Origin: Bacteroidales bacterium
Lineage (GTDB): Bacteria; Bacteroidota; Bacteroidia; Bacteroidales; UBA932
Direction: 5' to 3'
Assembly (NCBI GenBank): GCA_017465225.1
Contig: JAFTWQ010000017.1
Location: 60,947 to 124,946, forward strand
Length of the DNA: 64,000 bases
Shown here: positions 1 through 64,000 of the stretch, in pieces
Numbering within the stretch: the stretch's first letter is position 1
Layout of the letters: each line of letters starts with the position of its first letter
Position numbers and translations under genes: made by a program
The notes under the pieces: model-generated
The model's database searches: none
Seen by the model: only the letters and a program-made list of their open reading frames with translations
Told to the model about the DNA's origin: nothing

Positions 1-2
1 AG

Positions 3-1124
3 CAGACATGCAAGTGCCCTGAATATCGTCAGGCAGTTCTTTCGAAGACTCTTACCGACGAAGGACTCGGATATGGAGCAAAGCCGAAGGGAGTGCTCAA
101 GTTCCACAAATATACTGACGGTGAGATCCGTACTGCTTTCGCAGAGCATCTCGTCGAGGCCCAGAACTATATGAGAAATGAAGACGGTACCGCAAATCTC
201 GTCGTTACCATTTCTCCTGAACACCAGCACCTTTTCGAGGAGGCTTATGCCGAGGTAAAGGCTGCCTATGAGGCAAAATATGGTGTGAAGTACAATATCA
301 CTTTCACATTCCAGGACAAGGCTACCGATACAATCGCTGTTGACGTTGAGAACAAGCCGTTCAGAACAGAGACCGATTCGCTCCTTTTCCGTCCTGCAGG
401 ACATGGAGCCCTCATCTACAATCTCAACAGGATCGAGGAAGAGGTGGTTTCAATCAAGAATATCGACAATGTAGCTAATGAGAGGCTCCTTCCGGAGACT
501 GCTACATGGAAGAAGGTGCTTCTCGGCAAGGCTCTCGAGCTTCGTGACAAGATCTACGGATATCTCAATGCTCTTGATGCTGAGGCTACTCCTGCTCTTT
601 GCGATGAGATCGAGGCGTTCCTTGACAATACTCTTTGCGTGACTCTTCCTGCTGCATCCGACTTTGATGCACGCGTGGCTGCTCTTCGCGCAAAGCTCAA
701 CCGTCCTATCCGTGTTGCCGGTATGGTGAAGAATCAGGGCGAGCCTGGCGGTGGTCCTTTCATCATTGCAGAGAAGGATGGATCTACATCACTCCAGGTT
801 CTTGAGAGCGTTCAGATCAACATGTCAGACGACCATGCTCGTGAGTGCCTTGCATCTGCAACTCACTTCAACCCTGTTGATATCGTTTGCTGCCTCCATG
901 ACTATAAGGGACAGAGCTTCGATCTTCTCCAGTATGTTGACGAGGATGCCGGATTCATCAGCTCGAAGAGCTATCAGGGACGCGAACTCAAGGCTCTTGA
1001 GCTCCCAGGTCTCTGGAACGGTGCGATGAGCAACTGGAACACTCTCTTCGTTGAGGTTCCTCTCGCTACATTCAACCCTGTCAAGGTCGTTCTTGACCTT
1101 CTCCGTCCTGCGCATCAGAACTAG
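3..1124 (+). CDS. DUF4301 family protein (5' partial)
   Basis: The reading frame is open to the left edge, so the start codon lies outside the window; the internal GTG at 93 is only a Val codon. About 373 residues are visible. The motif FRPAGHGALIYNLN followed by IKNIDNV is the hallmark of DUF4301, a Bacteroidetes family of about 500 residues with no assigned function. The glycine-rich GHGAL segment and the overall pattern recall nucleotidyltransferase-like folds, but that is inference. There is no signal peptide or membrane segment in the visible part, so it is probably cytosolic. The C-terminus is intact and is followed by a good intrinsic terminator. Family assignment is fairly sure; function is unknown. 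Confidence 0.8.
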   Translation, partial: QTCKCPEYRQAVLSKTLTDEGLGYGAKPKGVLKFHKYTDGEIRTAFAEHLVEAQNYMRNEDGTANLVVTISPEHQHLFEEAYAEVKAAYEAKYGVKYNITFTFQDKATDTIAVDVENKPFRTETDSLLFRPAGHGALIYNLNRIEEEVVSIKNIDNVANERLLPETATWKKVLLGKALELRDKIYGYLNALDAEATPALCDEIEAFLDNTLCVTLPAASDFDARVAALRAKLNRPIRVAGMVKNQGEPGGGPFIIAEKDGSTSLQVLESVQINMSDDHARECLASATHFNPVDIVCCLHDYKGQSFDLLQYVDEDAGFISSKSYQGRELKALELPGLWNGAMSNWNTLFVEVPLATFNPVKVVLDLLRPAHQN

Positions 1125-1164
1125 TGTGGAGCGCATATGACTGATAATCAGTCGTTTAAATATA

Positions 1165-1200
1165 CCCACGTGCTGACATAATGCGGCACGTGGGTTGTTT
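1165..1200 (+). terminator. Intrinsic terminator after the DUF4301 gene
   Basis: A perfect 9-bp stem (CCCACGTGC at 1165-1173 pairing with GCACGTGGG at 1186-1194) is followed by TTGTTTT. It sits about 40 bp past the stop of the plus-strand gene and before the stop of the convergent methyltransferase gene. Confidence 0.8.
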
Positions 1201-1234
1201 TATCTTATTGTGGGCCAATAGATTACGCTCCACA

Positions 1235-2542
1235 CTAAAGGCGGGCGGTGATGAGGAGGAGATTGCCGTCCATGTCGGATCTGAGGCCGAAGATGTGGAT
1301 GCCGTCGCCGGATGAGACGCCGAGCTTCTTGCGGAGGGTGTCGGTGTCCATCGGGATGTTGCGGGCGGTGACTTCGGCTTTAGGGTAGTCTTTGCCTGCT
1401 GACCTGATGCTTCGTTTGTCGAGAGGGGAACAGCTGATGATTCTGTATAACTTGCCATGGCCCTTCAGTTCGTCAGCCTTTGCCTCGTCTTCAACGATGT
1501 AGTAATGGGTCGATGTTCCGAGCTTGCCGATTCCGAACCTTTTGCTTATAAGGTTGAATGCGCCTGCCTTCATCAATGCCTTCCCCGGCTCGAACAGCCA
1601 CCTTTCGGGCAGACAGATGTCTGTAATCGGCATTTTCCCACCCCCGGGAAGAGGGAGGGGCCCACTCGCAGAGTGGGAGGGGGCCGATGGAAGACACTGT
1701 CTGTCCGAAAGGTGTGGTGCGGCGGCCTTTTCATCGGAAGGTGAAAATGTGAATTCCGAAAGGCTGCCGTCGTTATGGATCTCTACGGCGGTGATGCTGT
1801 AGCCGTCATTCCATTCCCGGTCCATCCATATGAGCAGCTCCTTGCATTCTCCTCCGCTGGCGACGACATGTACCTCGCGGCAAGTGGAACCCAGACGGCT
1901 GCATGCCATCGTTATGTCAGCCATAGGGGATAGCTTCAGGAGAATATGACGTGTGTGGACGAATATCTCATTTTTCAATGTAAGCACGTCAGGGGTGCAG
2001 TCTTCAATGAGGAAGACCTTACGTCCGCCTTCTCCACGTCGTGCCGGATCCATGTATACTATGTCCGGATTGAAACCGTCCAGAATCTTCTCTATATCTC
2101 CCTGCCGGGCAATCCCGTTCGAGACCGATATGTTCCCGGCCTCCAGAACCTTGAAGTTGTGTTCTGCTGCCCTGCAGAGGACTTCCTGCATCTCATTGTA
2201 GAGGACTCTTTGCGCTTTCTGGGAGAAAAACCAGCTGTCGACACCGAGCCCGCCGGTCAGGTCGGCTATGGCCCATGATTCCTTGCCGGATATCCTGCTG
2301 GCGAGACCGGCCTTGTACCTTCCTGTAGCGCTGCTGCTGCATTGCTCTGCGGATAGCTTCAATGGAAAAACAAGGCGTGGCTCGTCGTGCCATTCGCGGA
2401 CTTTGTCGCGCAGTTTCCTGCGGCTTTCGATGCTGTTCACGGCCATGTCCATATCTATTTCCGGCCATCTGTCCCTGTTCATGATCAGCCTTACCGGGTC
2501 GTCAGATATGTGCGATGATACGAAGTCTGCAAGTTTCTCCAT
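1235..2542 (-). CDS. THUMP-like class I SAM-dependent methyltransferase carrying an in-frame repeat insertion
   Basis: A 435-residue predicted methyltransferase of the Bacteroidetes THUMP-like/PG_1098 type. SAM-binding motif I is visible as ADLTGGLGVDSWFF (about residues 93-106), and the catalytic-loop motif appears as DIVYMDPARR. The C-terminal part (LFEPGKALMKAGAF onward) matches the THUMP-like region of the family. The substrate is not known; RNA is likely from the fold. Oddity: between EKAAA and LPERWLFEP the frame contains about 30 Pro/Ser/Gly-rich residues encoded by a G/C-rich repeat plus an inverted copy of adjacent sequence (1599-1714; see findings). The frame stays open. A minus-strand -7 box lies 21 bp upstream of the ATG. 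Confidence 0.85.
   Translation of the reverse strand: MEKLADFVSSHISDDPVRLIMNRDRWPEIDMDMAVNSIESRRKLRDKVREWHDEPRLVFPLKLSAEQCSSSATGRYKAGLASRISGKESWAIADLTGGLGVDSWFFSQKAQRVLYNEMQEVLCRAAEHNFKVLEAGNISVSNGIARQGDIEKILDGFNPDIVYMDPARRGEGGRKVFLIEDCTPDVLTLKNEIFVHTRHILLKLSPMADITMACSRLGSTCREVHVVASGGECKELLIWMDREWNDGYSITAVEIHNDGSLSEFTFSPSDEKAAAPHLSDRQCLPSAPSHSASGPLPLPGGGKMPITDICLPERWLFEPGKALMKAGAFNLISKRFGIGKLGTSTHYYIVEDEAKADELKGHGKLYRIISCSPLDKRSIRSAGKDYPKAEVTARNIPMDTDTLRKKLGVSSGDGIHIFGLRSDMDGNLLLITARL
1599..1714. repeat. G/C-rich core repeat in locus-specific inverted arms, copy 1 (inside a CDS)
   Basis: The core (about 1629-1691) runs from GGCATTTTCCCACCCCCGGG to a hairpin CCCACTC-GCA-GAGTGGG and on to GGGGGCC. 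It recurs almost unchanged at 36495-36555. Here it is bracketed by imperfect inverted arms, left 1599-1631 and right 1683-1714, sharing CCTTTCGG(G/A)CAGACAG. The element lies in frame in the methyltransferase gene. Confidence 0.85.
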
Positions 2543-2562
2543 GTTTCTGTTGAAAATTTATG

Positions 2563-2570
2563 CAAAAATA
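2563..2570 (-). promoter_or_regulatory. Bacteroidetes -7 promoter element
   Basis: TATTTTTG on the minus strand (TAnnTTTG consensus), 21 bp before the methyltransferase ATG at 2542. No convincing -33 TTTG was located. Confidence 0.5.
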
Positions 2571-2594
2571 GGCATTTTGTCTAATATTTATGAG

Positions 2595-2602
2595 TATATT
2601 TG
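2595..2602 (+). promoter_or_regulatory. Bacteroidetes -7 promoter element
   Basis: TATATTTG on the plus strand, 44 bp before the ATG of the phosphosugar mutase gene. TTTG at 2576-2579 is a possible -33 element, but the 15-bp gap is shorter than usual. Confidence 0.55.
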
Positions 2603-2646
2603 CTCGGATATATATGCAAATTCAATAACTAAACATAATAACCGAT

Positions 2647-4308
2647 ATGGAAAGAGATTTCAGAACCGTTGTCCAGAGCTGGCTGGACGGAAATTTTGAT
2701 GAAGCTACAAAGGCTCAGATCATTGCTCTTCAGGAATCAGATCCTGTTGCTCTCGAGGATGCATTCTACAGAAACCTTGAGTTCGGTACAGGTGGTCTCC
2801 GTGGCATCATGGGCGTGGGTACAAACCGTATGAACAAGTATACTGTAGGTATGGCTACACAGGGACTTGCAAACTACATGAAGGCAAACTGCGAGGGACC
2901 TCTCAGCGTGTGCATCTCGTTCGACAGCCGTAACAACAGTCCGGAGTTCGCACAGATCGCAGCAAATGTCCTTGCAGCAAACGGTATTCATGTATACATC
3001 TTCGAGAAGCTCCATCCTATCGCTCTCATGAGCTACTCTGTAAGAGCAAAGAAGGCTACGGCTGGTATCATGATCACAGCTTCCCACAACCCGAAGGAGT
3101 ACAACGGTTACAAGGTGTTCTGGTCTGACGGAGCACAGGTGAAATCACCGGTAGACAAGGAAATCGTTGATGAGGTTGCGAAGATTACAGACCCTTCAAT
3201 GGTTAAGTTCGAGCCAGGTGCAGATGCTGCTCCTATTGAGGTCATGGGTCACGAAATGGATGAGGCATATCTCAATTCTGTGATGACTCTCATGCTTTCT
3301 CCAGAGGCTGTAGCTGCTCACAAGGATCTTAAGATCGTCTACACTCCTATCCATGGTTCAGGCGTAGAGATCGTTCCTGAATTCCTCGCAAAGCTCGGTT
3401 TCGAGAATATCTATCATGTTCCGGAGCAGGACGTTGTGGACGGAAACTTCCCTACAGTGATGTCTCCGAATCCGGAGGAACCTTCAGCTCTTGCAATGGC
3501 AGTTGCAGTCGCAGAGAGAGAAGGTGCAGACCTGGTGATGGCTACAGACCCTGATGCAGACCGTATCGGTATTGCAGTGCGTGACAATGAAGGCAAGATG
3601 GTTCTTCTCACCGGAAACCAGACAGGCTCTATCCTTACATATTATATCCTCCGCCGCTGGTCAGAGCTCGGAAAGCTCGACGGCAAGCAGTACATCGTCA
3701 AGACAATCGTTACTACAGAGCTCATGCGTGCAATCGCAGATAAGTACGGTGTGAAGGTTCACAATGTGCTTACAGGATTCAAGTGGATTGCTGATGTGAT
3801 CAAGAAGAACGAGGGTGAGGCTACATTCGTATGTGGCGGCGAGGAAAGCTACGGCTTCAACGTAGGCGAGTTCGTGCGCGACAAGGATGCTCCTATTTCA
3901 TGCGCATTCGTTGCTGAATGTGCGGCATGGGCTGCAGAGCAGGGCAAGACTCTCTATCAGCTCCTTCAGGATATCTATGCAGAGTTCGGATACTATAAGG
4001 AGTCTCTCATTTCAGTTACCAAGAAAGGCAAGGCTGGCCTCGAGGAGATCGCTCAGATGATGGTTGACTACCGCAACAATCCTCCAAAGGAGCTTGCTGG
4101 TTCGCCGGTTGTCAAGGTTATCGACTATACCAAGCCAGAAGAGACAGGACTTCCTTCATCTAACGTTCTCCAGTTCTACAATGAGGCTGGTGATGTGGTT
4201 ACAGTACGTCCTTCAGGTACAGAGCCTAAGATCAAGTTCTACTTCGGTATCAAGGGTTCTGACGCTGATGCGAAGAATGAGGCTCTCAGAGCACAGTTCA
4301 GCAAATAG
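2647..4308 (+). CDS. Phospho-sugar mutase (PGM2-like alpha-D-phosphohexomutase)
   Basis: A 553-residue enzyme interconverting hexose (or pentose) 1- and 6-(5-)phosphates in the cytosol. All four phosphohexomutase signatures are visible in order: the phosphoserine loop TASHNPKEYNGYK, the metal-binding loop ATDPDADRIGIAV, the sugar-specificity loop GGEESYGF, and the C-terminal phosphate-binding loop RPSGTEPKIKFYF. Length is close to other PGM2-type bacterial enzymes. It is monocistronic, with its own promoter and a long gap to the next gene. Codon usage is strongly biased (GCT, CTC, AAG), as expected for a highly expressed gene. Glucose-phosphate is the most likely substrate; phosphomannose or phosphopentose activity cannot be excluded. 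Confidence 0.93.
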   Translation: MERDFRTVVQSWLDGNFDEATKAQIIALQESDPVALEDAFYRNLEFGTGGLRGIMGVGTNRMNKYTVGMATQGLANYMKANCEGPLSVCISFDSRNNSPEFAQIAANVLAANGIHVYIFEKLHPIALMSYSVRAKKATAGIMITASHNPKEYNGYKVFWSDGAQVKSPVDKEIVDEVAKITDPSMVKFEPGADAAPIEVMGHEMDEAYLNSVMTLMLSPEAVAAHKDLKIVYTPIHGSGVEIVPEFLAKLGFENIYHVPEQDVVDGNFPTVMSPNPEEPSALAMAVAVAEREGADLVMATDPDADRIGIAVRDNEGKMVLLTGNQTGSILTYYILRRWSELGKLDGKQYIVKTIVTTELMRAIADKYGVKVHNVLTGFKWIADVIKKNEGEATFVCGGEESYGFNVGEFVRDKDAPISCAFVAECAAWAAEQGKTLYQLLQDIYAEFGYYKESLISVTKKGKAGLEEIAQMMVDYRNNPPKELAGSPVVKVIDYTKPEETGLPSSNVLQFYNEAGDVVTVRPSGTEPKIKFYFGIKGSDADAKNEALRAQFSK

Positions 4309-4367
4309 CTTTAGACTATAAATGTAGGATTACATTGATAATCTATTGCTGGTTTAAAGAATTTGCG

Positions 4368-4375
4368 TATTTTTG
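4368..4375 (+). promoter_or_regulatory. Bacteroidetes -7 promoter element
   Basis: TATTTTTG, 42 bp before the DUF4332 ATG. A TTG-type -33 candidate lies about 18 bp upstream. Confidence 0.5.
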
Positions 4376-4417
4376 ATGATTCGTTGAAAAATTATTAACC
4401 GCTTAAATTAAAATACT

Positions 4418-4825
4418 ATGGCTTACAAAGTTATCGACATCGAAGGCGTAGGCGCTGCTTATGCTGAAAAACTTACAGCTGCAGGTCTCAATACAGCAGC
4501 TCAGCTTCTTGCTAAATGTGCTGCTCCAGCTGGCCGCAAGGCTCTTGAGGAGGAGACAGGAATCTCTGGCAAGCTCATTCTCAAATGGTGCAACCATGCT
4601 GACCTTTTCCGCGTAAAGGGTGTTGGCCCTCAGTTCGCAGAGCTTCTCGAGGCTGCTGGCGTTGATACAGTTAAGGAACTTGGTCATCGCAATGCTGAGA
4701 ATCTTGCTGCCAAGATGCTCGAGGTTAACGAGGAGAAGCATCTCGTTCGTCGCGTTCCTGTAGCAAAGGAAGTTCAGAAGATGATCGACTTCGCAAAGGA
4801 ACTCCCTGCAACAATGACTTACTAA
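4418..4825 (+). CDS. DUF4332 domain protein with helix-hairpin-helix motifs
   Basis: A 135-residue soluble protein matching the DUF4332 pattern: IEGVGAAYAEKL near the N-terminus and VKGVGPQFAELLEAAGVDTV in the middle. These two helix-hairpin-helix-like GVG hairpins suggest non-sequence-specific nucleic-acid or protein contacts. No catalytic motif is visible. Codon usage is strongly biased, like the mutase upstream, suggesting high expression. The gene has its own -7 box and is closed by an intrinsic terminator, so it is transcribed alone. Its role is unknown. Confidence 0.8.
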   Translation: MAYKVIDIEGVGAAYAEKLTAAGLNTAAQLLAKCAAPAGRKALEEETGISGKLILKWCNHADLFRVKGVGPQFAELLEAAGVDTVKELGHRNAENLAAKMLEVNEEKHLVRRVPVAKEVQKMIDFAKELPATMTY

Positions 4826-4844
4826 GATTTTTACAATCTGCATA

Positions 4845-4872
4845 AAGCCGTCCTCACAAGGGCGGCTTTTTT
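4845..4872 (+). terminator. Intrinsic terminator after the DUF4332 gene
   Basis: The stem AAGCCGTCC (4845-4853) pairs with GGGCGGCTT (4860-4868, one T-G pair) and runs into a TTTTTT tract. It follows the stop codon by about 20 bp. Confidence 0.85.
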
Positions 4873-4924
4873 GCTTTCATGGCCTGGACCTTGCTATATC
4901 GGGAGTGGTGAAATAACAGGGAAT

Positions 4925-5809
4925 ATGAAAATGAAAGCAGGATTGGCAGTGTTGGCTTTATTGATATTAATGACATCGGACATGTATGCTTGTACAGGGA
5001 TATGGCTCGTCTCCCGCGACGGGAGCCGGGTTGTAGCCAGGACTATGGATCATGACGAGTCTGCCGTCCTGTGGGGATATGTCATTTCTCCCCGTGGCCA
5101 TGGTTTCTGCTCCCGTACTCCTGAAGGGGAGAACGGCCTTCGCTACAATGCCGTCTACGGTTTTGTCGGAATCTATGCCGATGATGAGGCGTTCGTCGTG
5201 GAAGGCATGAATGAAGCCGGACTTTCTGCCGGACTTTTCAGATGTGCCGAACATTATGACTTCGACGAATATGAATCATCCGGCAGCCAAAGGACCCTCT
5301 GCAGCGCACAGCTTGTCTCATGGCTGCTGTCGCAGTTCTCCACCATCGACCAGATCAAGGATGCATTGGAACATGTCGATATCGTGACACTTGATGATGA
5401 AGATGCTGTGTGCTGGAGGATAGCCGAGCCTAACGGAAAGATGTCCATACTCGAAATCATTGACGGAAGACCGTCTTTCCATGATTCATGGATTTCCCTG
5501 TGCGATGTTCATGAAGATCCGGAAGCGGCCAGGGCAGATTTCATCCGCATCTCCGCCGAAATGAGACCTACAGGGACCGACAGCGTCATGCAGGCATTCC
5601 ATATACTGAACAACTTTGAAATACTTGATAAGACCCGATTCGTTTCAGCTACTGACCAGACTGCCATGAAACTCTACTACAGGACCGCCTGGAACAGCAA
5701 TATACGCTGTCTGGACCTTATGGATATCGACTTCAGGAAAGTCCGATACCAGTCACGGCCTCTGGATCTCGTCCGGCAGCAGCCTGTAGAGATGCTGAAA
5801 GTGAGATAG
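4925..5809 (+). CDS. Secreted choloylglycine/penicillin-acylase-family Ntn hydrolase, shortened C-terminal half
   Basis: The start is placed at ATG 4925, where a signal peptide begins (KMKAGLAVLALLIL...MYA) that ends just before Cys in YACTGIWL, the nucleophile of family C59. An upstream TTG at 4871 overlaps the preceding terminator and is unlikely. The Arg and Asp of ARTMD match the pocket residues that follow the nucleophile, and EGMNEAGLSAG is the family's next conserved block. The C-terminal YYRTAWNS...CLDL also fits. The protein is 294 residues, about 40 shorter than typical members. The stretch normally holding the TNNP asparagine and the later SRF-type arginine is replaced by an unrelated short segment. 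Activity is therefore uncertain. Confidence 0.78.
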   Translation: MKMKAGLAVLALLILMTSDMYACTGIWLVSRDGSRVVARTMDHDESAVLWGYVISPRGHGFCSRTPEGENGLRYNAVYGFVGIYADDEAFVVEGMNEAGLSAGLFRCAEHYDFDEYESSGSQRTLCSAQLVSWLLSQFSTIDQIKDALEHVDIVTLDDEDAVCWRIAEPNGKMSILEIIDGRPSFHDSWISLCDVHEDPEAARADFIRISAEMRPTGTDSVMQAFHILNNFEILDKTRFVSATDQTAMKLYYRTAWNSNIRCLDLMDIDFRKVRYQSRPLDLVRQQPVEMLKVR

Positions 5810-5890
5810 CACTTTCGTCCTCGGGCAGTGGTCAGGCCAACCAGACGCTGAGGCTCATCATATTTTCCATTTTGTGTTCGCCGGATGCTG

Positions 5891-6016
5891 CTATACAGTC
5901 TCCGGCGATGTTTCTTTCCTTTCTGACGCTTTCAGACCGTTGCGGGTATCACCTCCTGTAAGATAGCTCAAGACCTCTGTTGCGAGACTTACGAAAACAA
6001 TGACTGCGAACCACAT
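5891..6016 (-). CDS. Putative 41-residue membrane microprotein
   Basis: A 41-codon ORF beginning MWFAVIVFVSLATEVLSYL, one hydrophobic helix, followed by a charged Lys/Glu-rich tail. Three independent signals support it as a real gene. A GGAGGT Shine-Dalgarno lies 4-5 nt before the ATG, which is unusual in Bacteroidetes. A TACCTTTG -7 box lies about 30 bp upstream. The preceding gene ends at its own hairpin. I do not recognise a family. Its position downstream of the NYN nuclease gene suggests no obvious partner. Confidence 0.55.
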   Translation of the reverse strand: MWFAVIVFVSLATEVLSYLTGGDTRNGLKASERKETSPETV

Positions 6017-6044
6017 ATTTACCTCCGTTTTTAAGTTTACGGTA

Positions 6045-6052
6045 CAAAGGTA
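6045..6052 (-). promoter_or_regulatory. Bacteroidetes -7 element for the small ORF
   Basis: TACCTTTG on the minus strand, placed to start a transcript about 20 nt before the ATG of the 41-codon ORF. Confidence 0.45.
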
Positions 6053-6053
6053 A

Positions 6054-6088
6054 AGCCCCATTGTGCTTAAATGTGGCACAATGGGGCT
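6054..6088 (-). terminator. Hairpin after the NYN-domain gene
   Basis: A perfect 13-bp inverted repeat (AGCCCCATTGTGC at 6054-6066 with GCACAATGGGGCT at 6076-6088) lies just beyond the stop codon of the minus-strand NYN gene. The U tract is weak, so it could also act mainly as a 3'-end stabiliser. Confidence 0.6.
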
Positions 6089-6108
6089 GGTCTGTGGAAA
6101 TTTTATTC

Positions 6109-6714
6109 TTAATGAGTGATTTTCTTCAGAAGGTCCTGGTCTTTGCCTGCAAGCTTCATGATGTCGATGTGTGTGCAGACTTCCTCGCTGAGGAAACGGG
6201 AGGTCGAACCGGTGTTGGCCGGATCCCATGTCAGGAGGATCGTGTGGGTCTTCAAAGCCTTGAGCTTTCTTGCAAGCATTTCATGGTCGGCATCTCCGCT
6301 GATGAGCACCACATAATCGAACTGTCTGAAAAGTGTCATTTCGTATGTGTCAAGAGCAAACCAGGTGTCTATTCCTTTCTCGATCACGCCTCCTGAAGGA
6401 TTAGGACGCAGATGCTTGTAATGGAAAATGATGTCGTTCTCGATGAGCGAATCCTCGAACTGACGTTCCTCGAAAAGCAGATGCCTGTTTTCCGCATCAG
6501 TAGCGCGGAAACGGCCCCTGTAGTAGTGCGCCTCCGTTATGTACAGAAGCTTCCTGTCTATGCCGAAATGAGTTGAGATCATTTCAGGGATGTACTGGAA
6601 AAGGCCTTTTACATTGACCTTGCCCATCTTTTTCTTTGCGAGCCCCTCATCGATCTTTGCGAAATATCCGCCGTCGATGAATACTCCTATTGAAAGGTTT
6701 TCTGCGTGTGCCAT
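6109..6714 (-). CDS. NYN domain (PIN-like, LabA/DUF88 type) predicted ribonuclease
   Basis: A 201-residue cytosolic protein with the acidic residues expected of NYN/PIN-like nucleases: Asp in VFIDGGYF near the N-terminus, Asp residues in KGIDTWFALD in the middle, and LISGDADHEML toward the C-terminus. Together they form the metal site of the fold. Family members are RNases or RNA-processing regulators; the target here is unknown. The gene lies 4 bp downstream of the S46 peptidase gene on the same strand, so the two are probably cotranscribed, although no functional link is evident. Confidence 0.85.
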   Translation of the reverse strand: MAHAENLSIGVFIDGGYFAKIDEGLAKKKMGKVNVKGLFQYIPEMISTHFGIDRKLLYITEAHYYRGRFRATDAENRHLLFEERQFEDSLIENDIIFHYKHLRPNPSGGVIEKGIDTWFALDTYEMTLFRQFDYVVLISGDADHEMLARKLKALKTHTILLTWDPANTGSTSRFLSEEVCTHIDIMKLAGKDQDLLKKITH

Positions 6715-6718
6715 AATG

Positions 6719-8857
6719 TTATTCTGTAAATGTCATTTCGTCAAAAAGGTAGTCGGCTTCGCCGATCTTGTCGATGGTGAAGAGGACATAGCGGACGTCG
6801 AGGGCTATGTTGCGGCAGATCTCCGGATCAAAGACGATGTCGCTCATTGTGCCTTCCCATACGCGGTCGAAGTTGAGGCCTATCAGGTCTCCGTCGGCGT
6901 TGATCACAGGGCTGCCGGAGTTGCCGCCTGTGGTGTGGTTGGTGGCGATGAAGCATACCGGAACCTCGCCTGATGCATCTGCCCAACGGCCGTAATCCTT
7001 GGTCGTATAGATGTCGCGGAGCCTCTGTGGAATGTTGTAATCGAAGATTTCAGGATTGTCCTTTTCCATTATGCCCTTGATTGTGGATGCTGGGGTATAA
7101 TAGACTCCGTCGGCAGGGGAGTAGCCCTTTATGTGGCCGTATGCGACGCGCAGGGTAAGGTTCGCGTCAGGATAGAAATCCTTCATCACGCGCTGTGTGC
7201 GGCAATATACCATCTGTCCGCGCATATAGTCGCGGTATGCGAGCTGGAGCTCCTGATTCAGACGTGTCGTCACAGGAAGGATGTCTGCGTAGTACCATTT
7301 CAGGAATTCGTTGAAGAATTCAGTGGCAGGGTCGGCCATCACGGCCTCCTTGTCAGCAGCGGTAAGAGCCTCGGCTCTGGCCTGGTCGATGAAGATGGAG
7401 TTTGTGAACATGTCTTCTGCCCATGCTTCGATAGATCCGTATGAAGCAAGCTTATCCTTATAATACTCCGGCTTGAATCCTGCCGGTACATTCTTCTCGT
7501 ATTCGTTCATCACGGCTACGAATGACTCCTTGTCGATAGGGAGGTACCAGTCCTTGTAGAATGATGCCATCAGCTCTCTGGCCTTATCCTGGTCGAATGT
7601 CACCAGACCCTCTTCATGTCCGTCGAGGAAGAGTCTTGCGACGCTCATCGCGAGGTTTGCGATCTCGACTGTACGGACAGTCTCGGTGTAGTAGTCAGTA
7701 GCGAACTGGTATGGCTCGAGCTCCTCGTAAATCTTTGCGATCTTTTCCACAACTCCGTCAAATTCCCCGTTCTTTGCCCATCTGCTGAAAGTCTGTTCAA
7801 ACTCCTGCTTGGTCTGTACGGTCTTCATCTTCCTGATTCCCTTCACTTCGCCCTGCCATTTCTTCCATGCATTCGAGACATTGGCATTCTTTGAAGAATA
7901 CTGGATGCGGACCTTCTGGCTCTGCGCCTGATACTTGTTCAAGATGTCCAGACGGAGGGTGCGGAGATGGATCTTATGAGGGTCTCCGATCTCTTCGATA
8001 TAGCGTACGCCCTCGGAATGAATATACTCCTGGGTACGTCCTGGGAAACCGTAGATGAATGTGAAATCGCCTTCCTGGACGCCTCTGGTCGAGATCTTGA
8101 AATATTTCTTTGGCTTATAAGGCACATTGTCCTCTGAATATGGCGCAGGATTGTTGTCCTTGTCGGCATAGATACGGAACATCGAGAAGTCACCGGTATG
8201 GCGCGGCCACATCCAGTTGTCTGTGTCGCCGCCGAACTTTCCGATTGATGAAGGCGGAGCACCCACAAGACGGACATCCTCATACTGCCTGTAAAGGAAA
8301 AGAAAGTACTGGTTGCCATAGTAAAGCGCCTCTACAGTAGCCCTGAGGCTCTTTCCTTCCTTCACGGCCTCATCAATGACAGCCTGGCTGTTCTTCTTCA
8401 CGAGCTCCACTCTCTGCTCTTCGCTCATTGAAGAGTCATATCCCTTGAGCACAAGGTCTGTGACATCTTCCATGCGCTCGAGGAAACTTACTGAAAGTCC
8501 CTTGTTTGGGAGCTCCTCGTCCCGGCTCATGGCCCAGAATCCGTCCTTGAGATAGTCGTGCTCCACGCTGCTGTGCTGCTGGATCTGACTGTATCCGCAA
8601 TGGTGGTTGGTCAGGAGAAGTCCTTCCGGAGAAATGAGCTCTCCTGTGCATCCACGGCCGAACAGCACAACAGCATCCTTGAGGGACGCCTGGTTGACGC
8701 TGTATATGTCCTCGGCGTCGAGCCTGAAGCCTTTTTCCTGCATATCTGCGATACGCTGCGAGATCAGCGACGGAAGCCACATGCCTTCGTCAGCCTTTGC
8801 CGTCATGCCTATAAGCATTGTAGTGATAAGAATGATGACCTTTTTGGTGTTTTTCAT
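6719..8857 (-). CDS. S46 family dipeptidyl-peptidase, DPP11-like (Asp/Glu-specific)
   Basis: A 712-residue secreted (periplasmic) serine peptidase that removes dipeptides from oligopeptide N-termini. A signal peptide ends near TAKA-DE. The catalytic triad is visible: His in LLTNHHCGY (85/86), Asp in PRHTGDFSMF, and Ser647 in GGNSGSPV. S1 specificity in S46 is set 18 residues after the Ser. Here that residue is Arg665 (LNFDRVWEG), as in DPP11, rather than Gly as in DPP7, so cleavage after Asp or Glu is predicted. Length matches the family (about 710-720). In asaccharolytic Bacteroidales this enzyme feeds amino-acid fermentation. Confidence 0.93.
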   Translation of the reverse strand: MKNTKKVIILITTMLIGMTAKADEGMWLPSLISQRIADMQEKGFRLDAEDIYSVNQASLKDAVVLFGRGCTGELISPEGLLLTNHHCGYSQIQQHSSVEHDYLKDGFWAMSRDEELPNKGLSVSFLERMEDVTDLVLKGYDSSMSEEQRVELVKKNSQAVIDEAVKEGKSLRATVEALYYGNQYFLFLYRQYEDVRLVGAPPSSIGKFGGDTDNWMWPRHTGDFSMFRIYADKDNNPAPYSEDNVPYKPKKYFKISTRGVQEGDFTFIYGFPGRTQEYIHSEGVRYIEEIGDPHKIHLRTLRLDILNKYQAQSQKVRIQYSSKNANVSNAWKKWQGEVKGIRKMKTVQTKQEFEQTFSRWAKNGEFDGVVEKIAKIYEELEPYQFATDYYTETVRTVEIANLAMSVARLFLDGHEEGLVTFDQDKARELMASFYKDWYLPIDKESFVAVMNEYEKNVPAGFKPEYYKDKLASYGSIEAWAEDMFTNSIFIDQARAEALTAADKEAVMADPATEFFNEFLKWYYADILPVTTRLNQELQLAYRDYMRGQMVYCRTQRVMKDFYPDANLTLRVAYGHIKGYSPADGVYYTPASTIKGIMEKDNPEIFDYNIPQRLRDIYTTKDYGRWADASGEVPVCFIATNHTTGGNSGSPVINADGDLIGLNFDRVWEGTMSDIVFDPEICRNIALDVRYVLFTIDKIGEADYLFDEMTFTE

Positions 8858-8945
8858 GTCGTGATATGTAAATGTGTTATTATCAATATGTTATTTTGTT
8901 GTTGGTGGGGTAAAAATCCCACCAATGTATGTCTATGTACTTGAA

Positions 8946-9575
8946 TTACAGGTGATTGCATTTAACGCTTCCAAGCTCCGTCTCAAACATTTTCCTGTAA
9001 GACTCTGCCTTTTTCTCCAATGCAAGGGGATAGGCGCGGGATGAGGACGGCATCCTCCAGAAACGGACCTGGCGTGAACCTTCCTGAATGGTAAACTCTG
9101 TATAGTCTCCGACCGTAGGCTCCTCGCATCCGAAAGTCTCCACAATCACATCCGTCGCCTTCTGCCCCGTCGTCACCACAGCCCCGCATTCCGGAATTTC
9201 AGCCAGAAGTGCCGTGAGGTCGGTCGCCTTGACCACCTGCAGGAACTTGTCGGAGGCATTGTCCTTGAGCCTTATGACTTCGCATGCGGTGTCATACATG
9301 GCGATGCCTTTCTCTGCGGCGAATCCGGCACATCTTTCACGGTCGAACTTCCTGATCCTGGCACCGTCCTCTCCTTCAGCGACGAAATGTTCCTTGTCAT
9401 TGAAGAAGATCAGTCCCCAGATACGCCACATGTCATTTATCCAGTTGGGATAAAAGAACTCCATCGACCACCTCTCCTTCTTCGGAGGGAAGCTTCCAAG
9501 CATGAGGATGCGTGCCCCTTCAGGGAGGAAGGGAGCCAGAGGATGTTTCTCTATGGATTCACTTTGTTTAGTCAT
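8946..9575 (-). CDS. Uracil-DNA glycosylase superfamily protein
   Basis: About 209 residues, starting at MTKQSESIEKHPLAPFLP. The fold-defining N-terminal block is ARILMLGSFPPKKERWSMEFFYPN and the late block FWRMPSSSRAY, as in the MUG-like and DNA-deoxyinosine glycosylase branch, which removes deaminated or mismatched bases. The upstream ATG at 9626 would add 17 residues but lies beyond a TATATTTG -7 box at 9581-9588. That box predicts a transcript start at or just before the ATG at 9575. Exact substrate (uracil or hypoxanthine) cannot be told. Confidence 0.75.
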   Translation of the reverse strand: MTKQSESIEKHPLAPFLPEGARILMLGSFPPKKERWSMEFFYPNWINDMWRIWGLIFFNDKEHFVAEGEDGARIRKFDRERCAGFAAEKGIAMYDTACEVIRLKDNASDKFLQVVKATDLTALLAEIPECGAVVTTGQKATDVIVETFGCEEPTVGDYTEFTIQEGSRQVRFWRMPSSSRAYPLALEKKAESYRKMFETELGSVKCNHL

Positions 9576-9580
9576 TGTTG

Positions 9581-9588
9581 CAAATATA
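9581..9588 (-). promoter_or_regulatory. Bacteroidetes -7 element, nearly leaderless arrangement
   Basis: TATATTTG on the minus strand ends only 5 nt from the ATG at 9575 of the UDG-like gene, so the mRNA is predicted to have little or no 5' leader. Confidence 0.45.
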
Positions 9589-9631
9589 CTAAATCGTGAC
9601 GAATAATCTGTGATGTCTTCCGTCAATTGAT

Positions 9632-9639
9632 TATATTTG
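9632..9639 (+). promoter_or_regulatory. Bacteroidetes -7 promoter element
   Basis: TATATTTG, 25 bp before the ATG of the esterase gene. Confidence 0.55.
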
Positions 9640-9664
9640 ACAAAAACAATAAAAGTGTGAAGAT

Positions 9665-10537
9665 ATGAAGAATCTTTTCCTTACTCTCGCGCTGATCATT
9701 TCAGCAAATGTGCTTATGGCCCAGCCAGGTGGTGGACGTGGATTCTGGGGACCGCAACCCGAGACGATACAGGTATGGCCGGAAGGCGCTCCGAATGCAT
9801 TTACATATGATGCTTCGACCGACCCTCAGGGCGAAAACTATAAGGAGGCCATACTTGAGATCTATCCTGCAAGAAATCCGAACGGACGCTGCGTCATCAT
9901 ATGTCCGGGAGGCGGATATGCCGTGCTTTCCATGACCCATGAAGGACGTGACATCAGACAGTGGCTCAATGCCCGAGGCTTCACATGCTGTCTCCTTCAG
10001 TACAGGATGCCACGCGGACACCATGATGTTCCGCTCAGCGATGTACAGCAGTCGATGCGCATAATGAGAGGACGTACGGATCTCGGCATCACACATATCG
10101 GAGTCATGGGATTCTCGGCAGGAGGACATCTTGCATCTACGGCTTCGACCCATTATGTGGATGCTGCCACAAGGCCTGATTTCCAGATACTTGTATATCC
10201 TGTGATCACATTCGAGAAACCGTATACCCATGACGGTTCGGTCTTTGGACTCCTCGGAGAGAATCCTTCCCAGGAGATGCTCGACCTCTATTCAAACCAG
10301 AAGCAGGTGACTCCTGACACTCCTCCGGCATTCATCCTTGCCGCTTCAGACGACTGGCTCGTGCCTGTGAAGAACAGTCTGATGTACTATGAGGCTTTGA
10401 TCGCGAATAAGGTAAGCGCTACGATGCACATCTATCCTACCGGCGGCCATGGCTTCGGATGGGGAGACAACTACATCTATAAGTCCGAGTGGAGCGCCGA
10501 ACTCGAGAGATGGTTCAATACCGTGGTTCTTAAATAA
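9665..10537 (+). CDS. Secreted alpha/beta hydrolase (acetyl-xylan-esterase-like)
   Basis: A 290-residue exported hydrolase. The signal peptide is MKNLFLTLALIISANVLMA. The oxyanion block CPGGGYAVLS, the nucleophile elbow GFSAGGH, the acid in AASDDWLVP and the base in GGHGFGW are all visible in the order seen in BD-FAE/acetyl esterase-type enzymes. These release acetyl or feruloyl groups from plant polysaccharides. It is monocistronic, with its own promoter and a strong terminator, and no glycoside hydrolase or SusCD pair is nearby. The precise ester substrate is inference. Confidence 0.85.
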   Translation: MKNLFLTLALIISANVLMAQPGGGRGFWGPQPETIQVWPEGAPNAFTYDASTDPQGENYKEAILEIYPARNPNGRCVIICPGGGYAVLSMTHEGRDIRQWLNARGFTCCLLQYRMPRGHHDVPLSDVQQSMRIMRGRTDLGITHIGVMGFSAGGHLASTASTHYVDAATRPDFQILVYPVITFEKPYTHDGSVFGLLGENPSQEMLDLYSNQKQVTPDTPPAFILAASDDWLVPVKNSLMYYEALIANKVSATMHIYPTGGHGFGWGDNYIYKSEWSAELERWFNTVVLK

Positions 10538-10556
10538 TGTATGGACATAAAATCGT

Positions 10557-10590
10557 GCCGCCCGACGAATCACTTCGTCGGGCGGCTTTT
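10557..10590 (+). terminator. Intrinsic terminator after the esterase gene
   Basis: A perfect 13-bp stem, GCCGCCCGACGAA (10557-10569) with its complement at 10574-10586, has a 4-nt loop and is followed by TTTT. Confidence 0.9.
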
Positions 10591-10684
10591 CAGTTCGTTC
10601 AATATTTATGTCTAACATCTATGAGTTCATCCTTTTAGACGCATAATCCATGCCAAATGCTACATGAAATGTTAATAAATTTGA

Positions 10685-10692
10685 TATATTTG
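10685..10692 (+). promoter_or_regulatory. Bacteroidetes -7 promoter element
   Basis: TATATTTG, 14 bp before the ATG of the first DUF3857 gene. The leader would be under 10 nt. Confidence 0.5.
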
Positions 10693-10706
10693 CAAAAATT
10701 GATGTC

Positions 10707-12680
10707 ATGAAACGAACCTATATCTTTTTTCTATGCCTGTTCCTGATGGCATTGACCGAAATATCAGCACAGACCATTCCTGTAAACAAACGTTTCGGAA
10801 AGGTTTCCAGAGAGGAACTCGAGCTGTCTTCTTATGATCTTGATACAGCTGCAACAGCGCTGATACTATATGAAAACAAGTGGACGGCTATCCATCTCAA
10901 TGCAGCTGGTGCCTTCACGCAGACGACCAGGACACATATGCGTATCAAGATCCTCAAGGAAGAGGGGGTGAGCTGGGGCGATTTTGAGATGATCTGTCAT
11001 CATTCGACCAAGAACCAGGAATCGGTTGCCGGTATCGATGTGGTGACATACAATCTTGTGGATGGAAAGATTGTAGAGACCAAGATGCCCAAGAAGTACA
11101 TCTTCACCGAGGATTTCACCGAGAATTACAAGAAGGTGACCTTTTCCGCTCAGGATGTCAGGGTCGGATCTGTGATTGAAGTGAAGTTCGACCGTATAGA
11201 TACCAGATACTGGAATCTGCCGGATATCTATTTTCAGAAGAACATTCCTGTCAATCTCGTTGAATGTGAGGTAAGGCTTCCGGAATTCTTCACTTTCAAT
11301 AAGAAGATGACCGGATACCATCGAGTGGATTATGCGTATGATGAAGATAGCGGGTCCCTGCAGACTTCAAATGGCCAGTATGGATACAATATTTCTATAG
11401 ACAAGTATTCCGCATCTGATGTGCCGGCATTCAAGAAGGAACCCCTTGTATATAATTCAAGACAATATTATTCAGGAGTCAGGTATAACATCAGTTCTCT
11501 ACAGATACCGGGAGCCTTGTATGAGGATTACAGCGTGAGCTGGAATGACGTTGATAATATTTATCTCGAGTCCGATCTTTACAGAAGATTCAAGGCTGCA
11601 TGCCAGTTCAAGGATGAAACAGCTGTGATAGCCGCAGAAGATACTGACGTGAAGAAGATCGAAGCTGTGGTAAGGCTGGTGCAGGACAAGGTGACATGGA
11701 ATGAGGATTATGCTGTTCTTCCTGAACCGCTCGCCCAGACCGTCAAGGCTCGCTCAGGCTCGAATGTGGATATGAACTGCCTTGCAGCCGGCTGCCTCCG
11801 CGAACTGGGATTTACGGTAGAGCCCGTTATGATCAAGTTCAGAAGCTCCGGCATGCTGCTTGACTATCAGCCTGAACTCAATACTTTCGACACTTTCATT
11901 CTCCGGGTCGTGACGTCTTCTGGCAATGTGTATTATCTGGACTGTGGCGCCTCCGAAGGCTATCTGAACGTGCTTGATCCTCTTATGCTGATGCCTAATG
12001 CCCGCGTACTCCGTCCGGATGGAAGAAGCGAGTGGGTCGACCTTACCGGGCTCTGTGAAAGCATAACGGCAGTATACGTTGTTGCGGAGCTTGATCCTCA
12101 AAACGAGATCAACGGAAAAATAACCATCAGGTATAAAGGCGAGGATGCTTATATGGCCAAGATGGATTATGATTCATATGCAGATGAGGATGAGTATCTG
12201 GAGGAACTGGAAGATGATTTTGATGTGGAGGTTGTTGAGTATAGCTCAACAGGTCTCAAGGACTTCTCTGAAGGTGCATCAGAGCAGATTTCATTCTCTG
12301 ATGAGCCTGATGCCGTCGGAGATCTGGTATATGTCAATCTTTTCATCGATCCGTTCCACTCCAAGGATACCTTCCAGTCCATAAACAGGAGTTATCCTAT
12401 AGACTTCCCATACCCTTACTCGATCTCATACCGTTATACGCTGAAGATTCCGGAAGGATATACCGTTGAACAGCTTCCTGAAAACATCAGCATCAAGCTG
12501 GATGAAATTAATGCCTCAGCCAGAGTTATATCACGGACTGACGCGCAGACCATTCAGATAGTGTTCACGTATAAGCAGGGCAGCATTCTCGGCCTGCCTG
12601 CTGATTATCAGAGCATACGTTCATTCTGGCAGCACCTTGCAGATATCTATGGGTCTGTGGCTGTCCTCAAGAAGATATGA
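10707..12680 (+). CDS. DUF3857/transglutaminase-like exported protein, probably catalytically dead
   Basis: 657 residues with a signal peptide (MKRTYIFFLCLFLMALTEISAQ). The N-terminal half is a DUF3857 domain (THMRIKILKEEGVSWGDFE...). The centre aligns with the transglutaminase-like core, but the cysteine of the usual GDC motif is missing (ARSGSNVDMNCLAAG) and the downstream His position reads FDTFIL. The C-terminal third resembles DUF2569/3858-like beta domains. The gene overlaps the next by 4 bp (ATGA), so translation of the pair is coupled. The family is secreted or periplasmic and of unknown function. The pair looks like a pseudo-enzyme plus an enzyme. Confidence 0.8.
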   Translation: MKRTYIFFLCLFLMALTEISAQTIPVNKRFGKVSREELELSSYDLDTAATALILYENKWTAIHLNAAGAFTQTTRTHMRIKILKEEGVSWGDFEMICHHSTKNQESVAGIDVVTYNLVDGKIVETKMPKKYIFTEDFTENYKKVTFSAQDVRVGSVIEVKFDRIDTRYWNLPDIYFQKNIPVNLVECEVRLPEFFTFNKKMTGYHRVDYAYDEDSGSLQTSNGQYGYNISIDKYSASDVPAFKKEPLVYNSRQYYSGVRYNISSLQIPGALYEDYSVSWNDVDNIYLESDLYRRFKAACQFKDETAVIAAEDTDVKKIEAVVRLVQDKVTWNEDYAVLPEPLAQTVKARSGSNVDMNCLAAGCLRELGFTVEPVMIKFRSSGMLLDYQPELNTFDTFILRVVTSSGNVYYLDCGASEGYLNVLDPLMLMPNARVLRPDGRSEWVDLTGLCESITAVYVVAELDPQNEINGKITIRYKGEDAYMAKMDYDSYADEDEYLEELEDDFDVEVVEYSSTGLKDFSEGASEQISFSDEPDAVGDLVYVNLFIDPFHSKDTFQSINRSYPIDFPYPYSISYRYTLKIPEGYTVEQLPENISIKLDEINASARVISRTDAQTIQIVFTYKQGSILGLPADYQSIRSFWQHLADIYGSVAVLKKI

Positions 12681-14557
12681 TCATGAAACGCTTTCTCGCA
12701 ATTGTCACGGCTGTCTTCCTGTCTTTCACGGCCATGTACGGAGAGGAAGTGAAGGCTGATGCGGTTGTCCTGACCCATGATGCCGTGTTCACCATGAACT
12801 CAATGTCGACCGGAACATACAAGGTCCATTCGAAGATTCAGGTCAACAGCCGGCATGGAGCCGATGCAGCGTTGTTCAGCGTATATACCGATTCTTTCAA
12901 GAGTCTTTCGTCATTTTCAGGCCGTATTGAGGCAGGGGGAAAGACTCTGCGTAAAGTGAAGATGTCGGATCTTACCACTGTCCTTGTCGCTGAAGGAACC
13001 GCTTCAGATGCATTTGTATCGGTGTATGAACCGACCGGACCATATCCTTTTACGTTTGAATTTGAGTATGAACTTACATATAGGAAGGGATTTGTTTCCT
13101 TTCCGGTATTCATGCCGGTGACTTCTGCTGAAGTTCCGATAGTAAGCGCGTCTTACAGGCTTTCGGTTCCGACAGGTACGTCTGTCCAGTACAGCGCATC
13201 AGCTTCTCCGGAGGTGGAGTCATCCGGCTCCAGTGATCATTACATATGGGAAGTCAAGGATTTCGGCGGATTTGTATCGGAATCTATGATGCCGGATATA
13301 CGGGAGTACATACCATATGTATATTCTGGCCCCGTGTCATTCGAGTATTCAGGTACTCAAGGCTCGCAGGAAAGCTGGAAGGAGTCGGGCTTGTGGCTGT
13401 ATAGTCTGCAGAAGGATACGAGGGCGGTTCCTGAGGAACTGAAGACGAAGATTCAGGGGCTGGTAGCAGGACTTGATGATGACAGGGAGAAGATCCGGGC
13501 CATATATGATTTCCTCCGGGAAAACACAAGATATGTCAGCATACAGCTCGGTATCGGCGGCCTTAAGCCGTTTCCTGTCGAGACAGTCTATAAGACCGGC
13601 TTCGGCGACTGCAAAGCCTTGTCGTCATATATGCAGGCCCTGCTTTCAGTAGCCGGGATCAGCTCGGATTATTTCATTGTCGATACGAGGGATGCCGACC
13701 TCGTGAGGGATTTTTATTCGGTAGGGCAGATGGATCATGCCATGCTGTGCGTTCCGATGGGTGCAGATTCATTGTGGATCGAATGTACAAATCCCCGTTA
13801 TCCTCTCGGATACAGACATGATGCCGTTGCCGGTCATCAGGTCGTGCTGGTCAAGGAAGACGGAGGAGAACTGGTGCGTGTGAGGCCGTATCCGGATTCT
13901 CTCGGCATACATGCGGAAACCGTAGATGTGACCCTCAATCCTGACGGAACAGCTTCATGCAGAGGCATGAGAAGGCTTACGCTTGATAATACCGAACCAT
14001 ATATAGACTTCAGGACATTGGACAGCAAGGCCCAGTTCAGAGCTGTGATGTCCGGCACATCAATGAACCCATCGGATTTCAGCATTACTTCGGTAGAGGA
14101 TAACTTCAATGACTGGGTGGATATGGAGCAGGGTGAGGAATATGTTCCTGAAGTCAATATCGGATATACATATGTAGTGTCTGATTATGGAAAGGTGTCA
14201 GGCGACCGCATCTTTATGGATCTCAATCCCTTTGCTAAGAATCTGGTGACATCGCGAAGTGCCCGTGTCAATGATTTCGTGATCAGGTCCGGCGGGATGC
14301 TTGCCGATACTGTCGGAGTGAATATACCGGAAGGATATGTCCCGGAGGCTATGCCGGCTTCTGTAAGGCTGGAGAGCCGTTTCGGTATCTTTGTAAGCGA
14401 TGTCACATATGATGAGGCTTTGTCCCGGATCGTGGTGAGCCAGACCATAAGGCTCAATGCCGGAAGATACTCCAGGGATATGTATTCGGATTACAGGGCA
14501 TTTGCCCGCGAGGTGTCCAAGGCATATGGAGCGAGAGTTGTTCTTGTAAGGAAATAA
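12677..14557 (+). CDS. DUF3857/transglutaminase-like exported protein with intact catalytic Cys/His
   Basis: 626 residues with a signal peptide (MKRFLAIVTAVFLSFTAMYG). An N-terminal DUF3857 domain is followed by a transglutaminase-like core whose catalytic residues look intact: Cys in TGFGDCKALSSYM, His in GQMDHAMLCV, and the third-residue block SLWIECTNP, with Glu where Asp is usual. It is the second gene of a two-gene operon and is homologous along its length to the first, which lacks the Cys and His. Possible activities are peptide cleavage or crosslinking in the periplasm; the substrate is unknown. Confidence 0.82.
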   Translation: MIMKRFLAIVTAVFLSFTAMYGEEVKADAVVLTHDAVFTMNSMSTGTYKVHSKIQVNSRHGADAALFSVYTDSFKSLSSFSGRIEAGGKTLRKVKMSDLTTVLVAEGTASDAFVSVYEPTGPYPFTFEFEYELTYRKGFVSFPVFMPVTSAEVPIVSASYRLSVPTGTSVQYSASASPEVESSGSSDHYIWEVKDFGGFVSESMMPDIREYIPYVYSGPVSFEYSGTQGSQESWKESGLWLYSLQKDTRAVPEELKTKIQGLVAGLDDDREKIRAIYDFLRENTRYVSIQLGIGGLKPFPVETVYKTGFGDCKALSSYMQALLSVAGISSDYFIVDTRDADLVRDFYSVGQMDHAMLCVPMGADSLWIECTNPRYPLGYRHDAVAGHQVVLVKEDGGELVRVRPYPDSLGIHAETVDVTLNPDGTASCRGMRRLTLDNTEPYIDFRTLDSKAQFRAVMSGTSMNPSDFSITSVEDNFNDWVDMEQGEEYVPEVNIGYTYVVSDYGKVSGDRIFMDLNPFAKNLVTSRSARVNDFVIRSGGMLADTVGVNIPEGYVPEAMPASVRLESRFGIFVSDVTYDEALSRIVVSQTIRLNAGRYSRDMYSDYRAFAREVSKAYGARVVLVRK

Positions 14558-14559
14558 GC

Positions 14560-15774
14560 CTATTTGAAATATAACGTGAATACCGTTCCGGACTCGTCGC
14601 TTCGGGTGAGTGTGAGTGTGCCGTTATGCAGGCGCATGATCTGGCGCGAGAGGCTCAGGCCGATGCCTGTGCCTTCCTGCTTGGTGGTGTAGAACGGAAC
14701 GAATATCTCTTCGCGGCTTTCCTTGCTGATCGGACGTCCGTTGTTGGTGACATGGATGAATACGCTGTCGGAACGGTCGAGCTCCGCAGTGATCTCCACC
14801 TTGTTCGCTCCGGCCTGACATGCATTCCTGATCAGGTTGATGAGGATCTGCGATATCTGGCTTTCGTCTGCGTAGAGAAGTATGTCATCCGACTTTTCCA
14901 GATATGTGCATACCGCTCCGGCTTCGCTTGTCTGCTGCGCCGTGAGCTGGATCACACGGTCGATCATCTCCCTGACATAGAAGGCTTTCTTTACAGGAGC
15001 CGCGACGCGTGTGAGATTCCTGTACGATTCCACGAACTTTATCAGTCCGCGGGAAGACTGTGAGATCGTTTCGAGGCCGGCAAGGACATCGGAATCGGCA
15101 TCCTTGTCCACCATGTAGCTTGAAAGGGTCTCGCTGAGCGAAGCGATAGGGGTGACTGTGTTCATGATCTCATGCGTGAGCACCCTGATGAGCTTGCTCC
15201 ATGATTCCTGCTCGTTTTCCGCAATCTCGTCGCTGATGTCGTTGAATGCGATGACCTTTACCTGCTTGCCGCCGATTGTGGCTTCGGAGGCCGTGAGGGA
15301 AATGGTCTTCTTTCCGCTTTCATTGTAGTAGCTGGCTCTTTCTTCGCCTGTGCCCGTCACCTTGGCGAATGCCTCGTAGAGCGATTCGCTAGCTGTCCTG
15401 AGTTGCCTGATGTTGCTGAATGTGGCTATGCCGAGAAGGTAGAGCGCGGTCTTGTTGTGGTAATTCACACGGCCGTCCGCTTCGGTGACGACGATGCCGG
15501 TGCGTACATGGTCGAGCATGAGACCGTAGTACTGTTCCTGTTCGAGGATCTCGCGTCTTTCCTTGTCGAAGATGCTGCGCAGACGGTTGAGGGTCCTGTT
15601 GAATCTTCTTCCGAAGGCCCTGTTTTCATCAAACCTGAAATTCAGCTCCTTGTCTTCGAGGGCGTCAAGCATGTAGGCGACCTTCTTCCTCATCTTTCTG
15701 GATGTGAGCAAGGAAGCCGCCACGACAGCCGATATGACTGCCGCAACCATGATCAATATGACCTTACTTGTCAT
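14560..15774 (-). CDS. Membrane sensor histidine kinase with PAS domain (NtrB-like)
   Basis: 404 residues. An N-terminal membrane helix (ILIMVAAVISAVVAASLL) leads to a linker and a PAS-like domain (LDHVRTGIVVTEADGRV). The HisKA H-box is LTHEIMNTVTPI, with the N-box NLIRNACQAG and the G-box GTGIGLSLSRQIM. Almost no periplasmic domain is present, so the signal is probably sensed in the membrane or the cytosol. It lies 58 bp downstream of the NtrC-type regulator gene on the same strand, with a repeat fragment between them. The pair is the probable regulator of the permease operon that lies upstream on the same strand. Confidence 0.9.
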   Translation of the reverse strand: MTSKVILIMVAAVISAVVAASLLTSRKMRKKVAYMLDALEDKELNFRFDENRAFGRRFNRTLNRLRSIFDKERREILEQEQYYGLMLDHVRTGIVVTEADGRVNYHNKTALYLLGIATFSNIRQLRTASESLYEAFAKVTGTGEERASYYNESGKKTISLTASEATIGGKQVKVIAFNDISDEIAENEQESWSKLIRVLTHEIMNTVTPIASLSETLSSYMVDKDADSDVLAGLETISQSSRGLIKFVESYRNLTRVAAPVKKAFYVREMIDRVIQLTAQQTSEAGAVCTYLEKSDDILLYADESQISQILINLIRNACQAGANKVEITAELDRSDSVFIHVTNNGRPISKESREEIFVPFYTTKQEGTGIGLSLSRQIMRLHNGTLTLTRSDESGTVFTLYFK

Positions 15775-15788
15775 CCCTGATTCTTCCT

Positions 15789-15834
15789 GTCATCCCGAGC
15801 ACCCCAATGTCATCCCGAGCCTGTCGAGGGATCT
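15789..15834. repeat. Two partial HPERSEGS-type repeats
   Basis: TGTCATCCCGAGC occurs twice 20 bp apart (15789 and 15809), the second continuing into a GTCGAGGGATCT ending. This is the 'CHPERSEGS' dispersed-repeat family, found here in the 58-bp gap between regulator and kinase genes. Confidence 0.75.
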
Positions 15835-17185
15835 AAATATTATACTTCTTCAACTTCGAATACAGCGTCGGACGGCTGATGTCCAGCGACTTGGCAACCA
15901 ATGAAAGATTGCCGTCGAACCTTGTCATTGCGGCCCTTATGGTCCTTTCCTCCACCATTTCCAATGTCTCTTCCACTATGTCATCCTCTTCCGGAAGATG
16001 CGATGACTGCGGCAGCTGGATGTCCTGTGGATTGAGCGCGTCGCCTTCTGACAGGATGACCGCCTTTTCGATGCAGTTCTGCAGCTCACGGATATTGCCG
16101 CTCCATCTGTGTTCCATCAGCTTCGCGACCGCTTCTTCCGAAAGCATGGAAACGTTTCTCCTGTAACGGTCTGCATATTTCTTCAGGAACATCTCGGCTA
16201 GCGGGATGATCTCGTCGCTCCTTTCCCGCAGGGCAGGGAGGTTTATGTGCATGGTGTTGATCCTGTAGAAGAGGTCTTCACGGAATGCGCCGTCGCGTAC
16301 CATCTTCTCGAGATCCTTGTTGGTGGCGCATATCAGACGGATGTCAACCGGGATGGCCTTGGTGTCGCCCACGCGTGTGATAGTCCTGTTCTGGATGGCC
16401 CTGAGCAGCTTAGCCTGCAGATGGAGAGGGATGTTTCCGATCTCATCCAGGAAAAGCGTACCGCCGTTTGCCTGCTCGAATTTGCCGGCATGATCGGCAT
16501 GTGCATCGGTGAATGCTCCCTTGACATGGCCGAAGAGTTCGCTTTCGAACAGGGTCTCGGTCAATGCGCCTGCATCGATACATACCATCGGCTTCATGGC
16601 CCTGTCAGACATCCTGTGGATCTCTCCTGCCAGCACGTCCTTACCTGTACCGTTCTCGCCTGTGATCAGGACAGTCGCGTCTGTCGGCGCAATCTTCTCG
16701 ACGGTCTTCCTTATCGAGCTCATGGCAGCGCCCTTTCCCCAAAGCATCGGAATCGCTGATGCAGGGACGTTGTTCTCGTCATGTACGAATTCCTTGATGC
16801 GATGCTCGTATGCCGCGATGAGCGTGGTGACAAGCTTCTCGTTCTCCCATGGCTTCACGATGAAGTCGAATGCTCCTCGCTTCATTCCTTCGACCGCCAG
16901 CTGGATGTCCGCATATGCCGTGAACAGTACCACCTCCACATCCGGGCAGCGCTTCTTGATTTCCGAAAGCCAGTACAGACCCTCGTTTCCCGTGTTGATG
17001 TCGGTATGGAAATTCATGTCCAGAAGCACTACGTCCGGACGGAATTCAGCTATCCTGCTGATCAGTTCATTCGGCGACGGAATCAGCTCCACCTGCGCGA
17101 AATGAATCGGCAGAAGCAGCTTCAGCGCCGCCCTGATTCCGCTGTTGTCGTCAACGACCAGTATCTTTCCTTTGCTTTTTGTCAT
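15833..17185 (-). CDS. NtrC-family sigma-54-dependent response regulator
   Basis: 450 residues in three domains: a receiver (KILVVDDN, phospho-acceptor Asp in VVLLDMNF, Lys in FIVKPW); an AAA+ sigma-54 activation domain with Walker A GENGTGKD, the sigma-54-contact loop GAFTDA (a variant of GAFTGA) and Walker B GGTLFLDEIG; and a C-terminal Fis-type helix-turn-helix (LSLVAKSLDISRPTLYSKL). It activates sigma-54 RNA polymerase from distant sites. A tandem palindrome and a TGGCAC element upstream of the permease operon at 24.9 kb are its probable targets (see findings). It has its own -7 box at 17205-17212. Confidence 0.93.
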   Translation of the reverse strand: MTKSKGKILVVDDNSGIRAALKLLLPIHFAQVELIPSPNELISRIAEFRPDVVLLDMNFHTDINTGNEGLYWLSEIKKRCPDVEVVLFTAYADIQLAVEGMKRGAFDFIVKPWENEKLVTTLIAAYEHRIKEFVHDENNVPASAIPMLWGKGAAMSSIRKTVEKIAPTDATVLITGENGTGKDVLAGEIHRMSDRAMKPMVCIDAGALTETLFESELFGHVKGAFTDAHADHAGKFEQANGGTLFLDEIGNIPLHLQAKLLRAIQNRTITRVGDTKAIPVDIRLICATNKDLEKMVRDGAFREDLFYRINTMHINLPALRERSDEIIPLAEMFLKKYADRYRRNVSMLSEEAVAKLMEHRWSGNIRELQNCIEKAVILSEGDALNPQDIQLPQSSHLPEEDDIVEETLEMVEERTIRAAMTRFDGNLSLVAKSLDISRPTLYSKLKKYNI

Positions 17186-17204
17186 AATCCGTTGGTTGCA
17201 TCCG

Positions 17205-17212
17205 CAAATTTA
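17205..17212 (-). promoter_or_regulatory. Bacteroidetes -7 element for the regulator-kinase pair
   Basis: TAAATTTG on the minus strand, 20 bp before the regulator ATG. It suggests housekeeping transcription of the two-component pair apart from the permease operon. Confidence 0.45.
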
Positions 17213-17252
17213 TAAAATGCTTTTGATTATTCTGAATTTTTGCCGCAGGTTT

Positions 17253-18380
17253 TCAGAGAGCTTCATTTATCCGGTCGAGAAGCATTCCGGCACGAGCGCC
17301 TGTCCAGACGTCTAGGATTATTCCATCTTCAGACACCACCACGAATGTCGGGACTCCCGGAGTCTCAAACCTCCTGAACAATCCGAAGGACCCTTTCAGT
17401 TCATTGAACTCCGGCCAGATGACAGGATGTGCCTTCGATCCGACCTTCCATGAGTTTTCTCCGTCGAGGTTGAAGCCGACTATCTCTACCGGACTTTTAC
17501 CCGATCTGACGATTTCCTCCAGCTCCTTCTTGACGCCGACGCATGGCTTGCATGCGTGACTGCTGAAATAAAGCAACAGTCTTTTACCTTTGAATTCGTC
17601 CAGCAGATGTTCATTTCCATCGATGTCATATACTTTTGTTCCATATGGGAATGTATCTCCTGCTTTCAACGGTTCTCCGTCGGGATAAAGGACTGTAGAA
17701 ACCTGTTTCCCTTTCGGACTGTCCTTATGTTGCGGTGCTACCTTTTTCCATATCTGCTGCAACTCATTCAATGATGCTTTGTCTTTTGAGAATGCAGCAG
17801 ACTTTGCCGATTCAAGCATAATATCCATCCATGGCTCGCTGACCTTCCTATGACGTTTCAGCCAATCAAGACGTATAGAGTCTATCTTTGCATGATACGG
17901 CTTATTGAGCCGGAGATAGTCAAGCGACCTTCCCTCGCGACGGCACTCCAGTTCCAGAAGCTGCAGATCCTTGAAAATGTCGGCGACCTCATCAAAATAT
18001 GACTGATAGATTTTCTGGTCCTTACCAGCATTCTGTACTTCCCAGTTTCTGGTCAGGTAATCCTTACCATATATTTCAACTCCCACTCCAGGTTCTGCAT
18101 AAAAATCAAGACTCATGCTGGGAAAGATGCCGATGTGTGGAGCCAGTATATGATACTGAACACCTTTTTCAGCCGGAGCTGTAAATTCAAAGCATCCGTT
18201 CTTCAAAGTGTCTACTGCTATGGTTGCAGTCGAACCGTCAGGATTGCTCTTGAAAAGCAATATCATGTACCCGTCTTCGACATTCTCGAGCCTTCCGTTC
18301 ACAACAAAAGACCCGTCATTATCCTTGACGCTGCACCCGGCAATTACAATCGCCAGTATGATGAGCATCCAATGTTTCAT
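17253..18380 (-). CDS. TlpA-like thioredoxin-fold lipoprotein with N-terminal DUF4369-type domain
   Basis: About 375 residues. The start is taken as ATG 18380, because the ATG at 18392 would overlap the previous gene and lengthen the signal. A lipoprotein signal ends in IVIAGC. The N-terminal domain (FVVNGRLENVEDGYMILLF) is of the DUF4369 type common in Bacteroidetes disulfide reductases. The C-terminal TlpA/AhpC-type thioredoxin domain has an intact CKPC active site (SSHACKPCVGV) and the cis-Pro in ETPGVPTFVV. It would act as a periplasmic thiol-disulfide oxidoreductase. It is the last gene of the permease/thioredoxin cluster, 1 nt after the gene before it. Confidence 0.85.
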   Translation of the reverse strand: MKHWMLIILAIVIAGCSVKDNDGSFVVNGRLENVEDGYMILLFKSNPDGSTATIAVDTLKNGCFEFTAPAEKGVQYHILAPHIGIFPSMSLDFYAEPGVGVEIYGKDYLTRNWEVQNAGKDQKIYQSYFDEVADIFKDLQLLELECRREGRSLDYLRLNKPYHAKIDSIRLDWLKRHRKVSEPWMDIMLESAKSAAFSKDKASLNELQQIWKKVAPQHKDSPKGKQVSTVLYPDGEPLKAGDTFPYGTKVYDIDGNEHLLDEFKGKRLLLYFSSHACKPCVGVKKELEEIVRSGKSPVEIVGFNLDGENSWKVGSKAHPVIWPEFNELKGSFGLFRRFETPGVPTFVVVSEDGIILDVWTGARAGMLLDRINEAL

Positions 18381-18381
18381 G

Positions 18382-19932
18382 TTACTTAACATATTCTATA
18401 TTAGAATTTTCGATGTACTTGTCAATTATCTCGCGCGTTTCAGGAATCGATGGGCGGAGATGCTCTCCGAAATCCACAATCACTCCGTCCTTGTCGATCA
18501 GGATATAGAACGGAATGCCTCTGCCGGTATGGAGAATAGGATCAAGTCCAAGCCTCTGTTCATCTGTAAGATGATACGTCTTTATGTAACTAGCAAATGG
18601 ATTTGTGCCATCCGAACTGTTGTCGAGATACAAATTTACAACTCGCAGAGGTTTATTCCTATAATCCTCCGCTAGTTCATGCTGGAACGGCACTTCATAT
18701 CTTGATCCCGGACACCATGTCGCGGCTATGGTAATATAAATAACCTTGTCCTCATTCTCTGCAATGATGTCTCGGAGAAGCTTGAGACCCATATTCTCCT
18801 TTACGGAAGTCTTCTGGCCTTCGCGAGGCCTGTCAGCATGCAGGATCGCATCTGACAATGTCCTCGGATTCTGCTTATATGCCTTCTTGTGGACATATCT
18901 GTCTCTTGTGCTGAGCTTGAGCAGGGGATAGGTGACTGTCTCGTTGAACTCCTTGAAGTTCTTCTCAAAACTTTCAGTATCATTTGCCTCAAGCATCTGG
19001 CTATATAAATGCGTGACAAGCATCTGCTGCAGCATCCTGTTCTTTGTCACCTTCTTGAGGTAACGCATCAGTCCGGCATGATCCGCCATCATCAGGGACG
19101 CTTCCTCCGGATCCATATCATGAAGCAGCCAATAAATGATGTTTGAAGACAGATAAAAGAGATTGCCGGGCATACAGTCCGGGCTGAAGAGCCCGGCCGC
19201 ATCCTTTACGCGGAAAAGATCCGAGACATTCTCTCCATCCCTCTTGAAGAACAGCAGCCCCTGAATCAGATTCGAGTAATAGTCCGCTTCTATTTCCTTA
19301 CGGCATAATGCTTCAAGCTCCTTGCTCGGATGCTTCTCATGTATGAAAGCCTCAAGTCTTGACATATGGGATTCAAGTTGTTCCGTCAACCCATCCTTGA
19401 AACTCTCCGCATCATTGTATTTATTTTGCGACGGCCAGTAGTGGCTAAGGTAATACTTCAAGTGGAAGTCGTTCATCTTCACATTATTATCCGCCCCGGT
19501 TCCTGAAAAGGAGACGTTGCCAAGATCTGCAAAATCCAGTTCGACATGGATCGAATCACCAGGACATACGACAATATGGTCGGCAAACGGAGCCATGGAG
19601 ACCGTTCGAGGTGAATATGGAAGTATCGAGAATCCGAATTCGTCATCGTATATCAAGGATGTCTGTCTGGTGTCCACCCTGTCATAGAACGGAACCGTGA
19701 TGCTTATCTCCGTGGTGTTCGGATACACGTCCCGGTTTGCGATATGTCCGGTAATGACCGCAGCCTTTGAATAGTACTCCTCGTCACCTTCAATGTTTTC
19801 AGCCCCGAAGATAAGACTCTCGTCATCAATCCTACCCTCCATCCTGTCATGTGTGCATGACGTCAGGACGAATGCAGCCATGACCGTGGTGTAGAGACTT
19901 TTTCTTGCAATGAATCGTATGTAGCTTTTCAT
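18382..19932 (-). CDS. Thioredoxin-fold lipoprotein with degenerate CxxS active site and permease-derived leader
   Basis: 516 residues. The lipoprotein signal is MKSYIRFIARKSLYTTVMAAFVLTSC split by a lipobox at LTSC. Its first ten residues equal those of the permease encoded just upstream (20073-22430), because about 220 bp covering this start are duplicated. The middle is a large helical domain of unknown role, and the C-terminal domain is thioredoxin-like. The active-site motif reads TWCPGSRYE: the first Cys is kept and the second is Ser, so it may trap mixed disulfides instead of cycling. It sits between a permease and an intact TlpA-like gene. Confidence 0.82.
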   Translation of the reverse strand: MKSYIRFIARKSLYTTVMAAFVLTSCTHDRMEGRIDDESLIFGAENIEGDEEYYSKAAVITGHIANRDVYPNTTEISITVPFYDRVDTRQTSLIYDDEFGFSILPYSPRTVSMAPFADHIVVCPGDSIHVELDFADLGNVSFSGTGADNNVKMNDFHLKYYLSHYWPSQNKYNDAESFKDGLTEQLESHMSRLEAFIHEKHPSKELEALCRKEIEADYYSNLIQGLLFFKRDGENVSDLFRVKDAAGLFSPDCMPGNLFYLSSNIIYWLLHDMDPEEASLMMADHAGLMRYLKKVTKNRMLQQMLVTHLYSQMLEANDTESFEKNFKEFNETVTYPLLKLSTRDRYVHKKAYKQNPRTLSDAILHADRPREGQKTSVKENMGLKLLRDIIAENEDKVIYITIAATWCPGSRYEVPFQHELAEDYRNKPLRVVNLYLDNSSDGTNPFASYIKTYHLTDEQRLGLDPILHTGRGIPFYILIDKDGVIVDFGEHLRPSIPETREIIDKYIENSNIEYVK

Positions 19933-20109
19933 GTTCGTGTTTTTTATTATTTATGTTTTTTCTTGTCATTCTGAGCGTCAGCGAAGAATCTTTACATGAT
20001 TCTTTTGGCCAAAGATCCTTCACTTCGTTCAGGATGACATTCCGGTACGTCATGCCCGGCACCGACCGGGCATCATTCCTTCTTCAAGGCCTCGGCAGGA
20101 TTGGTGCGC
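19886..20109. repeat. ~223-bp duplicated block, copy A
   Basis: Near-identical to 22384-22606. It covers the last codons of a permease (RTNPAEALKKE), the whole intergenic HPERSEGS/NVILNEVKDL palindrome (19964-20039) and the first codons of the next gene (MKSYIRFIAR). Only a few substitutions separate the copies. Confidence 0.9.
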
Positions 20110-22430
20110 ATGAGGTTGAAGGCCTGAATCATTACTGCAGCGACGACAATCAAAAGCACAAGAGCTACAGCGGAAATGTATATGAGAGGGGAGTTGTCGA
20201 TCTTGACAATGTAATTCTTCAGCCAATGTTCGGCGTAGACATATGCTGCCGGAGCAGCAACGATTGCGGCAACGAGGACCGGAGCGGTAAATCCCCAGAC
20301 AGTATTCCAGAAGATTTCCTTACGTGAGATTCCGAATACCTTTCTGATGGCAGAAGTACGTGCGTTGATCTTTGCATAGTAGCTGCTCAAGGCCGTGATC
20401 GCCATGATTGTAATGATTATGGAGACAATTGTGAAAAGGATGAGAAGTCTTTTGAGATTAAGCTCTTCCTTATAGGCCTCTTCAAGAACGCCAGTCGCTG
20501 ACTTTATGCCAATATGCAGATCGCCATAGCCCTTCTCTTCATAGAACTCCCTTATCTTCCCGATGCCTTCTCTTTCATTGACATTCACCTTCGCAATGAC
20601 GCCTTCCGGAGTGTCGTATTGTATCAGCTCATCAGGAATCACGTATATGGATGTAAGTCCTCCTTCCGGTTTTCTTTTCAATGTTCCAAGCTTGAAGTCG
20701 GACGCAGTGCCGCTCATATGCTGGTATGTGGGATGAAGTGCTCTGCCCTGGGAGTACAATGTATTGTCATTCAACAGGAATGAATAATCCTTATATGAGC
20801 TTTCGCATAAGTACAGATAACCTAAATATGCGTTACCGGCAATCCTTCTGTCTATGTCATATCTTTTGATGCCAAGTATGTCGAAGGCCGTGCTGTCGCC
20901 TTTCAGATAGAAATTATGGTATGAGTTTTCGTTGGCTTCATCGTTGAAGTATCCCTGCCACCAGCCTTCAGAAGGTAGTGCAGACAAATGTCCGGCCTTG
21001 TCGATAAAGGATTCGGAACGAAGTTCATCTATGAAGCGGTTGCTCTGCTCGGAATGAAAATCGATATATATGATGCCGTCTGTCTCATATCCTCTTGGCT
21101 CATTCAGCATTGAATTCGTCTGAAGGACTATGACCAGGCAGGACGCTACGGCAAAAATGCTCAACAGGCCTTCGAAGCAGATGAATCCCTTGCTTAAGTA
21201 CATCTTGTCGATGAACCGCTCTTCTCCTTTTATAACAACGATCGGATTATGGCGTACTGCTGCAACAGATGGCAGCAGGCTGGCAATAACCGCCATCAGG
21301 CCTATGATGAGCGCCAGGAGCAGATATTCGCCTGCATGCCACATAGGGTCAATCTGAACGCCAAGTATACTGCCTACCTGTGTCTTCAATGCGATTGCGA
21401 TGAGAATGGCGAATATTGCAGATACGGTCAGAAGCAGCAGCGCCTCAAGGATACATCTGGTTATTACCCTCGACTTGTCGGTACCGAGCAGTCTTCTGGT
21501 CGCTATTTCCTTCATCCGGAAGCGTGAAAAGGCGATTGTAAGTGCAATGTAGTTGAAAAGGGAGGCGAGTACAATGAACAGGCACATTACCCAATATGTG
21601 TTCAAGGTATCCTTATCCTTTATGTTGTCGAAGACATATGCAAAATATTCATCACTCTGATTCCTGATCTCGTCGAATTGCAAGATGGCTTTCTTCCTTA
21701 TTGAGCCTGCATCACGATTCTTATTATAGACATGGTTCAGTCCAGATTCTACATCCGCCACAGATGCATTCTTCTCAAGTCTTATGAAATCAATCGATGC
21801 GCTGTAGGCGCCATCGCCCATTGCCTTGTACTCACTGTCACGATAGACTTCGAGATTGATGATAATGTCCGGCTGCTTGATTACGCTCTTTGGAAATTCC
21901 TTGAAGACACCGCTGACTGTAAGGTCATTGTCAAAGAAATCAGCCGAGAAGAGCTTTAATGACTGCCCGATAGGGTTCTTTTCAGGAAAGAGCCTGTTTG
22001 CGAGGGCTTCAGAAATGACGATACTGCTATTTGATGCAAGTACATCTTCCGGATTTCCTTCAAGCAGGGGAAAGGAAAAGAATTCAAAGAAGTTCCTGTC
22101 TGATGCCATCAGCGATACAGCATTGTCCTGATCATCCTTGATAATATGGGCGATATCACTCCATATCCTTTCCGGACGCAAAAGAATGCAACATCTTTCC
22201 TCGATAGTCGGGATGTCGCTGTAGATATCGGTCTTGTTGAAGCTATAAGGTTTGTTGTCCTCCAGACACAGGTAAACATTGTCGGTATTCTTCAAGACCT
22301 TGTTGACGCTCATGTCGTCGACAATATAACTGCTCAAAAGAATCACGAACGCCAGCGCGACGCTCAATCCCACAACTTCAATTGTGGTGTACAGCTTGTT
22401 TCTTGCAATGAATCGTATGTAGCTTTTCAT
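20073..22430 (-). CDS. FtsX/MacB-type ABC transporter permease (copy 2)
   Basis: 785 residues. The first membrane helix (VALAFVILLSSYIV) is followed by a periplasmic MacB-type domain with the typical VISEALANRLFPEKNPIGQSL block. Three FtsX helices come next (around YWVMCLFIVLASLFNYIAL), then a second periplasmic domain and a C-terminal FtsX core ending RTNPAEALKKE. This is the Bacteroidetes two-FtsX type that works with a MacB-like ATPase in export or envelope stress. No ATPase gene is present in this window. It is paralogous to the next permease upstream and shares its 3' and 5' junction sequence. Confidence 0.9.
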   Translation of the reverse strand: MKSYIRFIARNKLYTTIEVVGLSVALAFVILLSSYIVDDMSVNKVLKNTDNVYLCLEDNKPYSFNKTDIYSDIPTIEERCCILLRPERIWSDIAHIIKDDQDNAVSLMASDRNFFEFFSFPLLEGNPEDVLASNSSIVISEALANRLFPEKNPIGQSLKLFSADFFDNDLTVSGVFKEFPKSVIKQPDIIINLEVYRDSEYKAMGDGAYSASIDFIRLEKNASVADVESGLNHVYNKNRDAGSIRKKAILQFDEIRNQSDEYFAYVFDNIKDKDTLNTYWVMCLFIVLASLFNYIALTIAFSRFRMKEIATRRLLGTDKSRVITRCILEALLLLTVSAIFAILIAIALKTQVGSILGVQIDPMWHAGEYLLLALIIGLMAVIASLLPSVAAVRHNPIVVIKGEERFIDKMYLSKGFICFEGLLSIFAVASCLVIVLQTNSMLNEPRGYETDGIIYIDFHSEQSNRFIDELRSESFIDKAGHLSALPSEGWWQGYFNDEANENSYHNFYLKGDSTAFDILGIKRYDIDRRIAGNAYLGYLYLCESSYKDYSFLLNDNTLYSQGRALHPTYQHMSGTASDFKLGTLKRKPEGGLTSIYVIPDELIQYDTPEGVIAKVNVNEREGIGKIREFYEEKGYGDLHIGIKSATGVLEEAYKEELNLKRLLILFTIVSIIITIMAITALSSYYAKINARTSAIRKVFGISRKEIFWNTVWGFTAPVLVAAIVAAPAAYVYAEHWLKNYIVKIDNSPLIYISAVALVLLIVVAAVMIQAFNLMRTNPAEALKKE

Positions 22431-22606
22431 GTTTGTGTTTTTTATTATTTATGTTTTTTCTTGTCATTCTGAGCGTCAGCGAAGAATCTTTACATGATTC
22501 TTTTGGCCAAAGATCCTTCACTTCGTTCAGGATGACATTCCGGTACGTCATGCCCGGCACCGACCACGCATCATTCCTTCTTCAAGGCCTCGGCAGGATT
22601 GGTGCG
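22384..22606. repeat. ~223-bp duplicated block, copy B
   Basis: Partner of 19886-20109. It spans the 3' end of the first permease gene, the palindromic HPERSEGS/NVILNEVKDL repeat (22462-22537) and the 5' end of the second permease gene. Confidence 0.9.
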
Positions 22607-24886
22607 GGCGGCGCGAAGGGTCTGCCAGAGTACTGAAGCAAGGGAAATTGCGAAGACTGTAAGGGAGGCAAAGACGTATATCCATGGCTTCGGAGGCATA
22701 CGGTACGTGAATGTCTCCAGATATTGTCCGGTAATCCACACGGCCACCGGAACAGCAACGGCAGTCGCAATCAGGCAGTACACCATATACTCGAAGATAT
22801 TACGCATGCTTTCGCTACGGACAGTGCCTCCGAAGACCTTGCGTATGCCGATCTCCTTTTCCCTTTCGGTCGCATAATATGTGCTCATGGCCATCTGTCC
22901 CATTGCTGCAAGCATTATCGCTATTGCCATCAGAATATTGACCAGGCTCAACTGATTGCTGATATGTGCGTATTCACTGTCGATCAAATCCTTTATGTAA
23001 CCGGACCTCACGAGTGTACCGGAACCATACTTATCTGTGACCGCTGCTGCACTAAGGTCAAACAGTTCCTTTTTATTCGCTTCTGTGACCTGACTCATCT
23101 TCACGACATAATATCCTGTCACGCGCATGTTGTCTTCAGGGAAGACATATAAGATGGTACATTCGTCCGTAATCATATTTATTGCTGTCCTGACAGGAAA
23201 ATCCTTGATGATACCGGCCAACTGGACATTTGGTTCTATATAACCCAGCTCTTTAGGAAGAACAGGGTTCTCCATATCCAGTTCCAATCGTTTGAATGTA
23301 CTTTCTGTCAGCCACATGCCGAAGCGTCCCGGTTGGCCGAAATCATGAACCACCTGATAATCAAATAGACGGAAAGCAGTCGTATCTGAATACATGACGC
23401 TGAAACCGACCTCATTTTCCGGGTCTCCGTTGATGTTAAGGGCCCAGTTCATTGCATTGCCACATGGCCTGCCGAATGAACGGCCGAACTTTGTTACATA
23501 GGGGAGTGATTTCAGTTTCTGTTCGAATCCGACATCATAATGATAGTTGCTGCAGCAATACAGACTATCTACGTTTGCATTCAGCGGCATCGCTTTCATA
23601 TGTCTGATCTGTAAAGTCATCGTCAGAGAAACAGCGATGATTATGACAGCAATGACATTCTGTATTATGATGAAAAACTTGGCGAATGTCTTTTTGCTGT
23701 AGTATCTGAAAGTACCTTTAGTGACATCAAGTGGCGTGAATCTGACAGACACAATCGATGGAACGATACTGCAGGAGAGTCCTATAAGAAGAGTGATGCC
23801 GGCATACAGAAGAATGTAGCCGGGTTTCATGCTGATTTCAATCGGGATATCGGATTCAATCAGATCATTGATCTTTGGAACCAATGCACATGCTATCGCG
23901 ATAGCAATGACCATGCATGTCGCTACGAACGCAAGCGACTCTACGACACTTCTGGTGATTACTCCGGTCCTGTTGTCACCATGGAGCATTCTTGTTGCCA
24001 TCTCCCTGCTTCTTCTGCCGGAAAGCGCTGAACTCAGGTTGATGTAATTGAATATGGATGAAACCAGAAGGAATATGACTATTATTCCGAATGCCTTCAT
24101 GATCTGCGGATCGCCACTCCTGATTCCGACGCCACCCCGGTTGGACTCTGCCATATAGAGTTCATCAAGCCTTGTCATCTGATATTTCCACCTGTCATCA
24201 GAACGGGTGGCATTATCTGCTGAAATTCTATTTATCAGTCCGATAACTTCATCTTCATCAGCCCCGTTCCTTAACTTTATGAAAGTATATGTATTTCCAA
24301 TGTGGTTGAGATAAGGGTATTCAGCTGCATCGGGGTAATTATCGCAGATCAGAATGTCGCGTTCATGAAAAATAGAATCCTTGAAGTCTTCATAGACTGC
24401 ACCTACAGTACATTGCTGTCCGTCAAAATATAGGGTCTTTCCGATTATATCTTCTCCACCCAGTCGAGTTGCAAGGCTTTTACTGATGGCGACTGAACCG
24501 GCAACTTGAACTCCTTCCTTTCCTCCTGCTATGAATCTGCATGGGAAGAAATCAAAGAAATCAGGCATGATTCTGAACGCCTCCATAACGCCGATCTGCT
24601 CTGTCTCAGTCGCAAGAGTCCGGCTATAGTTGACTATTCTTGTTGATCCTTCAACATCAGGTATCTGCTCTTTTGCCATGAATCCAATTGCTGGTCTGGA
24701 AAAAATCGATCCCCCATATCCCAAGATGTATACGCGTTCAAAATACGGATACTGCCTTCCGACTCTGTACTGCTGCCACACAAAACAGCTCATTATGATC
24801 ACGAATGCCAGCGACACACTCAATCCTGCTGCCATGATCACAGCATATAACTTGTTTCTTCCCAGAAATCTTAAATAGCTTCTCAT
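22571..24886 (-). CDS. FtsX/MacB-type ABC transporter permease (copy 1, first gene of the operon)
   Basis: 771 residues from ATG 24886 (MRSYLRFLGRNKLYAVIMAAG), which aligns with the start of the second permease. The ATG at 24928 overlaps the predicted sigma-54 -12 region and is rejected. The architecture is the same: one N-terminal helix, a MacB-type periplasmic domain (VAISKSLATRLGGEDIIGKTL), three FtsX helices, a second periplasmic domain, and three more helices ending RTNPAEALKKE. Its expression is probably controlled by the NtrC-type regulator through the tandem palindrome about 110-150 bp upstream. Confidence 0.9.
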   Translation of the reverse strand: MRSYLRFLGRNKLYAVIMAAGLSVSLAFVIIMSCFVWQQYRVGRQYPYFERVYILGYGGSIFSRPAIGFMAKEQIPDVEGSTRIVNYSRTLATETEQIGVMEAFRIMPDFFDFFPCRFIAGGKEGVQVAGSVAISKSLATRLGGEDIIGKTLYFDGQQCTVGAVYEDFKDSIFHERDILICDNYPDAAEYPYLNHIGNTYTFIKLRNGADEDEVIGLINRISADNATRSDDRWKYQMTRLDELYMAESNRGGVGIRSGDPQIMKAFGIIVIFLLVSSIFNYINLSSALSGRRSREMATRMLHGDNRTGVITRSVVESLAFVATCMVIAIAIACALVPKINDLIESDIPIEISMKPGYILLYAGITLLIGLSCSIVPSIVSVRFTPLDVTKGTFRYYSKKTFAKFFIIIQNVIAVIIIAVSLTMTLQIRHMKAMPLNANVDSLYCCSNYHYDVGFEQKLKSLPYVTKFGRSFGRPCGNAMNWALNINGDPENEVGFSVMYSDTTAFRLFDYQVVHDFGQPGRFGMWLTESTFKRLELDMENPVLPKELGYIEPNVQLAGIIKDFPVRTAINMITDECTILYVFPEDNMRVTGYYVVKMSQVTEANKKELFDLSAAAVTDKYGSGTLVRSGYIKDLIDSEYAHISNQLSLVNILMAIAIMLAAMGQMAMSTYYATEREKEIGIRKVFGGTVRSESMRNIFEYMVYCLIATAVAVPVAVWITGQYLETFTYRMPPKPWIYVFASLTVFAISLASVLWQTLRAARTNPAEALKKE

Positions 24887-24928
24887 AAATATTCCAGATA
24901 GTTTCAGTATAGAATTGCAGTTAATCAT

Positions 24929-24943
24929 ACATACTCTGTGCCA
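24929..24943 (-). promoter_or_regulatory. Candidate sigma-54 -24/-12 promoter (weak -12)
   Basis: On the minus strand, TGGCAC (24943-24938) is followed by 5 nt and ATGT (24932-24929). The -24 half is consensus; the -12 half has ATGT instead of TTGC, with the correct GG-N10-G spacing. It lies 43 bp before the permease ATG at 24886. Confidence 0.45.
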
Positions 24944-24997
24944 GACTTCTTAAAATCTTGATATTGAATTATATGCGAAAAGTGGCATGATGCGAAA

Positions 24998-25037
24998 GTG
25001 TAAAGTTTCTTTACACCTGCTGTAAAGAAACTTTACA
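24998..25037. promoter_or_regulatory. Tandem palindromic operator (probable NtrC-type enhancer)
   Basis: Two palindromes with the same half-sites: GTGTAAAG-TTT-CTTTACAC (24998-25016) and TGTAAAG-AAA-CTTTACA (25021-25037). Their centres are 22 bp apart, two helical turns. They lie 64-86 bp upstream of the candidate -24 element and in the divergent region shared with the symporter gene. Confidence 0.8.
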
Positions 25038-25100
25038 CTATAAGGTATATGTCGTAGTCTGATATTCTATTGCGGAATCTTATATGTCCTGAATATTTTC

Positions 25101-25108
25101 TATATTTG
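25101..25108 (+). promoter_or_regulatory. Bacteroidetes -7 promoter element
   Basis: TATATTTG, 21 bp before ATG 25130. It argues against the upstream start at 25070. Confidence 0.6.
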
Positions 25109-25129
25109 TTGATGACCAATAAAACTTAT

Positions 25130-26533
25130 ATGGAAAACGGCTGTTACAAGCTTTCCTGGAGGGAGCGTATCGGATTCAGCGCTGGAGATCTGGCACAGAA
25201 TCTTATCTATCAGACTGTGAGCATCTGGCTCCTTTTCTTCTATACAAATGTCTATGGGCTGAAACCTAGTGTGTCGGCCGTAATGTTTCTGGTGGTACGT
25301 ATCATCGATGTCATCTGGGATCCTGTCGTGGGAGCATTTGTGGACAAGGCCAATCCTCGCTGGGGAAAATACCGCTCATGGCTCCTGTTTGCCGGTATCC
25401 CGCTGGCTGCATTCGCGATGCTCTGCTTCTGGAACGGTTTCAGCGGCTCGCTCCTGTATGCATATATCACTTATGTGGGAATGAGCATGTGCTTCACATT
25501 GATAAATGTGCCGTACGGTGCCCTCAATTCATCGCTTACCCGCGACACGGATGAGATCACGGTACTTACCAGCGTCAGGATGCTCTTTGCAAATCTTGCG
25601 GGATTGATCATCAAGACTTTACCTCTTGTGATCGCAATATTTGCTCCAAAGGTGATGAATCCGGAGACCGGGCGTATGGAAGCTGTATACAATACTCCGG
25701 AATCTGCTTCTGCATGGTTCATCACAATGAGCATATTTGCCCTCACGGGCCTCGCCCTGCTCATCTTCTGCTTCTTCGAAAGCAAGGAGAGGATAGTGAT
25801 GGCCAGGGAAGATACAGAGAATGTAAAGGTCAGCGACCTTTGGATGGAGCTGATTCGAAACCGCCCGCTGCGTATCCTTTCGTTCTTCTTTATCATCTCA
25901 TTCGCCACCATGAGCATCAGCAATGCAGCTGATTCTTATTTCATGACATATAACATCGGTGCGACTCCGTTCATGATGACTGTCTTCATGTGGCTCGGAA
26001 CCATACCGGCATTCATCTTCCTGCCGCTTGTGCCGGCAATAAAGAAAAAGGTCGGCAAGGCAGGAATGTTCAGGATCTTCCTCGGAGTGTCCATAGTAGG
26101 AATGATCCTCATGTATGCTATAGTTTCAGTACCTTCCCTTAAGGCATGTTTCCCTTTGCTGTGCGTCGTGCAGTTCGTTAAAAGTGCAGGAGTCCTTGTG
26201 GCGACGGGATATATGTGGGCCCTTGTGCCAGAGGTCGTTACGTGTGGAGAATATACCACAGGACGTCGTGTGGCTGCGATTGTGAATGCCCTTATATGCA
26301 TATTCATGAAGGCAGGAATGGCGCTTGGCGGTGTGATCCCGGGACTCGTGCTTGCGTGGGTCGGATTTGATGCCGCAAGTCAGGTGCAGACCCCTCTGGC
26401 CGAACAGGGAATCCTGTCACTCGTGACCCTCATACCGGCCGTTCTCTTCTTTGCTGCTATCTTCGTGATAGGAAGATACGAACTTTCTGACGAAAGGATG
26501 GACCAGATAAACAGTGAAATCTCAAAACGATAA
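25130..26533 (+). CDS. GPH-family glycoside-pentoside-hexuronide:cation symporter (MFS)
   Basis: About 467 residues and 12 predicted membrane helices. The start is ATG 25130 (MENGCYKLSWRERIGFSAGD), downstream of the -7 box at 25101. The GPH signature is clear: GFSAGDLAQN in helix 1, then RIIDVIWDPVVGAFVD and NPRWGKYR in the loop after helix 2, whose acidic residues bind cation and sugar in MelB-like transporters. It imports a sugar or glycoside with Na+ or H+. It is the first gene of a three-gene operon with a hydroxyacid-oxidase-like enzyme and a sugar epimerase, so the substrate is probably the compound those enzymes degrade. Confidence 0.9.
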   Translation: MENGCYKLSWRERIGFSAGDLAQNLIYQTVSIWLLFFYTNVYGLKPSVSAVMFLVVRIIDVIWDPVVGAFVDKANPRWGKYRSWLLFAGIPLAAFAMLCFWNGFSGSLLYAYITYVGMSMCFTLINVPYGALNSSLTRDTDEITVLTSVRMLFANLAGLIIKTLPLVIAIFAPKVMNPETGRMEAVYNTPESASAWFITMSIFALTGLALLIFCFFESKERIVMAREDTENVKVSDLWMELIRNRPLRILSFFFIISFATMSISNAADSYFMTYNIGATPFMMTVFMWLGTIPAFIFLPLVPAIKKKVGKAGMFRIFLGVSIVGMILMYAIVSVPSLKACFPLLCVVQFVKSAGVLVATGYMWALVPEVVTCGEYTTGRRVAAIVNALICIFMKAGMALGGVIPGLVLAWVGFDAASQVQTPLAEQGILSLVTLIPAVLFFAAIFVIGRYELSDERMDQINSEISKR

Positions 26534-26535
26534 AT

Positions 26536-27420
26536 ATGAAATACTCTTCAAACCCAGACACCATTACCCGTGATTATTTCGATTCTCTTCTTCTGGAGAC
26601 CCGCTACATAGATTCCGTGCTTCCAAGCACGAAGATGACCCTTTGGGGAGAGACATTCGATACGCCGGTGATGACGGCGGCCCTTTCACATCTTCACAAT
26701 ACGGCGCAGGACGGAATGGCGGTATATGCAGAAGGCGCTGCAAAGGCCGGAGCCGTGCATTGGGTCGGAATGGGTGAGGACGAGGAACTCGAAAGGGTGG
26801 TTGCGACAGGAGCAAGGTCCATCAAGATCATCAAGCCTCATGCAGACAACAGGGAGGTCTTCCGCAAGATTGAACACGCAGTCGCACAGGGATGCTTTGC
26901 TGTCGGTATGGATACTGACCATGCTTTCAATTCGAACGGTGGTTATGACGATGTGTTCGGCCTGCCGATGAGACCGAAATCTACCGCAGAGCTGAAGGAA
27001 TTTGTCCAGGCGGCCGGGGTCCCGTTCATAGTGAAGGGAGTCCTGAGCCCTAGGGATGCGGAGAAATGTGCCGAGGCCGGATGTGCAGGCCTGGTGGTCT
27101 CCCATCATCATGGCATGGTCCAGTATTCTGTGCCTCCGCTTATGGTCATGCAGGATATAATTTCTGCTGTAGGGCCTGATGTACAGGTGTTTATAGACTG
27201 CGGTATAGCAAGCGGAATGGATGTGTACAAATGTCTGGCTCTGGGAGCAAAGGCGGTTTCCGTAGGCCGCCATCTGATGCCGCTGCTGAAGCAGGGACCG
27301 GAGGCTGTAGCCAGGAGGATTGATGAAATGACCGCTGAACTTGCAGGGATCATGGCCCGCACAGGCGTCGCTGTTCTCGAGGATATGGACCCTACGGTAA
27401 TTCATAGGAGGAACTTCTGA
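26536..27420 (+). CDS. FMN-dependent alpha-hydroxyacid-oxidase-like protein (variant active site)
   Basis: 294 residues, a TIM-barrel flavoprotein related to lactate/glycolate oxidases but shorter than the usual 350-380. FMN-phosphate blocks are visible (FIDCGIASGMDVYKCLALGAKAVSVGR), and FIVKGVLSPRDAEKCAEAGCAGLVV matches the IxKG...DA segment. The catalytic HGGRQ motif reads SHHHGMVQ: the His may be kept, but the substrate-carboxylate Arg is not in its usual place. Substrate may therefore differ from simple 2-hydroxyacids. It starts 2 bp after the symporter stop and overlaps the next gene by 1 bp. Confidence 0.75.
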   Translation: MKYSSNPDTITRDYFDSLLLETRYIDSVLPSTKMTLWGETFDTPVMTAALSHLHNTAQDGMAVYAEGAAKAGAVHWVGMGEDEELERVVATGARSIKIIKPHADNREVFRKIEHAVAQGCFAVGMDTDHAFNSNGGYDDVFGLPMRPKSTAELKEFVQAAGVPFIVKGVLSPRDAEKCAEAGCAGLVVSHHHGMVQYSVPPLMVMQDIISAVGPDVQVFIDCGIASGMDVYKCLALGAKAVSVGRHLMPLLKQGPEAVARRIDEMTAELAGIMARTGVAVLEDMDPTVIHRRNF

Positions 27421-28241
27421 TGCTTCTCGGAATATCATCGCAGCTGGAGCACACCGATCCGCAGGATTGGGCTTCAAGACATGTTGCATTGGGACTTAAG
27501 TCGGTAAATTTTCCCGTCTCATTCCAGGACGGAGAAGATACATTCATGGCATATAAGAAGGCCGCGGACGAGGCTGGACTGACCATTGCGGAGGTAGGGG
27601 TATGGAGGAACACTCTTGCCGCAGATCCGCAGGAGAGACGTAAGTGGATCGATTATTCGGTTGAGCAGCTGCGTATGGCGGATGCAATCGGATCTGTCTG
27701 CTGCGTAAATGTGGTCGGCACTCCGTACGGCCCGAGATGGGACGGAGGCTATCGTGACAATTTCAGCCAGGAATTATGGGATATGGCCGTTAGGATGATC
27801 CGCGAGATCATAGATACAGCGAAGCCGAAGCATACGAAATTCTGCATAGAATCCATGCCGTGGATGATCCCGAGCACTCCTGACGAGTATCTGCGTCTTA
27901 TCGGGGATGTCGACCGTGCCGAGTTCGGAACCCATCTGGATGTGGTTAATATGATAACCTCTCCGAAGAAGTATTTCTTCAATGATGAGTTTCTTCATGA
28001 ATGTTTCGAGAAACTGCACGGAACAATCTGCAGCTGCCATCTGAAGGATATTCGGCTCAAGGAAGAATATACATTCCAGCTTCAGGAGTGCGCTTGCGGA
28101 GACGGCATTCTGGATCTGGAACTGTATGCCCGTCTGGCAGATGCGGAGAATCCTGCCATGCCTATGATTATAGAACACCTCACGACTGACGAGGAATACG
28201 CCGCCAGCGTGAGGTATGTAAAGGAAAGGCTTGCAATCTGA
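27420..28241 (+). CDS. Sugar phosphate isomerase/epimerase (AP endonuclease 2-like TIM barrel)
   Basis: 273 residues with the xylose-isomerase-like barrel pattern. Metal-ligand candidates are Glu in FCIESMPW, Asp and His in GTHLDVVN, His in SCHLKD, and Glu in IIEHL. Members epimerise or isomerise sugars or dehydrate sugar acids such as keto-inositol. It is translationally coupled to the flavoprotein gene before it (stop and start overlap as TGATG) and is the last gene of the symporter operon. It probably acts on the imported compound or its oxidation product. The exact substrate is unknown. Confidence 0.82.
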   Translation: MLLGISSQLEHTDPQDWASRHVALGLKSVNFPVSFQDGEDTFMAYKKAADEAGLTIAEVGVWRNTLAADPQERRKWIDYSVEQLRMADAIGSVCCVNVVGTPYGPRWDGGYRDNFSQELWDMAVRMIREIIDTAKPKHTKFCIESMPWMIPSTPDEYLRLIGDVDRAEFGTHLDVVNMITSPKKYFFNDEFLHECFEKLHGTICSCHLKDIRLKEEYTFQLQECACGDGILDLELYARLADAENPAMPMIIEHLTTDEEYAASVRYVKERLAI

Positions 28242-28251
28242 TCTGTCAGGA

Positions 28252-29313
28252 TCAGTGTATGAAATGCATCAGCAGGGTAGGGAAGTCGAATGCCGCTGTC
28301 TTTATGAACCATGCGAAGATTGCGAATATGCTCATCAGCCATGCGATGAAAAGCACCATTCCTGGCCTCCACGACGGGTATTTCAGGTCGAAGAGCATCA
28401 TGACTCCGTTGTAGATGAACCATACGAACATTATGCAGCACAGCACGAATACAAGGTACCAGAAGGTCTTGAATGTCATGATGTCTATGAGCATTTCTTC
28501 GGATGGGTCGATAGGGGTGAATTCTGTGAGCAGTTCATTCATCAGGCTTGGCATTGCCGGTATGATGATGCTTCCAAGCAGTCCTGTGAGGCCGACAACC
28601 AGAAGGATGATGCCGAGGAATACGCCTCCGGCGCGTTTGACTGTCTGTCCTGCGGGTGACTGGGCTACTTCCCTGGCTTCTTTCCCGAAGTCGAAGTCCT
28701 TTTCCTTGTAGCTCTTCAGGTTCATAGGCTTGCCCTTCATCTCTCTCTTCTGCTCGGCTGTCCTTGCGGCTGGCATTGCTATCCAGAGGCAGATGTATCC
28801 GAGGACAGAGAATCCGAAGTACGGACCGTCATCGAAACCTATGAAACCAAGGAAGAAGAATATGAGGAAAAGGATCCTGAAAAGGACCTTGTCGATGCCG
28901 AAATATGTTCCGAGGCCGGAGCATACACCTCCAAGAACGCGCTCATCCATGTTGCGGAACAGACGTCTGCTCTTCCAGTAATCATGGTGCTTCTTCTTCT
29001 CATTCTCCTTCTGCGGTTCTGCCTGTTCTGGCATCTCCACTGCTTCCGCATCCTCGTTGGCGAGCATCTTCGGATCGCCGATGCGCCTCTTTATCTCTCT
29101 GACCATGTCGATGTCCACCACCATTCCGCTGATGTATTTCTCCTTCATCAGCTCTGCGACCCTTGCCTCGATATCGGCTGTGATTTCCTCGGCACTTGCA
29201 TCGGCCGCGAATGCCTCGTGTATTTCATTGAGATATGCCTCCAGCTCTTCATATGCATCCGTCTCGATCGTGAATGCATATCCTGCGAGGCTTATGTTTT
29301 CAGTTGTCTTCAT
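28252..29313 (-). CDS. PspC domain membrane protein, long form
   Basis: 353 residues. The N-terminal soluble part (YAFTIETDAYEELEAYL) resembles that of the shorter paralogue in the same operon. A PspC domain follows: RRLFRNMDERVLGGVCSGLGTYFGID, then the membrane helix VLFRILFLIFFFLGFIGF. Two or three more membrane helices lie near the C-terminus. PspC proteins monitor inner-membrane integrity in phage-shock-type responses. It is third in a PspC-PadR-PspC operon; all three are on the minus strand with gaps of 11 bp or less. It is probably regulated by the PadR protein. Confidence 0.88.
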   Translation of the reverse strand: MKTTENISLAGYAFTIETDAYEELEAYLNEIHEAFAADASAEEITADIEARVAELMKEKYISGMVVDIDMVREIKRRIGDPKMLANEDAEAVEMPEQAEPQKENEKKKHHDYWKSRRLFRNMDERVLGGVCSGLGTYFGIDKVLFRILFLIFFFLGFIGFDDGPYFGFSVLGYICLWIAMPAARTAEQKREMKGKPMNLKSYKEKDFDFGKEAREVAQSPAGQTVKRAGGVFLGIILLVVGLTGLLGSIIIPAMPSLMNELLTEFTPIDPSEEMLIDIMTFKTFWYLVFVLCCIMFVWFIYNGVMMLFDLKYPSWRPGMVLFIAWLMSIFAIFAWFIKTAAFDFPTLLMHFIH

Positions 29314-29324
29314 TTTTATGATGG

Positions 29325-29675
29325 TTATGCCTTAGATCCCTTTCTAATGCTGTCAATGCCTTTTGCCAGTTCGTCCCATGCGGCGTCAAGACCTGCTAGC
29401 TGTTCGCGTCCCAGATCCGTGATCATATAGTATTTCCTAGGCGGTCCCTGCGTCGATTCCTCCCAGCGGTAGTTCAGCAGGCCAAGCTTCTTGAGGCGGA
29501 TCAGCAGGGGATAGGTGGTGCCTTCCGCGACGATTATGTTGACCTCCTTCAGCTTCTGGATTATCGACGAGGCATATTCGTCGCCCGCGGCCAGGATGAG
29601 AAGGATGCTGTATTCCAGCACCCCTCGTCTCATCTGGGTCTTGTTGTTCTCGATTATGCCTGTGCCAGCTTCCAT
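29325..29675 (-). CDS. PadR-family transcriptional regulator
   Basis: 116 residues, a winged-helix repressor of the PadR type. LEYSILLILAAGDEYASSIIQKL and the wing VAEGTTYPLLIRLKKLGLL...GPPRKYYMITDLGREQL are diagnostic. The gene lies between two PspC genes (2 bp from the upstream, 11 bp from the downstream). This is the usual Bacteroidetes arrangement in which PadR represses its own membrane-stress operon. The inducer is unknown. Confidence 0.9.
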   Translation of the reverse strand: MEAGTGIIENNKTQMRRGVLEYSILLILAAGDEYASSIIQKLKEVNIIVAEGTTYPLLIRLKKLGLLNYRWEESTQGPPRKYYMITDLGREQLAGLDAAWDELAKGIDSIRKGSKA

Positions 29676-29677
29676 GA

Positions 29678-30268
29678 CTATCTTCCTTCGGTGAATCTTC
29701 TGATGTTTTCAGCGTTTGCAGGTATGCCTCGGAGTTCGCATTTCTCTGCAGCTGTCCTGGCCTCCGGAGCTGCAATCCAGATGACGAGATAGATCCAGAA
29801 TCCGGCCGATCCGCAGATGAATGCAACGAGGAAGAGGACTCTGATAAGAGTCACGTCCACTCCAAGGAAAAGGGCGATGCCGGAACATACTCCGGCGATC
29901 CTCTTGCCGTCCGGATCTCGGAAAAGCTTCCTTACAGGCTTCTCGCCGTCGGTTCCGCTATAGTGGTATTCATCTCTTGGGGCATGCTGCCTTGCGGTCT
30001 GGTCATCTGCTTCCCTGTATCCTTCCGGATAACCGAGTTTGCCGATCACTTCCTGTGTCATTGCGAGGTCAACGACCTGCCTTCCGCCGAGTTTGCCCTT
30101 GAGCATGTCGGCGATCCTGACTTCGAGCTCGTCAAGAACTTCCGCGCTTGAGCTGGTGTTGTCCAGAGCTGCCTTGAAGCGCTCCAGATAGTCGTTCAGA
30201 GTGTTGTATGCATCCTCATCGATTGTGAAGCTGCATCCGCCGATCGCTACGTTGATTGTCTTTTTCAT
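29678..30268 (-). CDS. PspC domain membrane protein, short form
   Basis: 196 residues. The N-terminal segment (MKKTINVAIGGCSFTIDEDAYNTL) parallels the long PspC paralogue. The PspC core is RKLFRDPDGKRIAGVCSGIALFLGVD, followed by hydrophobic LIRVLFLVAFICG and FWIYLVIWIAAPEA. It is the first gene of the PspC-PadR-PspC operon. The 5' leader up to the nearest -7 box at 30545-30552 is long, about 270 nt, and contains direct repeats. Confidence 0.88.
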   Translation of the reverse strand: MKKTINVAIGGCSFTIDEDAYNTLNDYLERFKAALDNTSSSAEVLDELEVRIADMLKGKLGGRQVVDLAMTQEVIGKLGYPEGYREADDQTARQHAPRDEYHYSGTDGEKPVRKLFRDPDGKRIAGVCSGIALFLGVDVTLIRVLFLVAFICGSAGFWIYLVIWIAAPEARTAAEKCELRGIPANAENIRRFTEGR

Positions 30269-30544
30269 ATTTTTAACCTTATAACTTTAATTTATGTCTC
30301 TTAACTTATCATGATTCTCGAGGGTGTGCAGAAATATGAAAATATGTCTACGTTACCCCATCCCTAAATCCCTTCCCTCGGGGAAGGGACTTGCTATCGC
30401 TTCGCTCAAATGTTTTACTTTGATTGTCATCCTGACGATAATAGTAATCTTCTCTGTATTGTCTCTTAATCTATATCATATTCCCAGGGTGTACAGATGT
30501 CTGTCACGTTACCCTGTAGTGCATAAATCGTGCATGTGGTAGTG

Positions 30545-30552
30545 CAAAGATA
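30545..30552 (-). promoter_or_regulatory. Candidate -7 element for the PspC operon
   Basis: TATCTTTG on the minus strand, with a TTGC-type -33 about 20 bp upstream. It predicts a leader of about 270 nt that carries the direct repeats. Confidence 0.4.
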
Positions 30553-30648
30553 TATAAATTTTTGAATACCTTGCAACACAAGGTACTGAAATTTTCAAAA
30601 AACTATAGAAAATACAGCTGAATGTATGATCTTGTCTATAAAAGAATT

Positions 30649-30690
30649 ACCGTTCCTAGCTTGCGAATTAATCGACAGGGTAGGAACGGT
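30649..30690 (-). terminator. Inverted repeat past the TPR gene
   Basis: ACCGTTCCTA (30649-30658) is perfectly complementary to TAGGAACGGT (30681-30690). The loop is long (22 nt). On the minus strand the stem is followed by AATTCTTTT, about 100 bp after the TPR gene stop. Confidence 0.5.
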
Positions 30691-30791
30691 GTTATTCTGT
30701 AATGTATTGTGTGTTAGAGTGTTATGGGTTTGGGCTGTTCTTTGCCTGCTGAAATAATAGCAACCTGGGAACAGCCAACAGCCTGATGCCC

Positions 30792-32093
30792 CTATTCTTC
30801 CATGAATTTTTCCTGTTTGATGTAGTCGATGCTTTCCTTGACGAACTGATAGCCTGATGTTCCGGGCTTGCCGAACTTCATGTACCGCTGGTAGTACTCC
30901 AGGGCCTTATCATATTCCTTCAGGCGCTCGTAGCAATATCCTATTGACGATAGGGCGGAGATGTTCTTCGGATTGTATCTGTAGCTGAGCTCGTAGTATT
31001 TGATCGCATCCCTGAAGTTTTCCGTACGGTGACGTGCCATTGCCATGCTTCCGTAGATGTTGTGCATCATTGAAGGGGAAGGCTCGAGCATGTCAAGGGC
31101 CTTGGCGTACAATCTTTCGGATTCCGGATTCAGCCCTCCGGACTCCAGTCCTGTCCGTCTGATCATATGGCTTTTCGCATGCGCCAGTTGATATACAAGG
31201 GTCACATCTGACGAATCTATCTGGTAGGCCTTTTCCAGCTCGGTTACCGCGCGAGGCCAGTTATCCATCATGTAATGGTTGAGGCCGATGTAATAATGGA
31301 CTGGATATGAGTCATCGCCCAATTCGCGCTGATGTTCGAAAGTCTCGATGGAGAGGGGATAGCTCCCCTGAAGATGAAGGGCAAGTCCATAGATCGGCAG
31401 CATCGTCATGTTGTCCGGATCATCCTGAAGATATTCACGGCTCATGTCGATCACGGGTACATACTGCTTGGCTGACAGGAGGATATCCGCCTTCTTGCTC
31501 ATTGTAGGGACATGGCGAGGCTTCTTTCTGAGCACATGATTGTAATAAACAAGTGCCGAATCGGCCTTTCCGAGATTCTTGTATCCGTCAGCAGTCATGG
31601 ACAGGATTTCAGGAATGCTGTCCTTTGCCAGAATCACTTTGCATAAGTCTATGCTCTCCTCATATTGCTTTTCACGGAAAAGGATCCTGGCCTGGCATAT
31701 CCTGAAATACACATTGTCCGGCTGCAGTCCCGACAGTATCGAATACAGCTGGAATGATTCTCCGGTCCTGCCTGTCAGCATATGGCACTCAGCCAGTTCT
31801 GCAAGCAGACCGATATTGAACCGGTCGAGATGGAGCACATCTGCCAAGGCCATAGCCGCCTCTTCGTTACGGTGCAGCTTCTTCAGGCATCCTGCTCTCT
31901 GGAGCGTAAGGCTGATGATCCTGTCCTTGTTCTGCGATACCATGATGCTGTCAGCCGACATTCCCTTGATGAGACTGTCAAGGATCTCTGCGGCTGCGCC
32001 ATACTCATATCGGTCCATGGCCCTCTGCAGCCTGTCCTGTGCATTGCAGACCATTGACAAGATAAGTAATAAAGGAATTATGATCTTTTTCAT
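30792..32093 (-). CDS. Exported tetratricopeptide-repeat protein
   Basis: 433 residues with a signal peptide (MKKIIIPLLLILSMVCNAQ), then TPR-type helical repeats for most of its length; the last ones are clear (RDAIKYYELSYRYNPKNISALSSIGYCYERLKEYDKALEYYQRY split over two repeats). It is a periplasmic scaffold with no catalytic motif. It is the third gene after blaI-like and M56/TonB-like genes (9 bp gap), an arrangement common in Bacteroidetes. It may act in the envelope sensing or response controlled by that pair. Confidence 0.82.
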   Translation of the reverse strand: MKKIIIPLLLILSMVCNAQDRLQRAMDRYEYGAAAEILDSLIKGMSADSIMVSQNKDRIISLTLQRAGCLKKLHRNEEAAMALADVLHLDRFNIGLLAELAECHMLTGRTGESFQLYSILSGLQPDNVYFRICQARILFREKQYEESIDLCKVILAKDSIPEILSMTADGYKNLGKADSALVYYNHVLRKKPRHVPTMSKKADILLSAKQYVPVIDMSREYLQDDPDNMTMLPIYGLALHLQGSYPLSIETFEHQRELGDDSYPVHYYIGLNHYMMDNWPRAVTELEKAYQIDSSDVTLVYQLAHAKSHMIRRTGLESGGLNPESERLYAKALDMLEPSPSMMHNIYGSMAMARHRTENFRDAIKYYELSYRYNPKNISALSSIGYCYERLKEYDKALEYYQRYMKFGKPGTSGYQFVKESIDYIKQEKFMEE

Positions 32094-32102
32094 CGTTTCT
32101 GA

Positions 32103-33296
32103 TTATGGTTGTCTGAGATGAAATATTATCGGAAATGTATATGAAACAGGTATAGGCCTGCCGTCTTGTATGCCCGGCTCCCATGATGGGGAACTGCTGA
32201 CAACCCTTATCGCTTCGGCGTCCAGGGCTGGGTGGACTCCGGACAGGACTCTGACATCGGTGACCTTGCCGCTTTCGTCAACGGTGAAATTCACGTTAAC
32301 CCGGCCCATGGCATTATCGTCTTTTGCGCTTTCCGGATATCTGAGGTTACGGTTGACCCATCGGGAGAATGAGTTTGCGTCACCTCCCTGAAACCTTGGC
32401 GCCTCCTCGATCAGATCAAAAGGAACAGTCTCGGCTTTCCAGTCTGAACAGCAGCACATTGCCCCGGCAAGGATAGGAAGACATAAGATATAAACCAGCT
32501 TCATCCATTTGCCTGACCTCTTTCTGTTCATCATTGAGATCCTGCTTTTCACTTTCGAGTGATTGAAGCCGTTGGCTGCCATGAACTGTTTCTCTCCGAC
32601 CGCTTTTCTTATAAGAAGCAACTGATAGTCATGCCACTCCTTATCTGCTGTCAGCGCATCAGCTTCATATTCATGAAGCATCTTCAGCTCCTTGCGTACA
32701 AGCCAGACAATAGGGTTGAACCATTGGATTGCTGTCACAGCCGAATATGCCATCATGTCGAAAGAATGCCAGCATTTTACATGCATCTTTTCATGGGCCA
32801 GTATCAGGGGATTGTTCTCGATGTCATTTCTGCTGATCACGATGTTCCTGCACCAGCTGAATGAGGCAATGTCCGTACCTGTCATCCTGATCTTCACTCC
32901 ATCCTCTTCCGTGCATGGTATCCTTCTGATGAATTCCGTCATCCTTATCATTGACATAATCGTCATGAACATTGTCGTTGCCGCGCCGGTGAAATAGATG
33001 ATACAGAATATCATCTTTCCCCGTTGGGGGCCTTCCCCGGCGGAAATGACCGAGTCTGCGAATGCCTCAATTTCAGTGTATAACTTATGCCCTGCCGTTA
33101 TAAGGCCCAGACTGCTGACAGATTCCGGCAGAAAGAAGTTCACGAGCGGCATTATCATGCATGCGAAGGTTCCGGACATGAGTATGATCCTGTTCATACG
33201 GAAAAATGTTGTCTTCCGCATCGCGATCAGATAGAATGCCTGGAAAACCGTGATGTACAATGTACATCCGATCAGGTATGATGTCATTCCGTCCAT
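32103..33296 (-). CDS. BlaR1-like M56 membrane metalloprotease with C-terminal TonB domain
   Basis: 397 residues. Two N-terminal membrane helices and another near residues 97-118 precede the zinc site HEKMH (168-172) and a further membrane helix (VYILCLPILAGAMC). The periplasmic C-terminus is a TonB C-terminal domain (FTVDESGKVTDVRVLSGVHPALDAEAI). BlaR1/MecR1-type proteins cleave or inactivate the BlaI repressor when an external signal is sensed. The TonB domain replaces the penicillin-binding sensor, so the signal may be outer-membrane related. It starts 6 bp after the blaI-like gene. Confidence 0.88.
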   Translation of the reverse strand: MDGMTSYLIGCTLYITVFQAFYLIAMRKTTFFRMNRIILMSGTFACMIMPLVNFFLPESVSSLGLITAGHKLYTEIEAFADSVISAGEGPQRGKMIFCIIYFTGAATTMFMTIMSMIRMTEFIRRIPCTEEDGVKIRMTGTDIASFSWCRNIVISRNDIENNPLILAHEKMHVKCWHSFDMMAYSAVTAIQWFNPIVWLVRKELKMLHEYEADALTADKEWHDYQLLLIRKAVGEKQFMAANGFNHSKVKSRISMMNRKRSGKWMKLVYILCLPILAGAMCCCSDWKAETVPFDLIEEAPRFQGGDANSFSRWVNRNLRYPESAKDDNAMGRVNVNFTVDESGKVTDVRVLSGVHPALDAEAIRVVSSSPSWEPGIQDGRPIPVSYTFPIIFHLRQP

Positions 33297-33302
33297 CAGG
33301 GA

Positions 33303-33668
33303 TTATCTTCGTTTGTTCTCGATCTGCGCTATCAATGCCTTGAGCTCCTCGATATCCATCTTTTCCTCCTCTACAAACTGCGATACCACACTCATGTATG
33401 AGTTGTTGTAGTAATTCTTCACTACAGTGCTGATGGTGGAACCGCTGTATTCCTTCTCTGAAATTGCGGGGCAGTAAAGGTAGGTGTTGGAAACCGGCTT
33501 TCGTGTCAGAAACCCTTTGTCTTCGAGGAATTTGATCTGGGTCGCGACGGTGTTGTAGTTCGGCTTCGGCTCCGGAATATGGTTGAGCACATCCCTGATG
33601 AACATCTCTCCGTTCTTCCAGAAGATATTCATGATCTCTTCTTCTTTTGCTGTAAGTCTCTGTTTCAT
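33303..33668 (-). CDS. BlaI/MecI-family transcriptional repressor
   Basis: 121 residues, a winged-helix repressor: LTAKEEEIMNIFWKNGEMFIRDVLNHI, then the recognition helix region PNYNTVATQIKFLEDKGFL and the C-terminal dimerisation helix. It is first in an operon with the M56/TonB protease that should inactivate it. A perfect 12-bp inverted repeat overlapping the -33 region of its predicted promoter (33711-33739) is a candidate autoregulatory operator. Confidence 0.9.
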   Translation of the reverse strand: MKQRLTAKEEEIMNIFWKNGEMFIRDVLNHIPEPKPNYNTVATQIKFLEDKGFLTRKPVSNTYLYCPAISEKEYSGSTISTVVKNYYNNSYMSVVSQFVEEEKMDIEELKALIAQIENKRR

Positions 33669-33691
33669 AATGATGTCGGTAAATTATACAG

Positions 33692-33699
33692 CAAAGATA
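33692..33699 (-). promoter_or_regulatory. Bacteroidetes -7 element for the blaI operon
   Basis: TATCTTTG on the minus strand, 24 bp before the repressor ATG. Confidence 0.5.
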
Positions 33700-33710
33700 G
33701 CAATATAAAA

Positions 33711-33739
33711 CGAAACTCCTAAAATTATTAGGAGTTTCG
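33711..33739. promoter_or_regulatory. Perfect 12-bp inverted repeat: operator and/or terminator
   Basis: CGAAACTCCTAA (33711-33722) pairs with TTAGGAGTTTCG (33728-33739). It covers the -33 region of the blaI-like promoter. On the minus strand it is also followed by TTTTATATT directly after the upstream gene's stop (33774). It may serve as both terminator and operator. Confidence 0.6.
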
Positions 33740-33773
33740 TTGACTGAACTGTATTATTATGTGGGTATGAAGC

Positions 33774-34895
33774 TTATTTCTGCTCCGGACCGCGACCATA
33801 GAAATCGAAGGCGATTCCTGCATTGATCGACCATACCGGGTTCATGCCTTTCATGAGGTTAGTCCTTGCGGCATAGATCTTTGTCCTGATTGCGGTTTCG
33901 TTGTAAGTGTTGTATGAAAGAGTCCTTGAAATCTTCCAGTTGAGGTTGATGCCGGCGAGAAGCTGCAGGCCTCCAATTGTGGTGCTGATCTTCTGTTCCC
34001 CGTCCAGGATTTCCTTGTTGAAGGTCGAAATACCGACTCCGACGATAGGGCATACCTTGAGCCATGATCCGTCATAGACTGCATATCCATAGTCGAAGTC
34101 TATGCCTGAATGGCCGTAATTCTTTCCTGCTGGCCATACGACATCCTTGCTGACTCCATTTGCTGTTCCTGTCATAAGTATATCCTGACGTGCCTTTCCT
34201 CCGCCGACTTCCATGTCGATGATGAAATGCGATCTCCTGTAGCTGAAAAGAAGACCGAGGGTCAGGTTGTGATGAGGCGAGAGAAGAAGTGCCCCGTCAC
34301 CGGTGAAAACCCCGGCGCTGTAGCCGAGCTGATAACCAGCTCCCCAGTTCTTGAGTTTTGGTTGAGGTATTGTGTCGGCTGAAACCTCTGCAAGCTTCGG
34401 CGCGATCTCCTTTTCATATCTTTCGATGACGCTTATGTCATCTCCGCCCTTGGATTCCTCCGCAAGCTTCGTTATGGTATTCAGACCTTTATTTGTGTAA
34501 TGCTCGTAAATGTATGATCTGCTGAAGTTTGTGTTCTGGTTGAGGTCTCTCTGCAGGTCCTTTCTCATTGCCTCCGCGATGTCCAGGATCAGCTGGTTGT
34601 ACCTGAGCAGCCTGTCAGAAATGTATTCTGTCCTTACCCATGTGTTGCTCTTGTCGAAGGCCGTGCGTGTGACGTACTGACGCACTTTCAGGTTGCCATG
34701 CTTCACGGTCTTGTATTCGGTATGATATAGAGGGCTGAGATAGCTCCTGCCTTCTCCTTCGAAATTCCTCTTTTCGAAATCGTCCCAAGTGAGTTTTCCC
34801 TCGTCCCAGTATCTTATGCTGGAATTGATGTCCTGGGCTTCTGCATAAACTGCTGCAGCCGCCAAAAGAATAAGGATTGCAATAGTTTTCTTCAT
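33774..34895 (-). CDS. Exported hypothetical protein, DUF922-like N-terminus and predicted beta-barrel C-terminus
   Basis: 373 residues with a signal peptide (MKKTIAILILLAAAAVYAEA). Just after it, KLTWDDFEKRNFEGEG and later VTRTAFDKSNTWVRTE resemble the LTWxDF block of DUF922-type predicted proteases, but no HExxH zinc motif is visible (YNQLILDIAEAMRK stands in that region). From about residue 185 the sequence alternates like an outer-membrane barrel (LGYSAGVFTGDGALLLSPHH). I do not recognise a specific family. It is probably anchored in the outer membrane. Confidence 0.6.
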   Translation of the reverse strand: MKKTIAILILLAAAAVYAEAQDINSSIRYWDEGKLTWDDFEKRNFEGEGRSYLSPLYHTEYKTVKHGNLKVRQYVTRTAFDKSNTWVRTEYISDRLLRYNQLILDIAEAMRKDLQRDLNQNTNFSRSYIYEHYTNKGLNTITKLAEESKGGDDISVIERYEKEIAPKLAEVSADTIPQPKLKNWGAGYQLGYSAGVFTGDGALLLSPHHNLTLGLLFSYRRSHFIIDMEVGGGKARQDILMTGTANGVSKDVVWPAGKNYGHSGIDFDYGYAVYDGSWLKVCPIVGVGISTFNKEILDGEQKISTTIGGLQLLAGINLNWKISRTLSYNTYNETAIRTKIYAARTNLMKGMNPVWSINAGIAFDFYGRGPEQK

Positions 34896-34958
34896 AGCTT
34901 TAACATGTTTTCAGTTATAAGACGGGCGCATCGTGAAAAAGTACTATACGCATTTGAA

Positions 34959-35495
34959 TTATCTGCTCATAAGATATGCAGTTCTCGGTGCTCCGTCCGC
35001 GAGCCTTATGACCCCGCAGCGTATGAAACCGTATTTCCCGAGAAGATGGTGCATGATGACATTGTCGCTGTGGGTGTCGATGCGGATGGTTGCCGGATAT
35101 CCGGAAGGGGAGTGTGAGAGGTAGTCGAATGCCCAGTCCAGCAGCGTCCGGGCTGCATTCCGTCCCGGTCTGGCCGCCGCTATCCTGTGGATCACATGAT
35201 ATGGATTCTCGTCCGGCCATGAACATTCTTCTGTCATCGAACCGTCGGTATATATCTTCGCATATGTCGGATCCGGGCCTGGAATGAACGCCATTGTCGC
35301 GATGATCCCGTCCTCCGGACCATCGCACAGAACCATGCATGTCCCGTCGGAAATGTCTTTCCTGACGGTATCCTCGGATGGATAACTGTCGTTCCATTGA
35401 TGGAGATTCCCGCTGTCGCGCATGATCTGCCGCGCGGCTTCGAAGATCTTCATCAGTTCCGGAATGTCTTCATATGTGGCTTTCCTTACATGCAT
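34959..35495 (-). CDS. GNAT-family N-acetyltransferase
   Basis: 178 residues, with the N-terminal GNAT start VRKATYEDIPELMKIFEAAR, a central YHVIHRIAAARPGRNAARTLLDWAFDYL (the acetyl-CoA loop, where R/Q-x-x-G-x-G/A is replaced by RPGRNAA), and C-terminal IRIDTHSDNVIMHHLLGKYGF. The family transfers acetyl groups to small molecules or proteins; the substrate is unknown. It is 4 bp downstream of the MBL-fold hydrolase gene on the same strand. Confidence 0.88.
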   Translation of the reverse strand: MHVRKATYEDIPELMKIFEAARQIMRDSGNLHQWNDSYPSEDTVRKDISDGTCMVLCDGPEDGIIATMAFIPGPDPTYAKIYTDGSMTEECSWPDENPYHVIHRIAAARPGRNAARTLLDWAFDYLSHSPSGYPATIRIDTHSDNVIMHHLLGKYGFIRCGVIRLADGAPRTAYLMSR

Positions 35496-35499
35496 GACG

Positions 35500-36369
35500 T
35501 CACTCGATGATCAGTCCGTCGTAGGCCGGAAGAATGCCTTCCGGAAGCTCGGAAGCCAGTTCGTTATAGCATGGAAGCTGATGAGAAAGATGGGTCAGCC
35601 ATGAATGCTTCGCCCCTACGCGGCGTGCTACCTCTACCGCTTCTTCCAATGAATAATGCGAGAGATGTTTTCCATATTTCACGCAGTTGATGACGAAATG
35701 GTCCAGTCCATGTAGCTTCTCGAATTCCTCTTCGGGAATATGATTCATGTCGGTGCAGTATGCGATGTTTCCGAAACGGTAGCCGAGGACCGGAAGCTTG
35801 TAATGCATGCCTCGGATCGGGATGATCTCGGCTGTCCTGACCGGATCGTTCTCACCGGCCATAGTATGTACATAGCCCTTGCCGGGCTCCCATGAAAGCA
35901 CTTCATACGGACCTCCGCAGCTTATCTGGAATGGCCTTTCGTCGATGTTGTGTACATGCCATTCCGGAGCTCCGGGATATTTCTTCTCTGCGAATGCATA
36001 TGAATACTCAAGTCTCAAAGAATCCTCCACATACTTTTCGCAATAGATTTCGGACGCCCTCTTTTCAATGTAATTGAAGGCTCTGATATCATCAAGACCT
36101 CCGGTGTGGTCCTTGTGATTGTGGGTAAGAAGGATCGCATCCACATGCGACACGCCTTCACGCAACATCTGCTGCCTGAAATCCGGACCTGCGTCCACAA
36201 GAATCTTCATGCCCTCGTACTCTACCAGCACGCTGGCCCTCAACCTCTTGTCCCTCGGGTCCATGCTTCTGCAGACCTCACATCCGCACCCTATCATCGG
36301 CACGCCCTGTGAAGTTCCCGTCCCCAGGAACACCAACCTCGCCTTACCTTTTCCCTTTTCCATCGTCAT
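35500..36369 (-). CDS. MBL-fold metallohydrolase (PhnP/RNase Z-like)
   Basis: 289 residues. The start of the fold reads LVFLGTGTSQGVPMIGCGCEVC, with two further Cys that resemble the extra zinc site of PhnP-type proteins. The metal motif is THNHKDHTGGLDD (HxHxDH). Later ligands are in CTDMNH and LTHLSH. Enzymes of this branch are cyclic phosphodiesterases or hydrolases, and the physiological substrate is unknown. It is probably cotranscribed with the GNAT gene. Confidence 0.88.
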   Translation of the reverse strand: MTMEKGKGKARLVFLGTGTSQGVPMIGCGCEVCRSMDPRDKRLRASVLVEYEGMKILVDAGPDFRQQMLREGVSHVDAILLTHNHKDHTGGLDDIRAFNYIEKRASEIYCEKYVEDSLRLEYSYAFAEKKYPGAPEWHVHNIDERPFQISCGGPYEVLSWEPGKGYVHTMAGENDPVRTAEIIPIRGMHYKLPVLGYRFGNIAYCTDMNHIPEEEFEKLHGLDHFVINCVKYGKHLSHYSLEEAVEVARRVGAKHSWLTHLSHQLPCYNELASELPEGILPAYDGLIIE

Positions 36370-36413
36370 TCCGCGTTTCCTCCTTCGACCGCCTTTTGAT
36401 TCTTAATCAGTTA

Positions 36414-36443
36414 AAAGATCCTTCGCTGACGCTCAGGATGACA
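36414..36443. repeat. HPERSEGS/NVILNEVKDL-type half repeat
   Basis: AAAGATCCTTCGCTGACGCT followed by CAGGATGACA matches one arm of the palindromes at 19964-20039 and 22462-22537. Confidence 0.75.
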
Positions 36444-36467
36444 TGACTAGCTGAGCTTAGCCAGGTT

Positions 36468-36575
36468 GTTTTCTGCTGGTTTTAATGCGGAATTGGCATT
36501 TTCCCACCCCCGGGTAGGGGGAGGGGCCCACTCGCAGAGTGGGAGGGGCCAATGGAGCATAAACCAGCAGAAAAC
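36468..36575. repeat. G/C-rich core repeat in locus-specific inverted arms, copy 2 (intergenic)
   Basis: The core at 36495-36555 equals the one at 1629-1691 with few changes. Its flanking arms are GTTTTCTGCTGGTTTTAATG on the left (36468 onward) and the reverse complement on the right (36557-36575), joined to the core by ATTGGC / GCCAAT. The arms share no sequence with those of copy 1. It ends 1-2 bp from the mtaB stop codon. Confidence 0.85.
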
Positions 36576-36576
36576 C

Positions 36577-37833
36577 CTACAGGATCACATCAACAATCCT
36601 TCCGATCATATCCTTATCAAACTCCCTGCTCACCCTGATATAATTCCCACTATACCCCTCCATCATACCCTTCCTGTCCGTACTCTCAAACAAAACCTTC
36701 TCCGCCACACCCTTGTTCGCCTCAATGAACTCCTGATGCAGCTCCGCGCACAGCTCCTCCAGCATCTGTACCCTCTGCGTCTTCACGCTGTCCTGCACCT
36801 GATCCTTCCTCTCGGCTGCAGGAGTCCCAGCACGACGTGAATACGGGAAGATATGTATGAATGCTGGACGCACTACGTCACGGAGGAAGGTGTATGTCTC
36901 CATGAAAAGCTCGTCTGTCTCGCCAGGAAATCCGACGATCACATCGATACCGAAGAAAACCTTCGGCCCTCCCGGAACCTCGCTTTTCTCCCTGATGTAC
37001 CGTATCTTACGTGCAAATGCGGCAGTGTCGTACCTTCTGCCCATTTCGCGCAGGATCGTATCGCATCCCGACTGAAGAGGAATATGGTAATGGGGAAGGA
37101 ATTTCGTGCCGGAAGTAATCCAGTCTATCATTTCCTCTGTCAGGAGATTCGGCTCGATAGACGAGATCCTGTATCTCTCTATGCCATCCACCTCATTCAG
37201 CTGACGTATAAGCTCAAAGAAAGTCTCGCCGGTACTCTTTCCGAAATCGCCGGTATTCACGCCGGTCAGAACGATCTCCTTGATGCCTTCCGCAGCGATG
37301 GCCTCCGCCTGCGGAATAATCTCTGAAATAGGAATGTTCCTGCTTTCGCCGCGTGCATATGGAACCGTGCAGTAATGACACTTGTAGTCACATCCGTCCT
37401 GGACCTTCAGGAAAGAACGTGTCCTTTCGCCGCTCGAATATGCCGGGAAGAAAGTCTCCAGACCCTTTCCGCAGCATTCCTCTCCCCGTACGATCGAAAG
37501 GATCTCCGGAACGATCCTGCTCTTCTCGGTCGCTCCGAAAACTTTTGTGACCCCCTCGATCGCTTCTATTTCAGCCTTCTTCAGCTGTGCATAGCAGCCG
37601 GTCACGAATATATGGGCTTCAGGAGAAATACGATGGAGCTTCCTTATGATGTTGCGGCTCTTCTTATCGGAATGTTCCGTCACCGTGCATGTGTTCACAA
37701 GAAAGACATCCGCTCCCTTGCTCCACGGCACAGCCTCGAATCCCTCCTTCAGAAGTTCCCTCTCATAAGTCGAAGTCTCGGCATAATTCAGCTTGCACCC
37801 CAATGTTATGAATGCTATCCTGTTATCTTTCAT
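36577..37833 (-). CDS. mtaB: tRNA N6-threonylcarbamoyladenosine 2-methylthiotransferase MtaB
   Basis: 418 residues, a radical-SAM methylthiotransferase that adds a methylthio group to t6A37 of tRNAs reading ANN codons. The N-terminal UPF0004 domain binds the second cluster (TLGCKLNYAE, NTCTVTEHSDKK, VTGCYAQ). The radical-SAM motif is DGCDYKCHYCTVPYARG. The C-terminal TRAM domain is short. The t6A substrate is made by TsaD, encoded 6 kb away on the other strand. The gene overlaps folB by 11 bp in a minus-strand run. Confidence 0.92.
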   Translation of the reverse strand: MKDNRIAFITLGCKLNYAETSTYERELLKEGFEAVPWSKGADVFLVNTCTVTEHSDKKSRNIIRKLHRISPEAHIFVTGCYAQLKKAEIEAIEGVTKVFGATEKSRIVPEILSIVRGEECCGKGLETFFPAYSSGERTRSFLKVQDGCDYKCHYCTVPYARGESRNIPISEIIPQAEAIAAEGIKEIVLTGVNTGDFGKSTGETFFELIRQLNEVDGIERYRISSIEPNLLTEEMIDWITSGTKFLPHYHIPLQSGCDTILREMGRRYDTAAFARKIRYIREKSEVPGGPKVFFGIDVIVGFPGETDELFMETYTFLRDVVRPAFIHIFPYSRRAGTPAAERKDQVQDSVKTQRVQMLEELCAELHQEFIEANKGVAEKVLFESTDRKGMMEGYSGNYIRVSREFDKDMIGRIVDVIL

Positions 37834-38188
37834 GATACAACGTTACTCTGGACCATTGAGCCACACCATCCACCGGCGGCCTCTTCTTGGAAACCCTTAC
37901 GGAAAACGAAACAAACTGCGGGAATCTCTTCCCGATCTCCTTGACGATACGTCCCGCCACATTCTCCAGCAGCTCCGAAGGGATCGACATTTCATATGCA
38001 ATAACCTCATAGATCTCACCATAATTCACGGTGTCGTTAAGATTGTCGCTTTCCGCTGCCGCTGAAAGATCCATCTCCCCACGGAAATCCACCGTGAAAC
38101 TGTTTCCCCTGACTTTTTCCTGCTCGAGACAGCCATGGTAAGCCTTGAATTCCATGCCCTCAAGCTCAATGATTCCGATGTTCTTCAT
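37823..38188 (-). CDS. folB: Dihydroneopterin aldolase
   Basis: 121 residues from ATG 38188 (MKNIGIIELEGMEFKAYHGCLEQE). The longer frame upstream would overlap the methylase gene, and its extra 21 residues do not fit the family. The motif FKAYHGCLEQEKVRGNSF, Glu in VNYGEIYEVI and the C-terminal VRVSKKRPPVDG are the FolB signatures. It converts dihydroneopterin to 6-hydroxymethyl-dihydropterin in folate synthesis, in the cytosol. It begins 2 bp after the RsmI-like gene and overlaps mtaB. Confidence 0.92.
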   Translation of the reverse strand: MKNIGIIELEGMEFKAYHGCLEQEKVRGNSFTVDFRGEMDLSAAAESDNLNDTVNYGEIYEVIAYEMSIPSELLENVAGRIVKEIGKRFPQFVSFSVRVSKKRPPVDGVAQWSRVTLYHER

Positions 38189-38190
38189 AT

Positions 38191-38910
38191 CTATGCCAAT
38201 ATGAGGAAGACACACGGCCTCTTGCCTATTGTAAGGCCCTCCTTCTTCCATTCACTTACTTTCTTTGTCCTGATGTATGCGTCCGGCATCGTGATGTTTG
38301 CCGCCACGCACACCTTTGTGGATGCTCCGCATACAGCAAGGATATCCGCAAACAGCGAATCATTCCTGTAAGGAGTCTCGATAAGGATCTGCGTCTGGCG
38401 AAGCTGGCCGGAAACCTTCTCCAGGGTCTTCAGACGGCTTCTTCTTTCATCCGTCTTTGCCGGAATGTAGCCGCAGAATGCGAATGACTGCCCGTTCAGG
38501 CCGGAGGCCATCAGAGCAAGCATCAGCGATGACGGACCTACAGCCGGGATGACCTCGATCCCGTTCCTGTGGGCCAGTGCTACAAGCTGGGCGCCCGGGT
38601 CAGCTACTGCCGGAAGGCCTGCCTCGGAAATGAGGGCGACATCGTTGCCCTCATCAAACAGCTTTATGTAGCCTTCTATCGTCGCCTGGTCGGTGTGCTC
38701 GTTAAGTTCATGGAACTCGAGCTCTCCGATCCTTCCTTTAAGTCCTGCCTTTGACAGGTATCTTCTTGCTGTCCTTACCTCCTCCACAACAAATGTCCTG
38801 AAGCCTTGGAGCGACTCCAGAACCGGTCCGGGGATGACTTCCGCCGGATCATTCTCGCCAAGTGGCGAGGGGATCAGGTACAGTTTACCTTTCCTGTTTT
38901 CCATAATCAT
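38191..38910 (-). CDS. RsmI-like SAM-dependent methyltransferase (tetrapyrrole methylase fold)
   Basis: About 239 residues; ATG 38910 or 38904 are both possible. Tetrapyrrole-methylase motifs are visible: GKLYLIPSPLGE at the N-terminus, ALISEAGLPAVADPGAQLV in the middle, and IPAVGPSSLMLALMASGLNGQSF. This pattern is the 16S rRNA C1402 2'-O-methyltransferase (RsmI/YraL) group. The Bacteroidetes short form often accompanies a full-length RsmI, so the target could differ. Its 5' end overlaps the end of tamB by about 20-26 bp. Confidence 0.85.
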   Translation of the reverse strand: MIMENRKGKLYLIPSPLGENDPAEVIPGPVLESLQGFRTFVVEEVRTARRYLSKAGLKGRIGELEFHELNEHTDQATIEGYIKLFDEGNDVALISEAGLPAVADPGAQLVALAHRNGIEVIPAVGPSSLMLALMASGLNGQSFAFCGYIPAKTDERRSRLKTLEKVSGQLRQTQILIETPYRNDSLFADILAVCGASTKVCVAANITMPDAYIRTKKVSEWKKEGLTIGKRPCVFLILA

Positions 38911-41900
38911 CTTCTGTTATATGGATTTCAACTCTTTCCGCGTTCAGAAGCGCCTCTTCCTCGGCACGTCTGGCCTCCTGCCTCTTGGCCTTGCTTCTGA
39001 AGATGTTTCTTATGAATTGTCCGAGATTGTTGAACTCGGTCTGATATGTAAGACCGACTCCGTTTCTCTGTGAATTGTCAAGGTAGTTCGTGTACTGGTC
39101 GGCCGAATGAGAGAATATGTTGAGTCTCAAAGAGCCGGACCTGTCGATCTTGATCTCGATGTCAAGGTCTCCTACCACGTCTGTCTGGGCGCTTGTTCCC
39201 GTCTGCTTGTTTCCGATGTTTCCGTTCACGACGACCCTGTTGTTGAAGAGCTGTGTGGACACAGCTACGTCAAAGATGTCCGTTCCCCGGTCGTTGGACT
39301 GGTATTTGAGACCCAGGTCGACAGGGATGTCAAGCTTCTCGAATATGTTGTTCAGCTGGTTCGCGATAGCCTCGGTCACAAGTGAGGACGAATTGTTGAC
39401 GATACCTGACTGCTCCTCCGGAAGGAAGTTGTTGGTGACCAGAAGTGAAAGGAACTGCTTCTGGACCTTGTCTTCGGTACTGAGCGCACTTTCCACCCTT
39501 GATTTGATCATAGGGTCGAGGTCAGGTATCTCGATATTGAAGCCGAGTCTAGGATTCTTCAGCTTGTCGGTGATCTTAAGCTCGCATATCACGTCACGCC
39601 TGTTGCCTACCGATGTGGAGTCCGCAAGGAGGGTTCCGAGCGAAGCCTTTGTTGTGTATTCGGCTGTGATGTCGAGATTACTTTCCATTATGTCGCCTCC
39701 GAAGGTGATCTTGCTGTCCTGCTGGATCTGGAAGTCCTTGCTGACAAGTCCGAGAGCCGCAAATCTGTAGCTTCCTCCGGTAAGGGTATACTCTCCGTTG
39801 ATGTTGAACAGGTCTTCTCCGATTTCAAGCTCGACAAGTCCGTTTCCACGTCCGGATAGAACATTGCCGCTGGCCTTGTCGATCTCTATGAATGCTTCTA
39901 TGTCAGGAGATGCGTTCACTCTGAGATTGACCGTGAAGTCGCTGTTTTCTGCCTCTGTGCTTTCAAGACGCTTCATCATGGCCACATAAGGATCTATGTA
40001 CACTTCCTTGACAGGCTCCTTGAACTTGAGGAGATTGGTGCTTCCGGAAGATGCTGCAAGTCCGCTTACTGGGATGTGGAGCTGGCCAGGTTTTGCGGTA
40101 ACGGCATCGACGCTGAGGACGATAGAGTTGACAGGGCCGGTGATGGAGACGTTTCCGGTCGCATAGATGTTTCCGTAGAATACGTCAGCCATGTCTTCCG
40201 TGACGTTGACGCCCTCGATCTCATTCACTTTGATCCTTGTATTGAACCTGATGTCCTTAAGCCTGTCCCAGTCGATGCTTCCGGTCACGCTTCCTGTTCC
40301 TGTCGCCCTGTCGCGGATCGTTATGTCGTCGAAGAAGACTCCGTCGTCGTTGAGGTGGAATGTTCCGTCTGCGAAATATGGGACATTGGTGTATGCCACC
40401 TTCAGCATGGCCTCTTCAAGGCGCGTGCCTTCGCTGCTGATGGCCAGATTGTCAAACGGTCCGTCGAGGATGATGTCACCTGAAATATAACCTCCCATCT
40501 CGCTGAAGATCTCTTCAAGGAACGGCTCTGCATACGCAGTATGGAGCTTGTCGAGGGAAATCACCGCATCGAGCATTCTTGTCGCAGGATTGAGCTTCGC
40601 CGTCGCATCTATGCTGCTGTGTCCTTCCATCATGTTTCTGATCCGGAGGTCATATCTCTCGAATTCTTCGTTCCATATACCGTTCAGGTCAAGCTCTCCT
40701 AGCGGCTCTCCCGCGATATAGGTGGAGTCGCATAATATGCTGCCGCTGAAGCTGTTGTCTACGATAGGGGAGACAATCTTCACATTGCCGGACGCCGCGC
40801 CTCTGATTCCGAAGTCGTCGCCGAGGAGGGCGTTTACAAGTGAAATGTCGAATCTTTCAAGATCCAGGCTTAATGTGTCGGCATGTTCGGCTGATGTGCC
40901 TCCGGACAGGAGAAGACGCTGGTCGCCGCTTGTCATTTCAAAGCCGTCGACATGGAGGTCCTTCCCTTTGAACATGAGGCTTGACTCAAGGATGTTCCAT
41001 TCCCTTGAATTCACATAAAGAGCCGATGGGGATATGTCGAGCCTCATTCCGAGGCCTTCGTCGTCTCTTTCCACATTGCCTGTGACGACAATTTCGCCTT
41101 TGTTCAGGATATCGCTTTCGTTGTCATATACGAACCTTGCTCCGATATGGTTGTCATGAGCGAGCAGCTCGAGCCTGTCATTGATCAGATTCACGGTCGA
41201 AACCTTGAGAGAATCACATGTGGCCTCTCCGTCGAGCCTGTTGTCAGAATTGTCCAGAGAAAGCTTCAGGTTCTTGACGAACTGTCCCTTGAGGGCGATT
41301 CGCTGCGAGTTCAGCGATGCGTCCAGCTTGCCGTCCGCATCTATGTTAGCCTGCAAGGAAGTATTCTCGTCGATGTACATGCCGGGCATGACGAAATTCA
41401 TCAGGTCGCTGGCGTCCTTCATGTTGAACTGCAGGTCGTAGGTGTCTCCGTTCCATGTGGATTCCGGATTCCTGAACATTGCAGGGATCTCTTTCTTGAA
41501 GGAGACGCTCATGAGGTCCTTCACGAACTGCTGGATAGTAGAGCTTCCCTTGAATTTTCCTTCGGCGAATTCAGAATCGAAACTGATTTCATGGCTGTCT
41601 TCCTTGTTGAGAAAGTCCAGTCCGATGTCGCCTATGATGTGTTTTCCAAGCCTGTTTTCAAGCATGACATCCTCGATGTCGATCTTTCCGCTCAATGTTC
41701 CGTCCGCCTTCTTCACAAAGTTGACATCTGCAGAGAGGTTGAAATATGATCTGCCCCTCTTGTCGATGTTGAGCGCATTGAGGTTCGCATCGCCGATGCT
41801 CATTTCGAAGCCGTAAAGAGCGTCATTGCCCTTCGGAACAAGAGAAACGGCTCCTTTCAGCATGAAGTAGAGGTTAGGGTCATGGCAGGTGATCCATCCG

Positions 41901-43435
41901 TTGAAAAGGTTGTCCTGAAGTTTGCCTGTAGCCCTGATGCCTCCGTAGTCGTAGCTGTTGATGTTCAGCCTGCTTACATTCAGGTCTCTTATGCTCAATG
42001 ACGGCACTTCGCTCAATTCAGCCTCCAGCTTCGTGCTCATGGTCATCTGTCTGACCATCTCTGTCCCGATGATCCTTCCTATGTCGAGATCGTCGGTGTC
42101 AATGTCTCCGGAAATCCTGATAGGCTTGTCTTCTGAAATGACGTTATCGACCTTGACATCGGCAGCAAGACTACCTATCAGAGATGAAATCCTTGCTTCG
42201 GCGTCGAAACTGTTCAGCAGTCCATCTACCTTGCCGTCCAGTGAGAAAAGTATCCCTTTTGCGAATCCGCTGAGGTCCAGCTCACCTTCCGGCATCCACT
42301 CGCTCAGGAATCTTCCGAGTCCGTCGACTGTCATGAGGCTCTTGCTGATGGTGGCATTGAGTCTGGTGTTTTCAATGTCAGGGATGCCTGTCATCGTGCC
42401 GGTTACAGTTCCGGAAAAACCTCCGTCCTGGGTCGCTACACGGAGACGGTTGATGTTGAAGTTGTCGACATATCCGGAAACATTTCCGTCCAGGCTTGCC
42501 TTGAGCCTGTTTCCTTCGAGCTGTGGCGCGAAATAGGTGATTGTCTGGAAATCGAGTCTTGTGTCCCTGATGTCAGCATCGAGCCTGACCTGTGATATGA
42601 AATCCTGGAATGCTTTTACATTGTCGTAGCTCATCATGAACAGCGGCATCCTCACCTCGGACCATGGGTCCTTGATCAGCAGGTCGTTGATTATGGTCTT
42701 GCCTCGTCCTACTCTGGCACTTCCGGTGAGGGAATTGCATCTGTATCCGCTCTTCTCGTTGAATGACAGCGACTTGAGGTCTCCGGACATGATGCCGGCC
42801 TTGAACTGGAGCTCCTTGGCTGTAAGGTCTATGTCCCTGACATCCAGGTCGTTCCAGTTGATTCCTCCGTAAAACGGCGTCTGGTCTATTCCATAGTCTT
42901 TCATCGAGAAGCCCATGTCTATGATCTTGACGTCGTTGATATGGAATATCTCCTTTTCGCTTCTTTTCGGCTCGTCGGGCTTTTGGAGACGGAAGATTCT
43001 TGAAAGGTTGTCGGTAGATGTGTCGCCGTCTCCTTCGTCCTCCTTGTCTTCGATGACAAGATTCATCTGTGCTCCGTTTATATATGCCTTGTCAAGATGG
43101 ATACCTTCCTGCTTGAACAGGCCTTGAAGAGTGAATTTCGCGATGATGTAATCTGCCCTGAAGAATGTGTCGACAGGTTCCGCAAGCGGGTCTGCAGCGT
43201 TCTTCTGCGGATTTCTGTCTATGATCTTTATGTTCTTGAGGACCAGGGTCGTGAATGGCTTGAGGTGGATCTTCTCGAACTGTATGTCAGCATCCAGCCT
43301 GTCATCCAGCTTGTCCACAACCTTCCCGGCTACAAAAGTCTGCACCTGCGGGAGCTGAATGGTCAGGATTCCTGCAATGATGACTGATGCAACTGCGACG
43401 AATGTCAGCCAGAATATTTTAAGCGTCTTTTTTAT
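38885..43435 (-). CDS. tamB: TamB/DUF490 translocation and assembly module protein (non-standard start codon)
   Basis: About 1516 residues. The C-terminal DUF490/TamB domain is clear (GSYRFAALGLVSKDFQIQ, then FGGDIMESNLDITAEYTT...KLKNPRLGF), and beta-helical AsmA-like repeats fill the rest. It forms a periplasm-spanning groove for lipid transport or outer-membrane assembly. The N-terminal membrane anchor (KKTLKIFWLTFVAVASVIIA) lies upstream of GTG 43345, the first conventional start, in an open frame beginning after a stop at 43448-43450. That frame has no ATG, GTG or TTG. I place the start at ATA 43435, which fits the -7 box at 43466-43473 and the usual IKK/MKK beginning. Confidence 0.85.
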   Translation of the reverse strand: MKKTLKIFWLTFVAVASVIIAGILTIQLPQVQTFVAGKVVDKLDDRLDADIQFEKIHLKPFTTLVLKNIKIIDRNPQKNAADPLAEPVDTFFRADYIIAKFTLQGLFKQEGIHLDKAYINGAQMNLVIEDKEDEGDGDTSTDNLSRIFRLQKPDEPKRSEKEIFHINDVKIIDMGFSMKDYGIDQTPFYGGINWNDLDVRDIDLTAKELQFKAGIMSGDLKSLSFNEKSGYRCNSLTGSARVGRGKTIINDLLIKDPWSEVRMPLFMMSYDNVKAFQDFISQVRLDADIRDTRLDFQTITYFAPQLEGNRLKASLDGNVSGYVDNFNINRLRVATQDGGFSGTVTGTMTGIPDIENTRLNATISKSLMTVDGLGRFLSEWMPEGELDLSGFAKGILFSLDGKVDGLLNSFDAEARISSLIGSLAADVKVDNVISEDKPIRISGDIDTDDLDIGRIIGTEMVRQMTMSTKLEAELSEVPSLSIRDLNVSRLNINSYDYGGIRATGKLQDNLFNGWITCHDPNLYFMLKGAVSLVPKGNDALYGFEMSIGDANLNALNIDKRGRSYFNLSADVNFVKKADGTLSGKIDIEDVMLENRLGKHIIGDIGLDFLNKEDSHEISFDSEFAEGKFKGSSTIQQFVKDLMSVSFKKEIPAMFRNPESTWNGDTYDLQFNMKDASDLMNFVMPGMYIDENTSLQANIDADGKLDASLNSQRIALKGQFVKNLKLSLDNSDNRLDGEATCDSLKVSTVNLINDRLELLAHDNHIGARFVYDNESDILNKGEIVVTGNVERDDEGLGMRLDISPSALYVNSREWNILESSLMFKGKDLHVDGFEMTSGDQRLLLSGGTSAEHADTLSLDLERFDISLVNALLGDDFGIRGAASGNVKIVSPIVDNSFSGSILCDSTYIAGEPLGELDLNGIWNEEFERYDLRIRNMMEGHSSIDATAKLNPATRMLDAVISLDKLHTAYAEPFLEEIFSEMGGYISGDIILDGPFDNLAISSEGTRLEEAMLKVAYTNVPYFADGTFHLNDDGVFFDDITIRDRATGTGSVTGSIDWDRLKDIRFNTRIKVNEIEGVNVTEDMADVFYGNIYATGNVSITGPVNSIVLSVDAVTAKPGQLHIPVSGLAASSGSTNLLKFKEPVKEVYIDPYVAMMKRLESTEAENSDFTVNLRVNASPDIEAFIEIDKASGNVLSGRGNGLVELEIGEDLFNINGEYTLTGGSYRFAALGLVSKDFQIQQDSKITFGGDIMESNLDITAEYTTKASLGTLLADSTSVGNRRDVICELKITDKLKNPRLGFNIEIPDLDPMIKSRVESALSTEDKVQKQFLSLLVTNNFLPEEQSGIVNNSSSLVTEAIANQLNNIFEKLDIPVDLGLKYQSNDRGTDIFDVAVSTQLFNNRVVVNGNIGNKQTGTSAQTDVVGDLDIEIKIDRSGSLRLNIFSHSADQYTNYLDNSQRNGVGLTYQTEFNNLGQFIRNIFRSKAKRQEARRAEEEALLNAERVEIHITEDDYGKQER

Positions 43436-43465
43436 AGCTTGATAGGTTTATGGCGGTCCAACTTG

Positions 43466-43473
43466 CAAAAATA
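43466..43473 (-). promoter_or_regulatory. Bacteroidetes -7 element for tamB
   Basis: TATTTTTG on the minus strand, 30 bp before the proposed ATA start. It predicts a leader of about 20 nt. Confidence 0.5.
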
Positions 43474-43496
43474 GTAAAAATATCGGATAAAATCCG

Positions 43497-43504
43497 TATT
43501 TTTG
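43497..43504 (+). promoter_or_regulatory. Bacteroidetes -7 element for tsaD
   Basis: TATTTTTG on the plus strand, 92 bp before the tsaD ATG. The leader contains a dispersed-repeat fragment (43541-43571). Confidence 0.5.
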
Positions 43505-43540
43505 CCCCCTGATATGCAAAGCATATAATGTGCCGATTGC

Positions 43541-43571
43541 CATCTCGAGCGACCGAAGGGAGTCGAGAGAT
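43541..43571. repeat. HPERSEGS-like palindromic repeat in the tsaD leader
   Basis: CATCTCGAGCGACCGAAGGG followed by AGTCGAGAGAT is a variant of the dispersed TCATCYYGAGCGAAGCGA family. It lies between the -7 box and the tsaD start. Confidence 0.6.
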
Positions 43572-43596
43572 ATGATTAACGAAAATTAAACCAGAT

Positions 43597-44619
43597 ATGG
43601 CAGACATAATACTAGGAATAGAATCTTCATGCGACGACACCTCCGCTGCAGTCATCAAGGACGGATATCTTCTGTCCAACGTGCTTGCAAGCCAGGACGT
43701 CCATAAGGCATATGGCGGAGTCATACCGGAACTTGCTTCAAGAGCCCATCAGGTCAATATCGTACCTGTTGTGAGTGAGGCGATTACACGTGCCGGAATA
43801 CAGGCTTCCGATATTACGGCGATTGCCTTTACAAGAGGACCGGGACTTCTCGGCTCTCTCCTTGTCGGAACTTCATTCGCCAAGGGCCTTGCAATGGCCC
43901 TGGACAAGCCTCTGGTCGAGGTGAACCATCTCCAGGGACATATTCTGGCGAACTTCATCAAGCAGTATGACAGGGAAAACCGTCAGCCGGAGTTCCCGTA
44001 TCTCTGCCTGCTGGTTTCGGGAGGTAACTCTCAGATCGTACGCGTTGACAGCCCGCTTGAATATGAGATTCTCGGTCAGACCATCGATGACGCTGTGGGT
44101 GAGGCGTTTGACAAATGTTCGAAGATGATGGGGCTCGGATATCCTGGCGGACCGATTGTAGACCGTCTTGCCAAGGAAGGAGATCCGTTGAAATATAAAT
44201 TCTCGAAACCTCATATTCCTGGTTTCGACTACAGCTTCAGCGGAATCAAGACTTCTCTGCTGTATTTCGTGCGTGACCAGATGGCCATCGATCCGGAGTT
44301 CATGGAGAAGAACAAGGCCGATATATGCGCAAGTTTCCAGAAGGCTCTCATTGATATCCTGATGGACAAGCTCATTAAGGCTGCAAAGCATACAGGCATC
44401 AGGCAGATAACTATCGGAGGAGGCGTTTCGGCAAACAGCGGCCTGCGTGCCCGTATCGAGGAAGAGGGCCGCAAGAGGGGATGGACCACTTTCCTTCCGG
44501 AGTTCAAGTTCACAACCGATAACGCCGCCATGATCGCTATCGCCGGCTGGTTCCATTACCAAAACGGCGAGCGTGCATCCCTCGATGTAGCACCAGTATC
44601 CCGCCTCGCCGAATTCTAA
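43597..44619 (+). CDS. tsaD: tRNA N6-adenosine threonylcarbamoyltransferase TsaD
   Basis: 340 residues, ASKHA fold. Start MADIILGIESSCDDTSAAV is the family's ATP-phosphate loop. Metal ligands are in VNHLQGH (HxxxH type), with LLVSGGNSQI, DDAVGEAFDKCSKMMGLGYPGG and the C-terminal GGGVSANSGLR. It transfers threonylcarbamoyl to A37 of ANN-decoding tRNAs together with TsaB/TsaE. It is transcribed divergently from tamB. Its product is the substrate of MtaB, encoded in this window. Confidence 0.96.
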   Translation: MADIILGIESSCDDTSAAVIKDGYLLSNVLASQDVHKAYGGVIPELASRAHQVNIVPVVSEAITRAGIQASDITAIAFTRGPGLLGSLLVGTSFAKGLAMALDKPLVEVNHLQGHILANFIKQYDRENRQPEFPYLCLLVSGGNSQIVRVDSPLEYEILGQTIDDAVGEAFDKCSKMMGLGYPGGPIVDRLAKEGDPLKYKFSKPHIPGFDYSFSGIKTSLLYFVRDQMAIDPEFMEKNKADICASFQKALIDILMDKLIKAAKHTGIRQITIGGGVSANSGLRARIEEEGRKRGWTTFLPEFKFTTDNAAMIAIAGWFHYQNGERASLDVAPVSRLAEF

Positions 44620-44660
44620 AGTTCATGCCCTTCGTTGAATAAAGGGATAATGTCGAAGAT

Positions 44661-46214
44661 ATGAAAGAAATAGAAGTAACCTGTAAACTTGGAAAAGAAC
44701 TTTCCGCCGATGAAATCCAGACAGCTGCCGTAAAGGCCCTCGGAGTTTCTCCGAAGATGAAGCAGCAGCTTAAATACCGTATCATGCGTCGTTCCATCGA
44801 TGCCAGAAACGATATCCTGTACCGTTATAAGGTAGAGGTCTACAAGCCTGACGAGGTCATGGCCGAGTATGTCCTTGATGAATATAAGGACGTTTCATCT
44901 GCCGAGCCGGTCATCATCATCGGTGCAGGTCCTGCCGGAATGTTCGCGGCTCTCCGTCTGCTCATGAAAGGCCTCAAGCCTGTCATCCTTGAGCGTGGAA
45001 AGGATGTCCATGCGAGAAAATTCGATATGGCCAAGCTTTCGAAGGAAGGCGTTGTCAATCCTGATTCGAACTATTGCTTCGGTGAGGGAGGTGCAGGTAC
45101 ATTCTCTGACGGAAAGCTTTATACACGTTCATCAAAGAGGGGAGACATCCGTGAAGTCCTCCACCAGCTGGTGCGTTTCGGAGCTGATCCGAACATCCTT
45201 ATCGACGCGCATCCTCATATCGGAAGCGACAAGCTCCCAATCGTTGTTGAGAACATCCGCAAGTGCATCGTTGAACATGGCGGTGAATACCATTTCGACT
45301 CACGTGTGACCGACATCGTCAAGAAGGCCGACGGCTCGTTTGATGTTCTAACCTGTCATCCTGAGCGAAGCGAAGGATCTGTCACCTATACCTCCCGCAA
45401 AGTAATCCTTGCCACAGGCCACTCTGCCCGCGATATCTATGAAATGTTCGACCGCAAGGGATGGGAGATCCAGGCCAAGGGTTTTGCCCTCGGAGTCCGT
45501 GTCGAGCATCCCCAGTCTCTTATAAACAAGATCCAGTACCATGGCAAGTATCAGCCATACATGCCTACTGCAGAGTACTCTTTCGTGACCCAGGTGCTTG
45601 ACAGGGGAGTCTTCTCATTCTGCATGTGCCCGGGCGGTATCCTCGTTCCTGCGGCAACTGCAGAAGGTGAGCTTGTGCTCAACGGCATGTCAAACTCGCA
45701 GCGTAACTCCAAGTGGGCGAATTCCGGTGTGGTAGTTCAGATCGAGCCCGAGGATTTCCCTGAATATGCACAGCATGGCCCGCTTGCCCTCCTTCAGTTC
45801 CAGAAGGATGTCGAGAGGAAGATGTTCGAATATACAGGCTCATTGAAGGCTCCTGCCCAGCGTATGATGGACTTCTGCCGTCGCATCCCGTCTAACGGAC
45901 TGCCGCAGACTTCATACCATCCGGGTGCAGAAAATGCCCCTCTGCATGAACTCCTTCCTGAACATGTGTCCCTGAGGCTCAAATATGCCTTCCCGGAGAT
46001 CGGAAACAAGAAGATGCATGGTTATTATACCAATGACGCCCTCCTTCTCGGAGTCGAGTCTCGCACCTCCTCTCCTGTCCGCATCCCTCGCGATCCTGAA
46101 ACTCTCGAGCATGTGCAGGTGGCTGGCCTATATCCATGCGGTGAAGGCGCCGGTTATGCAGGTGGCATCGTCTCGTCTGCCCTTGATGGTATCAACTGCG
46201 CTGCCAAAATTTAG
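44661..46214 (+). CDS. COG2509-type FAD-dependent dehydrogenase with HPERSEGS insertion
   Basis: 517 residues. An N-terminal small domain (VTCKLGKELSADEIQTAAVKAL split by helices) precedes the FAD Rossmann motif VIIIGAGPAGMFAALRLL, the GEGGAGTFSDGKLYTR block and the C-terminal LYPCGEGAGYAGGIVSSALDG. These define the 'uncharacterised FAD-dependent dehydrogenase' group. Oddity: residues 232-240 read CHPERSEGS, encoded by an exact 27-bp copy of a dispersed repeat (45354-45380) between DVLT and VTYTSRK. The frame is preserved. The site falls in a surface strand before ILATGHSARD, so activity may be kept. Confidence 0.85.
   Translation: MKEIEVTCKLGKELSADEIQTAAVKALGVSPKMKQQLKYRIMRRSIDARNDILYRYKVEVYKPDEVMAEYVLDEYKDVSSAEPVIIIGAGPAGMFAALRLLMKGLKPVILERGKDVHARKFDMAKLSKEGVVNPDSNYCFGEGGAGTFSDGKLYTRSSKRGDIREVLHQLVRFGADPNILIDAHPHIGSDKLPIVVENIRKCIVEHGGEYHFDSRVTDIVKKADGSFDVLTCHPERSEGSVTYTSRKVILATGHSARDIYEMFDRKGWEIQAKGFALGVRVEHPQSLINKIQYHGKYQPYMPTAEYSFVTQVLDRGVFSFCMCPGGILVPAATAEGELVLNGMSNSQRNSKWANSGVVVQIEPEDFPEYAQHGPLALLQFQKDVERKMFEYTGSLKAPAQRMMDFCRRIPSNGLPQTSYHPGAENAPLHELLPEHVSLRLKYAFPEIGNKKMHGYYTNDALLLGVESRTSSPVRIPRDPETLEHVQVAGLYPCGEGAGYAGGIVSSALDGINCAAKI
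45354..45380 (+). repeat. In-frame HPERSEGS repeat (27 bp)
   Basis: TGTCATCCTGAGCGAAGCGA followed by AGGATCT encodes nine codons (C-H-P-E-R-S-E-G-S) inside the flavoprotein gene. Confidence 0.9.
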
Positions 46215-46312
46215 CGTGCCCCTTAAGTGGCTGTGCTTTAATCTTTTATGATTTGCTCCTGCCGCCAAAAGGGAGCAGGAGGTATTTGTAAATTGTTAAT
46301 TGATAAGGATTT

Positions 46313-47593
46313 ATGCGTCACGTTTTTTGTGTGCTTCTGACAGTTTTGTTCTCTGTAGCCATGTATGCGCAGAGCCAGACTCTCCGTGTTGATTATGTTT
46401 TCTCCGGTACTGATAAGGCGACCGAGATTTCGCTTGACAGGCTCTACAGTTTTGACGGCTGGGCCGGCAGGAGGGTGAATCTTGACAAGGTTCCTGTGAA
46501 AGGAAACGGTCAGATCTGCATGACCGATCTGGAGACCGGTGAGGTTGTGTACAGGCAGGCTTTCTCTACTCTTTTCCAGGAGTGGAAGACAACAGAAGAG
46601 GCGACACAGTTACGTAAGGCATTTGAGAATACATTCCTTCTTCCGATGCCTTCGTCAAAGGCCAAGGTGAAGGTGGAACTTTATGATTTCTTCGGAAATG
46701 TCTCGGCTTCATTGACCCATGTGGTCGACCCGGAAGACATACTTATCCGTCATGTCGATCCTGTTCCGGCTCCTCACCGTTACCTTCTCAAGAGCGGAAG
46801 TCCGGAGGAAAAGATCGATGTGGCAATCGTGGCAGAAGGCTATACCAAGGAAGAGGCCGGACAGTTCTATATTGATGCCCAGGCAGCTGTGGACGCCATA
46901 CTGGCACATGAGCCATTTGGAAGCTACAGGGACAGGTTCAATTTCGTGGCCATTGCCCTTGAATCAGAGGACAGCGGCGTAAGCGTTCCACGCGAAGGTG
47001 TATGGAAGAAAACAGCTGTCGGATCGAATTACGATACGTTCTATTCTGACAGGTATCTTACCACTTCTTGCGTCTGGAAGATGCATGATGCTCTCTGTGG
47101 CATCCCGTATGAACATCTTGTGATCCTGGCTAATACGGACACATACGGAGGTGGCGGAATCTTCAATTCATATACATTGACAACGGCCCGCCATACGGCT
47201 TTCAAGCCTGTTGTCGTGCATGAATTCGGCCACAGCTTTGCCGGTCTTGCCGATGAGTATTACTATGACGACCAGTTCGTCGAGTATTATTATCCCGACA
47301 TGGAGCCATGGGAGCAGAACATCACGACTCTTTATGATTTCGGATCGAAATGGGATGACATGCTTCCGAAGGTCATCCAGATACCTACTCCTGTTGACGG
47401 TGATGTGTGGGAGAAGATCAGGGAGGGTGCTTCAATGGATTCTCTGGTCGGAGTATATGAAGGTGCGGGATATCAGTCGAAGGGCGTGTACAGGCCTTAT
47501 CCTGACTGCCGTATGAAAACAAATGCGGCCGAAAGCTTCTGTCCTGTATGCCAGAGAGCCATCGCCCGCATCATCCTTTTCTATACTGAATGA
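46313..47593 (+). CDS. Secreted M64-family metallopeptidase
   Basis: 426 residues with a signal peptide (MRHVFCVLLTVLFSVAMYAQ). After an N-terminal beta domain (about 25-150), the peptidase begins VDVAIVAEGYTKEEAGQF, and the zinc site is VVHEFGHSFAGLADEYYY (HExxH with a distal ligand). The C-terminal CRMKTNAAESFCPVCQRAI is conserved in M64, the IgA-peptidase-related family. Substrate specificity cannot be predicted. It is convergent with the CotH gene, the two stop codons being directly adjacent. Confidence 0.9.
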   Translation: MRHVFCVLLTVLFSVAMYAQSQTLRVDYVFSGTDKATEISLDRLYSFDGWAGRRVNLDKVPVKGNGQICMTDLETGEVVYRQAFSTLFQEWKTTEEATQLRKAFENTFLLPMPSSKAKVKVELYDFFGNVSASLTHVVDPEDILIRHVDPVPAPHRYLLKSGSPEEKIDVAIVAEGYTKEEAGQFYIDAQAAVDAILAHEPFGSYRDRFNFVAIALESEDSGVSVPREGVWKKTAVGSNYDTFYSDRYLTTSCVWKMHDALCGIPYEHLVILANTDTYGGGGIFNSYTLTTARHTAFKPVVVHEFGHSFAGLADEYYYDDQFVEYYYPDMEPWEQNITTLYDFGSKWDDMLPKVIQIPTPVDGDVWEKIREGASMDSLVGVYEGAGYQSKGVYRPYPDCRMKTNAAESFCPVCQRAIARIILFYTE

Positions 47594-49096
47594 TCAGTCT
47601 CCCATATTTCTTATCACATCAGCCTTTACTCTGAAGAAATTGTTGCTGCCCGGATCCATCAGCCTGTATTCCTTGCGGTTGCTCCAGTGTGCCGGGTGGT
47701 CATAGATATCCATGTCTTCGCCTGTGTCGTTGCTTACATATGGGCCTATCTTTTCCTGCCATGACCTGATCCTGGCTATGCTGGCATCCATGTCAAAGAG
47801 TTCGTTTTCCGGCTCGATAAGCTCGAGGAATGCATCCTTGTACATTTTCCTGAACGGCGCGAATTCCAGAAGACGTTCAACAAGGATGCCGTCCTTGCCC
47901 CATTTGTATGGGTTGACCCTTCCTGAATCCCCATGGATTCCGCAGTCGGCGCTGGTGCCGAGGGTGTTGTCATAATCGTATGGGATGAAGAAGACCTTGT
48001 ATCTGCTCTTGTCTGTAGAGTTGAAATACAGGTAGAAATTGTTTCCGTTGTTCCAATGGTCGTCCCACATGCCGACTGCTACATTCACGGCGTAAGTCTT
48101 CATGAGCATCTTAACATCGCAGACGCTCATGATCCAGTTGTAGAAATCCTCGTTGTTCAATGTGTTGAGCTTGGTGATGAAGTCCTGGAACTGCGCTCTT
48201 GCCTGCTCGAAATTCTCCTTGTCGCCTTTGTACTCGTATGTGTAGTTCACTCCGTCATTCTTGTCGTAGTTGAATCTCCAGTCTTCTGCATGCCTGAGGT
48301 CTGCCATTCCGGCATTGCCGTATACGCATTTCCATAGGTTGCCCCGGTCGTTCTCGAACTGGTTCTCCCTGCGCTCGACATACTCTTCATCGATAGGCTC
48401 AATCATCTCATACACACCGAAATACGCAGGCTTCTTGTCTCCTTCGACATGGATCCACAGACGGCAGTAGGTATCGAACGGGGCCGTCCATATTCCATAC
48501 CTGCGGAATAGGTCATAGCAATACATCTCACGGACATAGCAAGGGTCATCCTTATGCCATTTCAGGTTCATCTTGCGGATTCCGTAGATCGTATGGTCAT
48601 CGTCCTTATGATATTTGCGGAGATTGACGGTGAAATGGCAATGATGCCAGTCTGCATTTGACGAATGCATCTGCCCATGCCCACCTTCCGGACGGCGGCG
48701 TGAGGTGTTGCCTCTCATCCTGAAGCCGGCATCGGTAATCGTGCTGACCTCGATCCCTTTCCTGTAGGTCACATCGCAATGGAAGAAGTCTGCATTGTTG
48801 CTGTATTCGTCATACCTCTTGAGGAAGCTGTTCCATTCATCCTTGGTGACCTTTATGGTGATTTCTGGAATCACGTTTGTGTCCCAGATATATGCCACGC
48901 CGCCGTCTTTCACGTCAGCAGGCGTGAATGGCTTGATTCCGGGCTCCTCTACAGGAGGCTCGGGGTCTTTATCGGAAGGCTTCTCCGGTTTCGGCTTTTC
49001 TGTACCGTTTCCAAGGCCGATGTCCGGATACCTTTCCGTTTTCTCGCAGCCGAAAAACATTATCAGACAGGCTGCAATGGCATATTTCAGTTTCAT
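47594..49096 (-). CDS. CotH-kinase-family lipoprotein
   Basis: 500 residues. The lipoprotein signal ends at IMFFGC and is followed by a Pro/Glu/Lys-rich spacer (KPKPEKPSDKDPEPPVEEP) that reaches from the outer membrane. The CotH kinase domain starts near PEITIKVTKDEW. RMRGNTSRRRPEGG, KMNLKWHKDDPCYVREMYCYDLF, YFGVYEMIEPID and the DDHWNNGNNFYLY...FIPYDYDNTLG metal block match the atypical protein-kinase-like CotH fold. In spore-formers it phosphorylates coat proteins; in Bacteroidetes the target is unknown, perhaps surface proteins. It is 4 bp downstream of a small lipoprotein gene. Confidence 0.88.
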   Translation of the reverse strand: MKLKYAIAACLIMFFGCEKTERYPDIGLGNGTEKPKPEKPSDKDPEPPVEEPGIKPFTPADVKDGGVAYIWDTNVIPEITIKVTKDEWNSFLKRYDEYSNNADFFHCDVTYRKGIEVSTITDAGFRMRGNTSRRRPEGGHGQMHSSNADWHHCHFTVNLRKYHKDDDHTIYGIRKMNLKWHKDDPCYVREMYCYDLFRRYGIWTAPFDTYCRLWIHVEGDKKPAYFGVYEMIEPIDEEYVERRENQFENDRGNLWKCVYGNAGMADLRHAEDWRFNYDKNDGVNYTYEYKGDKENFEQARAQFQDFITKLNTLNNEDFYNWIMSVCDVKMLMKTYAVNVAVGMWDDHWNNGNNFYLYFNSTDKSRYKVFFIPYDYDNTLGTSADCGIHGDSGRVNPYKWGKDGILVERLLEFAPFRKMYKDAFLELIEPENELFDMDASIARIRSWQEKIGPYVSNDTGEDMDIYDHPAHWSNRKEYRLMDPGSNNFFRVKADVIRNMGD

Positions 49097-49100
49097 ATCC

Positions 49101-49490
49101 TTATTCTTTCATCAAGGTCATGATGCTGCTCTTTGAAGGCAGCAGAGTGAGGGTCATGGCCTGTTCCATGTAGTTGGTCACTTCCCATGTGCCGTTGATC
49201 ACAGGGCAGTCGATCGAGATCCTCTTGCCTGAAACGCTGTATGAAAGGTCATACGAATCCTTTGAACCGGAACCGCTTCTTTTCTGCGTGAATTTTCCGG
49301 CATTTTCAGTAGTAAATCTCAATGTCACATCGGCTGTGCCTTTCACCAAGGTTCCGTCGATTGTCTTCAATGTGCCGGTCCACTTGGTATCAATGATGTT
49401 TTCAGCCTTGAATTCGGTAGCTGATTTTTCGTCAGGGTCGCATGCGGCAAATGCAAATGCCGCCATAATGATTGCAAGAAATCTTTTCAT
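49101..49490 (-). CDS. Small lipoprotein, lipocalin-like
   Basis: 129 residues with a lipoprotein signal (MKRFLAIIMAAFAFAAC). The mature part has a short-strand pattern (TKWTGTLKTIDGTLVKGTADVTLRF split in strands, then YDLSYSVSGKRISI and GTWEVTNYMEQAMTLTLLPS) seen in small beta-barrel lipocalin-like Bacteroidetes lipoproteins. There are no catalytic residues. It is the first gene of an operon with the CotH-kinase lipoprotein, so it may be its partner or substrate; that is inference. Confidence 0.65.
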   Translation of the reverse strand: MKRFLAIIMAAFAFAACDPDEKSATEFKAENIIDTKWTGTLKTIDGTLVKGTADVTLRFTTENAGKFTQKRSGSGSKDSYDLSYSVSGKRISIDCPVINGTWEVTNYMEQAMTLTLLPSKSSIMTLMKE

Positions 49491-49534
49491 TGTTCAATAA
49501 TTTGTTTGTCCGTCTTATAGACGATTGAGTTCTG

Positions 49535-49542
49535 CAAATGTA
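49535..49542 (-). promoter_or_regulatory. Bacteroidetes -7 element for the lipoprotein-CotH operon
   Basis: TACATTTG on the minus strand, 45 bp before the ATG at 49490. Confidence 0.5.
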
Positions 49543-49572
49543 CTATAAATAATTGATATATCTGCATAAGTA

Positions 49573-49613
49573 ATGCCGGCAGTCAGCATGACTTGTATGC
49601 TGACTGCCGGCAT
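49573..49613 (-). terminator. Long hairpin after the serpin gene
   Basis: A perfect 17-bp inverted repeat, ATGCCGGCAGTCAGCAT (49573-49589) with its complement at 49597-49613, has a 7-nt loop. It lies about 20 bp after the serpin stop codon and before the next promoter. The U tract is weak (TTACTTAT). Confidence 0.7.
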
Positions 49614-49631
49614 GTTGTGTGTCATATTGTC

Positions 49632-50909
49632 CTATGGCCTTAGCTTGGCTCCGATGAAGTAGATTGTTCCGGTGTTGTTCTCCTGTATCAGATATGCAAA
49701 AGGCCGGTCTGCATGGAACAGTATCGGTTCTTTACCGGAATGCGGTGGTGCCCAGTCCAGCCCTCCTCCTATGGTTACAGCCGCTGCTTCAGTTCCGGAC
49801 TCGTCTACGATGATTCTGCTTTTCTGCTTCAGTAATCCGAGATATATACCTGCTGCGCCTGTGCACATTTCTGTAAATTCTGCTTCAACAGGTGAGAATG
49901 CTTTTTTCATTCCCAGGGCTTCCATCATCTCTATAAGGTCAAATGAACACTCGACATCCAGTTTAGGCATCTTGAAACTGACTTCATGGTACTTTCCGGT
50001 AGAAGTCAGGACGTCATTCCACACATCACTGTCGAGGGAAGCAATGAAATCATTGAAAGCCACTCCTTCGTCAGGCAGGATGACATACATGCTGAATGAA
50101 CCGTTTCCATATGGGAGCGATACGCATGACCATGTGTCGGTATAGTAATATTGCATATTGTCGTGTCTGGACATCATGTCCAGGCGTGACTGCGAACCGT
50201 TGATGCCCGTGAACACTTCTTTCCTTGTGTGCTCCTCCTTGAATTTATCTTTCCATTCTCCCTTGAAATACAGGCTGTTGAGGGCATAAAGTACGGTCGA
50301 CGGGACGACTTCCTCCTTTTCAATTATGCGAGGGATCAGACCCCCGGAGTGCGTGTTGCACCAATCGTTCACGCGTTTTACCACACCGTCGACATCAGAG
50401 AAGTCGATGCTTTCAATATAAGCATCATAATATGTCACTATCTTATCCTCGAACTGCTCCTTCAATCCGTAATTCCTGTTGATCATCACTGCATTCGCCA
50501 TCTCCACTACAACGTCATTATCTACGAAACCGCTTTCTCTCATGATCTTCCGGCAGAATGCATTGATGTCCTCGACTGTCCCGTCTGAAAATCCAAGGAC
50601 GTCAGTGATTTCCTGACTGGTCTCTCCTGTAGCTCCGTTATTCAGGGCTCCAAGCACAAAGCTGGCGCTGAGAGGGGATACAATGATGTCTCTTCCGTTA
50701 TGCTGATCGCTTGCCAGCGCTTCCTTGAACAGGTTGAATGTGAATGAATTGGTCCCTTTCACAAGCTGGCTTTCGCTTCTGGTGAGGACTAGGGGCTTTT
50801 CTTCGAATTCCTCCTTTTTATCTGGGTCTTTGCCTATCTTTTCGCATGAGGCCCATACGAAAGGAACTGCAAGTGCCAGAATGCACAATATCTTTCCAGT
50901 ATGTTTCAT
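49632..50909 (-). CDS. Serpin-family protease inhibitor lipoprotein
   Basis: 425 residues. The signal ends FVWASC, probably a lipoprotein. The full serpin fold is visible: NSFTFNLFKEAL, IIVSPLSASFVLGALNNGATGET (strand/helix B), LYALNSLYFKGEWKDKF, and C-terminal FHADRPFAYLI. The reactive-centre hinge DESGTEAAAVTIGG is intact (small residues P12-P9), so it should be inhibitory. Counting from the hinge Gly372 as P15 gives P1 about Trp386, P1' Ala387 (one residue uncertainty), which suggests chymotrypsin-like targets. Gut-bacterial serpins inhibit host neutrophil or pancreatic proteases. It is transcribed alone. Confidence 0.92.
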   Translation of the reverse strand: MKHTGKILCILALAVPFVWASCEKIGKDPDKKEEFEEKPLVLTRSESQLVKGTNSFTFNLFKEALASDQHNGRDIIVSPLSASFVLGALNNGATGETSQEITDVLGFSDGTVEDINAFCRKIMRESGFVDNDVVVEMANAVMINRNYGLKEQFEDKIVTYYDAYIESIDFSDVDGVVKRVNDWCNTHSGGLIPRIIEKEEVVPSTVLYALNSLYFKGEWKDKFKEEHTRKEVFTGINGSQSRLDMMSRHDNMQYYYTDTWSCVSLPYGNGSFSMYVILPDEGVAFNDFIASLDSDVWNDVLTSTGKYHEVSFKMPKLDVECSFDLIEMMEALGMKKAFSPVEAEFTEMCTGAAGIYLGLLKQKSRIIVDESGTEAAAVTIGGGLDWAPPHSGKEPILFHADRPFAYLIQENNTGTIYFIGAKLRP

Positions 50910-50969
50910 ATGACAATGTCTTTACTATAAAGATACGGAAAATATAAAAGACTGCGTGGAAATATTCAT

Positions 50970-52571
50970 TTACTGCCATGTAAATCTGATTCCGACAGGT
51001 ATGGTGAAGCTGAATGGCTTGTCGGTACGGATGGTCCTTATGTCGCTTCCGGTATCAAAATAATAGTAGAGGTCAGGCTCGACATATATGCTGAGCTTTC
51101 TTGTGATTTCAAACTGCATACCTATTCCCGCTCCAGCAGACCATTGGTACGGTGCATCAATCTGTCTGCCGTCAATCTGTGCTGCCAAAGGCATCTCGAA
51201 CAATGCTCCGGCAGATACATATGCATTGATGAACCTGCAGTCCCAGAAAGTATATGAGGCCTTTAACGGGATACCCAGATAATGGATCTTCTGCTTGCCG
51301 ACGTACTGGTCATGCATTATGTCCGACCTCAGGTATGTGTATCTGAGACCTGTGCCGATGTTCCATCTTTCGCTGACTTCCCAGTTCAATGACGCATCAA
51401 AGCTTACAGGCATGTAATGTCTGTATCTGCTGTCGTCGCTGCTCTGTCCGGCAGCGGTTCTTCTTTTCATTGGTGAATCCTTTTCCTCGTCATCATTCTC
51501 CCCGTCTTCGATATTTCCAGGGTCATCATTCCCTGTCTCCGGCCCTGATGGTGGATCAACAGGCATACCCTCATCTGGTGGGGATGATGGGAAATGACCG
51601 TTTCCTACCTGCGTCTCTCCATCATTTCCGGCAGGACCATGACTTCCTACAGAGAATGATAACGATACTTTTCTGCCCCTTCTTCTTTCGGATTCGTTAT
51701 CCTCGAATACATCAGTATCATATGGATCGATGCAGTCCGTATTCTCCTGGATATCGTCAGACTCTTCATTTTCAATGACTTCGACTATGTCCTGCATTTC
51801 CTGTACAGGCTGCTCATCCTCTTTTACCACCGGCTTCGCAGTCTTTTCCACCGGATTCTCAGTCTTTTCCACCGGCTCTGCAGTCTTTTCTGCCGGCTCC
51901 GCCATGGCGATCAATGGCTTTTCAATCTCCACGGTGCTGTCAGCTGCAACCGGCTCTTCGATAACAGCAACCGGTTCTTCTTCATATTCAACCGCAATGT
52001 CCTCCCTGCCTGTAAAATGGAATATGGCGAAAAGAAGCACAAGGAATGTGATGAGTATGCCCCAGTTCCGATTAATTATCTTGCGCAGAAGCTGCTTAGC
52101 CCTTGCAAGGTTGGATGATGAGGAATGAGGGGCGATACCGAGCATTTCCCCGATCTCCTGATGCGACAGACCTTCCAGGACTGATAGCCTGAAAACCTTT
52201 CCATACTGGGTCGGAAGTTCGTCGATCGCCTTTATGAGGTCCTCGAAAGGAATGGCTTCGATACCTGTGGCTGCAGCTTCTTCTTCGTGGATCTCATTGA
52301 GTTCGCTCACATCCGTACCGGAAAACTTCTTTTCCTTTTCAATATGCTTCAGAGAAAGGTTCCTGGCTATTGCGCACATCCATTGCTCGATCTTTTCGGG
52401 CTCGCGCAGGGTCCCGATACGTGAAAATATGATGATGAAGGCGTCGTGAAGTATGTCTTTCGCCACATCGATGTCATGGACATAGCCAAGGCATATCCCG
52501 AGAAGCTTCTGGGAGTACCTTTCATATATATTGGAATATACCTGTCGTTCTATGTCGCTGATCGGTGCCAA
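50970..52571 (-). CDS. ECF sigma factor fused to inner-membrane helix, disordered linker and outer-membrane beta-barrel
   Basis: 533 residues in one continuous frame. Residues 15-80 are sigma-70 region 2 (YSQKLLGICLGYVHDIDVAK, then IARNLSLKHIEKEK). Residues 112-165 are region 4 with its helix-turn-helix (YGKVFRLSVLEGLSHQEIGE, then MLGIAP). Residues 170-187 form a membrane helix (WGILITFLVLLFAIFHF). About 190-380 is a Glu/Pro-rich disordered segment with PVEKT-type repeats, and 384-533 is a predicted small barrel (NIGTGLRYTYLRS, GIPLKASYTFW, AGAGIGMQFEI). Start is TTG 52571; an in-frame stop lies 6 nt further upstream. No anti-sigma domain is present. It resembles dual-membrane-spanning anti-sigma proteins, but with the sigma factor itself as cytosolic part. 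Confidence 0.85.
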   Translation of the reverse strand: MAPISDIERQVYSNIYERYSQKLLGICLGYVHDIDVAKDILHDAFIIIFSRIGTLREPEKIEQWMCAIARNLSLKHIEKEKKFSGTDVSELNEIHEEEAAATGIEAIPFEDLIKAIDELPTQYGKVFRLSVLEGLSHQEIGEMLGIAPHSSSSNLARAKQLLRKIINRNWGILITFLVLLFAIFHFTGREDIAVEYEEEPVAVIEEPVAADSTVEIEKPLIAMAEPAEKTAEPVEKTENPVEKTAKPVVKEDEQPVQEMQDIVEVIENEESDDIQENTDCIDPYDTDVFEDNESERRRGRKVSLSFSVGSHGPAGNDGETQVGNGHFPSSPPDEGMPVDPPSGPETGNDDPGNIEDGENDDEEKDSPMKRRTAAGQSSDDSRYRHYMPVSFDASLNWEVSERWNIGTGLRYTYLRSDIMHDQYVGKQKIHYLGIPLKASYTFWDCRFINAYVSAGALFEMPLAAQIDGRQIDAPYQWSAGAGIGMQFEITRKLSIYVEPDLYYYFDTGSDIRTIRTDKPFSFTIPVGIRFTWQ

Positions 52572-52661
52572 ATGCCTTTACTTTTATCCGTAAATCTAAT
52601 AAAAGTACCGGAAAACGAAAAAGACTGCGTGAGAAAACTGAAAACTTGACGTATATATACG

Positions 52662-52764
52662 AAAAAAGGGAAAGCTTGATACATCGCACCGCTACGACCT
52701 CCTACCCTTGCTGCGGTCAAGCCCTGGGGGAATTCGGAGGGAGCTGGTCGTGTATGACTTTCCC
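52662..52764 (-). ncRNA. ffs: 4.5S RNA (small bacterial signal recognition particle RNA)
   Basis: An RNA of about 100 nt. The closing helix is GGGAAAG (5', 52764-52758) with CTTTCCC (3', 52674-52668), followed by a T6 terminator tract. The internal helix-8 region reads CCCCCAGGG-CUUGACC-GCAGCAAGGG, which matches the CCAGGG...GCAGCAAGGGUA core of SRP RNA in length and position. The apical segment CUUGACC replaces the common CCGGAAG. A TACATTTG -7 box at 52770-52777 places the start at 52764. The RNA scaffolds Ffh in co-translational targeting. Confidence 0.85.
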
Positions 52765-52769
52765 GACTG

Positions 52770-52777
52770 CAAATGTA
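52770..52777 (-). promoter_or_regulatory. Bacteroidetes -7 element for the SRP RNA
   Basis: TACATTTG on the minus strand, with its end 6 nt before the predicted RNA 5' end. Confidence 0.65.
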
Positions 52778-52849
52778 CTTATTTTTTTTGCGATTGCAAA
52801 AAAAATCGTCATTTACAGTCCAAAAGCACAAATATGCCCGGATTTAAAA

Positions 52850-53323
52850 TCAGATGCTGTCGAAGATGAGCGGAAGGATGTCGTCGACCTTGGAGAATTT
52901 CCAGATCCGGCCGGAACCGACGAGGAGGATGGACATCGGGCGTCCGCCTTTTGTCTGATACTGGGCCATTACCTGACGGCAGGCGCCGCATGGGGTCGCA
53001 GGGTTTTCGCAGATCTGTCCGTTCTGACTGGCCACGACCGCTATGCCCGTGATCGCATTGTCAGGGTAAGTGGCTGCCGCATAAAACATTGCGGTCCTTT
53101 CTGCGCAAGTGCCGGAAGGATATGCCGCATTCTCCTGATTGGAGCCTTTGATGATGAGGCCATTGTCAAGACGTACTGCGGCGCCCACATTGAACTTCGA
53201 ATATGGAGCGTATGAACCTTCCGTCGCCTTGATGGCAGCTTCCGCAAGCTCCTTGTCCGCAGGATCGAGCTGATCGATGGATTCGTATTCGAGATAAGCG
53301 ATTTTTATTTCTTTGCTTGTCAT
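52850..53323 (-). CDS. cdd: Cytidine deaminase
   Basis: 157 residues. Zinc-site motifs are TCAERTA (Cys, catalytic Glu) and PCGACRQ (two Cys), as in the homotetrameric bacterial enzymes. The substrate-binding SYAPYSKFNVGAA is present at the N-terminal side. It deaminates cytidine and deoxycytidine to uridine in pyrimidine salvage, in the cytosol. A minus-strand TATATTTG at 53357-53364 is its promoter. It is divergent from mnmA. Confidence 0.95.
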   Translation of the reverse strand: MTSKEIKIAYLEYESIDQLDPADKELAEAAIKATEGSYAPYSKFNVGAAVRLDNGLIIKGSNQENAAYPSGTCAERTAMFYAAATYPDNAITGIAVVASQNGQICENPATPCGACRQVMAQYQTKGGRPMSILLVGSGRIWKFSKVDDILPLIFDSI

Positions 53324-53339
53324 AACAGTTCAATTAAAT

Positions 53340-53347
53340 TATCTTTG
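53340..53347 (+). promoter_or_regulatory. Bacteroidetes -7 element for mnmA
   Basis: TATCTTTG, 33 bp before ATG 53381. It overlaps the divergent cdd promoter region. Confidence 0.5.
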
Positions 53348-53356
53348 CAGACTTCA

Positions 53357-53364
53357 CAAATATA
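53357..53364 (-). promoter_or_regulatory. Bacteroidetes -7 element for cdd
   Basis: TATATTTG on the minus strand, 34 bp before the cdd ATG at 53323. Confidence 0.5.
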
Positions 53365-53380
53365 ATGCTTTTTATTGAAA

Positions 53381-54784
53381 ATGTCTCATAATATGGCAGA
53401 TAACGGACAAATAAAGGTCTGTATAGGACTTTCCGGAGGTGTCGACTCGAGTGTCGCCGCTCTTTTGCTGAAACAGCAGGGCTATGATGTGTTCGCCCTT
53501 TTCATGCAGAACTGGCATGACGCTTCGACAACCCTTCATGGAGACTGCGAATGGGAGGAGGACCGTTTTGTCGCTGAGCTGGTGGCCAGGAAGATAGGAA
53601 TCCCGTTCTATTTCGTGGATCTGAGCAAGGAGTACCGCCAGAGAGTCGTCGACTATATGTTCGATGAGTACGAGAAGGGAAGGACTCCGAATCCCGATGT
53701 CCTCTGCAACAGGGAGATAAAGTTCGATGCATTTCTCAAATGCGCGAAGAAGCTCGGCGCAGACTATGTCGCTACCGGACATTATTGCCGTAAGGAGACG
53801 ATTGACGGTCCTGATGGCCCTGTATACAGGATTCTTGCCGGATCAGACCCTAACAAGGACCAGAGCTATTTCCTCTGCCAGCTTACCCAGGAGCAGCTTT
53901 CGCAGGCAATGTTCCCGATCGGTGACATCATCAAGCCGGAGGTGAGGAGACTTGCCCATGAGGCGGACCTTCCGTCGGCGGACAAGAAGGATTCGCAGGG
54001 AATCTGCTTCGTCGGAAAGGTGGACCTGCCGACATTCCTGCAGCAGAAACTGAAGCCGTGCGAAGGCGATGTGGTTGAGGTCTATGATGCCTATTATGCT
54101 GATAATGAGCAGTATGCTTTTCTGAAGTCAACGCTGGATTCGTTGCTGAAAGATGGGGGAGAGGCGAAGATGATTACGGATTATGTATCAGAAGACAAGG
54201 CTCTGCCGCAGAATCATGTGGGATGTCCGTTCGATATGGATAAGGTCGCAGCTCTTTCGGACGAGGATTTCATGCGTCTTTCGGAGCCGGTAAGATACGA
54301 CATCAGGTTCGAGACGGAAACATACAGAAGCGGCAGAAAGCACATAAAGAAGACCCGCTACAAGGAAAATCCTTTCGGAAAGATCGTCGGCCGTCATGAC
54401 GGCGCCCAGTTCTATACCATCGGCCAGCGCAAGGGGCTTAATATCGGAGGTCACAAGGACTCGATATTCGTGATCGAGACCGATATTCCGGATAACATCA
54501 TATATGTGGGAGAGGGCCATACGCATAAAGGCCTGTCACGCAGCTGCTTGAGGATAGATCCTGCTGAAATCCACTGGATACGTCCGGACCTGGCTATGAA
54601 GGCTGGGGAAATCCGCAGGTACAAGGTTCGTATCCGTTACCGTCAGCCTCTTCAGGACGCTACTGTCATCATGCGTGAGAACGGACTGTACATGCTTTTC
54701 GATACTCCTCAGCGTGGAATCACGCCGGGCCAGTTCGCCGTATGGTATGACGGGGATGAGATGCTCGGTTCAGGAGTTATCTAG
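53381..54784 (+). CDS. mnmA: tRNA-specific 2-thiouridylase MnmA with a ~95-residue insertion
   Basis: 467 residues from ATG 53381 (MSHNMADNG); ATG 53393 is a possible alternative. The PP-loop is GLSGGVDSSVAALLL. Catalytic cysteines are in DVLCNREIKF and SQGICFVG. It makes s2U34 in tRNA for Lys, Glu and Gln. The usual length is about 360. Here roughly 95 residues (about 236-332) separate FLQQKLKPCEGDVVEVYD from GKIVGRHDGAQFYTIGQRKGL, which are normally adjacent. The insert is charged and in frame (SLLKDGGEAKM, FETETYRSGRKHIKK), and has no stop or repeat signature. It overlaps the pseudouridine synthase gene by 4 bp tail to tail. Confidence 0.92.
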   Translation: MSHNMADNGQIKVCIGLSGGVDSSVAALLLKQQGYDVFALFMQNWHDASTTLHGDCEWEEDRFVAELVARKIGIPFYFVDLSKEYRQRVVDYMFDEYEKGRTPNPDVLCNREIKFDAFLKCAKKLGADYVATGHYCRKETIDGPDGPVYRILAGSDPNKDQSYFLCQLTQEQLSQAMFPIGDIIKPEVRRLAHEADLPSADKKDSQGICFVGKVDLPTFLQQKLKPCEGDVVEVYDAYYADNEQYAFLKSTLDSLLKDGGEAKMITDYVSEDKALPQNHVGCPFDMDKVAALSDEDFMRLSEPVRYDIRFETETYRSGRKHIKKTRYKENPFGKIVGRHDGAQFYTIGQRKGLNIGGHKDSIFVIETDIPDNIIYVGEGHTHKGLSRSCLRIDPAEIHWIRPDLAMKAGEIRRYKVRIRYRQPLQDATVIMRENGLYMLFDTPQRGITPGQFAVWYDGDEMLGSGVI

Positions 54785-55488
54785 ACAAGTCTCCTGAAGC
54801 ATTTCGGGAGGGCGGATGTGAACTTCAGGGTCTTTCCCGTCCATGGATGGATGAATGAAAGACCATGGGCATGAAGTCCCAGACGGCCTAGAGGATTGCT
54901 CTGCGCTCCATATTTCCGGTCTCCGGCGATAGGATGACCGATCCATTCCGAATGCACTCTGATCTGGTTTTTCCTGCCTGTCTCAAGCTCGAATTCCACC
55001 ATTGTGTAAGCCATTCCGTCAATTTTCCCTCTTTTGAGCGAACGGCAGTGGCTTGATGCGAACTGCCAGTCCTTGCGAGGTGGCTTTTCGGGTTTGTCGC
55101 GCGGGTCAAGGGCATAGCAATGCACCTTCATGGACTTAGGACTTTCATAGAGCCATGTCTCTATCCATCCTTCTTCGTCTGCGATTTCGCCTTCAAGAAC
55201 GGCAGTGTATTTTCTCTCCAGCACAGCTTCGTCCCAGTTGGACTGCAGGGCCTCTTTCGTGTCGAAATCCTTGGCAAAGACAAGAAGCCCGGATGTGTCG
55301 CGGTCGAGACGATGCACGATGAATACTCTGCCGGCATATTCCGTAAGCATGGAGTATGCTGTCTCTTCTCCTGAACGTCCTGTGGACATGCTCAGAAGGC
55401 CGCCAGGCTTTTCTACAACGATAAGCCACTGGTCTTCATATACGATCTTCAGGTCGTCTTCTGCGTTATGTCGTCTGTTTTTGCCCAT
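54781..55488 (-). CDS. RluA-family pseudouridine synthase
   Basis: About 235 residues from ATG 55488 (MGKNRRHNAEDDLKIVYED). The catalytic motif is VHRLDRDTSGLLVFAK, with Asp in RLD as nucleophile. The late block NQIRVHSEWIGHPIAGDRKYG is also typical. No N-terminal S4 domain is present. It isomerises U to pseudouridine in rRNA or tRNA; the site is not predictable. A minus-strand TAGCTTTG lies 19 bp upstream. Confidence 0.92.
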   Translation of the reverse strand: MGKNRRHNAEDDLKIVYEDQWLIVVEKPGGLLSMSTGRSGEETAYSMLTEYAGRVFIVHRLDRDTSGLLVFAKDFDTKEALQSNWDEAVLERKYTAVLEGEIADEEGWIETWLYESPKSMKVHCYALDPRDKPEKPPRKDWQFASSHCRSLKRGKIDGMAYTMVEFELETGRKNQIRVHSEWIGHPIAGDRKYGAQSNPLGRLGLHAHGLSFIHPWTGKTLKFTSALPKCFRRLV

Positions 55489-55506
55489 TCTTCTGATTTG
55501 ACGATG

Positions 55507-55514
55507 CAAAGCTA
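55507..55514 (-). promoter_or_regulatory. Bacteroidetes -7 element
   Basis: TAGCTTTG on the minus strand, 19 bp before the ATG of the pseudouridine synthase gene. Confidence 0.45.
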
Positions 55515-55528
55515 ACAATATTTTTGAC

Positions 55529-55536
55529 TATATTTG
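55529..55536 (+). promoter_or_regulatory. Bacteroidetes -7 element, nearly leaderless arrangement
   Basis: TATATTTG ends 4 nt before the ATG at 55541, so the mRNA of the HSDR_N_2 gene is predicted to be leaderless or nearly so. Confidence 0.5.
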
Positions 55537-55540
55537 CAGA

Positions 55541-55957
55541 ATGTCGGACAGCAGATTGACCATATGGGATCCGTTGAGGAAGAAGGAGGTTGCGCTTACT
55601 CCCGAGGAGAGGGTGCGCCAATGGTGTATCGGTGTGCTTGCAGGACAGCTTCAGGTGCCGTTGCATATGATGATGAGTGAGGCCGGATTCAAGCTGGGTG
55701 ACAAGCAGTTCCGTGCGGATATCATAGTGTATGACCGTAAGGCTCAGCCGCTTATGGTGGTGGAGTGCAAGAGGCCGGAGGTGGAGATCAACGGCGAGGT
55801 GCTTGATCAGGCGGTACGGTACAATATGGTGCTGAACGTGAAGTATATAATGATTACAAACGGGACCAGGACGTTCGTCTGCAGGAGGGACGGGAGCGGA
55901 TTTTCATTCATGGACAAGGTCCCCGCATATAATGAAATGATATGTCAGCAACAATAA
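55541..55957 (+). CDS. Stand-alone HSDR_N_2 (type I restriction R-subunit N-terminal-like) protein
   Basis: 138 residues. The PD-(D/E)xK nuclease signature is visible as FRADIIVYDRKAQPLMVVECK (Asp, 13 residues, ExK) with Glu/Gln upstream (SEAGFKLGDKQ). This is the domain at the N-terminus of HsdR, here without the helicase part. Such stand-alone proteins are conserved in Bacteroidetes outside restriction loci, and no HsdM or HsdS is nearby. It overlaps cca by 16 bp, so it is translationally coupled to a tRNA enzyme gene. A role in tRNA or DNA repair is possible but unproven. Confidence 0.82.
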   Translation: MSDSRLTIWDPLRKKEVALTPEERVRQWCIGVLAGQLQVPLHMMMSEAGFKLGDKQFRADIIVYDRKAQPLMVVECKRPEVEINGEVLDQAVRYNMVLNVKYIMITNGTRTFVCRRDGSGFSFMDKVPAYNEMICQQQ

Positions 55958-57453
55958 CTCAAGGTTTCCTTGACCATAAGATATTTTCCATCGTTTCGGA
56001 AGTGGCCGCAGAGAAAGGCGTGAGGGCCTTTGTCATCGGAGGCTATGTCCGTGACTGCTTCCTCGGCCGCCCTAGCAAGGACATTGACATTGTGGTTGAG
56101 GGCAGCGGCATCGAACTGGCCGAGGCTGTAGGCGAACGTGTGCACAGCTATGTGTCCGTGTTCAAGAATTTCGGCACTGCGATGCTCAAGTTCAAGGGCA
56201 TAGAGGTCGAGTTCGTCGGCGCGCGCAAGGAGTCGTATCGCAGGGATTCGCGCAAGCCTATCGTCGAGGACGGCACATTGGAGGACGACCAGCTCAGGAG
56301 GGACTTCACCATCAATGCGATGGCCTTCAGCCTTCAGAAAGAGGATTTCGGTGCATTGGTGGATCCGTTTGGCGGCATAAGGGACCTTGCTGCCGGCATC
56401 ATACGTACTCCTCTTGATCCTGACACCACATACAGCGATGACCCTCTCCGTATGGTTCGTGCCATAAGATTCGCTACCAAACTGACGACCGAAGAGCAGA
56501 CTTTCACGATAGTTCCGGAGTCGCTGGAGTCCATTAAGAGAAACAAGGAGCGCATGGAGATTCTGTCGAAGGAGAGGATTGTCGAGGAACTGAACAAGAT
56601 TCTCGTCACCCCAAGACCATCGATCGGATTCAGGCTTCTTGACGAGACAGGACTACTTGAATATGTGCTTCCGCAGCTGGCGAAGCTTAAAGGTGTGGAA
56701 ACCGTTGAGGGAAAGGGACATAAGGAGAACTTTTCTCATACCCTTGAAGTACTTGACAATGTCGCTGCTGCTGAAATGCAGGCTATCGCTGAGGGGACTT
56801 TGAAGGATTTTGTCTTTGAGGATGGCGTGGAGGTCGAGAAGGTCCGTACCGAGCCGAATGTATGGCTGCGATGGGCTGCTCTGCTTCATGATATCGCGAA
56901 GCCTGCGACAAAAAAATACGATCCTGCTCTCGGATGGACATTCCATGGACATGAGGTCGTGGGTGCAAGATGGATCCCGAAGATCTTCCAGGGTCTGAAG
57001 ATGCCTCTGAACGAGAAGATGAAATATGTCCAGAAACTGGTAGGTCTTCATCTGCGGCCGATAGCTCTTGTCACAGAGGAGGTTACGGATTCGGCTGTGC
57101 GCAGGCTTCTGTTTGATGCCGGCAATGATATTGATGATCTCATGCTTCTGTGCAATGCGGATATCACTTCGAAGAATCCTCGCAAGGTAGCGCGTCTGCA
57201 TGCGAATTTCGAGCTTGTGAAGACTAAGCTTGTCGAGGTCGAGGCGAAGGATGCTATCCGCAATTTCAAGAATCCTATCACGGGAGACTATGTCATGGAG
57301 CTTTTCGGCATCGAGCCATGCAATACGATCGGTATCCTGAAGGAGGCTGTGAAGAATGCCATTCTTGATGGCGACATAGAGAATTCCTTTGAGGCGGCTG
57401 ATGTCTTCATGAGGGAGAAGGCTGCCGCAATGGGACTGGTTCCTGTTAAATGA
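55942..57453 (+). CDS. cca: CCA tRNA nucleotidyltransferase / poly(A)-polymerase-family enzyme with HD domain
   Basis: 503 residues. The class II nucleotidyltransferase head is FVIGGYVRDCFLGRPSKDIDIVVEG (GG and DxD), followed by RRDFTINAMAF and DPLRMVRAIRFATKL. A C-terminal HD domain has the motif WAALLHDIAKPATKK. It adds or repairs the 3' CCA of tRNA; the HD domain may remove 2',3'-cyclic phosphate. It is coupled to the HSDR_N_2 gene before it and overlaps the recombinase gene after it by 4 bp (ATGA). Confidence 0.92.
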   Translation: MSATITQGFLDHKIFSIVSEVAAEKGVRAFVIGGYVRDCFLGRPSKDIDIVVEGSGIELAEAVGERVHSYVSVFKNFGTAMLKFKGIEVEFVGARKESYRRDSRKPIVEDGTLEDDQLRRDFTINAMAFSLQKEDFGALVDPFGGIRDLAAGIIRTPLDPDTTYSDDPLRMVRAIRFATKLTTEEQTFTIVPESLESIKRNKERMEILSKERIVEELNKILVTPRPSIGFRLLDETGLLEYVLPQLAKLKGVETVEGKGHKENFSHTLEVLDNVAAAEMQAIAEGTLKDFVFEDGVEVEKVRTEPNVWLRWAALLHDIAKPATKKYDPALGWTFHGHEVVGARWIPKIFQGLKMPLNEKMKYVQKLVGLHLRPIALVTEEVTDSAVRRLLFDAGNDIDDLMLLCNADITSKNPRKVARLHANFELVKTKLVEVEAKDAIRNFKNPITGDYVMELFGIEPCNTIGILKEAVKNAILDGDIENSFEAADVFMREKAAAMGLVPVK

Positions 57454-58436
57454 GCGTTGTCGCGAAATATATAGGTTATATAAGGGATATCAGGAGGTAT
57501 TCCGGGAGGACTGTGGTCTTGTATGGTGACGTTCTGGCGGATTTCGTGAGGTGTGCCGGAGATGGGAGGGACATGACCGATCAGGAGATCGTCGCTGCAA
57601 TGAGGGTCCCTGTGTTGAGGGATTATGTCGTCGATATGGTAGAAAGGGAACTTTCGGCAAAGACAGTCAGTCTTCATATGTCGGTCTTGAGCGGATTCTG
57701 CCGTTATCTCATGATGAATGGTCTTTTGGCTTCCAATCCTGTGAAGCTTGTCTCCAAACCGAAGATTGAAAAGCGTCTGCCTGTCTTTTACAGGAAAGAG
57801 GCGATGGAAGATTATTTCGAGAGGACTTCATGGCTGATGGACCGTCGTGAGTTCGATTTCTTTCTCTCAAACATTGATACGGAAAGCGGAAAGGAACTGT
57901 ATGACGCGCGTATCGCCAGACTTATCATTTCCATGCTTTATTCCCTTGGTCTGCGTCGTGCGGAACTTATAGGTCTGACCATCGGAGATGTTGATTTTGG
58001 CAGAAATGTTGTCAAAGTGAGGGGAAAAGGAGACAAAATGCGAGAAATTCCGCTGATTGTTTCATTATGTGAAGAAATTTCATTATATTTGGAAGCAGTT
58101 GAGACAATGTGCGGAGGTAAAAGGTCTTTGAAAGAGCCGCTCCTTGTCACATACAAAGGCAGAAAGCTGTATCCGGTGTATGTCGACAGGGCAGTCAAGA
58201 AAGAGCTTGAGATGCAGAAGGGCATAACCGGGCGCAAGTCTCCGCATGTCCTCCGGCACTCTCTGGCTACCGGACTGATGGATGAGGAAACCAATATAAA
58301 TTCCATAAAGGAGCTTCTTGGCCACTCTTCCCTGGCTACGACACAGGTCTATACCCACAGCAGCATTGCCCAGCTTAAGGATATTTATAAACGAGCCCAC
58401 CCAAGGGCAAAAAACGGAGGTAAACATGGAGATTAG
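57450..58436 (+). CDS. XerC/D-like tyrosine recombinase
   Basis: 328 residues. An N-terminal SAM-like core-binding domain is followed by the catalytic domain with Arg in SLGLRRAELIGL, Lys in VRGKGDKMRE, HxxR in SPHVLRHSLATG, His in LLGHSSLATT and the Tyr nucleophile in TQVYTHSS. Its place between cca and hpf, with coupled translation on both sides, suggests the housekeeping dimer-resolution recombinase (XerC) instead of a phage integrase. The last 11 bases overlap hpf. Confidence 0.9.
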   Translation: MSVVAKYIGYIRDIRRYSGRTVVLYGDVLADFVRCAGDGRDMTDQEIVAAMRVPVLRDYVVDMVERELSAKTVSLHMSVLSGFCRYLMMNGLLASNPVKLVSKPKIEKRLPVFYRKEAMEDYFERTSWLMDRREFDFFLSNIDTESGKELYDARIARLIISMLYSLGLRRAELIGLTIGDVDFGRNVVKVRGKGDKMREIPLIVSLCEEISLYLEAVETMCGGKRSLKEPLLVTYKGRKLYPVYVDRAVKKELEMQKGITGRKSPHVLRHSLATGLMDEETNINSIKELLGHSSLATTQVYTHSSIAQLKDIYKRAHPRAKNGGKHGD

Positions 58437-58716
58437 AGTTCAGAGCATCAAGTTCAATGCAGATCAGAAACTGTTGGACTTTGTAGAGAAGAAGTTCTCT
58501 AGAATCGAGAAATTCTATGATGCAGTAACAGGAGTGGATGTGGCGCTTTCATTGCTTCCAGACCATGAGAACAAGAACGTGAAGGTGCAGGTGAGCATCC
58601 CTGGCAGCACTATCGTGGTCGAGAAGAATGCGAAGACCTTCGAAGACGCAGTAGTAGACTGCGCCGACATTCTCAAAGAGAAACTTGTGAAAGTAAAGGA
58701 GAAGAGAGCTGAATAA
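58426..58716 (+). CDS. hpf: Ribosome hibernation-promoting factor, short form (HPF/RaiA)
   Basis: 96 residues from ATG 58426 (MEIRVQSIKFNADQKLLDFV). The long frame from 58318 lies inside the recombinase gene and is rejected. A strong GGAGGT Shine-Dalgarno stands 5 nt before the ATG, rare in this phylum, and allows initiation inside the end of the preceding gene. The HPF pattern is visible (FVEKKFSRIEKFYDAVTGVDVAL, and VVEKNAKTFEDAVVDCADIL split over two strands). It binds the decoding centre of idle ribosomes. The gene is closed by a strong terminator. Confidence 0.93.
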   Translation: MEIRVQSIKFNADQKLLDFVEKKFSRIEKFYDAVTGVDVALSLLPDHENKNVKVQVSIPGSTIVVEKNAKTFEDAVVDCADILKEKLVKVKEKRAE

Positions 58717-58740
58717 CGGCTCAAGATGAATCGATAGATT

Positions 58741-58777
58741 GAGGATGACTGATAAGTGTCGGTCATCCTCGTTTTTT
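58741..58777 (+). terminator. Intrinsic terminator after hpf
   Basis: GAGGATGAC (58741-58749) pairs with GTCATCCTC (58762-58770), followed by GTTTTTTT. Confidence 0.9.
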
Positions 58778-58812
58778 TGTAGTTTTTCATCTGACGTGTC
58801 GTCTAAAAGTAT

Positions 58813-58820
58813 TATATTTG
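58813..58820 (+). promoter_or_regulatory. Bacteroidetes -7 element, nearly leaderless arrangement
   Basis: TATATTTG ends 7 nt before the ATG of holA. Confidence 0.5.
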
Positions 58821-58827
58821 TCAGATT

Positions 58828-59868
58828 ATGGCTAAAGGATTTGCAGAGACCGACTCCCTGTGCAGGGAAATAGTGGAGGATGCCCGTAAAGGCGTCTTCA
58901 AGCCGGTTTATCTTCTGATGGGAGATGAACCGTATTATGTCGATATGGTATGCGATGCCATCCTGGAACATTGTCTTGACGAGAGCGAGCGTGATTTCAA
59001 CCAGACTGTATGTTATGGCGCGGATGTGAATGCCGATGCGGTGATTACGGCGGCGAGACGTTATCCGATGTTTGCAGAGCGTCAGCTGGTGGTCGTGAAG
59101 GAGGCGCAGATGATGAAGACCCTTGAGGAACTTGCGGTTTATTGCCAGAAGCCTCTGGAGTCGACCGTGCTGGTCATAGCCATGCACGGAGCAAGTGCGG
59201 ACAAGAGGAAGTCTCTGTACAAGACCGTGTCGAAGATAGGCGTGGTGGTGGATTCGCAGGCGCTAAGGGATTATGAGATGCCTAAGTGGATATCCATGTT
59301 CTATCAGACAAAGGGCTTGAGGATTGCTCCGGACGCTGCTGCATTGCTTGGGGAACATGCCGGTACCGATCTCAACAAGATCGCGATCGAGACCGAAAAG
59401 ATGCTGAAGAATCTTCCGGAGGGAACTGTAGAGGTTAGTGCCGCTGACATCGAGAAGAATGTGGGCATAAGCCGTCAGTTCAGCATTTTCGAGCTGACAA
59501 GGGAACTGTCCATGAAGAACTCGGCAAAGGCTTTGCGTATCGCCGCATACATCGGCTCTTCAGCGAAGTTTGCCATGCCTATGGCCGTAAGTGCGCTGTA
59601 TACGCATTTCTACAGGATCCTCAAATACGGAGCGCTGCTGATGCAGACCCCGAGACCGGCAAATGATCAGAAGTCCAAGGTACTGGGTGTGAATCCGTAC
59701 TTTTTCAGCGAATATGATACGGCCGTAAGGAATTATCCGGTAAAGAGATGCATGGCCGTGATAGCTCTGCTGAAGGAATATGACTATAAGGGAAAGGGCG
59801 GTGATGTCGGCGAAGCGACACCTGCGGAGCTTATGGTTGAACTGACTGCGAAAATATTAAACATGTAA
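58828..59868 (+). CDS. holA: DNA polymerase III delta subunit
   Basis: 346 residues. The N-terminal VYLLMGDEPYYVDMVCDAI and the ARRYPMFAERQLVVVKEAQ block, then the AAA-like DLNKIAIETEKML and C-terminal helical collar (ELTRELSMKNSAKALRIA), match HolA. As part of the clamp loader it opens the sliding clamp. It is followed after 6 bp by an ABC-2 exporter, probably in the same transcript. Confidence 0.9.
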   Translation: MAKGFAETDSLCREIVEDARKGVFKPVYLLMGDEPYYVDMVCDAILEHCLDESERDFNQTVCYGADVNADAVITAARRYPMFAERQLVVVKEAQMMKTLEELAVYCQKPLESTVLVIAMHGASADKRKSLYKTVSKIGVVVDSQALRDYEMPKWISMFYQTKGLRIAPDAAALLGEHAGTDLNKIAIETEKMLKNLPEGTVEVSAADIEKNVGISRQFSIFELTRELSMKNSAKALRIAAYIGSSAKFAMPMAVSALYTHFYRILKYGALLMQTPRPANDQKSKVLGVNPYFFSEYDTAVRNYPVKRCMAVIALLKEYDYKGKGGDVGEATPAELMVELTAKILNM

Positions 59869-59874
59869 TATAGA

Positions 59875-60789
59875 ATGGGACTTATTCAATGTAAAGATGT
59901 CTGCAAGAGCTTCGGAGAGAAAGTGGCTCTTGACCATGTTTCGGTGGACATCCCGAAAGGAAAGATCTTCGGTCTGCTCGGTCCTAACGGAGCCGGAAAG
60001 ACCACATTGATCCGTATCATCAACAGGATCACAATCCCCAATGCCGGCGAGGTGCTTTTTGACGGCAGACCTATTACCCAGGACGATGTCGAGAAGATCG
60101 GCTATCTCCCTGAAGAGAGAGGACTGTACCGCAAGATGAAGGTAGGCGAGCAGGCCATGTATTTTGCACAGCTCAAGGGAATGAGCTATCGTGATGCGAT
60201 GACGGAACTCAAGAAATGGTTCGTCAGGTTCGGTATCGAAAGCTGGTGGAACAAGAAGGTGGAGGAACTGTCCAAGGGTATGGCCCAGAAGGTCCAGTTC
60301 ATCACTACTGTCGTGCATAAGCCGTCCCTGCTTATCCTCGACGAGCCGTTCTCGGGATTCGACCCTGTCAATGCCCAGATCATCAGGGATGAGATACTCC
60401 GTCTCAAGGCTGAAGGCGCTACAATCATCCTTTCGACTCACAACATGGAGTCTGTTGAGGAACTCTGTGATAATATCGCACTCATCAACAAGTCGCGTGT
60501 CGTCATAACCGGAGGTGTAGATGAGATCCGTCACAAGTATGGCAACAACAATGTGGAGCTTGTATATACATCAAAGACAAGTGTGTCTTCAGAGCCTGGA
60601 GTATTCAAGGTTCTTTCCGATCAGTATGATTCAGACCGTCATACGGCAGTCCTTTCGCTTTCGGAAGATGTCACAGGCAATGATGTGCTTAAGGCGATCA
60701 TCGCACAGGGCATTACCGTAAACTCATTCAAGGAACTCGTTCCGCGCATGAATGATATTTTCATCAAACTTGTAACAGAAGGGGAATAA
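59875..60789 (+). CDS. ABC-2 type transporter ATP-binding protein (NatA-like)
   Basis: 304 residues. Walker A LLGPNGAGKTTLIRI, signature ELSKGMAQKVQF, Walker B LLILDEPFSGFDP and the switch His in LSTHNMES are all visible. The C-terminal extension (about 225-304) is the usual DUF4162-type tail of NatA-type ATPases. It pairs with the permease gene 3 bp downstream. The substrate is unknown (Na+, drugs or lipids in relatives). Confidence 0.95.
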   Translation: MGLIQCKDVCKSFGEKVALDHVSVDIPKGKIFGLLGPNGAGKTTLIRIINRITIPNAGEVLFDGRPITQDDVEKIGYLPEERGLYRKMKVGEQAMYFAQLKGMSYRDAMTELKKWFVRFGIESWWNKKVEELSKGMAQKVQFITTVVHKPSLLILDEPFSGFDPVNAQIIRDEILRLKAEGATIILSTHNMESVEELCDNIALINKSRVVITGGVDEIRHKYGNNNVELVYTSKTSVSSEPGVFKVLSDQYDSDRHTAVLSLSEDVTGNDVLKAIIAQGITVNSFKELVPRMNDIFIKLVTEGE

Positions 60790-60792
60790 GCT

Positions 60793-62154
60793 ATGAAATT
60801 CAGAAATATAAAGACCATCATTTCGCGCGAGTATATGACCCGCGTAAAGAAGAAGTCATTCCTGTTGACTACCTTCCTGGTTCCGATCCTTTTTGCTGCC
60901 ATCTGCATCCTTCCGAGCGTCATCATGTTCATGGCGAAGGATACCGGAAAGAAGGTCGCTGTGGTGGATCAGTCCGGTATCGTGATGCCGTACCTTGTTG
61001 ATACTGATGCGGTTGAATATGAGGATCATTCGACTGAACCGGTCGATTCGATGAAGGCCCGTTTCGAGGCCCTCGGCCTTGATGCCCTTGTGGTCGTGTC
61101 TCCGATCGATTCGGTAGCGAAGACTGTAAGCGTGGCCTCATATTCTCCAAAGCCTCTCAGCATGGAGCTGAAGGAGGGTGTGCAGTCGAAGGTCAATGAT
61201 GCCGTCGAGAATTATCGTCTTGCGCTTTATGATATCACCGATCTCAAGCAGATCATGGAGGATGTGAAATCTGATGTTTCGATGGCTACCTATACTCTGG
61301 ACGAGTCCGGTGAGGAGAAGATCACATCGTCAGAGGTATACATGATCATTTCAATGGTGCTTTCGATCATCATCTACATGTTCATCGCGATGTTCTCGGG
61401 TATGGTCATGCAGAGCGTGATCGAGGAGAAGTCAAGCAGAGTTGTCGAGGTGCTTGTGTCATCCGTGAAGGCTACCGAACTCATGTTCGGAAAGATCATA
61501 GGTGTTGCATGTGTGGCTCTTACGCAGTTCTTCCTGTGGATCGTGCTGACGCTTCTTCTTGTCGGCGGTTTTTCCGCTTTCATCGGATTTGATTCACTTA
61601 TGGGCGATCCGGCCCAGACCGAGCAGATGATGGATATGACAGCCCAGATGGGTGGCGTTGATGTGGCTGATATGACAGCCGCAATGGCAGAGGAAGAGGG
61701 AATGGGAGCCGTCCTCAGCACGCTTAAGGATATCGATTGGGTGCAGATGGTTCTTGCCTTCATCGTTTATTTCGCCCTCGGTTATCTGCTTTATGCGTCG
61801 TTCTTTGCCGCTATCGGTTCTGCCGTTGAGAATGAGGCTGATACCAATCAGCTCCAGATGCCGGTGACTGTGCCGCTTATGCTTGCGTTCTTCGTGGCCA
61901 TTTATGCATTCAATGCGCCTGACAGCCCGATCGTGTGGTGGTGTTCGATGATTCCGTTCACATCTCCGATCGTGATGCTTGCGCGTATTCCTTTCGGTGT
62001 ACCGATGTGGGAGCTGGCGTTGTCAATCGTGTTGCTGCTGGCGACATTCGTGGCATGCGGATGGGCTTCGGCGAAGATCTATAAGATCGGTATTCTGATG
62101 TTCGGTAAAAAGACGACGTTCAAGGATTTGTGGAAATGGCTTAGACAGAATTAA
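60793..62154 (+). CDS. ABC-2 type transporter permease (NatB-like)
   Basis: 453 residues. One N-terminal membrane helix (FLLTTFLVPILFAAICIL), a large extracytoplasmic domain (about 45-170), and then a C-terminal group of five or six helices beginning MIISMVLSIIIYMFIAMFSG. The conserved EEKSSRVVEVLVSSVKATELMFGK is the coupling helix of NatB-type permeases. A Met/Asp-rich insert (about residues 268-300) interrupts the helices. It works with the ATPase gene upstream. Another operon member starts 1 bp after its stop. Confidence 0.93.
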   Translation: MKFRNIKTIISREYMTRVKKKSFLLTTFLVPILFAAICILPSVIMFMAKDTGKKVAVVDQSGIVMPYLVDTDAVEYEDHSTEPVDSMKARFEALGLDALVVVSPIDSVAKTVSVASYSPKPLSMELKEGVQSKVNDAVENYRLALYDITDLKQIMEDVKSDVSMATYTLDESGEEKITSSEVYMIISMVLSIIIYMFIAMFSGMVMQSVIEEKSSRVVEVLVSSVKATELMFGKIIGVACVALTQFFLWIVLTLLLVGGFSAFIGFDSLMGDPAQTEQMMDMTAQMGGVDVADMTAAMAEEEGMGAVLSTLKDIDWVQMVLAFIVYFALGYLLYASFFAAIGSAVENEADTNQLQMPVTVPLMLAFFVAIYAFNAPDSPIVWWCSMIPFTSPIVMLARIPFGVPMWELALSIVLLLATFVACGWASAKIYKIGILMFGKKTTFKDLWKWLRQN

Positions 62155-62155
62155 T

Positions 62156-63001
62156 ATGAGGAAGTTTGTTCTGTTTTTATGCGCTTTGGCAATAGGTTCG
62201 GGTGCTGCCGCGCAGGAGTATGAGTGGAGGCATGTGGAGATGGACGGCAGCAGGACCGGGTGTACTGCTCCGTCAAAGGATAATGTCGATGAGGCCGTGG
62301 GAACCTTCAAGGGATGCAGGTATGTGGCTCCGAACGGGAAGACCTTCGGTAAGAGGTCCATTGTCGGCAAGACAGCGCGTGTCGTGATGGATGCCCAGCC
62401 GGCTATGGCCCGTGTGAAGGATATAATCGGTTATTCGACGGAGGCCATGGAGGCTTCATATCCTGAAAGTGCATTGTCAGACTGGTTCGTGGATATCATC
62501 ATGGCCAGGACGGAGAAACTTGCGGGAAAGAAGGTTGATGTCGGAATCACTAATTTCGGAGGCATCCGTATAGATATGCCACAGGGAGACATAATCCTGG
62601 ACGATATGCTTTCGATGTTCCCGTTCAAGAACCAGCTTGTTTATGTGGAGCATACCGGAAAGCAGATCAGGACCATCCTTGAGAGCATGGCAGCGGGACG
62701 TTTCCAGGTTCTGGGAGGCGTCCGTGTCGTGGCTGAAGGTGGAAAGCTTGTTTCTGTGGAGATCGGTGGCGAACCGATTGATGATGAGAAGATTTACGGG
62801 CTTGCGACAATCTCGTTCCTTCTGGACGGAGGTGATGGCCTTACACTTGAGCAGAATGCTATTTCCGTTACTCGTTTCGAGAATGAGGACATCATAGATG
62901 CTGTTCTTGAGCATGTATATGCCGAGACTGCTGCCGGGAGGCCGATTGAATATAAGGCTGACGGCCGTGTGATAATCAAAGATATGAAGGAGAGAAGATA
63001 A
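62156..63001 (+). CDS. Exported 5'-nucleotidase C-terminal-domain protein (half of a split enzyme)
   Basis: 281 residues with a signal peptide (MRKFVLFLCALAIGSGAAAQ). The rest matches the 5_nucleotid_C domain, which binds the nucleobase and substrate: ESALSDWFVDIIM, VDVGITNFGGIRIDMPQGDI (motif GGxR), FPFKNQLVYVE and the late FLLDGGDGLTL. The metallophosphatase half is encoded immediately downstream with stop and start overlapping (TAATG). In UshA-type enzymes the order is reversed and on one chain. The two proteins probably assemble in the periplasm. Confidence 0.88.
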   Translation: MRKFVLFLCALAIGSGAAAQEYEWRHVEMDGSRTGCTAPSKDNVDEAVGTFKGCRYVAPNGKTFGKRSIVGKTARVVMDAQPAMARVKDIIGYSTEAMEASYPESALSDWFVDIIMARTEKLAGKKVDVGITNFGGIRIDMPQGDIILDDMLSMFPFKNQLVYVEHTGKQIRTILESMAAGRFQVLGGVRVVAEGGKLVSVEIGGEPIDDEKIYGLATISFLLDGGDGLTLEQNAISVTRFENEDIIDAVLEHVYAETAAGRPIEYKADGRVIIKDMKERR

Positions 63002-63807
63002 TGAAAAGACTGCTACTCGTTCTTTGTGCTGCATTTGCGGCTTTTGCGCTTGATGCGCAGGATCTTGTGATCCTTCATTTTAACGATACCCACAGCCATA
63101 TCGATCCTCAACGTTCCGGAGATTACAAGGGAAGGGGAGGAGTCATCGAACAGGCGGCCTTCATCGACAGCGTAAGACGTGCTGAAGGCAAGAGGAATGT
63201 GCTTCTTGTCCACGCCGGAGACATGGGACAGGGAACATCATATTTCACCGAACTGGGAGGAAATATCGAGATTGATGTGATGAATGCGATGAAGTTTGAT
63301 GTCACTTGTCTTGGAAATCACGAGTTTGATAATGGAGTGGATGAGCTTGCGAGACGTCTGAAGAACCTGAAGGCTGATGTGCTCTGTGCGAATTATGATT
63401 TCACAGGTTCGTCTCTGGAAAAGCTTGTCAGTCCTTATACGATCGTTAAAAAGGCTGGAAAGAAGATCGGTGTGATCGGTCTCCTGACTGATATCAGAAG
63501 GGTAGTGGACAGCGATATCGCAAAGTCATTCCAGTATCTCGATCCTGTGGAGACTGCCAACAGGTATGCGGAGTATCTGAAGGATGAGAAAGACTGTGAC
63601 ATGGTGATCTGTCTCTCACATCTCGGCTATGAAGAGGACAAGGATCTTGCTTCGCAGAGCCGTAACATAGATCTTATCGTCGGAGGACATACCCATACTC
63701 TTCTTCATAAGAAGCAGACTGTGAAAGACCTTGATGGAGAGGAGGTTGTGGTCGTGCAGAACTGGAAGTGGGGACTTAATGTGGGATATCTTGAAATTGA
63801 TTTCTGA
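63001..63807 (+). CDS. Exported 5'-nucleotidase metallophosphatase-domain protein (other half of the split enzyme)
   Basis: 268 residues with a signal peptide (MKRLLLVLCAAFAAFALDAQ). The calcineurin-like metal motifs are all present: LHFNDTHSH, HAGDMGQGT, LGNHEFDNG, CLSHLGYEED and VGGHTHT. It stops after NVGYLEIDF, where UshA-type proteins continue into their C-terminal domain; here that domain is the separate upstream gene. It hydrolyses nucleotides to nucleosides and phosphate in salvage. It is intact, the insertion sequence beginning 56 bp after its stop. Confidence 0.9.
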   Translation: MKRLLLVLCAAFAAFALDAQDLVILHFNDTHSHIDPQRSGDYKGRGGVIEQAAFIDSVRRAEGKRNVLLVHAGDMGQGTSYFTELGGNIEIDVMNAMKFDVTCLGNHEFDNGVDELARRLKNLKADVLCANYDFTGSSLEKLVSPYTIVKKAGKKIGVIGLLTDIRRVVDSDIAKSFQYLDPVETANRYAEYLKDEKDCDMVICLSHLGYEEDKDLASQSRNIDLIVGGHTHTLLHKKQTVKDLDGEEVVVVQNWKWGLNVGYLEIDF

Positions 63808-63863
63808 TGGCACCACAGCAAAGAAAAGCAAAACAACGTAAAATCCTGATTTTCAATGAATGA

Positions 63864-64000
63864 TGTGACCCCCAAAAGTTGGACGGTTTAACATTATTAA
63901 GAAGCGGACCTGGATTGGAATAGAGCTCGGTATTGTACCGGGCTCTTTCCATTTAGCCTCAGTTTGATTCTATCATTATTGTAGTAGCGTATATACTTAA
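63864..64000 (-). mobile_element. IS3-family insertion sequence, right part (continues beyond the window)
   Basis: The terminal inverted repeat starts TGTGACCCCCAAAAGTTGGA at 63864. Inward on the minus strand the C-terminus of an OrfB DDE transposase is readable to its stop at 63897-63899: YIRYYNNDRIKLRLNGKSPV then QYRALFQ. This block is the conserved end of IS3/IS150-group transposases. The other end and any target duplication are outside the window. Confidence 0.92.
63897..64000 (-). CDS. IS3-family transposase OrfB, C-terminal fragment (cut by the window edge)
   Basis: About 34 residues are visible, ending QYRALFQSRSAS. YYNNDRIKLRLNGKSP is the diagnostic tail that follows the DDE catalytic core in IS3-family transposases. 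The rest of the gene is outside the window. Confidence 0.9.
   Translation of the reverse strand, partial: KYIRYYNNDRIKLRLNGKSPVQYRALFQSRSAS

Follow-up and report, generated by a model that had tools for sequence, protein, structure and literature searches.

A single gene in a Bacteroidales genome was found to join an ECF sigma factor, a predicted inner-membrane helix, an acidic and proline-rich linker, and a C-terminal domain of the outer-membrane barrel type in one polypeptide. The fusion recurs in related genomes, its frame is under purifying selection, it does not contain the anti-sigma domain characteristic of split barrel proteins, and a promoter-like motif often precedes both the fused gene and the gene that follows it. 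With moderate confidence, the protein is proposed to be a self-amplifying envelope sensor of the Dma3 kind—that is, a membrane-held sigma factor that would be freed by proteolysis and would then read its own promoter and the next one. Throughout, "the window" denotes the whole 64,000-nt stretch of contig JAFTWQ010000017.1 (GCA_017465225.1).

Architecture of the Fused Gene

The sequence-only reading had placed sigma factor, membrane helix, linker, and barrel-type domain in one frame, and this order was borne out on the minus strand (Table 1), where 533 codons run uninterrupted from a TTG start; an in-frame stop lies three codons 5′ of the TTG, the open frame comprising 535 codons, and the plus strand of the same interval is interrupted by stops. 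Both sigma regions named in that reading are present, with Sigma70_r2 at residues 15–82 (E 1e-7) and Sigma70_r4_2 at residues 110–162 (E 8e-13), each above the Pfam gathering score. The protein possesses regions 2 and 4 and no region 3, as is the rule for ECF sigma factors; its sigma domain also matches TIGR02937 above the cut-off, and solved ECF sigma factors, including 1or7 and 6jbq, were matched by the profile of the fused family. The hydrophobic stretch that follows, at about residues 169–187, has a net charge of +5 before it (residues 152–168) and of −7 after it (residues 188–207), in agreement with the membrane helix claimed at this place.

The C-terminal domain, which had been taken for an outer-membrane barrel, is of barrel type by homology: OMP_b-brl gave an E value of 3.6e-5 against residues 389–530, under the Pfam cut-off for this sequence, and was found at E ≤ 1e-3 in 31 of the 32 members of the alignment of fused relatives. 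About seven strand-like stretches were read by eye from the sequence of residues 384–533, and an eighth strand may lie at about residues 300–309. An automated search for this first barrel strand returned scattered answers, so its placement is taken from alignment columns only. With a possible strand there, the linker may comprise residues 188–299 and residues 313–383 may form a surface loop; the PVEKT-type repeats described earlier are present in the linker, and the extent then assigned to it, up to residue 383, is perhaps too long.

The fused gene is flanked by a cytidine-deaminase-like ORF and a serpin (ORFs named by eye). A Bacteroidales small SRP RNA (RF04183, 112.7 bits) was found just 5′ of the fused gene on the same strand, at window positions 52664–52771.

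Table 1. Features of the fused gene and its surroundings (window positions)
Feature	Position	Strand	Basis
Fused sigma/membrane helix/linker/barrel CDS	50970..52571	-	ORF; intact in L120, Ka/Ks 0.21
ECF sigma domain, residues 1–166	52074..52571	-	Pfam Sigma70_r2 and Sigma70_r4_2 above gathering score
Predicted inner-membrane helix, residues 169–187	52011..52067	-	Hydropathy and flanking charge
Acidic/Pro linker with PVEKT-type repeats, residues 188–299	51675..52010	-	Sequence and composition; end at 299 putative
Possible first barrel strand, residues 300–309	51645..51674	-	Alternating hydrophobic columns, alignment A2; putative
Barrel-type domain, residues 384–533	50973..51422	-	OMP_b-brl, sub-threshold here; 31/32 relatives
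Promoter-like two-box site before fused gene	52600..52629	-	Motif search; position converted from contig coordinates
Promoter-like two-box site before serpin gene	50928..50956	-	Two-box pattern search
Serpin lipoprotein gene, predicted target	49632..50909	-	PF00079, E 5e-89

Conservation and Recurrence

The nearest named relative, L120 (MAG RGIG7217, from water buffalo cecum), shares the frame and the TTG start. Comparison with this locus gave a Ka/Ks of 0.21 overall. Purifying selection is seen in every part, the sigma domain having a Ka/Ks of 0.072, the 26 codons round the helix 0.327, the linker 0.307, and the barrel part 0.207.

Recurrence of the fusion, which the sequence-only reading had left to a homology search, was observed in named loci collected by querying with six aligned fused proteins. 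An uninterrupted fusion was present in 79 of the best 80 of 260 loci, including those of Prevotella denticola, P. multiformis, and Segatella buccae; with fused queries and this selection, the proportion is no estimate of how frequent the fusion is among such sigma factors. Intact fusions were likewise found in at least 23 of 400 genomes of the window's genus and, among the loci fetched, in at least 7 of 393 genomes across the order, the window's own genome being counted in each and the numbers being lower bounds because three or four candidates were scored per genome. The genome searches also yielded open frames of 480–724 aa, which were rejected as fusions: they extend across stop codons, and the majority are split pairs sharing one frame. 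No relative turned up among viral contigs in a single-sequence search.

The 114 fused loci, representing 105 distinct proteins, share further traits: the positive-inside charge pattern was seen in 101 of 104, and the C-terminal residue is W or F in 107 of the 114. An assembly artefact or a decayed gene would nevertheless find some precedent in two loci, namely L099, a fused-type gene of one related genome with a break of frame in the linker through decay or assembly error, and L188, the interrupted exception among the 80 named loci. Against the many intact fusions in named loci and genus genomes, and the Ka/Ks relative to L120, such an origin of the present gene is considered extremely improbable.

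Missing Anti-Sigma Domain and Origin of the Fusion

The window's genome also contains two ordinary pairs in which a sigma gene is followed by a barrel gene, and the barrel proteins of these pairs possess an N-terminal domain. An anti-sigma profile was derived from the stretch of split barrel proteins that precedes the membrane helix, the domain being defined by its position and its function being putative. This profile recovered its 60 source proteins; when half of them were used to build it, 28 of the 30 held-out ones were recovered, compared with none of the 114 fused loci at E 1e-3; the omission of the anti-sigma domain, as originally suggested, is thereby upheld. In addition, no FecR-type anti-sigma Pfam family appeared among the matches of the fused protein up to E 1, and neither a separate cognate sigma ORF nor an anti-sigma gene was seen among the ORFs neighbouring the fused gene.

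A sigma tree was built from 43 fused and 66 split sequences, the truncated fused-type loci L083, L097, and L188 being excluded. In it, the fused sequences formed one group with an SH-aLRT of 94, just under the tool's star, and the broken gene of L099 fell inside it. The fused sequences, L099 included, also came together in a tree of the barrels (37 fused, 57 split), with a support of 0 for the separating branch, so only the sigma tree speaks for one origin. A single ancient fusion event would be the simplest reading, though not a proven one. The sigma tree also bears on the question of whether an unlinked anti-sigma factor, or some other partner acting in trans, silences the sigma factor while the tether only localises it. 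The two split barrel proteins with an N-terminal domain could act across pairs in this manner; however, no anti-sigma gene adjoins the fused gene, flanked as it is by the serpin and the cytidine-deaminase-like ORF, and the fused sigma factors constitute a group of their own, making silencing in trans rather improbable.

In 108 of the 114 fused loci, the membrane helix sets in 2–7 residues beyond the point where the sigma profile ends; for the remaining 6 this distance is −2 to 1. The sigma factor could be active on its anchor, in the way that ToxR, CadC, and other membrane-bound activators work while anchored, with the barrel or linker altering its activity without any cutting; the absence of an anti-sigma domain to hold the sigma factor off is consistent with this possibility. 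However, with only a few residues between the recognition helix and the start of the membrane helix, there is little room for polymerase, and a sigma factor must either leave with the polymerase or release it. Activity in the anchored state is thus regarded as unlikely, and proteolytic release of the membrane-held sigma factor is the reading developed below.

Promoter-Like Motif and Predicted Targets

Usable starts were obtained for 77 of the 79 fused named loci, 76 of which had a 400-nt flank. Of 101 distinct fused genes, 90 carry the motif [AG][TC]GCAGT[CA][TA]TT within the 200 nt 5′ of their sigma start. The corresponding counts were 12 of 72 for other genes—a set of "split" rows that includes the truncated fused-type loci L083, L097, and L188, all with the motif—0.07 of 101 in shuffled controls, which preserved base composition only, and, for the reverse strand, 1 of 101. 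Among the 91 sites in total, the distance from GCAGT to a second box was 20 or 21 nt in all 40 of the GGAC type and 21 nt in all 21 of the CTC type, and the remaining 30, the window's own site included, have other second boxes. The first box occurs again within 160 nt 3′ of the fused gene in 62 of the 76 loci. Several split sigma genes, for example those of L039, L102, L104, and L105, are preceded by a kindred motif with GCAGTATTTTT and then a different second box; both classes may therefore be self-regulated, their promoters having diverged.

The gene following the fused gene in 73 loci was radical-SAM-like in 29, a small lipoprotein gene in 32, a serpin gene in 3, and another gene in 9; L120, L121, and L122 have the serpin as the next gene, as in the window. 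A radical SAM/SPASM-type gene was observed 3′ of the fused gene in L149, L152, L125, L123, and L137 (identity checked for L149); another enzyme-like ORF comes next in all five, and four of them also have small lipoprotein-like ORFs thereafter. This neighbourhood is possibly a dedicated target operon.

Across the window's genome, the ten-base first box alone was hardly enriched (10 places, versus 7 in the control). With the second box added, three places remained and the control gave none: the promoter of the fused gene, that of the serpin gene, and a site (L216, contig C47) 43 nt 5′ of ORF 990–1484 on the minus strand, which encodes a lipoprotein-like product of about 165 residues weakly resembling TIGR04134 (radical-SAM-associated lipoprotein), under that model's cut-off. 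When six genomes of the genus were searched with the window's two-box pattern, G319 showed the fused gene's own site and the serpin site, G584 its own site, and G454 the downstream site only, with one match in the reversed control as well; G477 and G492, both carriers of the fusion, had none. In seven cultured-strain genomes, 12 of the 13 strict sites of the CTC-type pattern were at the fused locus, the control giving none; one of the 13 sites is in H. marshii, and two of the seven genomes show the downstream site only. Eight further genomes of the genus each had a single site, the fused gene's own promoter. Two over-strict patterns had no matches. Overall, the two-box patterns gave 0–3 sites in each of 21 genomes, and the fused locus accounted for nearly all of them. 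Because these patterns derive from known sites, further targets may be missed, and the results point to a small local set of targets without proving it.

Proposed Mechanism

From the arrangement described above, we infer the following course of events. The sigma domain would lie inside the cell, anchored in the inner membrane by the helix that starts right after its DNA-recognition helix, while the linker would cross the periplasm and the C-terminal domain would reside in the outer membrane. Without an anti-sigma domain, the anchor itself would block productive transcription by the sigma factor. A disturbance at the outer membrane would then lead to a cut in the linker, after which an RseP-type protease would cut the membrane helix and free the sigma domain, and this domain would read promoters with a GCAGTCTTT-type first box before its own gene and the next gene. 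By reading these two promoters, the freed sigma factor would amplify its own synthesis and activate a limited group of envelope genes, in this genome the serpin lipoprotein gene, and a serpin as the output would fit protection against extracellular proteases. One RseP-type protease is encoded in the window's genome and likewise in all 14 control genomes, and its presence is not specific as support. A surface signal of a gut bacterium may in this way be passed to a few genes.

A bolder and more tentative version would treat the protein as a covalent wire from surface to promoter: one polypeptide that might span outer membrane, periplasm, inner membrane, and cytoplasm, having shed the anti-sigma domain, that might be largely dedicated to its own gene and one neighbouring operon, that might be silenced only by the recognition helix running into the membrane helix, and that might use the outer part of the barrel as its sensor. 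The observation made in the sequence-only reading is confirmed, and its interpretation—a tethered sigma factor whose release would switch transcription across both membranes—is partly supported.

Comparison With Known Systems

The question touched on here is the route by which signals in Bacteroidota cross two membranes and reach RNA polymerase, and the fused family, which occurs in cultured Prevotella-like species, approaches the simplest possible route. Given such a route, such hosts, and predicted promoters and targets, it can be tested directly how the sigma factor is silenced in the absence of an anti-sigma domain, how it is released, and how the barrel is linked to the promoter.

In the cited passages, the Dma1/Das1 and Dma2/Das2 systems of B. 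thetaiotaomicron (PMC13088901) and a sigma/anti-sigma barrel pair of Phocaeicola vulgatus (PMC9308784) have a membrane helix, a long disordered linker, and a C-terminal barrel. The like parts of the fused protein are predicted, helix and linker from hydropathy and composition, and the barrel from homology. These systems differ in that, as described there, the sigma factor is separate and the barrel protein begins with an anti-sigma domain, the fused protein having neither.

Sigma factors joined to a membrane-bound C-terminal part are also described for IutY (ECF243) and the ECF52 protein SCO4117 (PMC8999054); by that description, both are fusions to an anti-sigma part and lack an outer-membrane barrel. 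According to the same passages, Prc and RseP set IutY free (PMC8999054), and proteolytic release in this manner is proposed for the fused protein.

The closest counterpart is Dma3 of B. thetaiotaomicron, which has no adjacent sigma gene and bears a sigma factor domain at its own N-terminus, little else being known of it according to the cited part of a 2026 account (PMC13088901). The dma3 locus is given as bt_2778-2779, and BT2778 bears the annotation of a sigma-70 family sigma factor (PMC10434189). Dma3 is likened to the fused protein by description alone, as a Dma-like protein with an N-terminal sigma domain, and on this account the sigma fusion is not new in kind (PMC13088901). No other account of a sigma/barrel fusion was recognised in the literature searched, and Dma work of 2024 may cover parts of what is added here. 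As far as could be read, the additions to the Dma3 account are the membrane helix directly after the sigma domain, the promoter-like motif before the fused gene and the next gene, and the few sites per genome; the missing domain, the conserved promoter, and the small number of sites make the fused family a good, directly testable case.
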